Positions 1 to 38,795 of a stretch of 38,795 nt of DNA are shown here, piece by piece (positions within the stretch are counted from its first letter, which is position 1; every line of letters starts with the position of its first letter). The stretch comes from Spirochaetota bacterium. Lineage in GTDB: Bacteria; Spirochaetota; UBA4802; JAFGDQ01. The translations under genes and the position numbers were made by a program. Below the pieces are notes generated by a model. The model was not told the origin of the DNA, did no database searches, and saw nothing but the letters and a program-made list of their open reading frames with translations. Location of the stretch: positions 1-38,795 of the forward strand of contig JAXHTS010000048.1 in the NCBI GenBank assembly GCA_034190085.1, given 5' to 3'.

Positions 1-114
1 AATCGATTCCGGAGGATTCTTGTTCGATGGGAAAAAAGAGCTGATACTTTTCTTGCAATGTTGCACATCGCATGCGGAATCATTACATGGAGAGCAACTG
101 GCCTACTGGAATAG
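1..114 (+). CDS. IS5-type transposase, C-terminal fragment (cut by window start)
   Basis: Frame 1 is open from the first base to a TAG at 112-114 and encodes 37 residues. The segment starts NRFRRILVRWEKRAD and continues with a Leu/Ala-rich helix ending in WRATGLLE. This R-[YW]-E-K-[KR]-A...LA-LH-A pattern is the characteristic C-terminal end of DDE transposases of the IS4/IS5 superfamily. Only the tail lies in the window, so the catalytic residues cannot be seen and intactness cannot be judged. An IS-end-like sequence follows at 167-183. Confidence 0.7.
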   Translation, partial: NRFRRILVRWEKRADTFLAMLHIACGIITWRATGLLE

Positions 115-166
115 GCTCTTATTGTTATAGAAGTTGACACTGAGATAACTGCTATGCATTTCAACT

Positions 167-183
167 AGTTTCGGAACAGGCTC
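167..183 (+). repeat. Putative right terminal inverted repeat of the IS5-like element
   Basis: The sequence AGTTTCGGAACAGGCTC reads GAGCCTGTTCCGAAACT on the other strand, which resembles the GAG(C/A)CTGT-type outer ends of many IS5-family elements. It sits 53 bases after the transposase stop, a normal distance for an IS right end. The left end is outside the window, so neither the inverted repeat nor a target duplication can be confirmed. The rest of 115-248 shows no gene. Confidence 0.45.
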
Positions 184-248
184 ACCCTTCATCTCAACTA
201 TTTACTGGTCATCCTAAATAAGATTTCAGCAGATATCACTAAGCTCCA

Positions 249-1931
249 TTAATGTTTATGCTTAATTTCTGAAATTAATTTAACAAGATTCAATCTTACT
301 TTCAATTCCTTTTCATTACCTTCAGATCTATCATCGTCTCTATTTAATATGACAAAAGGGAAAAAATATTCTCCCACAGTAAAACCTTCATTATCAATTA
401 AATGCAAAATTTCCTTGTAGTATTCTATCCTTGATTTGTTCACCCCATTAAAGCCTGTTAGTTTCAGCATTATATAAATTGTATTACCATCTCTTTCAGG
501 ATAAACCTTCATATTTTTATACCTGGGTAGATGTGGAACAATATTTGACTGAGCTGAAATACCATCTTTTGTATGAAAATTTGCAAATAAAAAATGAGCT
601 TTAAAATCATTATAATCTGGAATCATGCATCCTGTTGTTCGAAAACAGACAATACCTATAATGAAAATTAACAGGAGTAATCTTTTCCTCCATTTTTGAT
701 GAAACCTTTCCATTGATATTGCTATTGCAATGAAGTAAAATGGTATGGCTGACATTGCATAGTATAAACCAAGGTTGGATTGAGACTCTGCTCTTGATAA
801 AAGATTGATGAAAATTGAAGGGAGAGCAAATATTGATAGTTTCATATATAACACTGGCAAAAATGCAAATGAGAGGAGAAATCCTCCAAAAGCCTTATTG
901 AACATCAGCTTAAACATATCAATTGGATGAGTCAAAATATAACTAATGATCTCTACAAAATTACTTCCCATATGTCCATATCTTTCTGCTACTAGATTCC
1001 TCATGTTTCCATCAATATAAAAACTGGGCATTATCACTTTTAATGTCATTATACCCCATATTAAAGATAAAGCTATATTTAATATAGCGATCCTTCTATT
1101 GTCTGTAAAAATTAGAAAAAATAATTCCAGCATTATACAATAGATAAAAGCATCTTCTTTAATTAACAATATGATCACTATGAAAATAGAATGCAGGATA
1201 TATCTCTTTTTTATAACAGTATAATAAGCTGAAAAAAATAATAATGGATATAATACTTCAATGTGAAAATTATAAATAAATCCTTCCCAAGTATAAGGAT
1301 TAAAAATAAATGCTAATCCAATAAGTAACTTCTCTTCTTTTGTGAATTTGCTTTCTTCAGAGATTTTAAACAATGGTATTAGAGCAAGGGATATAAACAA
1401 TCCCTGTAAGATTAACAGTATTACAGGAGAATCAAATATCACATATAGTGGGACAATTGCTAAAAGAATTGGCGAGAAGTGAATACCCAGGTAGTTTGTA
1501 ATGGAATCCCACCATGGATAATACATAAATTTTCCATTAAGGGTATAATGAATGGGATAATCGAATACTGATAAATCATGGGAATAAGTATCATATCCAA
1601 TATGCTGCAATATTTTAAAATATATCAGATAAATTGAAAGCAAGATCAGAAATTTCCCGGGATTATTATTAATACTTTTTACAATTTTTAACAATATCTT
1701 GATAGGTAATGAGGATTCAATTTTTTCTCCCAGGAAAAAAATTCTAAAAATATAAATACATATTAAAAATAAAACAGGATTCAATAATGCCCTTATGCTG
1801 ATAAATATCCCGAATATAGCACCTCTATAACCACCTGTTATAAAAATTAATATTATAATGAGAAAAGCTACTATTGACAAAAAATCCAGCACCAGTGCAA
1901 TTTTTTCTCTGGTATTTCTTAGATCTGTCAT
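249..1931 (-). CDS. DUF2079 family polytopic membrane protein
   Basis: The 560-residue protein is dominated by hydrophobic segments, about 11-13 by eye. Residues 112-125 contain the DUF2079 signature region, an aromatic- and Asp-rich stretch (YDTYSHDLSVFDY). A conserved-looking loop (about 136-152, YYPWWDSITNYLGIHF) follows, ending in the HFSP motif. DUF2079 proteins resemble GT-C-type membrane glycosyltransferases (ArnT/PMT-like), with the acidic first loop as the putative catalytic region. The enzymatic role is not established and no substrate can be named. The C-terminal ~110 residues form a soluble, presumably periplasmic domain. The gene stands alone between the IS remnant and a divergent-looking gap, and no clear ribosome binding site precedes the ATG. 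Confidence 0.8.
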   Translation of the reverse strand: MTDLRNTREKIALVLDFLSIVAFLIIILIFITGGYRGAIFGIFISIRALLNPVLFLICIYIFRIFFLGEKIESSLPIKILLKIVKSINNNPGKFLILLSIYLIYFKILQHIGYDTYSHDLSVFDYPIHYTLNGKFMYYPWWDSITNYLGIHFSPILLAIVPLYVIFDSPVILLILQGLFISLALIPLFKISEESKFTKEEKLLIGLAFIFNPYTWEGFIYNFHIEVLYPLLFFSAYYTVIKKRYILHSIFIVIILLIKEDAFIYCIMLELFFLIFTDNRRIAILNIALSLIWGIMTLKVIMPSFYIDGNMRNLVAERYGHMGSNFVEIISYILTHPIDMFKLMFNKAFGGFLLSFAFLPVLYMKLSIFALPSIFINLLSRAESQSNLGLYYAMSAIPFYFIAIAISMERFHQKWRKRLLLLIFIIGIVCFRTTGCMIPDYNDFKAHFLFANFHTKDGISAQSNIVPHLPRYKNMKVYPERDGNTIYIMLKLTGFNGVNKSRIEYYKEILHLIDNEGFTVGEYFFPFVILNRDDDRSEGNEKELKVRLNLVKLISEIKHKH

Positions 1932-2089
1932 AAACTTTTTTCTATAGTAGTATAGTGTCAGCGTAGCTATTAAATGTGAATGCTTAACTTAATCAACTTA
2001 GTAATACTATATCTATCACTTTGTCTTTAATCTGGGTAAACAACAATATCAACACAATTCTCAGGGAATTATCATCATATGATAGGTGT

Positions 2090-2620
2090 TCAGCTATTAT
2101 CTGCAGAGAGTAAGTTCAGCAGTCTATCAACATTTTCATCACTTTTATTGTTCAATTCTATGCATCTATCTATGAGTGTCTCCCCCTTGCTGATTGCACT
2201 CGCGAATGCCATGCAAGAGAGATACCCACACTTTTTGCAATTGGTCTGTGGTAATAATTTGAAAATTTCAAGAACAGGGATGTGCCTATATTTTTTATAA
2301 TTTGGTTTTAGGAAATCCATCCTCATGTAAATATCATTAAGAAAATCAATAAGTCTTCCAATAAATCCTATTGCTTGGTTGCGATCCTCAAAGGGTGCCA
2401 CAGCAACATTGTCAGGATATAAGGCGCATCGAAATCCATCTAATGTAAATTGAATATAATGAGGTTTTTCATAATATATTGAATCTTCTATCATCTCATT
2501 GATGTATGGAAACAATTGAGTTACATCATTATCCAGCTTGAAATGAGCAACCCAAACTGGAGCTCCGACTATACAATCAGGAGTTTTTATTTTCAGGTCT
2601 GAGTATTCCTTTATCAGCAT
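2090..2620 (-). CDS. Small [4Fe-4S] protein with AcsC/CdhD-type Fe-S domain (PF04060-like)
   Basis: This 176-residue protein has a C-terminal motif C128-x2-C131-x4-C136-x16-C153, with the surrounding pattern NCKKCGYLSCMAFA. That spacing matches the Fe-S domain found at the N-terminus of the CO dehydrogenase/acetyl-CoA synthase corrinoid protein large subunit and in small stand-alone proteins. The first ~120 residues look like a compact alpha/beta domain that I cannot assign. No corrinoid barrel is present, so this is not an AcsC itself. A near-perfect ribosome binding site (GGAGGT, 7 bases before ATG) supports the start at 2620. The neighbours give no functional clue. Cluster binding is inferred from the cysteines; the reaction is unknown. 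Confidence 0.7.
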   Translation of the reverse strand: MLIKEYSDLKIKTPDCIVGAPVWVAHFKLDNDVTQLFPYINEMIEDSIYYEKPHYIQFTLDGFRCALYPDNVAVAPFEDRNQAIGFIGRLIDFLNDIYMRMDFLKPNYKKYRHIPVLEIFKLLPQTNCKKCGYLSCMAFASAISKGETLIDRCIELNNKSDENVDRLLNLLSADNS

Positions 2621-3001
2621 TTTATTACCTCCATAATTATTAATTATCCATTTCAGTATTATTCTTCAATAAAATTTAGTCCATCCAATTTTTATTAAGC
2701 CTATCCAAATCCTTTGAAAAATTATGGAATCATTTATTTCAGTATTATATATAGATGAATTTCTAATAGTGAACGCTTATGGTATTGCAAATGGCATTGA
2801 ATGGTAAAGTTTGCTTGACAGAAGTTCAATTCTCAGCACTATGTGATTCTAGTCTGTAATATGTAAAACTATATGTTGAGGAATATATTTACAACTCTTA
2901 TCAGGTAACAAGTAAATCCTTCTTTTTCTTCAATAAGAACATAGGAATATCACTATCTAATACACATAAATATCAACAATATCAATAAAAAATATAGCGA
3001 A
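2621..3001. other. Intergenic region, 381 bp, AT-rich
   Basis: This gap lies between two divergently transcribed genes, so it should contain promoters for both. A TTGACA hexamer occurs on the plus strand at 2815-2820, but the best -10-like sequence (TATGTG at 2840) is 19 bases away, so it is a weak candidate. No open frame, repeat or RNA gene is recognisable. Confidence 0.5.
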
Positions 3002-5395
3002 ATGACATCTATCCTTAGGAGAAAATTGAATATTTTTTTAATAATAATTATCTGCCTTCCCTTTCTATCATGTTCCAGGGGTGAGTCCAGCGGCTTGCTA
3101 TATGAGGAACTTACAACTGATCTTATATCTCAATTTGATAGCGCAGTAGTTCAAGATTTAGATTTTGAAAGCAAGTATAAGGATCTAAAAAAGTATTCAA
3201 AAATATACAAAGATCCATGGAGTCCTGATTCACCAAGGCTAGTGAAAGTGGGTTTTGAGATTGATAAAGAAAGGATGTTTCAAAATATGAGACGTTCAAT
3301 CTACCTTGGTGCTTATAAAGGCTCTCCATGCAAAATTTCATTACCCCTGAATATAAAAAGTAGCAGTAATTTATTTCTATCCTTTTCTATAGCAGGATAT
3401 CAACTTAATAAAATAAAATCTGATAGAAAACTTGTAGTCACTTTGAGGGATATCGATAAAAAGAAAATTCTTTTTAATAATAAAAATTCAAACATATCCA
3501 TTCCAGAAAAACATTGGATTGATTACTCTATCGATCTTCCTCGAGAAAATCTTGAAACATCTTCAATAGATATTGAATTCGAAACACCATCCGAGCAGTA
3601 TGAACATATTTTTATTTCAAATCCAGAAATATTTAAAAGAATCAGCAACAAAAATAGACCTCCTAACGTTGTTTTCATCTCTATTGATGCCCTCAGGGCT
3701 GATTGTGTTGATTCGATAAATAACAAGTATCATCTTACTCCGAACATTGATTCATTGGCAGAGGATGGATTTGTATTTAGCAACCACTTTGTTGTTTCCA
3801 ATTGGACGAGACCTTCCACAATTGCAATGCTATCTTCCCGTTATGCATCAAGTACTGGTGTGAATCAATATTATCCACCGGTAAGCGATGAGGAGAAGGA
3901 GTTCTTCTATCATAAGAGTGGCATAAAACCAGTAAACTCGATACTGAAGAAACACGGGTATATTACTAGATCAATTGGTAACAATTCTTTTATTATGGAC
4001 TACACTGGCATTGGTGTAGATCTTGATTTTGATGAACTCTCAGAATATGAAACGCAATGGGAGGATACAATTGACATTACTGATGAGGCTATCAGTTTTA
4101 TAAAAAATCATAGTCGAAGAAAATTTTTTCTATTCATAAACTACAATGCTCCTCACAGTGCATATATCCCCCCAAAGAAATATCTTGATCCACTTAGGAA
4201 GAGACTCAAAAACCTTCATCCATGGTTTAGGGCATATCTAGGTGAGGTAGCCTATACGGATGATTATTTTGGAAGAATTGTAAATGAACTTAAAAAACTA
4301 AAGCTATATGATAATACTATTATCGTTATAACCTCTGATCATGGTGAAATATTCAGCAATAAATTTGAGAGAAGCCCGTTTACGGACGCAAAACCTATCT
4401 ACTCCCATGGTCAGACTCAGTTTGACGAAGAATTGAGAGTGCCTTTAATTATAAAGCCTACAGCAGATTTTTCCCCTTCAAGCATCAAGAGCAATTCCCT
4501 GGTAAGAAGCATAGATATTGCTCCAACAATATTAGAGATTATGAATATCACTGTACCGGATGATTATCAGGGCAAATCCCTTCTGCCTGTTATTCTTGGG
4601 AAGGAGCATGAAAATAGATATTTATATTCTGAGGGAAGGATGATGTACTCAGTAAGGACAGAAGACTATAAATATGCAGAACGATTCTATGGTTTTGGCA
4701 TTCGCCCTCATCACTGGGGAGGTGAAATTGTTGAAGAGTATAAGGAACTATATGACCTTAAAAATGATCCCAATGAGCAAAATAATATTGTTGATGAAAA
4801 GCCACATATTGCAAAAAAAATGAAAACTCTACTTCACAAAGAGAGGTTTAAGCAACCCGAAAACACCCTACTAGCTAAGGGACTAGATATTAGTGGAAGA
4901 GTAAAATTATTACATGGCTTATTTTATGATATAAAGGTAACCGGAAAAAATTCTACTTATACTAAAATCAGCAGACAGGAATATCTCTTTAAGCTTTCTG
5001 CCGGTGAATATCTTATATATCAGACTATTCCAAAAAACTTAAAAGTAATGCTTCATATTAACAATATGGAAAAGCTTCTTGCAGGCAGATATCTCCTTCC
5101 GATAATGCACCGAACCAATAATAGAAATTATATCCTAGATCCAACTATGGATGTTATTAAGGGAAGGCCGGAAGATGATATCATTTCTCTAATTGATAGG
5201 GGGATATTATATTGGGGTATGCCACTAATCAATGGAATAGCGGAGATAAAAAAGGAGAAACTTCTTTCACGGGATATTAATAAATTATTGCAAAAGTGGG
5301 GATATATACAGGGAAAAGAAAAGAAAGAAGACAGGGGCAGGGCTGGAAAAGATCTGTTAACAGGATGCTCCCCAACCTCTGCTCTTGATAACTAA
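3002..5395 (+). CDS. Lipoprotein of the alkaline phosphatase/sulfatase superfamily, Thr nucleophile
   Basis: The N-terminus is a lipoprotein signal peptide ending in the lipobox FLSC (Cys24). After a ~190-residue beta-rich N-terminal domain, the superfamily core begins at PNVVFISIDALRAD, giving metal ligand D229. The nucleophile region reads NWTRPSTIAMLSSR. The position that is Cys or Ser (formylglycine precursor) in true sulfatases is Thr269 here. Further metal-site residues are D446-H447 (SDHGE) and H469 (SHGQ). Family knowledge: Thr nucleophiles are typical of phospho- or phosphoethanolamine transferases and phosphodiesterases, and cannot become formylglycine. A phosphotransferase or hydrolase role at the envelope is therefore more likely than sulfate-ester cleavage. 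Residues ~620-797 form an extra C-terminal domain that I do not recognise. The gene appears monocistronic. Confidence 0.85.
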   Translation: MTSILRRKLNIFLIIIICLPFLSCSRGESSGLLYEELTTDLISQFDSAVVQDLDFESKYKDLKKYSKIYKDPWSPDSPRLVKVGFEIDKERMFQNMRRSIYLGAYKGSPCKISLPLNIKSSSNLFLSFSIAGYQLNKIKSDRKLVVTLRDIDKKKILFNNKNSNISIPEKHWIDYSIDLPRENLETSSIDIEFETPSEQYEHIFISNPEIFKRISNKNRPPNVVFISIDALRADCVDSINNKYHLTPNIDSLAEDGFVFSNHFVVSNWTRPSTIAMLSSRYASSTGVNQYYPPVSDEEKEFFYHKSGIKPVNSILKKHGYITRSIGNNSFIMDYTGIGVDLDFDELSEYETQWEDTIDITDEAISFIKNHSRRKFFLFINYNAPHSAYIPPKKYLDPLRKRLKNLHPWFRAYLGEVAYTDDYFGRIVNELKKLKLYDNTIIVITSDHGEIFSNKFERSPFTDAKPIYSHGQTQFDEELRVPLIIKPTADFSPSSIKSNSLVRSIDIAPTILEIMNITVPDDYQGKSLLPVILGKEHENRYLYSEGRMMYSVRTEDYKYAERFYGFGIRPHHWGGEIVEEYKELYDLKNDPNEQNNIVDEKPHIAKKMKTLLHKERFKQPENTLLAKGLDISGRVKLLHGLFYDIKVTGKNSTYTKISRQEYLFKLSAGEYLIYQTIPKNLKVMLHINNMEKLLAGRYLLPIMHRTNNRNYILDPTMDVIKGRPEDDIISLIDRGILYWGMPLINGIAEIKKEKLLSRDINKLLQKWGYIQGKEKKEDRGRAGKDLLTGCSPTSALDN

Positions 5396-5472
5396 CGAAT
5401 ATTAATATAAAAATAACCACTTAAGTGAGCATATCCTTTCACTATCATCAAGTTTAATAACTGTACATTATT

Positions 5473-6568
5473 TTAAGCTTCCCATACAACCTTCCCATCT
5501 ATAATTGTCAAAAGGTTTTTAATGTTCTTTATCTCCTCTGGTTCCACTTGAGTTGGGTCATCGCTCAATAGCGCCATGTCAGCTAATTTCCCTGATGTGA
5601 TAGAACCTTTTCGATTCTCCTCAAATGATGCAAATGCAGGAAACAGACTATACATGCGAAGTGCATCAATAGTTGAAACAGATTCTTCTGGTGAAAAAGT
5701 AAGTGCAAATTGATCTTTTCTGGTAACAACGGTATAGATCCCAGTAAATGGATCGCTAGGAACCATAGGTGAATCTGAGCTGAGAACAGTCATCACACCA
5801 TGATTGCCAAAGGATTGTAAGGGATAAATCCATTTTAAATGCTCGGGGGGCATCCCCTTTCGATATCGATCTCCCATATGATAGAAGAAAGATGGTTGAG
5901 TCACTATAATTGTATTTAACAAACTCATCTTATGCATTAGATCTGGTGGACATATTGCTCAATGCTCGAATCGAGGTCGGCAGAATGGCTTGGGATCCCT
6001 CTTCGAGATATATTCCAATGATGCTATCGCCTTATCCAGGTTGTAGAGGTCGCTGACATGGAATGCAAGTTGGAAACCTGCCCTGTGTGCTCGGATTGCA
6101 TGAGCTAGTATTTCCTTCCCCCTTGGGTTGAGGATTCCCAGTGCTTTCATCAAGTGCAATTTTAGCAGGACCTATGCGTAGCTGATTATTCCCAACACCG
6201 CTATGCAGATCCATTGCATTAAATTCCTCTACAGCATTGCTGTTAACCATCATTGTGATACTGCGGAGTAATATCCTTGATTCCTTAAGTTTTTGATAGA
6301 ATCCCCAATTACCTAAGCCATTTGACCAGCTATCATCCTGCAGGGATGTAATGCCATGGGAGATGTAATACTGATTAGCTAGATTGATACCCTACTGAAG
6401 TTCTTCCTGATATATAGGTGGCCCCCTATACCTATCGAGTTCATCCCTGCTGCCAATAGCCAATAACCTGCTACCCTTGATAGCTACAATCTCAAGATTA
6501 GCCTGATCCTGATCAAGGGTTAGCAGCCTTACATTATGCAGAATTAAATTTGCATGGTTTTCTGACAT
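5473..6568 (-). pseudogene. Decayed amidohydrolase (YtcJ-like amidohydrolase family 3)
   Basis: Pieces of one amidohydrolase read right to left. The start at 6568 (MSENHANLILHNVRLLTLD) is a typical amidohydrolase N-terminus. It is followed by an in-frame TAG at 6392-6394, then a segment with GNNQLRIGPAKIALDEST. A frameshift near 6130-6150 leads into RGKEILAHAIRAHRAGFQLAFHV, an in-frame TGA follows at 5959-5961, and a C-terminal part ends in the usual SGKLADMALLSDDP and IDGKVVWEA. The metal-binding HxH segment and ~150-200 residues expected after the N-terminal strand pair are absent, so there is also an internal deletion near 6400. Intact relatives are about 520-570 residues; this locus spans only ~365 codons. 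At least two stops, one frameshift and one deletion make function very unlikely. Confidence 0.88.
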
Positions 6569-6644
6569 ACATCACAGATCATAATATATCTACTTACATA
6601 GGTTACTATGCAAAATAAAATATGGTATCTATATACATTTATCA

Positions 6645-7208
6645 TCATTCATCATTTGGAGATTGTAATTTTTCTATGTAATGATTTATCTCATTTATCA
6701 CCTCATCCTCCACATTATAAGGATCATCATTTTGGTCAAATCTACTCTGATGTCTGAATGCCATGTCCTCAAGGAAGGATCCCCTGTAACCCTTTTCTAA
6801 TAGACCCATTGCATAATATGTTAGATTCTTTTCTACTCCCAGTATGTCCCACTGTAAAACATGAATGAGTTCATGGAAATGAAGTGATTCATCCGATGAA
6901 AAATCCGTCCTTATAAAATATGTATCTTTATAGGTGATGCCAGCGATGTATCCAGTAAAGAATTCGGCAAAACCACTCAATTCATGCAATAAAGGCGGAA
7001 GAGGTAAATCCTCATTTAGTATAATAACATTTGTGGATTTCAGTAATTGTTTGCTATAAAATAAAGGCAATCTTGGAAAATTAAAATCTAACACTGATAT
7101 TTTTTGATTGTGATATTTCTTCAGAATTTCACCTATCCATATGTCTATTTGCGGAATATAAACATTCATCATTTTGATCAAACTATTATCCATATGATTT
7201 TCTCTCAT
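6645..7208 (-). CDS. Small HExxH zinc-metallopeptidase-like protein
   Basis: The 187-residue protein carries H112-E113-L-I-H116, the zinc-binding helix of gluzincin-type metallopeptidases. It is followed about 30 residues later by LEDMAF, where E147 is a candidate third zinc ligand. There is no signal peptide, so it should be cytoplasmic. Length and layout resemble minimal 'minigluzincin' or DUF4157-like proteins rather than a secreted protease. An alternative start at residue 6 (ATG at 7193) has a GAGAG sequence in front of it and may be the real one. It is divergent from the phosphoesterase gene to its right and convergent with nothing informative. The substrate is unknown. Confidence 0.65.
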   Translation of the reverse strand: MRENHMDNSLIKMMNVYIPQIDIWIGEILKKYHNQKISVLDFNFPRLPLFYSKQLLKSTNVIILNEDLPLPPLLHELSGFAEFFTGYIAGITYKDTYFIRTDFSSDESLHFHELIHVLQWDILGVEKNLTYYAMGLLEKGYRGSFLEDMAFRHQSRFDQNDDPYNVEDEVINEINHYIEKLQSPNDE

Positions 7209-7488
7209 TAATATATCTTCTGTAAATTAACCTTTGCAAAACATTAAGCCATTGTGTAGATTTATAATTTGTTTATATTATCTTAATGTCCACCTGCTAA
7301 GGGTAAATCAGGTTTATCCATTCATATCGGTCTACCGAAAGGATGCCATATACCTAACCATTAATTAAAGCAATTATTGAATTCTTTCATTAAAACCCCG
7401 TTTCTAAAAAATAATCCTTGATTTTGATATTCGCAACTATATTTTGTTGCAAAATCATATAATTTCACTTTCTTCGAGTGTTTGGTAT

Positions 7489-8196
7489 ATGAATATTATT
7501 AAAAAACCTTTTACAGTATTAGAGGGCATAAAGACAATAGCCATTCTTGGAGATCCGGGATGCAGCAAGAGTTGGGAGAAAAACTTTCCACGACTGCTAA
7601 GGAAGGTATGGGAAGATCATTCTCCACAGTTATTTATTGTTGCCGGTGATCTATCCTATCGCGCTCGCATCCGTGAATATAAACGGATACTATACTATAT
7701 GAATAGCGTGCCAGCAACATGGGTTGCTGTACCGGGAGATCATGATCGCCCTTTTATCAACTTCTATAGGTATTTTGGGGCTCTACGTAAGGTAATAGAT
7801 GTATCTCAATGGAGATTTATCGGCATCAATACTGGCAATAGAAATTTTAAAAAGAAGGATGCTCATTGGATACAAAAGAACATTCGTGAGAATTCAATCA
7901 TCTTCTCACACATCCCTCCAGAAATAGATGATTGGTCTTTTCATTCTCTGAAAACTAAACCCTCCAATTACTTTTTAGAGGTTATCAAAAAAAATCGAAA
8001 TGAGTTAAAAAAAATGTTCTTTGGGCACATACACGGTTATTCAGAACAGACATTTTTAGATATACCCATGATAGTGACAGGAGGGGTTGCACAATCAAAG
8101 GTTATTAGGGATAATCAATATAATGATCAGGATTATTATGCCATGACGATCTTTGATGTGAAAACAGGACACACAAGTTTTTGCACAATCGAGTGA
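7489..8196 (+). CDS. Calcineurin-like phosphoesterase, purple-acid-phosphatase type motifs
   Basis: All five metallophosphoesterase blocks are present: GDPG (D22), GDLSY (D54, Y57), GDHD (D84, H85), SH (H141) and GHIH (H180, H182). GDxG plus GDxxY is the pattern of purple acid phosphatases, where the Tyr ligates Fe(III), rather than the DxH pattern of most bacterial members. The third block normally reads GNH(D/E); here the Asn ligand is Asp. The frame could also begin at a TTG at 7444, adding 15 residues. Neither start has a good ribosome binding site, and I prefer the ATG. No signal peptide is visible, which is unusual for a purple acid phosphatase and suggests a cytoplasmic phosphodiesterase/phosphatase. 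The substrate is unknown. Confidence 0.8.
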   Translation: MNIIKKPFTVLEGIKTIAILGDPGCSKSWEKNFPRLLRKVWEDHSPQLFIVAGDLSYRARIREYKRILYYMNSVPATWVAVPGDHDRPFINFYRYFGALRKVIDVSQWRFIGINTGNRNFKKKDAHWIQKNIRENSIIFSHIPPEIDDWSFHSLKTKPSNYFLEVIKKNRNELKKMFFGHIHGYSEQTFLDIPMIVTGGVAQSKVIRDNQYNDQDYYAMTIFDVKTGHTSFCTIE

Positions 8197-8290
8197 TAAG
8201 CTTTTAGTTCTACAGGTGTTGTACTTACGAAATATCAATTTTTAAGAGTATAATACATTTTCCAATGATGTTTTGAATACTGTAGCTAAA

Positions 8291-9499
8291 TTATACTTTA
8301 CAAAACTTTTCATAGTCCTCTTTCCTATATAGACCGATTAGATAAGGCTTTTGCGAAGAAAATGCCCTGGCCTGTTCCTTTATTGTGCTTTCTGCATAAT
8401 TGATATTGTACCTCCAGGCCTGGTAGTCAAAAGCGATTGAACGCACAAAGTATAGGGGTTTAAGGGCTTCGACAACCTCCTCTTTGATCTTTTTGCCGCC
8501 CATATCAAATGTGAAAAGCAATTGATATACAATCTGTGTCCACATAAGTATACCCATGTTATAGAAATCCTGCTCAAACATATTCTCTACACGACTCATA
8601 CTGTATTCATTTAAATATTTCCTAAGAAGAGGTTCCTTTTCATAATATTCCTGACGAAGCTTTTCCTTCAACTCACGTATATCAATTTTAAGTTCTTGAG
8701 GAGGATCGATCTTTTTCAACCCAAAACGGGGTTGGGTTTTTGGCTTAAAACCAGCACTATTTAACCACTCTGATCTATATGAGAGAATTTTATTAAAGAA
8801 GGTCGTAACCACTTGAGTAAACATTGGTCCGATTTTCGGAGAACTGGCTTTATGGACCTTTGTCCCTAATCCAACCTCACATATTTTATATTTCCCAAGA
8901 ATAGCCTCTAGCGACATAAAGATATCAATTCCATATTGCTTTGTGCTGGGAAGCCATCTCTGCTCAAGCCAGTGATTTATGAGCCTGGAGGAGAATCCGA
9001 ACTCGCCTCCAATTGGTTGCCGGATATCTTCACCTAGAAGTCCATAAATTAAGGGATAGCATATATGATTAGTAATGGTGCCATCAAATTGATGTCGTGA
9101 ATAAAAGGGAAAGGCATAATCAAAGCCTTTGAGTACTGGTTCTCCTAAATATTTAATCCATTCAGGAGTAATCGATTTCAAATCCGCATCTATCACCAAT
9201 ACCGCTTTCAGTGTAGAAAAGTGACCTTGAGCAAATTTAAATAGGTTGTAAAAATTATTGCCCTTTCCCAAGATACCCTTTCTAGTCGATATATATTTTT
9301 TAGGAGTCTTTGTTTTAATTGTCTTAAAAATATCTCCTGTACCATCTTCGCTATGATTATCAACATTTACAATAATTGAATTCAGATCGCCAAAATATTT
9401 GTTTATTCCCTCATCAATTGTCTTTACAACATTAGCGATATTATCAGCCTCCATGTAGGATGGTATGCCTACAATAAATTCAAGGTTATTATTATCCAT
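8291..9499 (-). CDS. GT-A glycosyltransferase, glucosyl-3-phosphoglycerate synthase-like (GT81/GT2)
   Basis: The N-terminal GT-A fold is clear: FIVGIPSYMEADNI at residues 8-21, VNVDNHSEDGT at 44-54, and the metal-binding D104-A-D106 followed by SITPEW. IGGEFGFS and a late HKASS follow in the second half. This combination and the 402-residue length resemble GpgS and mannosylglycerate synthase-type enzymes. These transfer a hexose from a sugar nucleotide to a phosphoglycerate-like acceptor in compatible-solute synthesis. The exact acceptor cannot be read from sequence, and no partner phosphatase of the GpgP type is adjacent. The phosphoesterase at 7489 is not of that family. AGGAGG precedes the ATG by about 12 bases. 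Residues 250-402 form a helical C-terminal extension. Confidence 0.75.
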   Translation of the reverse strand: MDNNNLEFIVGIPSYMEADNIANVVKTIDEGINKYFGDLNSIIVNVDNHSEDGTGDIFKTIKTKTPKKYISTRKGILGKGNNFYNLFKFAQGHFSTLKAVLVIDADLKSITPEWIKYLGEPVLKGFDYAFPFYSRHQFDGTITNHICYPLIYGLLGEDIRQPIGGEFGFSSRLINHWLEQRWLPSTKQYGIDIFMSLEAILGKYKICEVGLGTKVHKASSPKIGPMFTQVVTTFFNKILSYRSEWLNSAGFKPKTQPRFGLKKIDPPQELKIDIRELKEKLRQEYYEKEPLLRKYLNEYSMSRVENMFEQDFYNMGILMWTQIVYQLLFTFDMGGKKIKEEVVEALKPLYFVRSIAFDYQAWRYNINYAESTIKEQARAFSSQKPYLIGLYRKEDYEKFCKV

Positions 9500-9827
9500 A
9501 TAAAAATTAATCCTCCTGATCCTATATAAATCGACTAATTAAGAAAAACTCCTAAAGATAGATTATACACAATCTTAATAATTCAGCGCATACTCAATAA
9601 TGTCTTAAAGGTATGGATATGAGAACAAGGGATGGATAAATTATCAAGGGAAAAATAATTTATCAGAAAACATTCATGATTTTTTATATTTTAATTAGAC
9701 ATCTATATCAATGGTATAATGGAATATTAATAAAGAATATACACGATAATAATATGTTAAAAAAAACTTGTATTGTAATTATTAGTAATGCTATTTTTCA
9801 TCATTGAACAAATCTGGAGAAAATATC
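9500..9827. other. Intergenic region between divergent genes, very AT-rich
   Basis: These ~330 bases separate the minus-strand glycosyltransferase from the plus-strand lipoprotein gene and must hold both promoters. A TATAAT occurs at 9715-9720 on the plus strand, but no well-spaced -35 was found. I see no open frame, repeat or RNA gene. Confidence 0.4.
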
Positions 9828-10553
9828 ATGTCTTGGGAAAGACTAATTATTATTTTTATTACGATATTCTTACCAACCCTTGCGTGTAAAACTAAACCTG
9901 GCATTTTAAGGGAGATAAGGCCAGTCGATAGACTGGATACACAAATAGAGGAGGAGAAGTGTGTGGTTGTCATGGGAGAGTTTTATAAGATTGCGGTTGA
10001 GTATATAGATATGAGTTATTGGACAAATCTTATGAAAAATGATATTTTTTCAAGTAAGGGTGAAGGGATATCAAATATGAGAAAGCCAAAACTTATGTTT
10101 TTTCATATTGTCTTTTCAAATACTGGTATTGGAATATTAGAGGTTGAGGGCATTAAATTGAGATATGGCGAGATAGAGATGAAAGATCTATCGATCGAGG
10201 ATGTTCAAAAAAGATGTAAATCGCCTGTATTTAAGGTTCTGGACTTGGATAAATTGTTTTCAAATAGACGATATCTGAATCAGAGCAATTCTCTTAAGGA
10301 GATTGATTATATAAAAGACGTTATTGATTATAAATTCGAGTTTATTTTGCCACAGGATAGGATATTAAAAGTTGTAGCCTTTGATTGGATTCCAGTTGAA
10401 TATAGGCAATTCAAACTAATCATCAGATTAAAGTCCTTCAATATAGAAAAAGAGATTGATTTCGATTTCAAGAGGCATGAATATAGAAGAAAGGGAAATC
10501 ACTTTAGAGAACCCTTAAAGGATGAGGAGGAGGAATCTATCTATGAAGATTGA
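9828..10553 (+). CDS. Putative lipoprotein of unknown function
   Basis: Starting at the ATG at 9828, which has GGAG eight bases upstream (9816-9819), the product is 241 residues. It has a hydrophobic signal segment and a lipobox-like TLAC (Cys20) followed by Lys. An upstream in-frame TTG at 9804 would give eight extra residues but lacks a ribosome binding site. The mature part is rich in Lys, Glu, Ile and aromatic residues, with no motif I recognise. It may form a beta-sandwich (alternating hydrophobic strands around FHIVFSNTGIGILEVEGIKL). The thpR gene begins 25 bases after the stop, so the two are probably co-transcribed, although no functional link is known. Confidence 0.7.
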   Translation: MSWERLIIIFITIFLPTLACKTKPGILREIRPVDRLDTQIEEEKCVVVMGEFYKIAVEYIDMSYWTNLMKNDIFSSKGEGISNMRKPKLMFFHIVFSNTGIGILEVEGIKLRYGEIEMKDLSIEDVQKRCKSPVFKVLDLDKLFSNRRYLNQSNSLKEIDYIKDVIDYKFEFILPQDRILKVVAFDWIPVEYRQFKLIIRLKSFNIEKEIDFDFKRHEYRRKGNHFREPLKDEEEESIYED

Positions 10554-10578
10554 AGAGATAATGATTTAGGGATAAGGA

Positions 10579-11145
10579 ATGGCTAGGCTTTTTATTGCAC
10601 TTCCCCTTGAGGGTGAAGGAGTGACTTCTCCATTAAAACCTATAGTAGAATATCTTAATCAGCATAATCAATTATTGAAGGTTGTGTCTACTAATAATTA
10701 TCACATAACCATTAAGTTTCTTGGGGAATGTGATGAGAATAAGGCAAATAAAATTATTGAGTCCTTCCCTAATATCGAGCTTTCTAAGGGTGATATACCC
10801 TTCAGGATTTCAGGTATAGGCGCATTCCCTGAGGCTAAAAGAGCCAGTGTAATCTGGTGCGGCATAAAAACAGATGCAAGGATCATTGATAATATATTCA
10901 AGGATATTGAGAACTTCTCATCTCACTTTGGATTTCAAAAGGAGAAAAGAAGATTTATACCTCATCTAACCCTTGCAAGGGTTAGGAAAGGCAAAAGGAT
11001 GACAGAGGATATTGTAAAATTTATTGAGAAAAATAGTGATAGATACTTTGGAGAATCATCATTTAAGAAGCTTGTCCTCTATTCCTCCAATCTGACACCA
11101 AAGGGACCTCAATATACTGAATTGAAATACATTAACCTAAGGTAG
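10579..11145 (+). CDS. thpR: RNA 2',3'-cyclic phosphodiesterase (LigT/ThpR)
   Basis: The 188-residue protein has both catalytic HxT motifs of the 2H phosphoesterase superfamily: H42-I-T44 in NYHITIKFLGE and H129-L-T131 in FIPHLTLARV. Both are at the expected spacing for ThpR. The N-terminus RLFIALPL is also typical. These enzymes open 2',3'-cyclic phosphates to 2'-phosphates on RNA ends in the cytoplasm. The ATG follows GGGATAAGG. Length is normal for the family and nothing appears broken. Confidence 0.92.
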   Translation: MARLFIALPLEGEGVTSPLKPIVEYLNQHNQLLKVVSTNNYHITIKFLGECDENKANKIIESFPNIELSKGDIPFRISGIGAFPEAKRASVIWCGIKTDARIIDNIFKDIENFSSHFGFQKEKRRFIPHLTLARVRKGKRMTEDIVKFIEKNSDRYFGESSFKKLVLYSSNLTPKGPQYTELKYINLR

Positions 11146-11186
11146 TGAATAGCAAAATGCTCCCCTAAAATACGAATGATCTCATG

Positions 11187-11963
11187 CTATTGAGATTGTT
11201 GAAAAGCATCCCACCTAATAATTCGTCCGTCAAATACAGGACCATCCACACATGCCCTCTTTTGTCCAACAAGGGTGTCTATGGTGCATCCATAACATAT
11301 CCCGATCCCGCAACCGAAGTAGGTCTCAACCGAAATTTCTATAGGTGTGGGAATTGATAATTTATTCAGTAGATCGATCACGCTCCCTATCATTGCATTT
11401 GGTCCGCAGACATAGATTATATCAAAATCTTCCTTTTGAAATAATTCTTCAGCCACATCTGATACAATACCCTTTCTGCCATCCGTGCCGTCATCAGTTG
11501 TGAGAACAAATCTGCTTGCCACAGATTCATATTTATTCTGTAGATACACATATTCCTTTGACCTTGCGCCATAGAGAAAAGTCACATGAATATCTCGTCG
11601 CTTTAGGAGCTCTGCCAGATAATATAGTGGTGCATTGCCAACACCACCCCCGATTATCAGAGCCCTTCCCCCCTCTATTAGAGTAAAACCATTACCCAGA
11701 GGAGCAATTATATCAACCTTTCCGAGATTTTCATAATTGCTTAGTAGCCTTGTTCCCTTGCCAACAACCCTGAATACTATTTCGATTATATTATCTTTAT
11801 GATTGTGAATCGAGAAAGGACGTCTTAGTAAGGGGTCTGTTTGATCACCTATTCTGATGTTTACAAATTGACCGGGAGAGGATAGTACATTAGGGACATC
11901 AATTCTTAAGAGGAAGTGATCTGAGCAAATTTTTTCAGGTTTATCGGTTGTAATTCCAATCAT
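11187..11963 (-). CDS. pyrK: Dihydroorotate dehydrogenase electron-transfer subunit-like flavoprotein (PyrK)
   Basis: The order of domains is that of PyrK. A ferredoxin-reductase FAD domain comes first, with RRPFSI at residues 48-53. An NAD-binding domain follows, with GGGVGNAPL at 105-113 and CGP at 186-188. A C-terminal [2Fe-2S] cluster is ligated by C218-x4-C223-x2-C226-x11-C238. In class 1B dihydroorotate dehydrogenase, PyrK passes electrons from dihydroorotate, oxidised by PyrD, to NAD+. The length (258) is normal. No pyrD or other pyrimidine gene is next to it, so it either works with a distant PyrD or serves another oxidoreductase. It is convergent with thpR and has no obvious ribosome binding site. 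Confidence 0.85.
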   Translation of the reverse strand: MIGITTDKPEKICSDHFLLRIDVPNVLSSPGQFVNIRIGDQTDPLLRRPFSIHNHKDNIIEIVFRVVGKGTRLLSNYENLGKVDIIAPLGNGFTLIEGGRALIIGGGVGNAPLYYLAELLKRRDIHVTFLYGARSKEYVYLQNKYESVASRFVLTTDDGTDGRKGIVSDVAEELFQKEDFDIIYVCGPNAMIGSVIDLLNKLSIPTPIEISVETYFGCGIGICYGCTIDTLVGQKRACVDGPVFDGRIIRWDAFQQSQ

Positions 11964-12270
11964 GAAATAGATAATTATTCAATATACATATTAATGTAGT
12001 TGCAATACCCGAAAAAATATTCATATAAACCAACAAGGGGAAGAGGCAACTACATATAAATTAAGACTATAATATCTTGATTGCATAATAATTATTGGTC
12101 AAGAATATTTATACCTGATCTAGGTATTAGATGATAAACTATCTTTTTATTTGAGATATAGAATCATTGATTTTTTTATAACAAGTATTCCCTGCAATTA
12201 AATGAAGAAGGGTGCGGACTGAGCTAATCACAAATCTGCTATTATAAAGATTTATCTATTGGAGAGTATT
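11964..12270. other. Intergenic region with a 10-bp inverted repeat
   Basis: This gap separates divergent genes. It contains a perfect 10-bp inverted repeat, ATGTAGTTGC at 11994-12003 and GCAACTACAT at 12046-12055, with 42 bases between the arms. It could be a two-site operator or an extended hairpin; the sequence alone does not decide. No open frame is seen. Confidence 0.5.
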
Positions 12271-13857
12271 ATGGGAAAGAAGGCAATAAGTAAAATTGAG
12301 GAATGTATATTATCAATTGATGTTGGAACACAGTCAATAAGGTCTGCAATAGTTGATTTAAAGGGTAGGATTATCTCAATTGTTAAAACGCCTATTGAAC
12401 CATATTTCTCTACTCATCCAGGGTGGGCTGAACAGGACCCTGAATATTTCTGGAAGACCCTAGGCATTACTTGCAGGAAGCTCTTAAGGTCAATGGATGT
12501 TCCAAAGGAGGCAATCAAGGCCGTCACCCTTACAACTCAGCGAAATACAGTAATAAATCTGGATAAGAAGGGGAAACCTCTCCGTCCGGCAATTGTTTGG
12601 TTGGATCAGAGAAAAGCCAAAAGGGAGAAGTGGCCGCCCTTTCCGATTATGTTAATTCTCAAAATCATGAATCTTATGGATGCAGTTAATTATTCAATAA
12701 CAGAGAGCGATGCTAACTGGATAAGACAAAATCAACCTGAAATATGGGATAAAACCTATAAATTTCTCTTTCTTTCAGGATTTTTGACTTATAGATTGAC
12801 AGGTGAATACATAGATTCAACAGCCAATCAGGTTGGATTTATTCCATTTGATTATAAGCGACATAGGTGGCCAAAAAAATCTCATAATTATTGGAAGAGG
12901 ATTCCTATGAATAAGGATATACTTCCATCATTGGTTAAGCCTACGGAGATACTAGGTTACATTACCCCACAGGCCTCAAAGGAGACCGGAATTCCTCAAG
13001 GATTGCAGGTAATAGCATCAGCTACAGATAAGGCCTGTGAAGCATTAGGAGCAGGTTGCCTTACTCCAGAGATAGCCTGTATCAGTTATGGCACTACTGC
13101 GATAATTGAGACTACAAGTGAGAAATATGTTGAGGTTATTCCATTTATTCCTCCCTTTCCAAGCGCAGTGCCCGGGGCCTATAATACAGAGATTATGATA
13201 TACAGAGGATATTGGATGATAAGCTGGTTCAAAAAGGAATTTGGGTGGAAGGAGGAAGAGATAGCGAAAAAGAAGAATATTGCTTCTGAAAAGCTCTTTG
13301 ATGAGATGGCAAGGGATATTACCCCTGGTTCTATGGGATTGATGTTACAGCCATATTGGTCGCCTGGCATCAGGATTCCCGGCCCTGAGGCAAAGGGCGC
13401 CATTATTGGATTTGGCGATGTACATACTCGCGCTCATATATATAGGGCAATTCTGGAAGGATTAGCCTTTGCCCTAAGGGAGGGAGCGATTCGAACTGAG
13501 TTAAAAAACAGGGTTAAGATTCAAAAGCTGAGAATATCAGGCGGCGGTTCACAAAGCGATGTGGCCATGCAGATAACATCCGATATCTTTGATCTCCCGG
13601 CAGAAAGACCTAATACCTATGAAACATCGACATTAGGCGCGGCTATTGATGCTGCGGTGGGATGCGAATTTTATTCTGATTTTCAGAGCGCTGTACAGGG
13701 GATGACAGGCATAGGCAAGGTCTTTGAGCCAATTCCATCCAATAGGGATATTTATAAGGAACTCTTTGAAAGGGTATATTTAAAAATGTATCATAGATTG
13801 AAAAATTTATATGATAGCATCAGGGATATTACTGGTTATCCTTCAAAAATTCATTGA
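12271..13857 (+). CDS. FGGY-family carbohydrate kinase
   Basis: The start is the ATG at 12271, six bases after GGAG at 12261-12264. An in-frame TTG at 12259 overlaps that ribosome binding site and is rejected. The 528-residue product shows the first ATP-binding motif (LSIDVGTQSIRSA), PGWAEQDPEYFW, the substrate-site segment RPAIVWLDQR, and the C-terminal FGGY signature region (RISGGGSQSDVAMQITSDIF). These kinases phosphorylate sugars or polyols such as xylulose, glycerol or ribulose. The substrate is not readable, and no isomerase, dehydrogenase or transporter adjoins it. Residues around 130-165 (MLILKIMNLMDAVNYSI) form an insertion relative to the usual xylulokinase. Confidence 0.88.
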   Translation: MGKKAISKIEECILSIDVGTQSIRSAIVDLKGRIISIVKTPIEPYFSTHPGWAEQDPEYFWKTLGITCRKLLRSMDVPKEAIKAVTLTTQRNTVINLDKKGKPLRPAIVWLDQRKAKREKWPPFPIMLILKIMNLMDAVNYSITESDANWIRQNQPEIWDKTYKFLFLSGFLTYRLTGEYIDSTANQVGFIPFDYKRHRWPKKSHNYWKRIPMNKDILPSLVKPTEILGYITPQASKETGIPQGLQVIASATDKACEALGAGCLTPEIACISYGTTAIIETTSEKYVEVIPFIPPFPSAVPGAYNTEIMIYRGYWMISWFKKEFGWKEEEIAKKKNIASEKLFDEMARDITPGSMGLMLQPYWSPGIRIPGPEAKGAIIGFGDVHTRAHIYRAILEGLAFALREGAIRTELKNRVKIQKLRISGGGSQSDVAMQITSDIFDLPAERPNTYETSTLGAAIDAAVGCEFYSDFQSAVQGMTGIGKVFEPIPSNRDIYKELFERVYLKMYHRLKNLYDSIRDITGYPSKIH

Positions 13858-14109
13858 TCATATTTCGGGGAGCTGCTTAGTAGCACAAATCCAAATAATA
13901 TAATCTTTAGCTCAGAAATATGTTAATAATCCCATTGTTGAGTGTGGTTTAATCCATAATACTTTGAAAATATACCCTGAGTTTCGAATCACACTATATA
14001 AATTCTACTTGATCAATGACAATTATTATACAATGATGACTCATCAATATGATTTTTCTCTACTCCTGCCAGAAAAAATAAATACCACCTGCATTTATAA
14101 TAATACTAT

Positions 14110-17100
14110 ATGAATAGTATGGATAATAATAATAAATATATTGTCTTACTCAACAGCTCATTAAAACAGCATATCCTAACACTATCAGAGAAGGGTAAAA
14201 AAAGATTAAGAGATAAGTTTGAATTTCTTGGGAATGGCCTTTGGGATGGTGGTGTCAGAGTAAAAAAGCTTAAGGGTTTATCAAACAATGTCATCTTTGA
14301 AGCAAGACTCGATAGGGGCGACAGAATACTCTTTACAGTGGGGGAGCATGATAAAAAGACAGCCATATACGTATGGGGAATAACCAAGCATGATGATATA
14401 AATAAAAATGCAAATAGAATAATACCGAGTAATGCACCATTTCTGAATTTTGAGCCGGAAATAACAGAAGATTATAGCGATATAATAATTGATGACCTGT
14501 CACCTGAATATTTTACCCAGGAGAATGTAGAGGAAAAATATAACTATGAATGCGGACCACAGAAGTGGCTGCTTTTCAGGGAGGAGGAGTGGATTAGAAT
14601 TCTTCAACATAATGGCAAGAGTGATTTTGAGATATACCTATTATTAACGGCTGATCAGGCGAATATACTTCAAGAAGAGCCACCTCTCCTCATATCAGGA
14701 ACCGCAGGTAGCGGGAAAACGATTATCTCAATCTATTATCTCTTAAAAAACAATTTTTTTAATAAAAAGAGGGTGTATTTAACCTATAACGAACACCTGA
14801 AGAGATTCTCCCAGGGTCTTTATAAGGGACTAATAACTAAAACAGGGATAGAGGATCACGATAATCAACCAGAATTTTATACATTCAGAGAACTGCTTTT
14901 TGAGATATGCAACAGATACAACATTGTATATGATTCTCAAAAAGAGGTATCCCTCATAGAGTTTGAAAGAATATTCAAGAATCATCATCTTTATTCAAAA
15001 TATGATAGTGAGCTTGTATGGGAGGAGATCAGGTCAATAATCAAGGGTGCCAAACCCCCCATAAGCCTTGGGGAGTACAAAAGACTCATGACGAGATATT
15101 CCAATAGCAAATTATCGCAAACTGATATCAATCGATTGAGGGATTATATAATTAACCTGCAGAGATTTGAGTTTTGCGATAAGATTGAGAGGATTATAAA
15201 AGGAAAAACAGATTATAACAGTCTGGATTCATTTACAATCAGCCTAATGGATAGGGCAATCCTCTACTCTGTTCCTGTCAGGCTTGTGTTATCCGAAATC
15301 CAAAGGATCATAAACAAGAAGGCGAATAGTTTTGCCAGCCCCTTGTTGACATTTAATGAGTACATATCACTTGGCAAGAAGAGAGCGCCCAACTTTATAT
15401 ATGACAGAGGCGACATCTACACCATTGCTAAGTATTATCAGGATAAGCTTTGTGATGAAGGATTATGGGATGAGATTGATCTCTGTAAAGATGTTATAGG
15501 ACTGATTGATCGCTATCCGAATAGCTTCAATTATGATCTGGTCGTTTGTGATGAGGCGCAGGATTTTACGGATATTCAAACCTTCCTGATCTTCAGGCTT
15601 GCAAAGGACTGTAACAATATTGTCTTTGCCGGAGATCCAAAGCAGATAATAAATCCAAGCGGTTTCAGATGGGAAGAGGTGAAGTCCAGATTTTATGAAA
15701 GGGGCGTACATGCGCCAGATGTGGTTAATCTAAGACTCAACTTTCGAAGTGTGGGCAATATCATTAGACTCTCAAACTCTCTACTAGATCTTAAACAGAG
15801 GCTAATAGGCATCAGCAGTAATGAGTTAAAGGAAGATTGGAAATTTAACGGCATCCCTCCTCTTCTGATTTATAACATCAATGAAAATGAAATCATAGCG
15901 AAGATTAAAATCACAATTGCAGGTATGATTATACTAGTACGGGATGAAATGGAACAAAATAGATTAAAAGAGATTATAGGAACAGAGCTCATTTTTACTA
16001 TCAATGAGGCAAAGGGACTCGAATTCGATTCTGTATTTATTTGGAAATTCATAAGTGACAAAAAATCCCTTGATATTTGGCGCAAGATCAAAAATGAACA
16101 CCTTGTAGATAATATTCATTATCCTCACATTAGACATGAGATTAACATGTTCTATGTTGCCATTACCAGGGCACGAAATAACCTTATATTCTATGATGGG
16201 GAGCATCCCTCTGATATATGGGATATGGAGGATTTAAAAGATCATGTTTATTTTACTTCTGATAAGGATATATTGGAGGGACTATGGCAGAAGATATCAA
16301 CACCTGAGGAATGGGATGAACAGGGAGATTATTTCTTTGATCGTAAGTATTATCCAGCGGCAATGGAATGCTATAGGAACTCGGGCAACACCAGTAAGGC
16401 GGAGGTTGCCGAGGCCTATAACTGGCAACAGAATAATCAACTTGAAAAGGCCGCAGTACTTTTTGAGAGGAATGGCTTAATAAAAAGGGCGGCGGAAAAT
16501 TATGAAAATATACAGGATTATAAGAGGGCTCTTGATCTATGGGAGAGGTTAAATGACAGGAAGAGAGCTGAGGTTTGTGTTATTAGATTATTTGAGGCGA
16601 ATGGCGAATTCGATATGGCTGCGGAGGGTTGGAAGAAGCTTAAAAATTATCCTTTAGCTATATCTAATTGGGAAAAGGCTAATAATTATCGGGCAATTGC
16701 AGGGTATTATCATTCCATTAAGAACTACAATGACGCCTCGCGCTATTATGAGTTGGATAGAGATTATGTTGAATCAGCGGAGTGTTTTAAAAAGCTTAAG
16801 AAATATGGCAAAGCGGCTGAACAATATTTCAAAGGAGAGAAGTATAACGATGCTCTAACTCTCTTTAAAAAGCTAAAGAATAAGGATGGAATGATCCAGT
16901 GCTACCTAAAACTGGAGGATTATTACAATATAGCATTGATCTATGAAAAAAATCAGGATTATGATAATGCCATAGGAGCGTTCGAGAAATTTATTAAACT
17001 TTCAACGGACAATATAGAACTGATAAAAGCCGAAGCTCAACTACACGAAACCGGAAGATCCATAATAAAGTCAGCCATTCGATACAGTGCCTTAAAGGAC

Positions 17101-18393
17101 TATAAAAAATCAGCGCAAATTTTTTACGAAAAAGAAGGTTACATAAAGGCCCTCGAACAATTTGAAATAATAGATAACAAGGAAATGATAGCTGAGTGTT
17201 ATTTCAAAATCAATGATTACTACAATTATGCCACGATTATTGAAGATACTGAAATTAAGAATCGATTTACTCTATCAGAGAAGGGATTCTATGATTATAT
17301 TTATGAGGACAATAACTATAACAGAAAAAAGGCGGATATTCTCTTTAAAGAGGCAAGATTATTTCAAAGGAAGGGATTTTACAAAAAGGCCCTGTCAAGG
17401 TATAAGGCAATCAATTATCCTGAGATGATATATGAGTCTTATCTAAACATTGATGAAGATGATGATGCTATTAAATATTTCTTTGAGGAGAATCAATTAG
17501 AGTATCTGGAAAAATTTATTAAGGGAAAAGAGAAGCTTCGGATATCAGGGGAGTTGTTAAAATATATTTATAAAAAAATGAAAACACATCGAAGATGGTA
17601 TCATGATATTGAAAAGCAAAGGATTGACCTTTCCGCACAAATCTTTTTAAAAGCCCTTGAACAGGAAAATGATGAAGAGGCCACTTCTATCGCTTATAAA
17701 TATATAGATAAGTACTATGATGCATCAAGTATGCCGATTGAAGAGATGCCAAGCTCCATGATAAACCTTGTAATAGAACTCAAGCACTATAATATGGTCT
17801 TTGCCTTTGCTAGGGATGTCGCATATTATAAAACTGGAATCTCTAATGATATCCCTAAGGATATGGAGGCAATGCTCAATCTCATTAAACATAGAGGCGA
17901 GGAGGGTGATGATTATCTATTGGCTTGCTATTATTATGTTTATGATAAAGATAAATTTGATGAGCTTATAGTAGGATTTGACATAAATCAATACAATTCA
18001 GACCTATTTTCATTCAGCGGGCATTACCAGAGGGCTGTTGATTATTTTATAGGTTTAGGTGAGATTAACAAGGCTTTAAAGATATGCAAATCCAATCGTC
18101 AATACCAGCAGATGGCAGCAATCTACGAAAACACAGGAGATCTCCTACAGGCTGGGAAGTGCTATTTTGATGCAAATAATTTTAATGCTGCTATTAGATG
18201 TTATATGGATTCAGGGGCTTATGATAAAGCGGCTCGAGTTTGTGAGAAGATTATGGATTATCAAAAGGCTATGGAGTTTTGGGATAGATGTAACAGACCT
18301 AAGGAGATAGATAGGATAAAGAAGATGTTACATAGGAATGGCCTAAACGAAACCGCCAATGAAGATTTAAAAGCACAGCTGGAATTATTTTAA
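14110..18393 (+). CDS. Giant fusion: RelE/ParE-like domain + UvrD/Rep-type SF1 helicase + TPR-like solenoid
   Basis: This is a single intact 1427-residue frame. Residues ~15-100 resemble RelE/ParE-type toxins: a helix pair with LRDKFEFLG, a strand pair RILFTVGEH, and a final strand AIYVWGITKHDD. A UvrD-type helicase follows: a Q-motif region at LLTADQANIL (~178-187), Walker A GTAGSGKT at 197-204, Walker B DEAQD at 481-485, GDPKQI, LNFRS, EAKGLEFDSVF and VAITRAR at 683-689. From ~730 to ~1400 the protein consists of degenerate 30-40-residue helical hairpins of TPR character (A...Y...G....A...Y.). All ATPase residues seem present. The role is unknown: RNA or DNA unwinding directed by the solenoid scaffold, with the RelE-like part as a nucleic-acid-binding or nuclease element, is inference. 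No good ribosome binding site precedes ATG 14110; M4 is an alternative. Confidence 0.85.
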   Translation: MNSMDNNNKYIVLLNSSLKQHILTLSEKGKKRLRDKFEFLGNGLWDGGVRVKKLKGLSNNVIFEARLDRGDRILFTVGEHDKKTAIYVWGITKHDDINKNANRIIPSNAPFLNFEPEITEDYSDIIIDDLSPEYFTQENVEEKYNYECGPQKWLLFREEEWIRILQHNGKSDFEIYLLLTADQANILQEEPPLLISGTAGSGKTIISIYYLLKNNFFNKKRVYLTYNEHLKRFSQGLYKGLITKTGIEDHDNQPEFYTFRELLFEICNRYNIVYDSQKEVSLIEFERIFKNHHLYSKYDSELVWEEIRSIIKGAKPPISLGEYKRLMTRYSNSKLSQTDINRLRDYIINLQRFEFCDKIERIIKGKTDYNSLDSFTISLMDRAILYSVPVRLVLSEIQRIINKKANSFASPLLTFNEYISLGKKRAPNFIYDRGDIYTIAKYYQDKLCDEGLWDEIDLCKDVIGLIDRYPNSFNYDLVVCDEAQDFTDIQTFLIFRLAKDCNNIVFAGDPKQIINPSGFRWEEVKSRFYERGVHAPDVVNLRLNFRSVGNIIRLSNSLLDLKQRLIGISSNELKEDWKFNGIPPLLIYNINENEIIAKIKITIAGMIILVRDEMEQNRLKEIIGTELIFTINEAKGLEFDSVFIWKFISDKKSLDIWRKIKNEHLVDNIHYPHIRHEINMFYVAITRARNNLIFYDGEHPSDIWDMEDLKDHVYFTSDKDILEGLWQKISTPEEWDEQGDYFFDRKYYPAAMECYRNSGNTSKAEVAEAYNWQQNNQLEKAAVLFERNGLIKRAAENYENIQDYKRALDLWERLNDRKRAEVCVIRLFEANGEFDMAAEGWKKLKNYPLAISNWEKANNYRAIAGYYHSIKNYNDASRYYELDRDYVESAECFKKLKKYGKAAEQYFKGEKYNDALTLFKKLKNKDGMIQCYLKLEDYYNIALIYEKNQDYDNAIGAFEKFIKLSTDNIELIKAEAQLHETGRSIIKSAIRYSALKDYKKSAQIFYEKEGYIKALEQFEIIDNKEMIAECYFKINDYYNYATIIEDTEIKNRFTLSEKGFYDYIYEDNNYNRKKADILFKEARLFQRKGFYKKALSRYKAINYPEMIYESYLNIDEDDDAIKYFFEENQLEYLEKFIKGKEKLRISGELLKYIYKKMKTHRRWYHDIEKQRIDLSAQIFLKALEQENDEEATSIAYKYIDKYYDASSMPIEEMPSSMINLVIELKHYNMVFAFARDVAYYKTGISNDIPKDMEAMLNLIKHRGEEGDDYLLACYYYVYDKDKFDELIVGFDINQYNSDLFSFSGHYQRAVDYFIGLGEINKALKICKSNRQYQQMAAIYENTGDLLQAGKCYFDANNFNAAIRCYMDSGAYDKAARVCEKIMDYQKAMEFWDRCNRPKEIDRIKKMLHRNGLNETANEDLKAQLELF

Positions 18394-18473
18394 TTGTTTA
18401 TGCATATGATAGTGATTAGAATAGCATATTATGAGATATTTACCCAAGTCGTGGATTACGGAGAGCAAGACTA

Positions 18474-19232
18474 TTGCTGATAAAATCCCTTAAATGGTAT
18501 AAGAGGCTTAATGCCAGAAAGGGAAGGATTGAGGCTGGGGCGTTTCTTGTTGAAGGCTACAAGGCCATTCTGCAGATTATCAACACTCATCCAGGGGAGA
18601 TTATTGAAATACTTTCTACAAAAGAATTGTCACCACTGTACCATAACTTTTCAATCAGGATTATTTCTGAAGATCAAATCCGTTCAATCTGCAATACAAA
18701 ATCACCTCAGGGTATCATAGCGGTTATACGGTCGCCAATTGATATATACTCGAGTCATCTGCCGGTTAATGTTAATGGAAATATTTTATTGCTCGATGAT
18801 ATTCAGGATCCTGGAAATGTGGGCACCCTTATTAGAACAGCTGCTGCCTTCAACTTTGTTGGGGTAATTCTGACTGAGAAGTGCGCTGATCCGTTATCCC
18901 CAAAATGTGTTCAATCAACAACAGGAGCAATACTATCCCTCTGGATCAGAAGAACAAACCGCTATCTTGAGCTTGCAGAGGAGTTGAAGGGAAGTGGGTA
19001 TTCCCTGGCCGCTGCGGATGTTGATGGAAGGGAGGCTCCATCGCTTCTTTGCCGGATGGATAGGCTTTTGCTAGCGCTGGGCAGCGAGGCATCTGGTCTT
19101 TCGAAATCCATAATTGATGCCTCTAATTATAAAATAAGAATACCCATTAACAGGGAGAAAGCAGAATCTCTTAATGTAGCGGCATGTGGCGCCATATGTA
19201 TGCATATGGCCTTTCAGAACTCTCTGAGTTAA
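18474..19232 (+). CDS. TrmH/SpoU-family RNA 2'-O-methyltransferase
   Basis: The SPOUT knot motifs are clear: NILLLDDIQDPGNVGTLIRTA (motif 1), LALGSEASGLS (motif 2) and IPINREKAESLNVAACGAI (motif 3), where SLNVA is diagnostic. The N-terminal ~85 residues form the small substrate-binding domain with GAFLVEGYKAI. Members methylate ribose 2'-OH groups in rRNA or tRNA using S-adenosylmethionine; the target base cannot be deduced. Translation probably begins at the TTG at 18474, eight bases after GGAGAG (18460-18465). The gene starts 80 bases after the helicase fusion and could share its transcript. Confidence 0.9.
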   Translation: MLIKSLKWYKRLNARKGRIEAGAFLVEGYKAILQIINTHPGEIIEILSTKELSPLYHNFSIRIISEDQIRSICNTKSPQGIIAVIRSPIDIYSSHLPVNVNGNILLLDDIQDPGNVGTLIRTAAAFNFVGVILTEKCADPLSPKCVQSTTGAILSLWIRRTNRYLELAEELKGSGYSLAAADVDGREAPSLLCRMDRLLLALGSEASGLSKSIIDASNYKIRIPINREKAESLNVAACGAICMHMAFQNSLS

Positions 19233-19540
19233 TGTATTGATTGTTAATTTAGCATAAGAGCAGATCCCATGCATCTGTTTGTTTTCAAAAGCTAAAATAT
19301 CTGAAAGATAAAAAATACTTGATGAAAAATTAAGTGAGGGTAAAGTTAAAAATTCTTATCACAAAAATATTTCCACTAAAAGTGGGTGAATTTCTAATAT
19401 AGAATAATTTCATACGCTTCTTTTAAAGAAGTGATTGTAACCCCGATTCAATTTTTAAGGATATCCAATTGTGGTTTCATCCATTGAAATTGTTATCAAG
19501 CATTTGAAAAATATGTAATTATAGTAAGGGGAGAAGTGCT
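19233..19540. other. Intergenic region with two short hairpins
   Basis: CCACT-aaa-AGTGG at 19373-19385 and CTTCTTT-t-AAAGAAG at 19417-19431 are perfect short inverted repeats. Either could be part of a terminator for the methyltransferase gene, but no convincing T-run follows. No open frame is seen. Confidence 0.4.
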
Positions 19541-19729
19541 ATGTTAAAAGTATCCAAATGGCTATTAATAATAGCTGGAGCATTGTTGATTCTCGACACA
19601 ATAATGATAATAGCAGGCATACCAAATCCACTATTTGGATGGCCTTTGCCATGTCCATTGACCCTACTCCTTCTTGGCGGTGGGATAATCCTTTTTGGTA
19701 TTGATAGTGAAGCTTTTAGAAAGCAATAG
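19541..19729 (+). CDS. Small two-helix membrane protein, unknown function
   Basis: The 62-residue product has two hydrophobic segments (about residues 7-25 and 38-54) joined by a Pro/Gly-rich loop with GIPNPLFGWPLPCP. A strong ribosome binding site (AAGGGGAGAAG) lies before the ATG. The reading frame continues openly for 36 codons beyond the TAG at 19727-19729, to a second TAG at 19838. It lies about 165 bases upstream of the arsR promoter and may be unrelated to the arsenic genes. Confidence 0.6.
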   Translation: MLKVSKWLLIIAGALLILDTIMIIAGIPNPLFGWPLPCPLTLLLLGGGIILFGIDSEAFRKQ

Positions 19730-19894
19730 AGTATTAGAGAAGCCTATTCCAAAAGGGACTTGAAGGGGAAATGGATTGATGATGGTATTGATGTGGATGA
19801 TGTACTTAGGGAAGGTATGCATTTGAGGTTACCTGAGTAGGGTGACGATGGTCTGATAGCCGAATGATTCTATAAAATCAATGAAGAATAAAAC

Positions 19895-19924
19895 TTGACA
19901 ATATGTGGCTATTTTGCTATATTG
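19895..19924 (+). promoter_or_regulatory. Sigma-70 promoter with overlapping ArsR operator-like palindrome
   Basis: TTGACA at 19895-19900 and TATATT at 19918-19923 are separated by exactly 17 bases. CAATAT (19899-19904) and ATATTG (19919-19924) form a perfect 6-bp inverted repeat spanning the spacer, where an ArsR-type repressor would block RNA polymerase. The arsR ATG lies 22 bases after the -10. This also shows that the in-frame TTG at 19895 is promoter sequence, not a start codon. Confidence 0.75.
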
Positions 19925-19945
19925 CCAAATAGGAATATATCGCTA

Positions 19946-20281
19946 ATGGAACCTCAAAAACAAGCACAATATGAAGCAAGAGCAAATATAATAAAAGCGA
20001 TGGCTCATCCCAGCAGGCTATTTATCATAGAGGAACTCAATAAAACTGAACGATGTGTTGGTGAACTAACTGAGATGATTGGTGTTGATTCATCAACCAT
20101 ATCAAAGCACCTCAGCGTTTTAAAAAACGCAGGACTGGTCTTAGATGAGAAAAGAGGCACCTCAATTTATTATAAACTCAGGGTTCCATGCATTCTCGAT
20201 TTTATTGGATGTGTTGAATCAGTGTTAGAGAGCAACATGGCATCACAAATGGAGATAATGAAGAGTTGTAAAGCGAGGTAA
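19946..20281 (+). CDS. arsR: ArsR-family arsenic-responsive repressor
   Basis: The product from the ATG at 19946 is 111 residues, normal for ArsR, with AGGA about 15 bases upstream. The winged-helix signature is complete: AMAHPSRLFIIEEL, VGELTEMIGVDSSTISKHLSVLKNAGLV and the wing DEKRGTSIYYKL. The classical As(III) site (CVC in the DNA-recognition region) is reduced to C37. Further cysteines occur at C82, C89 and C108, so the inducer site may use C-terminal Cys residues, as in non-canonical ArsR proteins. It heads the arsenic cluster and sits behind a promoter with an overlapping palindrome, so autoregulated repression released by trivalent arsenicals is the likely control. Confidence 0.88.
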   Translation: MEPQKQAQYEARANIIKAMAHPSRLFIIEELNKTERCVGELTEMIGVDSSTISKHLSVLKNAGLVLDEKRGTSIYYKLRVPCILDFIGCVESVLESNMASQMEIMKSCKAR

Positions 20282-20338
20282 TTTTGTATATAGTACATGG
20301 CTTAATTGCCCCAAAACCACATACTTAGAGATTTATTG

Positions 20339-21637
20339 ATGAATTTTAGACAAGAATGGAAACCCCTACTCTGGATAACAGGAGCATTTATCCTATTATA
20401 CTTTCTGCCCATTGGAAACGAAAGATTTGATAATGCAATAATAGAGGCTCTATATCTTACAAAATGGTATGCCAGGGAACACGTATTACTATGCTTAGTC
20501 CCCGCATTTTTCATCGCTGGCGCCATAGCTGTCTTTGTTAGTCAGGAGTCTGTGATGAAGTACCTTGGCCCTAGCGCAAATAAAATACTCGCATATAGCG
20601 TTTCCTCTGTATCAGGATCTATCCTGGCAGTCTGCTCATGTACAGTTCTTCCCCTTTTTGCAGGCATTTACAGAATGGGCGCAGGGCTTGGTCCTGCCAG
20701 CACATTTTTGTATTCAGGACCTGCTATCAACATTCTTGCAATAATTTTAACCCTTCGTGTCCTTGGTCCTGAAATTGGCATTGCCAGGGCAATTGGTGCA
20801 ATTTTGTTCAGCATAATAATAGGATTGTTTATGCATCTTTTTTATCGTAAAGAAGAGATGAACAAGTCAGAGTCGCTGGTGCATATGCCTGAACCAGTCG
20901 ACTCAAGACCTATATGGCAGACTGTAATATACTTCGGCCTTATGATTGCTATTCTTGTAGTTTCAAACTGGGGAAGACCAAGCGATGAAACAGGATTTTG
21001 GCGATTGATCTACTCTTCAAAATGGATTATTACCTCTGTTTTGGCCTTGATATTCAGCATAATTTTAGTTAAATGGTTTAGTTTAAAGTGGTGGAAGATG
21101 CTTATAACATCTATACTTGTAATTGCGGCAGCAATACCTTTTGCTGATACGCCTCAGATTCCATTTACCATAGGAGTAATAGGTCTTTCGATTATAACAG
21201 GCACGGACAAGGGAGAAAACAGTGATTGGTTTGAACAGACATGGGGATTCGCTAAACAGATATTACCCCTGCTTCTTATAGGCGTAATTTTAGCAGGTTT
21301 TTTTCTCGGCAGACCTGATCATAAGGGGATAATACCCTCTGAATGGATAAGCGCAGCGTTAGGCGGCAATTCTATTTGGGCAAACCTTTTTGCATCAATT
21401 TCTGGCGCGTTTATGTACTTTGCGACCCTAACAGAAGTGCCAATATTAGAGGGACTGATCGGAAATGGAATGGGTAAAGGCCCAGCACTTACGCTTCTAC
21501 TCTCAGGCCCAGCGCTTTCATTGCCAAATATGCTGGTTATTAGAAGCGTTATAGGCACTAAAAAGACTTTGGTCTTTATATTGCTTGTTGTAATAATGGC
21601 AACAATATCAGGTATGATATTTGGAGCACTATTTTAG
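20339..21637 (+). CDS. DUF318/YraQ-family permease, ArsP-like
   Basis: This is a 432-residue permease with about ten hydrophobic segments in two halves. The first half has the hallmark C99-S-C101-TVLPLFAGIYRMGAGLGPA, then FLYSGPAINI. The second half repeats the theme with LLLSGPALSLPNML. This is the DUF318 family, which includes ArsP (trivalent methyl- and aryl-arsenical efflux) and the SO_0444-type metal exporters that typically sit between arsR and a small thioredoxin-like gene, as here. Which cargo it moves is inferred from context only. The ATG at 20339 is preferred over a TTG at 20306 because the product then begins at the first conserved segment. It lies 57 bases after arsR. Confidence 0.82.
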   Translation: MNFRQEWKPLLWITGAFILLYFLPIGNERFDNAIIEALYLTKWYAREHVLLCLVPAFFIAGAIAVFVSQESVMKYLGPSANKILAYSVSSVSGSILAVCSCTVLPLFAGIYRMGAGLGPASTFLYSGPAINILAIILTLRVLGPEIGIARAIGAILFSIIIGLFMHLFYRKEEMNKSESLVHMPEPVDSRPIWQTVIYFGLMIAILVVSNWGRPSDETGFWRLIYSSKWIITSVLALIFSIILVKWFSLKWWKMLITSILVIAAAIPFADTPQIPFTIGVIGLSIITGTDKGENSDWFEQTWGFAKQILPLLLIGVILAGFFLGRPDHKGIIPSEWISAALGGNSIWANLFASISGAFMYFATLTEVPILEGLIGNGMGKGPALTLLLSGPALSLPNMLVIRSVIGTKKTLVFILLVVIMATISGMIFGALF

Positions 21638-21668
21638 ATTAATTTAATACTAGCAAGGGGATTTTAGG

Positions 21669-21902
21669 ATGAAAAAGATAGAGATACTCGGTTCTGGATG
21701 TTCTAAGTGCAATAAACTTGAAGAGCTTTCAAAAAAGGCAGCAGATGATCTTGGAATAGAATATGAAATAAACAAGGTAAAGGAAATTAATAAAATAACA
21801 GAATACGGCGTTATGATGACGCCAGCTCTTGTGGTAGATGGGGAAGTAAAGGTGGCTGGGAGGGTGCCACCCCTTGAAGATATAAAAAGGATGATCAAAT
21901 AA
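21669..21902 (+). CDS. Small thioredoxin-like CxxC protein (redox-active disulfide protein 2 type)
   Basis: The 77-residue protein has a thioredoxin fold reduced to its minimum: a first strand KIEILGSG, the redox pair C11-S-K-C14, and the cis-Pro segment MTPALVVDGEV. This is the TM0996/MTH895-like family commonly paired with DUF318 permeases. It probably reduces or delivers thiols or metalloids to the neighbouring permease in the cytoplasm; that role is inferred. The stop of the permease is 31 bases upstream, and AGGGGATTTTAGG precedes the ATG, so the two are one operon. Confidence 0.85.
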   Translation: MKKIEILGSGCSKCNKLEELSKKAADDLGIEYEINKVKEINKITEYGVMMTPALVVDGEVKVAGRVPPLEDIKRMIK

Positions 21903-22036
21903 ATCAACCTGGTTTTGAGACAGGATGATAATATAATAATCCTTAATTTCTGTGAGGAAAGGGAGTTGCTTACAAAACAATGCAGGAAATGGAGATCGTT
22001 GGGAAATAAATGAAATCCTCTTTTGATGTCGAACTC

Positions 22037-22045
22037 TGATATAAT
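22037..22045 (+). promoter_or_regulatory. Possible extended -10 promoter for the MtrA-like gene
   Basis: TGATATAAT is a perfect TGnTATAAT extended -10 element, 43 bases before the ATG at 22089. It lies in the 186-base gap that follows the thioredoxin-like gene. No good -35 is present, which is acceptable for extended -10 promoters. It would allow the downstream genes to be expressed independently of the arsR promoter. Confidence 0.4.
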
Positions 22046-22088
22046 CAATAGCATCAATTTAATTGAGAGGAGCAAATAGGATAGAGTT

Positions 22089-22763
22089 ATGCTGAAGGTA
22101 AAACCACATCCCAACTATCCCCCTGAGGAGGGTAGATACATGCGCGGCAACGATGCCTCGCCCGTTGCGGTCATGATAATTTTGAATTCTGACGCTGACA
22201 AAATACCGCGCGAGATTGAGAGCCTCGTACGCACAGGCATTGAAAGCGGCGCTGCCCTTTCAGGAACGGTGCAGACCGAGAATATCGGTTTTGAGAAGAT
22301 AGTCTGCAATATAATCGCAAATCCAAATATTCGGTATCTGATTCTCGGAGGACCGGAATCCGAAGGGCATCTAACCGGAGAGGCCATGAAGCTTTTATTT
22401 ATGAACGGGGTTGATGAAAAGAACAGGATAATCGACTCGGACTCCCCTCACCCCTTTATGTATAATATCTCAATAGAGAAGATTGAGCGTTTCAGGAAAC
22501 AATTGATGCTGATTGACCTTCAGTTTGAAGCTGATCCTGACGTGATAAGGAGAGCAGTATGGTCATGTTATCAGGAGGAGCCGGTGGAATTCAGGGGATA
22601 CACCCTGTACGACTGCGGCGCCTATCCCGAACCACCGATGAATGGGGAAATCACATGGAGGGTAACGCAGCCATGGGTTGGAGTTATTGACGATAAGGAG
22701 ATGGAGGCCGTTCAAAAGGCGAAGGAACTGATGGAACGTCTAAGGAAAAGGAACAAAGGGTAG
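22089..22763 (+). CDS. Stand-alone MtrA-like corrinoid protein (methyl-H4MPT:CoM methyltransferase subunit A family)
   Basis: The 224-residue protein follows the MtrA family pattern closely: SPVAVMIILNSD, SGAALSGTVQTENIGFEKI, NPNIRYLILGGPESEGHLTGEA and GVDEKNRIIDSDSPHPFMYNI. In methanogens MtrA carries the cobamide that accepts the methyl group in the Na+-pumping MtrA-H complex. H94, in the EGHLTGEA loop, is my candidate for the lower axial cobalt ligand. The C-terminal membrane helix of archaeal MtrA is missing and the protein ends in a charged helix, so it should be soluble. Its codons are visibly richer in GCG/CGC/GGC than those of the flanking genes, suggesting separate acquisition. It sits between arsenic genes; no MtrH, other methyltransferase or corrinoid activator is in the window. 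Confidence 0.85.
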   Translation: MLKVKPHPNYPPEEGRYMRGNDASPVAVMIILNSDADKIPREIESLVRTGIESGAALSGTVQTENIGFEKIVCNIIANPNIRYLILGGPESEGHLTGEAMKLLFMNGVDEKNRIIDSDSPHPFMYNISIEKIERFRKQLMLIDLQFEADPDVIRRAVWSCYQEEPVEFRGYTLYDCGAYPEPPMNGEITWRVTQPWVGVIDDKEMEAVQKAKELMERLRKRNKG

Positions 22764-22871
22764 AGATAAATTATTAAAGGGATTGGAACCAGCATTTACC
22801 TGAAGAGTAATCTCATGCATTACAGGGATGAAGCTCGGAATGAAATCACATTGAATAATTAATGAGGGATT

Positions 22872-23060
22872 ATGACTACCCATAAACAGATAATACTAAT
22901 ATTTTTATCAGCTTTGATTATGATATGGGGAGGCGTCTCCAGCAAGAATTGCAAATGCCATAAGGACGAACACACATTTACAAACCAATGTCTCTTAAAA
23001 GAGACTAAATTGATTGATAAAAAAAAGATAAAGAAAATAATGCAAAAAGCTAATAAATAA
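22872..23060 (+). CDS. Small exported Cys-rich protein, candidate ArsE
   Basis: The 62-residue product has a hydrophobic signal or anchor segment (residues ~7-22). A short mature region follows with C27-K-C29-H and a further Cys at about 40 (NQC), then a Lys-rich tail. A ribosome binding site (GAGGG) is directly upstream. It precedes the ArsF gene by 17 bases and is co-oriented with arsF-arsG. In the arsEFG operon, ArsE is a small cysteine-containing partner of ArsF in reducing nitro groups of aromatic arsenicals. The assignment rests on position, size and cysteines, not on a sequence match that I can verify. Confidence 0.5.
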   Translation: MTTHKQIILIFLSALIMIWGGVSSKNCKCHKDEHTFTNQCLLKETKLIDKKKIKKIMQKANK

Positions 23061-23077
23061 TCTGGAAGATAAAAAAA

Positions 23078-23587
23078 ATGAATATGAAAAAAATTATAAC
23101 AATTGCATTATCATTGTTCATTTGTATAAGCCTAGTCTATTTGATAACAGATGAAATAGCTTCAAATAATGAACAAAAGACAGAGGTGGGGCATAATCTA
23201 AATGTAAAAACAAATATACCATCAAAATTATCCAATAAACAAAGTAGTAATCAAACAATAATAGTCTATTATTTCCATACTACCAATAGATGTTATTCAT
23301 GTCAAAGGATTGAAAGGCTTACCCTAGAAGCAGTACAAAAGGGCTTTGCAAAAGAGATTTCTGATGGAATAATAACATGGAAACCTGTAAATATAGAAGA
23401 GCATAATAACAAACACTATGTAAAAGAATTTAAGCTATATACGAAATCTGTGGTCATTGTGAAATTGAGTGATGGCAAACAGATCAACTGGAAGATGCTT
23501 GATAAAACCTGGAATCTATTAAGGGATGAACCAAAATTCACTGAGTATATCCAGGAGGAGATTAGGATATTTATGGAAAAGGCATGA
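23078..23587 (+). CDS. arsF: ArsF-family thioredoxin-like protein (nitroaromatic arsenical reduction)
   Basis: This 169-residue protein has an N-terminal membrane anchor or signal (residues 4-24), then a variable linker. The ArsF-type segment VYYFHTTNRCYSCQRIE follows, with a C72-x2-C75 redox pair and a thioredoxin-like remainder (ITWKPVNIEEHNNKHYVKEF, then a cis-Pro-less SVVIVKL strand). Family knowledge: ArsF acts with ArsE in reducing the nitro group of compounds such as roxarsone or nitarsone. GGAAG lies nine bases before the ATG. Its stop overlaps the start of the next gene (ATGA), indicating tight translational coupling with ArsG. Confidence 0.75.
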   Translation: MNMKKIITIALSLFICISLVYLITDEIASNNEQKTEVGHNLNVKTNIPSKLSNKQSSNQTIIVYYFHTTNRCYSCQRIERLTLEAVQKGFAKEISDGIITWKPVNIEEHNNKHYVKEFKLYTKSVVIVKLSDGKQINWKMLDKTWNLLRDEPKFTEYIQEEIRIFMEKA

Positions 23588-24282
23588 GTGACTCCTTTTT
23601 ACTCACCATATTTACTTCTCTATGGCTTGGGATACTTACATCACTAAGCCCATGTCCGCTTACTACAAATATTGCTGCGATGACATTTATTAGCAAAAGG
23701 ATTGTTAATATTAAAAATATTTTTATTGCGGGTATTTCATATACAACTGGTCGAATGCTTTCCTATACTTCGCTTGCAATAATAATAATTGCCAGCATCC
23801 TTTCAATAGAGGTTATTTCCAACTTCTTTCAGACATATATGAATAAAATTCTTGGCCCTATCTTGATATTTGCAGGGATGTTCCTCCTTGATTTGATTAC
23901 CTTTAATATAGGTGGAATTACCGATAATGAAAGAATACAAAAATTAGCGGAAAAGAATAATTACATTGGTGCGCTAATCCTTGGAGTCGTGTTTTCACTT
24001 TCCTTCTGTCCTGTATCAGCAGCTCTCTTCTTTGGCAGCCTCATCCCATTATCAATAAAATACAAATCAATGTTTATCTATCCCTCAGTATATGGAGTAG
24101 GAACAGCGCTTCCAGTATTCCTCATTGCTATATTGATTTCACTCGGAGCAAAGCATGTTGGAAATGTCTTTGAAAAGCTCACCGCAATGGAAAGATGGGT
24201 CCGTAAAGCAACAGGTATAATATTCATTATCGTTGGTATATATTATAGTATAACATTTATATTTAAGATCCATATTTTATAA
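23584..24282 (+). CDS. arsG: ArsG-family permease (CcdA/DsbD-like), aromatic arsenical efflux
   Basis: The product is a 232-residue, six-helix membrane protein of the CcdA/DsbD transmembrane type. Two pseudo-symmetric halves each start with a Cys-Pro motif: LSPCPL (C24) and SFCPVS (C142), which in CcdA form the membrane redox pair. Its coupling to ArsF by a 4-base overlap, and the neighbouring acr3, match the family annotated as aromatic aminobenzylarsenical efflux permease. An alternative reading is that it only feeds electrons to the periplasmic ArsF-like protein, as CcdA does for its partners. The sequence supports both. Confidence 0.75.
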   Translation: MSDSFLLTIFTSLWLGILTSLSPCPLTTNIAAMTFISKRIVNIKNIFIAGISYTTGRMLSYTSLAIIIIASILSIEVISNFFQTYMNKILGPILIFAGMFLLDLITFNIGGITDNERIQKLAEKNNYIGALILGVVFSLSFCPVSAALFFGSLIPLSIKYKSMFIYPSVYGVGTALPVFLIAILISLGAKHVGNVFEKLTAMERWVRKATGIIFIIVGIYYSITFIFKIHIL

Positions 24283-24298
24283 AAATTGAGTTATAACA

Positions 24299-25369
24299 AT
24301 GAAAGAAGAAAAACAATTATCTTTATTTGAAAAATATCTATCTCTCTGGGTTCTGCTTTGTATAGCAGGAGGGATACTTTTAGGAAAGATAGCGCCTGAA
24401 ATTGCGGTTAAGCTGGATTCATTATCCATATATCAGGTCTCGATTCCAATAGCTATCTGTCTGTTTTTTATGATGTATCCCATAATGGTAAAGATTGACT
24501 TTGCAGAGGTAAAAAGGGCTGCAAAAACCCCCAAACCAGTATTATTAACACTATTTATAAACTGGGCGATTAAACCATTTAGCATGTATTTTATTGCATA
24601 TCTATTTTTAGGATACCTGTTTAAAGAATTCATGCCAGGGACAGAGATTATTAAATCAGGCCAGGAAGTTGAATTATGGCGAAGTTATATTTCAGGAGCG
24701 ATCTTACTCGGTATAGCCCCATGTACCGCAATGGTATTGATGTGGAGCTATTTAGCCAAGGGTAATGATGGACTAACATTAGTAATGGTTGCTATAAATT
24801 CACTTACTATGCTTTTCCTATATGCTCCATTAGGAGGATTTTTGCTTGGAGTAAATGCGATGCCGATTCCATGGCAGACAATACTCCTTTCAGTTACAAT
24901 TTATGTTGCTATACCGCTTATTGCAGGATACTTTTCACGAAAATTGCTGATCAAGCGTAAGGGACTTGAATGGTTTAATTCAAAATTCTTGCATTTCCTT
25001 ACTCCTGTGAGTATTGGAGCACTCCTTGTTACTCTTATCCTTTTGTTTTCATTCAAAGGGGAGATTATCTTAATAAATCCTTTAACAATTCTATGGATCG
25101 CTGTTCCGCTTTTGGTTCAAACCCTATCTATTTTTATTCTAGGATATTTTCTATTAGCGAGATTATTTAAACTCTCCTATCAAGATGCTGCTCCATCTGC
25201 GATGATAGGTGCTTCGAATCATTTTGAGGTTGCTATTGCAACTGCAACCATGCTCTTTGGTCTATCATCTGGGGCAGCGTTATCAACCGTTGTTGGCGTT
25301 TTAATTGAGGTTCCAATAATGCTGATGCTTGTTTCAATCTGCAAGAGGACATCAAATATGTTTAGCTGA
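24299..25369 (+). CDS. acr3: Acr3-family arsenite efflux permease
   Basis: The 356-residue, ten-helix transporter has the key Acr3 segments: [19 protein letters not shown] with the essential-type Cys142, the conserved [13 protein letters not shown], and the late Glu337 in LIEVP. Acr3 exports As(OH)3 across the inner membrane, driven by the proton gradient. It lies 16 bases downstream of arsG and closes the arsenic cluster. No arsC arsenate reductase, arsA or arsM is visible. Arsenate resistance would therefore need genes elsewhere, or the cell meets arsenic mainly as As(III) or organoarsenicals. Confidence 0.93.
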
Positions 25370-25552
25370 AAGTGATACATTCTCTTCATTCAATGCTATT
25401 ACTTTTTGAATATTCTTCGCTTTAAACCAGCTATAATCTTCATCTATTACGATCAATTTTTGGTTATAGTCCATTCTAATATTTAAAAATTCGTAATCTG
25501 AAAAAGCAGCAGGCAGTCCCAGCAGGCGGCGATGATTACAGCACTTCCTTTG
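25352..25552 (-). pseudogene. Possible gene remnant on the minus strand
   Basis: A 66-codon open stretch on the minus strand runs from after a stop at 25553-25555 to a TGA at 25352-25354. It slightly overlaps the acr3 3' end. Its residues (for example LPAAFSDYEFLNIRMDYN and KLIVIDEDYSWF) look protein-like. It has no start codon before an internal ATG at 25474 and no recognisable family. It may be the tail of a decayed gene. The rest of the gap to 25673 shows nothing clear. Confidence 0.25.
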
Positions 25553-25673
25553 CTATTTATTGAGAACTTATTATAATTCGTAGCTTTATCAAAAAAAGCT
25601 TGTTCTTTGGATGGTATTATATTGAGATAACACTTTCTCAAGCGGGGAGTAAATAAAAATATAATAATAGCTT

Positions 25674-27500
25674 ATGATATACAATAAAAGGATTAAGTCT
25701 CTTATTATACGGTCTCTCTTTGTTGTGCTAATCTATCTTCTCCTTCTTCCACAAATGAGCAATGCTCTTGAATTGTATACGATTGTTGAGAAGAATAAGA
25801 TATTAAATTCAGGTTTGATTATTGATGTAGAGGAGAATAAGGCAACCCTTCTGCTTCTTGATGGCACACTAAAAGGAGTTCTATTAAATGATATCAGCGC
25901 AATACTCATATACAATATAATAGAAAATCCATTGTACGGATTGCAGATAAATCCCGAACTCTCAAAGTTTTTACGAAAAGTCTATATTGAAGATGTAGAT
26001 GAGCCCTCCCTTACAGCATTGCCCGTTCAATTGATCAATGAAATGGTCATATTTTATGATATTTCAGGAAAGATTCATGTGCATAGACTCTCGAATATTT
26101 ATAAACTAAGGTCTTATAAATATAGAGAAGATAAATACATAAGCTTTAATAATGCGCCCATTAACCTGAATATCGGCGATATTCTGTTAGACGGAAACAT
26201 AGATACGGAATTTAAAGGGGAAGAGATATATCCCACAAAGACATTGTCAGATACAATTAAAATTTATGATTTTTTTTCAACCCTTAGAGATGGATTTCTG
26301 AAGATAAATAACTATAAGGAAAGAACCTATGTATATGCAAAACCCTTTCTCTTCGATCAATCGCTAAAACTCGGAAATGTCTTTCTTTTTTGGGGAAATA
26401 AACTAATAGGCAGAGATCTATTTAACACCTATTTCCAATGGTCAACCGGGACTTCCCATGGGTTTCAAACTCAGACAACTATCGGAGGGGCGCTGTGTGA
26501 ATGGCTCCCCAGGCTTAGCCCTCTCTGGGCCCTTCAGTCTGAAATCAAGTCTCATTTTTTTAATTCAACCTTTGTTGGCAACATAAATCCAAAGGCATTG
26601 CCTGCTGGAAGCAGATACTATACTAGCGAAGATGATTTTGATGATATGAATTTTGGTATGATGAATGATGAGGATAATGCATTTGACAAGGCTGATAATA
26701 TCTTTGGCTCAGATGTAGAGGAAAAATTGATAGTGGATGATGATCCCTATATTACTTCTCATATCAACTACCTTCTATCAATAGGTGTGGATTACAAATG
26801 CTATTCGCTTTCAGTGGGAATGTTTAATCCTATTTATGCTATTCGAGTAAATAATCATTTTCGCGAGATCATGGCCTCAAAAAACTCTCCATTTTTTAAG
26901 TTCATCTATTTTAAGGGAGATATTCGTCTAAAATCCATGTTCTCTGTTTCCAGATATCATCATAAGGATGATGATGTAATAGATAATGTGTATGCGCGCT
27001 ATTTGGAAAAAAAAATATATGAATATGTCGAGACAGAGTATGGTTGGATATTTCCCTTTCCCATGCTTAGAAAGGATATCTATGGGTATGCTGAATACAA
27101 CAGTGACAGTGAATCGCCTTTATTATCCTACAGATTTAAATCATATTTTGCTAGATTTGGGATTTCCTATGATCTGAATCCGGATATTCAATTAGGATTG
27201 GATGGAGTAGTAATCGCAGGAAAGTATACCGAAACCTTTAATGCAATAGATTTTTCTTCTGATATTAGTGAGATTATTCTTCAGAGCGAATCTATCACCT
27301 ATGATCTGTATTCAAACACCATAAATTTTAAACAGTATAATACTGGGATATACATTTACCAAAATTTCAGCGATTACGTCGCTATAAAGTTAATCCTAAA
27401 TATATATATCAGTCAATATAAATATAATATGTTTAATATCAGTGATAATGATACATCGATTAAGCTGCAATCCGGAGGATCCTTTGAGCTCATTTTTTAG
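25674..27500 (+). CDS. Exported protein of unknown function, probable outer-membrane beta-barrel
   Basis: The N-terminal signal peptide ends near SNALEL (about residue 31). Residues ~35-75 form a small beta-rich module (SGLIIDVEENKATLLLLDGT) that resembles an SH3-like or LSm-like fold and seems to recur around residues 125-150. An acidic stretch rich in Asp and Glu spans ~317-360. The remainder alternates polar and aromatic-hydrophobic residues (for example YKCYSLSVGMFNP, YAEYNSD, GIYIYQNF), and the protein ends in Phe (SFELIF), the classical last residue of outer-membrane barrels. I recognise no family. The next gene is a paralogue in the same operon. It may form an envelope complex with its neighbour. 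Confidence 0.7.
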   Translation: MIYNKRIKSLIIRSLFVVLIYLLLLPQMSNALELYTIVEKNKILNSGLIIDVEENKATLLLLDGTLKGVLLNDISAILIYNIIENPLYGLQINPELSKFLRKVYIEDVDEPSLTALPVQLINEMVIFYDISGKIHVHRLSNIYKLRSYKYREDKYISFNNAPINLNIGDILLDGNIDTEFKGEEIYPTKTLSDTIKIYDFFSTLRDGFLKINNYKERTYVYAKPFLFDQSLKLGNVFLFWGNKLIGRDLFNTYFQWSTGTSHGFQTQTTIGGALCEWLPRLSPLWALQSEIKSHFFNSTFVGNINPKALPAGSRYYTSEDDFDDMNFGMMNDEDNAFDKADNIFGSDVEEKLIVDDDPYITSHINYLLSIGVDYKCYSLSVGMFNPIYAIRVNNHFREIMASKNSPFFKFIYFKGDIRLKSMFSVSRYHHKDDDVIDNVYARYLEKKIYEYVETEYGWIFPFPMLRKDIYGYAEYNSDSESPLLSYRFKSYFARFGISYDLNPDIQLGLDGVVIAGKYTETFNAIDFSSDISEIILQSESITYDLYSNTINFKQYNTGIYIYQNFSDYVAIKLILNIYISQYKYNMFNISDNDTSIKLQSGGSFELIF

Positions 27501-29217
27501 TAGATATATTATCCTCCTCATCCTTTTTCTTTTAATGTTTTCTGATAATATCTGGTCAATAAATATACATGGTCTTTATACATCCGCCTGCAAACGAGAG
27601 TTAGGTGTAATTGTGGATGTAAATGATTCTAAGGTACAGCTATTTACATTAACAGGAAAAATAATTGAAGTGCCTCGATATGAGATAATTTTTATGACAT
27701 ACTATTCTATTCATAACTTCCCTCCTGTAACGCTCAAAGAAGCAGACAGGGTTGATATGGTAAAGGTGCGAACATTACAAAATAATAAGATCGTGGATCT
27801 TGTTTCAGGATGGCCATTCGATTACTCAGAAGATAATATCTCATTTTTAACCCAGGAAGGGCGCGAGGTGGTAATCGCAAGGGAAAGCATATGGGAGATT
27901 GAAATTGCTAAAACACCAAGGTCAATCAAATTTGTCAATGAACAGAAGTATAACCTAAAATTTATTCACCCCTATCCCTTTAGAAACTGTGCTTATCAAC
28001 AGAGAGCCGAGGACAATTCCGCGGAAAAACTATATAATGTATTCCCGCAACAGTTCCTAAGCGATCCTGTGATAATGAAAAAAGAACTGGACAGACTAAT
28101 GTCTGGCCGAAAGCGCATAGATAAATATAATAGCTGGCAGCAATTCTATTCAATCCCTCAGGTTTATACTAATACCACATCCTTAGGGTATTGGTTTTCC
28201 ATTGGTTCAAGATACGGCGCGTCCAAATCGCGAAACAACAACTTGGCTCCTATTTTACAAAATGAATATTCCTCAGGTCCCTTTGGCTACCAGCACCTTT
28301 TGCTAACAGGAAGCGCTCCCATCCCCTATTCGGTCCATGAAGAGCCGCAGACACAGGTATATTACAGATTGAAGGCTGATTATATACACATAGCGGCAAT
28401 GTTTGATGCCAGTCAATACATATTGCCTTCAGATAAGTATGATTGGGGGAAAGATGATCTCTCCTCCTACGATGATCGATTAAATCAGAGTTATTCCGGG
28501 GAAGTGGGGATCGATTATTGGCATCTGACCCTACAAGCATATTTCAGCATTCTTCCCTTTGGAATACGCTGCGGTGATAACACATATTTTGGTGAGGCAA
28601 ATTCATTGAGAATTGGTACAACCTTTCAAAATCATCTTATAAAAATTGAGTTTCAGTATGAACTGCCGACAGGCAACGATGAGGAAACCGAGACTATTAA
28701 CCTCAATACGGGTTTTGCAGGAGCGAAGAGGGATAATGAATTCAGGATCAAAGCCCATAGATTAAATCTTGAGACCTCAATATCCGCTAAAACAACATTA
28801 TGTTATAGTGTAATATATCGAACCCTGAAATACAATAATTCAGGCGATACCTCTTCCCCAAGGACTATATATGAGCTATACAGCGACAGTTTAGAAGACT
28901 TACAGCAAATGTATGAGGATAATCCCTATGGTATACCAGAATATTATTTAGAACAGTTATCATTAGCAGAAGAGATGACAAGCAATTATGAAGAGGCTCT
29001 GCCTGTGTTTAACTCTATGATCTTCAGTTACAAGAGCATGTCAATAACAAATGCGGTCTATCTGCTCTATTCATTAAACCAAAAATATACCCTCGGATGC
29101 TTTGCATCCATTGAATATCACAGCTTGAAATACAGAAACAATTATATATCAAATTTTAAAAAAGACACATGCCATTTCTATCCAAAATTTGGAATTCATG
29201 CCTCATTATCTTTCTAA
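27484..29217 (+). CDS. Exported protein, paralogue of the preceding gene, probable outer-membrane beta-barrel
   Basis: I place the start at a TTG (27484-27486), six bases after GGAGG at 27474-27478. That gives a clean signal peptide (SSFFSRYIILLILFLLMFSDNIWS). An ATG at 27442 would add 14 polar residues in front of it. The start lies inside the last codons of the upstream gene, a 17-base overlap indicating translational coupling. The first ~70 mature residues (GVIVDVNDSKVQLFTLTGKI, then EIIFMTYYSIHNFP) parallel those of the upstream protein (GLIIDVEENKATLLLLDGTL, then AILIYNIIENP). The rest is barrel-like and ends HASLSF, again with terminal Phe. The final product is ~577 residues with no assignable function. 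Confidence 0.7.
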   Translation: MSSFFSRYIILLILFLLMFSDNIWSINIHGLYTSACKRELGVIVDVNDSKVQLFTLTGKIIEVPRYEIIFMTYYSIHNFPPVTLKEADRVDMVKVRTLQNNKIVDLVSGWPFDYSEDNISFLTQEGREVVIARESIWEIEIAKTPRSIKFVNEQKYNLKFIHPYPFRNCAYQQRAEDNSAEKLYNVFPQQFLSDPVIMKKELDRLMSGRKRIDKYNSWQQFYSIPQVYTNTTSLGYWFSIGSRYGASKSRNNNLAPILQNEYSSGPFGYQHLLLTGSAPIPYSVHEEPQTQVYYRLKADYIHIAAMFDASQYILPSDKYDWGKDDLSSYDDRLNQSYSGEVGIDYWHLTLQAYFSILPFGIRCGDNTYFGEANSLRIGTTFQNHLIKIEFQYELPTGNDEETETINLNTGFAGAKRDNEFRIKAHRLNLETSISAKTTLCYSVIYRTLKYNNSGDTSSPRTIYELYSDSLEDLQQMYEDNPYGIPEYYLEQLSLAEEMTSNYEEALPVFNSMIFSYKSMSITNAVYLLYSLNQKYTLGCFASIEYHSLKYRNNYISNFKKDTCHFYPKFGIHASLSF

Positions 29218-29290
29218 CTTATAATACACCAACGATCTTGCCTCTGGTCAGGGATGCCTCATGCTAATTCTTGCGTGAAGATAATCCTTT

Positions 29291-29500
29291 CCCCTGTGTA
29301 CCAACGGCTATCCCCAAGGGGAAGGCCTATTTCCCCTGCGTACCAACGGCTATCACCAAGGGGAAGACCCATTTCCCCTGTGTACCAACGGCTATCACCA
29401 AGGGGAAGACCCATTTCCCCTGTGTACCAACGGCTATCCCCAAGGGGAAGGCCTATTTCCCCTGCGTACCAACGGCTATCACCAAGGGGAAATCCATCTT
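29291..29500 (+). repeat. Five-copy 42-bp tandem repeat (minisatellite)
   Basis: Units begin at 29291, 29333, 29375, 29417 and 29459, each 42 bp with the core GTACCAACGGCTAT. Copies 1 and 4 share one variant set (TGTG, TATCCCC, GGCCT). Copies 2 and 5 share another (TGCG, TATCACC). Copy 3 is TGTG with TATCACC. This implies that a 126-bp block was duplicated. Each unit contains TTCCCCT at its start and AGGGGAA later, a 7-bp inverted repeat able to form a hairpin. Because 42 is a multiple of three, all frames repeat as 14-residue units, but no ribosome binding site or signal supports translation. Confidence 0.9.
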
Positions 29501-29800
29501 CCCCTAAGATGTCTCAAGCTAAAACATATATATCATTATTTCTCTATCAACTACTATATGTTTAATCAAAACGATCTTTAAAACGGAAGGCAGGTATTTT
29601 TCTGTAGCAGATGTATGCCAAGGTAAAAATAATCCGTAACTCAACAGGAAATGGGGGATAGAATTAAACTACACTCCTTCCTGCGAATGCAGGAATCTCA
29701 TAATTCATAAAATTGAGAGCCTACATGGAAGTTATAAACCTTCACACTTCTCTAATAAAACATGAAAAATATGTAATCCTATCATTGACAATTTTTACTA
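29501..29800. other. Intergenic region with a REP-like palindrome
   Basis: At 29678-29695 there is TTCCTGC-gaat-GCAGGAA, a perfect 7-bp stem with a 4-base loop. It resembles the short TTCCTGCG...CGCAGGAA palindromes dispersed in many bacterial genomes. No T-run follows on either strand, so it is not a standard terminator. No open frame is seen in the rest. Confidence 0.45.
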
Positions 29801-31309
29801 TCAATCGCAGGAACAAGAGACGTCTATGCTGACCTCCACCCCATTGTATATAAACTTACATATATCCGTACAGTCGGACTCATCCAGATTATTGTCAGTC
29901 AGCCTAAGCGCTGTCAAATTAGAGAGAACAGAAATGGAAGAGATATCACTTATTTGATTATCTTCAAGGTTCAGATATGTAAGATGAATTAATCCTGAAA
30001 GGGAGGAGATATCGATTATATCATTACTTCTTAGATAAAGTTGTGTAAGATTAGTTAAAGCTGATAAGAAAGAAATGTCGCTTATCTGATTATCATTAAG
30101 TCTGAGATTTGAAAGATTGGTTAACACTGATAGGGAAGAAAAATCAATTATCTCATTATCTCCAAGGCTAAGATATGTAAGATTAGTTAAAACTAAAAGG
30201 GAAGAGATATCGCTTATCTCATTATATCCAAGGCTAAGATATGTAAGATTAGTAAGCGTTGATAGGGGTGAGATATCATTTATCTTATTACTTCCAAGAT
30301 TAAGATCTGTAAGATTAGTTAAAACTGAAAGGGAAGAGATATCGCTTATCTCATTATCTCCAAGGTTAAGAAATGTAAGATTAGTTAAAACTGATAAAGG
30401 TGAGATATCTATTATATCATTAGCGTTAAGGAAAAGCTCCTTAAGATTAGTAAGAACTGATATAGGAGAGATATCGCTTATCTCATTATCCCAAAGGTTA
30501 AGATCTGTAAGATTAGTAAGTGTTGATAGGGGTGAGATATCATTTATCTTATTACTTCCAAGATCAAGATATGTAAGATCAGTAAGCGTTGATAGAGGTG
30601 AGATATCATTTATCTCACTATAATTAAGGTTAAGATATGTCAGGTCAGTAAGGACATAGAGGGGAAATATATTCTTAACTTTGTTGAAACAGTTGTCACT
30701 CATGTTAAGGGTCTCCAGACAGGTTAGCCATGAAAGAGGCGCCATATAGCTTATCATGTTGGACTTCAAGTTAAGGTTAGTCAGAGCAATGCAATACTCT
30801 AGTCCACTTAAATCATTTATCCTTAATAAAGATAAGTCTAAATCTGTGGGGCTGTTTATAAGATCACTATTGAGAATATCGCCTGTGGGCCTGCCAATAG
30901 CCTCCCTAACCTTCAGCTCAATATTTGCATCCGCAAATACTACAACCTCCTCTTCGTCAATATCGCCATCGCAATCATTGTCCTTGCCGTCGCAAGCCTC
31001 TGATGCTGTGGGATGGATAGCTGGATCACTCTCATCACAATCCTCCTCCTCTCGATTGCAAAAATTATCGCCAACTCCATATCCGTCTTCATCCTTATCC
31101 TGGCATGTGTCACAATCAGACCAGTGATCAGCATGATCGTCGTTGCAGTCAGGGCCAGGGAGACAATTTTCCCCATAACCATCACCGTCATTATCAATGC
31201 AGAGGTTGGGAGGAATTACGATTTTATCATCATCGCTGCACGCGAGAAAGAACATAACACATACTGTAAGAGCGAAACAAAAATACAAGGTTCTCCTAAG
31301 CATTCCCAT
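29801..31309 (-). CDS. Lipoprotein with MopE/thrombospondin-3-like acidic motifs and leucine-rich repeats
   Basis: The 502-residue protein has a lipobox FLAC (Cys24). Residues 37-118 carry Asp/Cys-rich repeats (DNDGDGYGENC, DKDEDGYGVGDNFC, EACDGKDNDCDGDIDEE) of the MopE/thrombospondin type 3 kind, which bind calcium or other metals. About 14 internalin-like 22-residue leucine-rich repeats follow (~160-480; consensus LTNLTYLNLGDNEISDISPLSV). A Cys-rich C-terminal cap (SCSCD) closes the protein. The surface-anchored architecture suggests adhesion or protein binding. Successive LRR units are nearly identical at DNA level, indicating recent internal duplication. Near the likely start there is a run of G rather than a normal ribosome binding site. 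It stands alone between the repeat array and the tRNA gene. Confidence 0.88.
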   Translation of the reverse strand: MGMLRRTLYFCFALTVCVMFFLACSDDDKIVIPPNLCIDNDGDGYGENCLPGPDCNDDHADHWSDCDTCQDKDEDGYGVGDNFCNREEEDCDESDPAIHPTASEACDGKDNDCDGDIDEEEVVVFADANIELKVREAIGRPTGDILNSDLINSPTDLDLSLLRINDLSGLEYCIALTNLNLKSNMISYMAPLSWLTCLETLNMSDNCFNKVKNIFPLYVLTDLTYLNLNYSEINDISPLSTLTDLTYLDLGSNKINDISPLSTLTNLTDLNLWDNEISDISPISVLTNLKELFLNANDIIDISPLSVLTNLTFLNLGDNEISDISSLSVLTNLTDLNLGSNKINDISPLSTLTNLTYLSLGYNEISDISSLLVLTNLTYLSLGDNEIIDFSSLSVLTNLSNLRLNDNQISDISFLSALTNLTQLYLRSNDIIDISSLSGLIHLTYLNLEDNQISDISSISVLSNLTALRLTDNNLDESDCTDICKFIYNGVEVSIDVSCSCD

Positions 31310-31968
31310 TATTGCCCCCCATGTTTTTTATTTAATGTAGTTTTTCATAAGCCTACAGTCTAATAAGTCAAGGGCAAATTTTGGAATTATTGACGTATAT
31401 AGGAACAATATTTCATTAATATTAGTTTCTGCAATAGCGACACAAATTATCATTTACTCTCTTTGATTACAACTTTTTCTCTATCCTTTTATGCTATGTT
31501 CACAAGGAGTTTCTCAACAATGAATAAAATTGATTTCAGTTATGCTGCGCGATGAATTCTCTTTTGTAAATAACTAGGGATGATTTAAATTAGAAAGACT
31601 AACAATGTCTATACTCAAAATATTATGAAGATTTTGATAGTTTTAAAAAATTCGATTATGGATTGTTTAGAAAAAGCACATACTATTTACATACAGGAAC
31701 TTGATCCACTTTTAACTCCCAAATTTCAGATAATTAAAAAATCACAATTTTGGACCTGTGAAGTATAACAGACTTTTATCTGAATACTTTTTCTCTTTAG
31801 GATGATAGTATGAAATGGATGAAGGAATATCGGTCGATTTAGGGCGGATGAGTGTTTAGGGGTGAAGGACCCTTCTCCCCTAGTTGAATTCTTCTATCGT
31901 ATAAAAAAATACATTATCCTAAAAACGCTCATCTTAAGAAAGGATTTAAATTCCCTATATGAAAATTT
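31310..31968. other. Long intergenic region, 659 bp
   Basis: The stretch is AT-rich with no credible gene. A 47-codon open frame at 31625-31768 lacks a ribosome binding site and family resemblance. The only structured element is the hairpin at 31858-31881. It probably contains the promoter of the minus-strand lipoprotein gene, but no clear hexamers were found. Confidence 0.5.
31858..31881. terminator. Imperfect stem-loop, possible terminator or processing hairpin
   Basis: AGGGG-t-GAAGG-ac-CCTTC-t-CCCCT forms a ten-pair stem with one T-T mismatch and a very short loop. It lies about 90 bases downstream of the tRNA-Phe gene in that gene's direction. No clear U-run follows on either strand, so intrinsic termination is uncertain. 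Confidence 0.35.
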
Positions 31969-32041
<73 letters not shown>

Positions 32042-32059
32042 AAATCTTCATTCTGCTCT

Positions 32060-32087
32060 TAGGTAATCTATTGGCAAAAAATGTCAA
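32060..32087 (-). promoter_or_regulatory. Probable promoter of tRNA-Phe
   Basis: On the minus strand a perfect TTGACA (32082-32087) is followed after 16 bases by TACCTA (32060-32065). Its distance to the tRNA 5' end (32041) gives a short leader of about 12 bases. The -10 is weak, but the -35 is consensus and the position is right. Confidence 0.45.
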
Positions 32088-32188
32088 ACAATAATTTGTT
32101 TTCTTTTCAATTATGTAGTTATTTTCAAGCAATCCATTTTAAAAAAATCGATCATAGAGTATTCAAGCACGCAGAATATGTAAAAAGG

Positions 32189-34243
32189 CTACTCGATCAA
32201 TCTTGCTCTTCGCTTCTTTAGGGGATAGACCATATTATTCAAATCCACAAGTTGGATATCTGATGCCCTCAGTAGTTTTGCTGAAGAGATCAGTGTATCA
32301 CATTCATCCACAACCAATGTCATCCTCCTCTTAATACCAAGCCTCTCCTTGGCTTTGGGACTCTCAAATCTCTCAATAGTCAGGAAATCACCCGGCTTTA
32401 TACCGTCAAAGAGCCCCAGATTAATAATGATCTTCTCATCGTTTATCTTCAACACCCTTCCCTTAAAGGGCATAATATCAAATATTCTTTTTGAAGCCCT
32501 TAAAGAGATCTTGGACAAGCTCTCCTTCCCTCCCTCTGAAATAGAAAAATCACTAATAACAACGCCCTTATGAAAATCAATAATTTTCAATGTTGCAGTA
32601 ATAAAATTAAATCCCTCATTAAAATTCCCATAAACGATATAATCCAATCTATCTATCTTACCCCTCTCAACCATCTCAGCTAATTTTTCCAGATTATCCC
32701 CCATGAATCTTTCACCAACGGCCATACCTCTGCAGATCTCCATTCTATTATTAATCCCGATCATCTGCATTCTTCCAAATTGATTCATGGCAAAGGTAAA
32801 ATAATTTGCCAGCACTACCCCTGCATCAAAATGAGCAGTAACAATTGTACGAGGCCAAAAGTTCATAACCAGCACTATGGGCACATCCCTCGGTGGCGGA
32901 ACATCTGAATAACCCACCCTGTGATAAAGCCTGCTTCTCCTTTTTATAATTGCAACCTCAAGCATTTGCTGATACTTATCTTCCTGATAGATTCTTAAAA
33001 GATCCTTATGTTGATCAACATGAAACCTGTATAAATTCTGAATAAGATAATAGTTACGCAGGCTCTCCCTGGAAATTCTATTCATTGGATTCAAATATAA
33101 AGATCTTCGAAAATGCATCAAGGCATCATTGGTAAGGTTCTTCTTCTGTCTATCCAATGCCATCTCATAATGCTCATTGCTAAGCCTTACCCTCAAGGGA
33201 TGACCTATCTTAAAATCTCTGAAGGTGAGAAAATCCTCTAGCCTAGAACGCAATATATTATTTGATGGGGCAAGCCCCAAGGCCTTGACAAAAGACTTCA
33301 AAGAATCCTGCAATCTCTCCGATTTATCATAAGCGATTGCAAGATTATAGAGCGATATGTTATTATCAGGGAATTTTAAAAGCGATTTCTTGAAGTAATC
33401 TATTGCGCCAGAATAATCCTCTTGAATAAGGGATAGATACCCCATGCACCTATTGGCGTTAATATCTTCAGGGTGAATGGACAGAGCCATATTAAATTTG
33501 TCAATAGCCTCATTAAGATAATCATTATTATGACTCTTCTGATAATAACTCATGAGTATTTGACCATACTTGACATAGCCTTCAGGCAATTCATTATTCG
33601 AATCAATCGCCTTTTGAGCATACCCCCTTGCCTCATCAATACGATTGTCATAATTCTTAATATCCGCCATCAGGAGCAAGGATTTATAATGATATGGATT
33701 AATCCTTAATATCTCCTTCAATCCCCTTTTCGCCCATATCATCTTATCCATAAGAAAATATAGATTGGCTATGCCATATTGCGCTTCCACATTCCCTTCG
33801 GACAACTCTAAAGCATGATTATAATATTTTATTGCATCGCTGTATCTCCCAAGCGCAACCAGACATGAGCCGATTCCAATCATTGCATTGAAATCATTTC
33901 GATCAATCCTTAAGGCATTATTGTATAACTTGAGGGATTCCTCGTAGGCCTCAGTATTTCGATAAGCATTCCCGAGTCCGATGATGGCTTCATGATAATT
34001 AGGATTCAGCTTTAGCGCATTCCTAAAATTAAGAATAGCCCTGTAATTATCCCCTTTGCTTAGATAATCCCCTCCCTTTTTGGAATAATAAATAGCGTTC
34101 TTTTCAAAGGAGTATAGACGGGTATCAACCCCTGTCACAACATAAGGGATAATAATAAATAATAATATCCTACTCAGACTCCGGCAGAGTATTCCAATCC
34201 ATCCTGCATTGACATGTTTACATTCTACCCTAAATCTATTCAT
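32189..34243 (-). CDS. Exported TPR-repeat protein with C-terminal envelope domain
   Basis: The start is placed at the ATG at 34243 (just after AGGGGT and 13 bases beyond the stop of the upstream amidohydrolase). An ATG at 34267 lies inside that gene. The 684-residue product has a signal or anchor helix (residues ~20-40) and then about eight to nine TPRs of standard 34-residue form (for example YYSKKGGDYLSKGDNYRAIL, YNLAIAYDKSERLQDSLKSF) up to ~residue 420. The C-terminal half contains an alpha/beta domain (IVLVMNFWPRT... DYIVYGNFNEG) reminiscent of CsgG/TolB-type N-terminal folds. A final small beta-barrel-like module (KGRVLKINDEKIIINLGLFDGIKPGDFLTI) resembles the C-terminal domain of FlgT-like proteins. 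It probably scaffolds an envelope complex. It shares an operon with the amidohydrolase and AOR genes. Confidence 0.75.
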   Translation of the reverse strand: MNRFRVECKHVNAGWIGILCRSLSRILLFIIIPYVVTGVDTRLYSFEKNAIYYSKKGGDYLSKGDNYRAILNFRNALKLNPNYHEAIIGLGNAYRNTEAYEESLKLYNNALRIDRNDFNAMIGIGSCLVALGRYSDAIKYYNHALELSEGNVEAQYGIANLYFLMDKMIWAKRGLKEILRINPYHYKSLLLMADIKNYDNRIDEARGYAQKAIDSNNELPEGYVKYGQILMSYYQKSHNNDYLNEAIDKFNMALSIHPEDINANRCMGYLSLIQEDYSGAIDYFKKSLLKFPDNNISLYNLAIAYDKSERLQDSLKSFVKALGLAPSNNILRSRLEDFLTFRDFKIGHPLRVRLSNEHYEMALDRQKKNLTNDALMHFRRSLYLNPMNRISRESLRNYYLIQNLYRFHVDQHKDLLRIYQEDKYQQMLEVAIIKRRSRLYHRVGYSDVPPPRDVPIVLVMNFWPRTIVTAHFDAGVVLANYFTFAMNQFGRMQMIGINNRMEICRGMAVGERFMGDNLEKLAEMVERGKIDRLDYIVYGNFNEGFNFITATLKIIDFHKGVVISDFSISEGGKESLSKISLRASKRIFDIMPFKGRVLKINDEKIIINLGLFDGIKPGDFLTIERFESPKAKERLGIKRRMTLVVDECDTLISSAKLLRASDIQLVDLNNMVYPLKKRRARLIE

Positions 34244-34256
34244 TACCCCTACTCTA

Positions 34257-35126
34257 TTATATACCAATTATTTCAGCAAAATTATCCCCAAGAAGCCTTC
34301 TCTGAATACCAATATCCGGAAAGATTCCCTCAATTCGCCGCTTGATCAGTCCATAGTCAAAAGCGCCATCCTTCCCAATCAAACCGTGTGGCCCATCTGT
34401 CCCAAAGATACATCGATCCACCCCAAGATATTCTACAACCCTCTGAATCATGCCCTCGCTAACATAGGAGGTTTGCGAGAGATCAACAAAGATATTCTCT
34501 TTATTGCGAATCTTCTTCCAAGTATCCCTAAAAAGAGGAAATCCGGCATGGGCTAAAATAAGCTTCAAATCAGGGACATCATTCAGAAGAGCATCATAAT
34601 CCCCATTTTCATCATAACCGACATGCAATAGAAGTGGCTTCCCCATCTCCTTTAGGCGCTTAGCGATTGGCGCTAGTTTAACAATTGGATAATAATGCCA
34701 AAAGGGATGAGCCTTCACGCCAATAAATCCAGGGCTATCCGCCCATCGCTCAAATTCCTCAACCTGATCCCTCTCCCCATTTGGATTTACAAAGATCCAA
34801 CCAAGAATACGATCAGGATACTTATCCACTAGTTTAAAAACAGGCTCATTCTCAGGATCCCTATTTATTCGAATGTCTCCCCTTGGCAACAGAATGTCAC
34901 CATCTGGAGTCACTTTTGGTTTTATTAGCTTCCCTAGTCCACGCAAAAATCTATTGGTCATAATAAATCGAAAAATGTTCATGACATATACCGGCGGATC
35001 AGAGAAAGGATCTGAAAGATAAGCCATCAAGGCAATCCTGTCCACACCAGCCATATCCATAAACTCAATTATCCTTTCAACTGGATATATCCTCTCATCA
35101 AAATGATAATGACAATCAATAATCAT
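34257..35126 (-). CDS. Amidohydrolase family 2 (TIM-barrel metal hydrolase)
   Basis: The 289-residue protein opens with the metal-binding D4-C-H6-Y-H8 strand. It continues with GVKAHPF (139-142 region), LLLHVG (H168), LAHAGFP (H193) and FGTDGPHG (D244), the normal ligand set for amidohydrolase_2/ACMSD-like enzymes. These hydrolyse or decarboxylate cyclic and carboxylated compounds in the cytoplasm. It lies 27 bases downstream of the AOR-family gene in the same direction, so a role in the same catabolic pathway is plausible. AGGGAT precedes the ATG. No specific substrate is claimed. Confidence 0.85.
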   Translation of the reverse strand: MIIDCHYHFDERIYPVERIIEFMDMAGVDRIALMAYLSDPFSDPPVYVMNIFRFIMTNRFLRGLGKLIKPKVTPDGDILLPRGDIRINRDPENEPVFKLVDKYPDRILGWIFVNPNGERDQVEEFERWADSPGFIGVKAHPFWHYYPIVKLAPIAKRLKEMGKPLLLHVGYDENGDYDALLNDVPDLKLILAHAGFPLFRDTWKKIRNKENIFVDLSQTSYVSEGMIQRVVEYLGVDRCIFGTDGPHGLIGKDGAFDYGLIKRRIEGIFPDIGIQRRLLGDNFAEIIGI

Positions 35127-35153
35127 AAAAATTATCCCTTTTTATGTATAGGC

Positions 35154-37055
35154 TTAAGCAAGAAGCCCCACTGAGTTCAATCCCTCAGCAACCTCTACAA
35201 GATTTAATGCCTCAAGTTTCTCTCTCCTTTGTAATCCTGTTTCAACATCCCATCCCCTAATCTCATAATACTCGTCCTTCATCCCCTCAAATTCATTCCG
35301 ATCAACAACCATACCCATGCGCGAAAGGGGCTCTCCGTCCTTGCCGGGCACAATGCAGCTGGGATTACCAAAATCTCCCTTTAATGGAACAGTGTAGTTG
35401 AACTCATCCAGGGAGTCATCCTCTCTGCCCTTTCGTCCATCCCTTATAAGAGCCGCCCTCTGAAGATTAAAGACACGTTCTCCAACCTCATATAACCCTT
35501 CCTCACTAATATCCTTACCTGTAATGGCCCTGCAAATCTGGCTTTCCAATGTCGGATCACCAACATGATCCTCAGTAGCATGGCTATGTATGATTGGCCA
35601 GGAGAAGTCGCATAAGATCAGGCTCTCCTTGGCATATTGCCGATCTTGAATTTTAGCTGCTGCTAAAGCCTTACCCTCATATGTCGAGAAATCAGCGGCT
35701 ATCTCACTCCCCCAAAATCGTTTACCAATAGCTCTGATTACATCAGATGTAAGATAATTATCCATTCCCATCTCACGAATAGCCCACATCATTGCCTGAA
35801 TACTGATCTCATGAAGCTGTTGAATTGGCATCCTAGGTTCCATTGCATACAAAAGCCCGGTTGTAATATATAGCCTAGCGCCATAAACCTCATTCTCCCC
35901 GGTACCTATCATATAATCCGTAATCAGCTTCTCTGATCCATTCCCAACGATCTCAGCGGCCTTGTGAGGGCCATTAGCCAGAATATCGCCAAATCCCTCA
36001 CGAAAGGATATTTTCCTTAGCAGTGTATCGAGATATTCTATGCTGCCTATTTTAGAAAAGGGTATGCCAGCCTCTTCCTCAGTAATTATATTTGCCTTGC
36101 TACATCTGCTCAACCACATGATCATGGTCTCTACTACACGTGAATCTATCCCATAATCATCACAAAGCTTGTTCGCCTTGAAGGGCACATCTTTGGGATC
36201 TCCGTAATATCTCTGTGCCCTAATCGAATAGAAGAATGAGGGTTGACAGAGGAACTTCCCCACCTGCCCATCCTCGCTTTTATAATTTGCCCTAATGCAA
36301 CCATCTATGCAACCATAGCATGTATTCTTTCTCAGCTTTTCTGTGGATTGCGAGGGCATCTCAAGGCTTAGCGCGCTCTTCACATCCTGAACACGCTTTT
36401 TCAGATTTTGGATGCTCTCAGGATCAGCCACATCTATCCTGTCCTCTCCCCTTACAGCAACAGCCTTTAGGTTTTTGGAGCCCATTACACCCCCTAATCC
36501 GCCCCCTCCGCTAGAATCAGAGTCAGCAAGAAAGGAAGCATAACTAACCATATTCTCCCCTGCCGGGCCTACAGCGACAACCCTAACTGATCTCCCCAAC
36601 TCCCCTTTTAATATTTCTCTTGTATCAATCGCCCCCTTGCCTTGTAAAGCGCTCGCATCCCTTATCTCAATCCTATCATTGTCAATATATAAATATACCA
36701 AACCCTCAGCCTTTCCAAAAACAATAAGACCATCAAAACCAGCAAACTTCAATTGGACACCCCAAGAGCCACCCAGATTACAGTAAGAAAATTGATTGCC
36801 AACAGGAGACTTTCCACATATCTGCCATCGTGATCCGGCAAATCCCGGCACACCGCATACCGGACCTGTTGCAAATACTAACCGATTCTCTGGATCAAAG
36901 GCATCAACATTACCTGAGACATCATCCCAATATGTCTTCAATCCCATACCCCTTCCCCCTATAAATCGATCTGTATAATTCTCTGTAGGAATTTTTGTAA
37001 TATATCCATTAGAAAGATCTACGCTCAATATGTTCCCTGCATACCCTCTTCTCAT
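35154..37055 (-). CDS. Aldehyde:ferredoxin oxidoreductase family, tungsten-pterin enzyme
   Basis: Translation should begin at the ATG at 37055 (GGAG about eight bases upstream; MRRGYAGNILSVDLSNG is the standard AOR N-terminus), giving 633 residues. The more upstream ATG at 37115 only adds unrelated residues. The [4Fe-4S] ligands are C246-x2-C249-x3-C253 and, far downstream, C482. The pterin-binding region GGGGLGGVMGSKNLKAVAVRG is present. AOR enzymes oxidise aldehydes to acids with ferredoxin as acceptor. The family also includes BamB-like benzoyl-CoA reductase subunits. The acyl-CoA dehydrogenases and amidohydrolase nearby make either an aldehyde-oxidising step or an aromatic-catabolic role conceivable. 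No maturation or pterin gene is adjacent. Confidence 0.9.
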   Translation of the reverse strand: MRRGYAGNILSVDLSNGYITKIPTENYTDRFIGGRGMGLKTYWDDVSGNVDAFDPENRLVFATGPVCGVPGFAGSRWQICGKSPVGNQFSYCNLGGSWGVQLKFAGFDGLIVFGKAEGLVYLYIDNDRIEIRDASALQGKGAIDTREILKGELGRSVRVVAVGPAGENMVSYASFLADSDSSGGGGLGGVMGSKNLKAVAVRGEDRIDVADPESIQNLKKRVQDVKSALSLEMPSQSTEKLRKNTCYGCIDGCIRANYKSEDGQVGKFLCQPSFFYSIRAQRYYGDPKDVPFKANKLCDDYGIDSRVVETMIMWLSRCSKANIITEEEAGIPFSKIGSIEYLDTLLRKISFREGFGDILANGPHKAAEIVGNGSEKLITDYMIGTGENEVYGARLYITTGLLYAMEPRMPIQQLHEISIQAMMWAIREMGMDNYLTSDVIRAIGKRFWGSEIAADFSTYEGKALAAAKIQDRQYAKESLILCDFSWPIIHSHATEDHVGDPTLESQICRAITGKDISEEGLYEVGERVFNLQRAALIRDGRKGREDDSLDEFNYTVPLKGDFGNPSCIVPGKDGEPLSRMGMVVDRNEFEGMKDEYYEIRGWDVETGLQRREKLEALNLVEVAEGLNSVGLLA

Positions 37056-37178
37056 GTCAATACTCCTCTCTGTAAAATTTGTAACGATAATAATTGATAT
37101 ACTATGGAAAGTCAAGTCAAGTATGCTAGGGACAGGATAGGATCCATACCCTCAAAATGGATGAGGAAGAAAGAAAAT

Positions 37179-37216
37179 GGGCGTCCTTTATCACTTCATT
37201 AAATGTGAAGAACGCC
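37179..37216 (-). terminator. Stem-loop between acyl-CoA dehydrogenase and AOR genes
   Basis: Read on the minus strand, GGCGT...ACGCC encloses an inner CTTCA...TGAAG pair, followed by CATTTTCTTTC. It could end or attenuate transcription of the acyl-CoA dehydrogenase genes, about 115 bases after their last stop. The stem is interrupted and the tail is only moderately T-rich. Confidence 0.35.
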
Positions 37217-37331
37217 ATCTTTATAGTACTTCGGTAGTAAAGAACATATAAAAGCAGAAGTTGATCATGGCTCATTTTATCAAATATTTCTGCATAATCA
37301 TCTTGACTATCAAAGGGGTAATATCTCTCTA

Positions 37332-38546
37332 TCAGGTCGTTTTCTGATATTTGAGTCTTGGGAGCTGTAATCCAACCCAGGCTATTAGGTTTCGCTGAAT
37401 CTCAGATGTCCCTGCAGCAATATTCATCCCCATACACATCTGATAAGCCTCAACCATGGCCCCATCTAAAGGCGACCACTTAGAATGAGCGACCTGACCA
37501 TAGAGGCCCATAATCTCAGTTGCAAAATTTGCAACGCGCTGTAACAATTCACTCCCAAATAGCTTGGCCTCCGATGCCAAAGAAGCAGCAAACATCAATC
37601 CAGATTGCTCCTGTGTCCATGCTATCTTGTAAGCAAGTGTATAACCGACCTCTAAATCACTGTACAATTTAGCTATCTTCTTTCTAACAATAGGATTCTC
37701 TGAAAGAAACCTGCCATCCCGCTTTGTTGTTTTCACATATTCGACCAATTCATTTAGAATATTTCTCCCTTCTACAAAAAAGCCTACACCGGATCTCTCA
37801 AAATTCATGGTCTCTCTTGTTACTCTCCATCCCTCATTTTCTGGGCCTATCCTGTCACTTTCTGGAATCCTTACATCTGTAAAGAATACCTCATTATACA
37901 GGTGAGTTCCATCCATATACAAAATAGGACGCACCTCAATACCGGGATAATCCATCTGTAAATGAAAGACAGAAAGCCCTTTGCCTCTCTTTTCCGCAGG
38001 ATTTGTTCGTGCAAGGAGAAACATGCGATCAGCCCTATGCGCGCCTGATGTCCAGATCTTCTGTCCATTGACAACGTAATGATCGCCATCCTTAATAGCT
38101 GTGGTGGTAAGGGAGGCCAGATCAGATCCAGCGTTGGGTTCACTCCAACCCTGACAATAGGTAACCTCCGCCTTGGCTATAGGAGGAAGCAATCTCGTCT
38201 TCTGTTCATCACTTGCGGCTACCATTAGGGTTGGCGCAAACATGCCAATACCGAAAATATCTACCCCTGGAGCACGGTACTTCTCTCTGACCTCGCTGAA
38301 TATCAATTGTTCTATAATTGATGCATCCTTGCCCCCATATTCCTTTGGCCAGGCTAGAGAGAGCCAACCCTTTTCACCAAGCTTTTTGGCAATACTTCTG
38401 TGAAAATTCCATCCTTCATCAGTAGCGAACATCCCCTCAAGCCCACCCCTTCCATATTCAGGAGGCGAATGCTTCATCTCCTCTTTGAAAAACTCCTCGA
38501 ATTCCTCTTTTATGGCTTCCTGCTCTTTTGTATATTTGAAATCCAT
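37332..38546 (-). CDS. Acyl-CoA dehydrogenase family flavoprotein
   Basis: The start is the ATG at 38546, with GGAGGG about eight bases upstream. The in-frame ATG at 38561 overlaps that ribosome binding site and is rejected. The 404-residue product has the FAD/substrate motifs YCQGWSEPNAGSDLASLTT and KIWTSGAHRADRMFLLART, the FERSGVG helix, and the end AAGTSEIQRNLIAW. The usual YEGT catalytic-Glu position reads AAGT, as in FadE-type subunits of heteromeric dehydrogenases, where the base is elsewhere or on the partner. The next gene upstream is a second acyl-CoA dehydrogenase, consistent with an alpha2-beta2 enzyme of the kind used on steroid or other bulky acyl-CoAs. Confidence 0.92.
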   Translation of the reverse strand: MDFKYTKEQEAIKEEFEEFFKEEMKHSPPEYGRGGLEGMFATDEGWNFHRSIAKKLGEKGWLSLAWPKEYGGKDASIIEQLIFSEVREKYRAPGVDIFGIGMFAPTLMVAASDEQKTRLLPPIAKAEVTYCQGWSEPNAGSDLASLTTTAIKDGDHYVVNGQKIWTSGAHRADRMFLLARTNPAEKRGKGLSVFHLQMDYPGIEVRPILYMDGTHLYNEVFFTDVRIPESDRIGPENEGWRVTRETMNFERSGVGFFVEGRNILNELVEYVKTTKRDGRFLSENPIVRKKIAKLYSDLEVGYTLAYKIAWTQEQSGLMFAASLASEAKLFGSELLQRVANFATEIMGLYGQVAHSKWSPLDGAMVEAYQMCMGMNIAAGTSEIQRNLIAWVGLQLPRLKYQKTT

Positions 38547-38678
38547 AACCCATCCCTCCATTTTATTAGCAACTATCTCAATATTTGCATACTAGGATAT
38601 TATATTGGATCGCAAAGGGGATAGTATTATTACTACTCCTCCCCATCGTAGATATCTTGTTATTCATATAATTTAATA

Positions 38679-38795
38679 TCAAAGTCCAAGAGCCTTGGCA
38701 ACCTTCTCATAATGATAATCCGTATCTCCCATCACATACTCAAAGGACTTGGCCCTTCTGTAATAAAGACCTATGTCAAACTCTCTCGATGTGCC
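38679..38795 (-). CDS. Acyl-CoA dehydrogenase, C-terminal end (cut by window end)
   Basis: A minus-strand frame open to the window edge ends at TGA 38679-38681 and encodes 38 residues. They include EFDIGLYYRRAKSFEYVMGD followed by a VAKALGL end. This is the terminal helix of acyl-CoA dehydrogenases of the FadE type (YY-RAK-x-GD...EKVA..LGL). It lies 132 bases upstream of the other dehydrogenase start, and the two probably form one heteromeric enzyme. Everything N-terminal to this lies outside the window. Confidence 0.8.
   Translation of the reverse strand, partial: GTSREFDIGLYYRRAKSFEYVMGDTDYHYEKVAKALGL

Follow-up and report, generated by a model that had tools for sequence, protein, structure and literature searches.

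A single-gene bacterial protein that joins a RelE-like domain, an SF1A motor and a helical-repeat solenoid

What could a toxin-like domain do at the head of a large helicase, in a gene that no antitoxin gene accompanies? A Spirochaetota MAG raises this question in a contig of 38,795 nucleotides (the window), where an open frame of 1427 codons runs intact, without internal stops, as the earlier note had read it. Its product firmly resolves into three parts, the anatomy proposed from the letters alone, and AlphaFold2 shows the N-domain, the complete motor and the helical tail, the last two also with Pfam matches (Table 1). Judging from sequence comparison, the architecture is no chance product, as over 40 loci spread across many phyla share the same full-length layout. 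Searches of a literature library for a RelE-like domain combined with an SF1A motor and a solenoid returned no description, and the three-part single-gene protein is so far undescribed.

Table 1. Features of the 1427-aa gene, in window positions; fractions give conservation among full-length proteins
Feature	Positions	Strand	Evidence or conservation
Complete gene: RelE-like domain, SF1A motor, helical-repeat solenoid	14110..18393	+	1427 aa
RelE/YoeB-like (BECR-fold) domain, residues 9-116	14134..14457	+	AlphaFold2 topology; Pfam matches in homologues; hhalign to YoeB
K52-K53, strand 2	14263..14268	+	K52 71/72; position 53 K or R 72/72
E64-x-R66, strand 3	14299..14307	+	E64 71/72; R66 70/72; R66 aligned with YoeB R59
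R72, strand 4	14323..14325	+	70/72; aligned with YoeB R65
H94-D95, past the last strand	14389..14394	+	H94 70/72; D95 69/72
SF1A (UvrD/PcrA/HelD-like) motor, residues 177-700	14638..16209	+	Pfam, profile and fold matches, AlphaFold2
Motif I / Walker A GTAGSGKT (197-204)	14698..14721	+	K203 72/72; T204 71/72
Motif II DEAQD (481-485)	15550..15564	+	D481, E482, Q484, D485 72/72
Motif III GDPKQ (508-512)	15631..15645	+	D509, Q512 72/72
Motif IV NFR (544-546)	15739..15747	+	N544, R546 72/72
Motif V FTINEAKGLEFD (629-640)	15994..16029	+	K635, G636, E638 72/72
Motif VI YVAITR (682-687)	16153..16170	+	V683, T686, R687 72/72
Fast-diverging solenoid of short helix pairs, residues 720-1427	16267..18390	+	AlphaFold2, Foldseek, divergence
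Family signature W735...G739...A751-x-E753-C754, first repeat beside the motor	16312..16371	+	W735, A751 72/72; E753, C754 70/72

Relatives were collected by a profile scan of one-genome-per-species contigs (n = 110; full-length set, n = 72); a single-sequence scan of the same contigs found no relatives. The AlphaFold2 input alignment left out two plasmid rows. In the model of residues 1-768 (pLDDT 88.9, pTM 0.89), the predicted secondary-structure order across residues 11-93 (E11-15 H16-24 H27-41 E44-54 E61-66 E71-80 E83-93) is that of RelE, the beta-alpha-alpha-beta4 topology of the RelE/ParE superfamily (BECR fold). A Pfam scan of the window protein alone gave no RelE-family match. Among 54 homologous N-domains, Pfam found YoeB_toxin in 10 (best 3e-5), HigB-like_toxin in 11, Gp49 in 9 and ParE_like in 2, with modest scores, and hhalign matched the N-domain profile colinearly to YoeB over 72 columns (P 6.5e-4; best control 6e-3). 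The RelE/ParE fold that had been suggested for this domain is thus supported by both predicted topology and sequence profile. ParE itself was rejected as the domain's identity, its profile giving no match in hhalign. A restriction-endonuclease GTPase subunit (PDB 6p0f, 6ut5) matched weakly and over part of the domain only (E 0.04-0.1). Foldseek with the model of residues 1-768 is no separate test of the RelE domain, because the motor dominates its matches.

The charged set K52, K/R53, E64, R66, R72, H94 and D95 is kept in 68 of the 72 full-length proteins, and only two members (L044 and L046) jointly lack R66, R72, H94 and D95. The proposed comparison with the YoeB catalytic residues (Glu46/Arg59/Arg65/His83) held for three of the four: R66, R72 and H94 occupy the positions of R59, R65 and H83, which contact mRNA or have a role in catalysis in YoeB (PMC3814384), with H94 placed by eye beyond the aligned columns. 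The general base E46, however, is aligned with K52 in sequence and profile alignments, and a Glu lies on the next strand (E64). Since the E46 equivalent is Lys, this alignment suggests that catalysis may have been lost or rewired. The domain is conserved to the same degree as the motor in all distance bins (RelE/motor, 0.92/0.90, 0.84/0.79, 0.73/0.70, 0.62/0.58 and 0.54/0.50).

The lysine also fits a UvrD/HelD-type accessory helicase for replication/transcription conflict or DNA repair, in which the RelE-like domain would bind nucleic acid or protein without any catalytic role. The profile and fold neighbours PcrA, UvrD and HelD speak for such a helicase, as do the two members that keep the whole protein without the other catalytic-like residues; we still consider it unlikely, given that conservation of the E/R/R/H set across phyla would be surprising in a domain that only binds, and that the gene is sporadic, down to fragments in one genome.

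In the motor, Pfam recognizes UvrD-helicase at residues 184-514 (3e-11) and UvrD_C at 625-694 (2.9e-8), and all 72 full-length proteins keep SF1A motifs I-VI, the residues checked showing little or no variation. UvrD, PcrA, Rep and HelD are its best fold and profile neighbours and share all core motifs; unlike them, the protein lacks a canonical 2B domain, with about 82 residues separating NFR from FTIxEAKGLEFD, and carries an N-terminal toxin fold and a C-terminal solenoid. The SF1 RNA helicases Upf1, IGHMBP2 and Setx are among the weaker matches and, together with Ski3 of the Ski complex among the weak solenoid neighbours in Foldseek (low TM-score) and the action of RelE/YoeB domains in the ribosomal A site (PMC3814384), they favor a role in ribosome/mRNA quality control. 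The motor would then pull on the mRNA that stalled ribosomes hold, with the RelE-like domain docking in the A site or cutting there and the solenoid bringing in partners; the protein would serve no-go decay as an accessory factor and would not be a defence system. This role has an equally small chance, because the best motor matches are linked to DNA or RNAP, and a very patchy distribution with a fast-evolving tail is unusual for housekeeping.

AlphaFold2 renders the tail (residues 704-1427, pLDDT 90.0) as all helical, mostly helices of 10 residues with 3-residue loops, a repeat shorter than the canonical TPR along much of its length. Pfam places TPR_14 at 938-978 (1.1e-5), and Foldseek returns IFT-A, Ctr9 and clathrin beside Ski3, all at low TM-scores. 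Over the same distance bins as above, tail conservation falls through 0.84, 0.68, 0.50, 0.34 and 0.29. Two motors that are 66% identical are followed by tails as different in length as 285 and 995 residues. Such rapid divergence and length change match the expectation for a ligand-recognising arm, and the suggestion of the solenoid as sensor holds up. The tail repeats are TPRs in most members and ankyrin repeats in one. Eukaryotic TRANK1 combines TPR, ankyrin and helicase parts, so the loose parallel with it appears to gain a little from the relative in which ankyrin repeats replace TPRs.

The genomic context names no partner. An FGGY sugar kinase lies 252 bp upstream, in line with the earlier claim that no antitoxin gene precedes the frame, and a SpoU methylase is the downstream flank; there is thus no adjacent GajA nuclease as in Gabija. 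We found no cognate antitoxin gene or domain of a type II toxin-antitoxin module, and no partner or antitoxin gene is generally conserved across the homologue loci. PADLOC 2.0 matched no full-length defence model, its sole hit being the generic helicase part of GajB (1e-10). In a small, generic test, the 117 near neighbours (within 2 positions of a homologue) yielded mainly four PDC-S01 hits and a few singletons, no more than the 117 distal genes (4 or more positions away). Confinement to housekeeping contexts, which would have counted against the earlier interpretation, was not seen among the homologues, and the defence-island context that had been proposed for a check was not supported.

The gene is scattered over more than 10 bacterial phyla. 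Of 345 Spirochaetota genomes, 7 have it, in one case as fragments with stops; it is present once in the host genome and absent from the host's nearest relatives. In the tree, Neomarinimicrobiota, Desulfobacterota and Pseudomonadota members are nested in a mainly Spirochaetota clade (support 99). From this pattern the gene looks horizontally transferred, a signal that errors in MAG binning could exaggerate. The gene's base composition bears no trace of a recent transfer (GC 0.361 vs 0.368 for the window). Relatives retain the FGGY kinase, though in rearranged surroundings that offered no clean empty site, and those searched yielded no copy of the downstream SpoU gene.

Some members are plasmid-borne: the Crinalium and Paraclostridium plasmid homologues adjoin parA-type genes, the Euhalothece homologue lies near parA/parB, and another adjoins a Tn3 transposase. 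Five Acidobacteriota/Aminicenantes loci have an ATGA-coupled upstream gene of 208-214 aa. These neighbours would suit a plasmid or mobile-element maintenance or competition factor, an addiction-like toxin with an internal antitoxin, which we hold to be very unlikely, as most members sit in ordinary chromosomal contexts with no recurrent mobile genes and a general antitoxin partner is lacking. No relative was found in phage genomes. Relatives of the motor also occur on Shigella/E. coli and Piscirickettsia plasmids.

How does the protein compare with known systems? It differs from YoeB and other RelE-superfamily type II toxins in its fusion to a large motor without an antitoxin gene; Gerdes (2025) did not include BECR proteins with several domains for which no antitoxin had been identified (PMC11980606). 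GajB likewise has a UvrD-like helicase, and its structures give a profile match, but this match is limited to helicase motifs. In Hachiman HamAB, the effector nuclease is held in check by a helicase that acts as sensor (PMC12278908); the likeness is one of logic, with no homology claimed, and Hachiman consists of two genes with a DNA-cutting effector. In SLFN11 (Schlafen group 3), an SF1 helicase follows an N-terminal RNase domain, and the motor of the present protein weakly matches Pfam SLFN-g3_helicase (2e-6), but the SLFN11 RNase fold is unrelated and there is no repeat arm.

Our preferred reading, to which we give slightly less than an even chance, is a self-contained, horizontally transferred effector/helicase/sensor protein whose logic would resemble that of Hachiman or SLFN11; a defence or stress role is, in our estimate, likewise just short of even. 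The SF1A translocase would detect nucleic acid in an aberrant state, the variable solenoid would recognise a protein partner and the RelE/YoeB-like domain would be the output. Because no antitoxin gene is present, an active RNase would require internal control. Most likely, the polypeptide would hold itself inactive, and release would come when single-stranded nucleic acid is engaged by the motor, when the solenoid meets its ligand, or both; the RelE-like domain would then cut or block mRNA, probably on the ribosome, arresting translation, so that one polypeptide would serve as an abortive-infection or stress factor. We infer the RNase activity, the ribosome as target, the internal gating and a phage or stress trigger, and helicase-gated nuclease activity is proposed by analogy with Hachiman and SLFN11. 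This preferred reading draws on the predicted RelE topology, the YoeB-like sequence, the charged residues, the invariant motor motifs, the divergent tail and the accessory distribution, with Hachiman and SLFN11 as precedents; against it count the absence of defence-island enrichment, of a PADLOC model and of a phage-genome relative, and the change of E46 to Lys. Overall, the interpretation in the earlier note is partly supported.

A bolder and rather doubtful possibility is that these proteins form a new class of immune or stress sensor in bacteria, each made as one polypeptide and needing no antitoxin gene. A RelE/YoeB-like RNase directed at the ribosome would then be gated by the SF1A motor fused to it, and the TPR or ankyrin arm that recognises the trigger would be interchangeable. 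Such proteins would be a prokaryotic counterpart of SLFN11/TRANK1-type architectures. If the preferred reading is true, a RelE/YoeB-fold domain would be carried safely without an antitoxin, kept in check by the motor and sensor arm of the same protein, and the nuclease-helicase class would gain a one-gene system, open to direct testing in the cultured bacteria that have members, Acanthopleuribacter, Sulfidibacter, Nostoc and Crinalium.

The open frame encodes 1427 aa without interruption, as the earlier note had it, and it is the only copy of the RelE-helicase gene in this genome. The protein has a three-part anatomy, with UvrD-helicase, UvrD_C and TPR domains recognized by Pfam. In the AlphaFold2 model, computed from a 50-sequence alignment (residues 1-768: pLDDT 88.9, pTM 0.89), residues 11-93 are predicted to follow the beta-alpha-alpha-beta-beta-beta-beta order of RelE elements. 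The window N-domain sequence alone had no Pfam match to YoeB_toxin, HigB-like, Gp49 or ParE_like; among 54 homologous N-domains scanned singly, 10 matched YoeB_toxin (best 3e-5), 11 HigB-like, 9 Gp49 and two ParE_like. The predicted RelE plan, together with the YoeB, HigB-like and Gp49 matches in homologues, supports the proposed N-terminal toxin-fold domain. A profile-profile comparison with YoeB toxins of Spirochaetota genomes aligned 72 columns at P 6.5e-4, against P 6e-3 for the best control and P 0.17 for ParE. No YoeB- or ParE-family protein was found in the window's own genome at E 1e-8.

In the profile-profile alignment with YoeB, R66 and R72 correspond to YoeB R59 and R65, and K52 sits at the position of E46; H94, beyond the aligned columns, falls by eye at the position of H83. 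In YoeB, E46 is the general base, H83 is the acid, and R59 and R65 serve in mRNA contact or in the transition state (PMC3814384). The string K52, K/R53, E64, R66, R72, H94, D95 is intact in 68 of 72 full-length proteins, and R66, R72, H94 and D95 are jointly lost in two sister Aminicenantes proteins (L044 and L046), a conservation pattern that suits a functional site. Because no equivalent of E46 is kept, the domain is not YoeB itself; E64 might act as a replacement base.

The complete UvrD-type ATPase of the earlier note was upheld: the motor is intact, and the checked motif residues are invariant in 72 of 72 proteins, single exceptions aside. Its PDB profile neighbours are PcrA, UvrD, GajB, FBH1, Rep and HelD, and HelD, UvrD, PcrA and Rep rank highest in Foldseek. 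The motor appears to lack the 2B domain, because NFR (544-546) and FTINEAKGLEFD (629-640) are only ~82 residues apart and UvrD_C is matched only from profile position 286 onward.

Residues 704-1427 are predicted to form short helix pairs (pLDDT 90.0), in agreement with the long helical repeat tail previously noted, and bear a loose resemblance, at low TM-scores, to the solenoids of IFT-A, Ctr9, Ski3 and clathrin. The motor-proximal repeat carries a family signature (W735, G739, A751, E753, C754), and the remaining tail diverges fast. Across 731 pairs, the RelE-like domain is constrained, its conservation equalling that of the motor in every bin, and the tail is plastic, its mean identity falling from 0.84 to 0.29. 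Two homologues with 66% identical motors (L071, L081) have tails of 285 and 995 residues. Canonical TPRs follow one another over long stretches in some cyanobacterial members (L081, L069). A plasmid-borne relative from Polymorphobacter, with an N-terminal segment RelE-like by eye and without Pfam match, contains ankyrin repeats.

The distribution is that of an accessory gene. A profile scan of genome contigs yielded 110 relatives in Spirochaetota, Neomarinimicrobiota (Fidelibacterota), Desulfobacterota, Acidobacteriota, Aminicenantes and KSB1, and further in Calditrichota, Ignavibacteriota, Bacteroidota, Myxococcota, Cyanobacteriota and one Heimdallarchaeota MAG. Of the 345 Spirochaetota genomes, 7 had a match. 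G046, from the window's phylum, carries a homologue, and in a Spirochaetes MAG (GWB1_60_80) the gene has decayed to stop-containing fragments. The searched other members of the window's order lacked the gene; the one weak match, in G029, proved to be a UvrD-type frame of the ordinary kind. In the tree, a mainly Spirochaetota clade of 15 rows (support 99) encloses Neomarinimicrobiota, Desulfobacterota and Pseudomonadota members, placements that possible MAG contamination could affect. Members from Crinalium, Euhalothece, Paraclostridium and Polymorphobacter are plasmid-borne. No relatives were found among the phages searched, and three matches on viral contigs covered only short helicase stretches.

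No partner family recurred among 776 neighbouring ORFs, apart from those shared through close kinship or belonging to common protein types. A gene of 208-214 aa, with no known Pfam family, has an ATGA overlap with the RelE-helicase start in five Acidobacteriota/Aminicenantes loci; no other homologue locus has it, the sisters L044 and L046 with lost RelE-like residues included. As the five loci form one clade, this gene only hints at a lineage-specific regulator. In a small survey for defence islands, PADLOC matches (four to PDC-S01, few others) were no more frequent among 117 near neighbours than in a set of 117 distal ORFs from these loci, so the defence-island argument fails here. In the homologue loci, genes at least four genes away from a RelE-helicase gene gave strong PsyrT/PsyrA and DpdF matches (2e-277, 1e-78, 5e-115).

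Coordinates of the gene, its homologue-linked features and other window features
Feature	Location	Remark
RelE-helicase gene	window 14110-18393 (+)	
Decayed gene	L060 / G332:C43:69-1987	
ATGA-overlapping gene	L042:2141-2767	
ATGA-overlapping gene	L043:9363-9995	
ATGA-overlapping gene	L053:9354-9998	
ATGA-overlapping gene	L058:9360-9998	
ATGA-overlapping gene	L061:9351-9995	
Two NERD-UvrD genes	L006:12882-14771, L006:17626-19536	adjoin Euhalothece plasmid homologue; second kind of nuclease-like domain/UvrD motor fusion in the region
cas1-cas2	L006:20478-21743	follows the NERD-UvrD genes
Amidohydrolase frame	window 5473-5937 (-)	154 aa, matches only last quarter (profile 346-471 of 472); likely a gene remnant
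MtrA-like methyltransferase subunit	window 22089-22763 (+)	PRK00964 subfamily; Spirochaetota genome; follows ArsR regulator and ArsP-type permease
Two long neighbouring frames	window 25674-29217 (+)	608 and 591 codons, slight overlap; no Pfam match
Leucine-rich-repeat protein	window 29801-31309 (-)	MopE-type metal-binding motif

Other bacteria have RelE-UvrD fusions that lack a long repeat tail and carry the annotation hypothetical protein, so databases may already have contained this pairing as such. We found no description of the RelE-like/helicase/solenoid architecture in the literature searched. A survey of RelE/ParE multidomain toxins left out proteins for which no antitoxin had been identified, and it makes no mention of helicases (Gerdes 2025, PMC11980606). 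Taking Hachiman (PMC12278908) and SLFN11 as precedents, we propose that the tail would recognize a trigger and the motor would gate the RelE-like domain, which might then act as an RNase at the ribosome, the whole protein serving a defence or stress role. The most likely reading, which we favour tentatively, is that the RelE-helicase-solenoid protein may be a self-contained abortive-infection or stress factor, with most of the remaining probability falling to ribosome quality control and to a repair-type helicase whose RelE module is non-catalytic.

Follow-up and report, generated by a model that had tools for sequence, protein, structure and literature searches.

The window analysed here, a stretch of 38,795 nucleotides from a Spirochaetota bacterium, carries a gene for a protein resembling MtrA of methanogens, and the question it raises is what such a protein does outside the Mtr complex. 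A sequence-only reading had proposed a re-purposed soluble corrinoid carrier rather than part of a sodium-pumping complex, and our analysis bears this out. The gene is a real open reading frame with an ATG start, encoding 224 residues; both family motifs that had been described as well kept were found, and residues 4–168 match the Pfam MtrA profile with 137.7 bits against a cut-off of 25. The protein also exceeds the cut-off of NCBIfam model NF002126 (197.4 against 161 bits) and misses that of TIGR01111, the equivalog for full-length MtrA (125.9 against 249.15 bits). MtrA structures were its sole matches in a sequence search of the PDB, the NCBIfam HgcA profile NF040863 gave no match at E 1e-3, and a search of the host genome with the window protein as query showed one gene of this kind. 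The C-terminal membrane helix is absent, as had been claimed: in both sequence and AlphaFold model, residues 202–223 form an amphipathic, charged helix with which the model ends. Nor did a Pfam scan of ORFs of at least 100 aa, minus those opposite other genes, find any of MtrB–H in the window, again as stated earlier, and a search for a more distant MtrH (PF02007) gave no match in the host genome assembly, which is 96% complete.

The proposal that H94 is a candidate cobalt ligand has likewise held up. When aligned by phmmer with the MtrA proteins of M. fervidus and M. jannaschii, H94 falls on His84, which binds the cobalt from below in the methanogen protein, and T63, E64, N65 and N74 fall on Thr53, Glu54, Asn55 and Asn64, all of which are cobalt-ligand or pocket residues named for the methanogen protein (PMC4915002). 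H94, T63, N65, G67, N74 and G93 are unchanged in all 45 relatives compared, and E64 is kept in 39, the other six having proline. A QTPN motif, with proline in place of the glutamate (Glu54 position) that holds the ligand histidine, occurs in L061, L062, L064, L065, L066 and L032, which retain the histidine. The meander segment reads GAIPF in methanogens as against (S/A)PHPF in the group of the window protein; in 37 of the 45 relatives H121 stands in the place of Ile111. Two cysteines, C73 (43/45) and C160 (44/45), are replaced by A and L in one canonical methanogen MtrA, and C160 aligns with a cysteine in MtrA of M. fervidus and M. jannaschii. Comparison of the AlphaFold model (pLDDT 88, pTM 0.81) with known structures by Foldseek and VIA-align gave Z 25.0 and an rmsd of 1.2 Å over 159 residues, at 41% identity, for 5laa (MtrA with cobalamin) and Z 26.7 for 5l8x; MtrA matches in the PDB lay at Z 24–27 and the nearest unrelated fold at Z 7.7. 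From the alignment and this tight superposition it follows that H94 is predicted to sit beneath the cobalt. The modelled fold thus superposes on one with a cobalamin pocket and H94 does not vary among relatives, the two points on which the earlier proposal could have failed. These data support a soluble, MtrA-fold, His-on corrinoid carrier outside the Mtr complex, with cobalamin binding predicted from sequence and model.

How far the protein stands from its methanogen namesakes was apparent from a maximum-likelihood tree, in which a clade of 56 rows is split from both Mtr-complex MtrA and the soluble methanogen paralogues by a branch with 100/99 support. That the window protein is a subunit of an Mtr-type Na+ pump or methyl-tetrahydropterin:CoM methyltransferase, as its family name and PF04208 match might suggest, is scarcely credible, and the missing membrane helix, the failure against TIGR01111, the absence of MtrH and the separate clade led us to rule it out. 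With Mtr-complex MtrA (5l8x, 9qtr/9qts; PMC4915002) it shares the fold, the His84-type ligand and the Thr53/Glu54/Asn55/Asn64 pocket, but it differs in having no transmembrane helix, 35–41% identity, the (S/A)PHPF meander, an added C-terminal segment and an ars operon around its gene. The cytoplasmic methanogen homologues, one of which (5laa, M. fervidus) is the closest solved holo structure, likewise consist of the soluble cobalamin-binding domain alone; they are, however, 60–97% identical to Mtr-complex MtrA (PMC4915002), whereas the window clade, at about 40% identity, lies outside that range and branches apart. A Methanosarcina sp. UBA5 MAG (G059) has canonical MtrA, further soluble MtrA genes and, on a contig of 8 kb, a copy of bacterial type with 73% identity (L017, the same as L094), through transfer or contamination. 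In a genome of the same order as the host (G016, contig C43; L063/L099), a frame of 375 aa encodes a divergent PF04208 protein that is 30% identical over part of its length and has no ars neighbours.

The genomic setting, which the sequence-only reading had not mentioned, is an arsenic operon. A run of genes lies on one strand in the order arsR-arsP-arsE-mtrA-(62-aa ORF)-arsF-arsG-acr3, placing mtrA mid-operon (Table 1). A scan at chance level found no terminator-like site on the (+) strand from the ArsR to the ArsG gene, and we infer that the ars genes and mtrA are transcribed as a single unit. Given the position of the promoter-like site, ArsR probably starts at a downstream ATG near 19943. 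Downstream of the operon, two long, neighbouring and possibly outer-membrane-type proteins (25674–27500 and 27442–29217, both +) have no Pfam or NCBIfam match. Elsewhere in the window, 29801–31309 (−) encodes a protein of leucine-rich repeats that bears a copper-binding motif of MopE type, and 5473–5937 (−) is an amidohydrolase C-terminal fragment that covers profile positions 346–471 of 472 only and is likely to be a gene remnant.

Table 1. Features of the arsenic operon and a distant Fe-S protein gene in the window
Feature	Position	Strand	Evidence and remarks
Promoter-like site, TTGACA-17-TATATT (11 of 12)	19895..19923	+	Consensus scan, chance-level; likely ars operon start; not by itself evidence of function
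ArsR/SmtB-family repressor	19895..20281	+	PF01022 2.2e-13; NF033788
ArsP-family permease (organoarsenical exporter family)	20306..21637	+	PF03773 6.8e-68
ArsE-family thioredoxin-like protein	21669..21902	+	TIGR00412 103 bits, over cut-off
Soluble MtrA-like corrinoid protein (predicted)	22089..22763	+	PF04208 3.9e-40; PDB match Z 25-27; conservation
62-aa ORF, N-terminal hydrophobic stretch and CKCH motif, gene uncertain	22872..23060	+	ORF list; no Pfam/NCBIfam match
ArsF-family protein	23078..23587	+	NF040494 112.8 bits, over cut-off
ArsG-family permease (DsbD/CcdA-like)	23584..24282	+	NF040495 273 bits, over cut-off
ACR3 arsenite efflux transporter	24299..25369	+	TIGR00832 391 bits, over cut-off
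176-aa Fe-S protein	2090..2620	-	PF04060 5.1e-14; full-length homologue of Chloroflexota ars-cluster Fe-S protein (BLASTP 1e-24 to L052:4952-5494)

This association recurs among relatives. We compared 64 loci, 57 from a scan of genome contigs and seven regions from same-phylum genomes, assessing neighbours within the fetched flanks by ORF clustering, neighbour lists and tblastn. ACR3 was the commonest neighbour (24 loci), often directly adjoining mtrA, followed by ArsP (16) and ArsM (12), and at least one of the three was present in 32 of the 64 loci, 27 of these having it in the same orientation and no more than 3 kb away; L020 and L023, where the ars gene is 6–8 kb off, are weaker cases. The linked loci come from Spirochaetota, Chloroflexota, Actinomycetota, Thermodesulfobacteriota, Planctomycetota, Aerophobota and methanogenic archaea, and their gene orders differ. 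ArsM (NF008823) directly adjoins mtrA in L010, L024, L025 (4-bp overlap) and L044, the L010 match lying under the family cut-off (222 against 263 bits). Eighteen loci were too short to judge, and 14 whose flanks extend 3 kb or more to either side, mainly from a Desulfobacterota clade, had none of the three genes (one of them, L099, falls outside the clade of the window protein); linkage to ars genes is therefore not obligatory. ORF clustering found no shared neighbour in the non-ars Desulfobacterota loci, and no cobalamin riboswitch was found in the nine loci examined for one. Linkage also recurred in a sample of 393 Spirochaetota genomes picked regardless of ars genes, in which PF04208 matched 13 places in 12 genomes and ACR3 lay within 2.5 kb of seven of the 13 (P ~3e-14 at about 0.4% expected per place, a value that assumes independent places, which does not fully hold, one family supplying five of the seven). 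ACR3 occurs without MtrA in two genomes from the family to which the window belongs, so mtrA is an accessory part of ars operons. Since the deepest branches of the clade are held by ars-linked members (Chloroflexota, Aerophobota and L044/L057), the linkage is probably old and was then lost in much of Desulfobacterota.

Some relatives join the corrinoid domain to an Fe-S domain. In one Chloroflexota protein (L051) MtrA is followed by a C-terminal PF04060 [4Fe-4S] domain of CdhE type (E 1.5e-11; NF003195, E 3e-14), and three further Chloroflexota proteins from ars clusters (L049, L050, L052) have a C-terminal cysteine pattern in common with it; L050–L052 encode a separate Fe-S protein as well within the same cluster. 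The Fe-S domain of the fusion is of the kind found at the N-terminus of CdhE in CoFeSP (AcsC/CdhE), the corrinoid protein of acetyl-CoA synthase, but its corrinoid domain is MtrA-type and not CoFeSP-type. The window encodes a homologue of the separate protein 19 kb from the operon (Table 1), which might, speculatively, be an electron donor to the corrinoid. A second type of fusion (L048:42-1364, L054:769-2007) joins MtrA to a C-terminal domain without a Pfam match that carries CQKT..CKIG..C motifs and also occurs as a gene of its own downstream (L046:7743-8159, L054:2014-2607). The host has Wood–Ljungdahl pathway genes, one contig (G000:C30) encoding an AcsE-like methyl-THF:corrinoid methyltransferase, the CoFeSP large subunit and acetyl-CoA synthase together, as well as 14 other genes with B12-binding domains; no RACo-type corrinoid activator was found in its genome. 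Among Spirochaetota genomes, 7 of the 11 with a clade MtrA have acetyl-CoA synthase, compared with 21 of the remaining 382 (P 1e-6); outside Spirochaetota it occurs in about 19 of 24 carriers, both associations being confounded by phylogeny. Unlinked to the window operon, host contig C37 (L103:1162-3270, −) encodes a 702-aa fusion of the arsenosugar radical-SAM protein ArsS (TIGR04167, residues 54–350) with an ArsM-type methyltransferase (353–590), adjoining a peroxiredoxin-like gene.

A His-on carrier, a CoFeSP-type Fe-S domain, Wood–Ljungdahl anaerobes and ars operons together point to a cobalamin methyl shuttle between the Wood–Ljungdahl C1 pool and arsenic; transfer to arsenite is the best explanation, one that we hold tentatively. 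In this scheme, in which cobalamin occupancy, methyl transfer, arsenic as the partner and the direction are all putative, base-off cob(I)alamin with H94 under the cobalt would gain a methyl group either from methyl-THF via the host's AcsE-type methyltransferase or from CoFeSP. The methyl-cob(III) protein would then pass it to thiol-bound arsenite, the methylarsenical would leave via ArsP and the remaining arsenite via ACR3, and the Fe-S partners would reduce Co(II) to Co(I). Methylcobalamin with thiols methylates arsenite, and HgcA methylates mercury. Several observations run against this explanation, however: the 14 loci free of ACR3, ArsP and ArsM; the frequent presence of SAM-dependent ArsM, beside which a second methylation route seems redundant; and the lack of a RACo-type activator in the host and of a riboswitch at the loci examined. 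Moreover, operon linkage is no proof of chemistry, nor did the model yield an arsenic site.

The reverse direction is nearly as good a reading, although taken singly we consider it somewhat unlikely. Here a Co(I) protein would demethylate methylarsenicals independently of O2, the methyl group entering the Wood–Ljungdahl pathway via AcsE/CoFeSP and ACR3 exporting the arsenite, which would suit both the prevalence of ACR3 beside mtrA and hosts that are Wood–Ljungdahl anaerobes, where O2-dependent ArsI is useless. No mechanism is known for the anaerobic demethylation of DMAs, for which the literature has invoked the corrinoid proteins that methylotrophic methanogens possess (PMC10579292). Known corrinoid demethylases, however, pair with a nearby substrate-specific methyltransferase of MtaB or MttB type, and ORF clustering and neighbour lists revealed neither such an enzyme nor a dedicated methylarsenic:corrinoid methyltransferase conserved in the relatives' loci; beside ArsM, moreover, demethylation would be a futile cycle. 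The lack of a conserved extra methyltransferase, the thiol-aided chemistry of methylcobalamin and the analogy with HgcAB slightly favour arsenite methylation over demethylation.

Two readings dispense with methyl transfer to or from arsenic. The protein might be an arsenic-responsive corrinoid or thiol protein that acts as a sensor or scavenger or guards the cobalamin pool, perhaps by binding As(III) on C73 and C160, an unlikely role to which the near-invariance of these cysteines in the relatives, their replacement in one canonical methanogen MtrA (though C160 does have a cysteine counterpart in M. fervidus and M. jannaschii) and the loss of E64 from the cobalt-ligand network in six members lend some colour; the Chloroflexota Fe-S fusion, which suggests redox cycling of the corrinoid, argues against it. 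Slightly less probable is a general corrinoid methyl carrier of Wood–Ljungdahl anaerobes that is simply carried along with ars genes on mobile islands. The unlinked loci, many of them from Desulfobacterota, and the association with ACS genes would fit such a carrier, but not the recurrence of ars linkage across seven phyla and deep branches in differing gene orders, in some cases with mtrA directly between ars genes, nor the two same-family genomes that carry ACR3 without MtrA.

Taken without regard to direction, the proposal that an MtrA-scaffold corrinoid system swaps methyl groups between the Wood–Ljungdahl pathway and arsenic, whether as a SAM-independent methylation route or an O2-independent demethylase, is on balance probable, and would make the system the arsenic counterpart of HgcAB. 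The latter likewise comprises a corrinoid protein and an Fe-S partner, proposed to move a Wood–Ljungdahl methyl group to a toxic element; HgcA, however, is a CoFeSP-type membrane protein with a Cys ligand, whereas the window protein has the unrelated MtrA fold and a predicted His ligand, and does not match the HgcA profile. ArsM, a SAM-dependent arsenite methyltransferase, and ArsI, an O2-dependent C–As lyase, catalyse neighbouring or analogous methylarsenic steps, but neither fold nor cofactor is in common with the window protein, which is predicted to be corrinoid-dependent and oxygen-independent.

To our knowledge, the only dedicated enzymatic route of arsenic methylation is that of SAM-dependent ArsM. 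Bacterial soluble MtrA homologues with a mostly conserved His84 were noted in 2016 (PMC4915002); our search of the open-access literature found no paper linking mtrA to ars operons. Demethylation of methylarsenicals occurs in anoxic soil by a mechanism that is not established (PMC10579292), and methylated arsenic in flooded soils damages rice. A predicted B12 protein in the ars operons of Wood–Ljungdahl anaerobes provides a specific candidate gene for arsenic methylation or demethylation. The MtrA corrinoid fold appears to have been re-used outside methanogenesis, and the database name 'tetrahydromethanopterin S-methyltransferase subunit A' is misleading in these organisms. In conclusion, the presence of a soluble MtrA relative in ars operons of at least seven phyla of anaerobic bacteria and archaea suggests an unrecognised B12-dependent transfer of methyl groups to or from arsenic.
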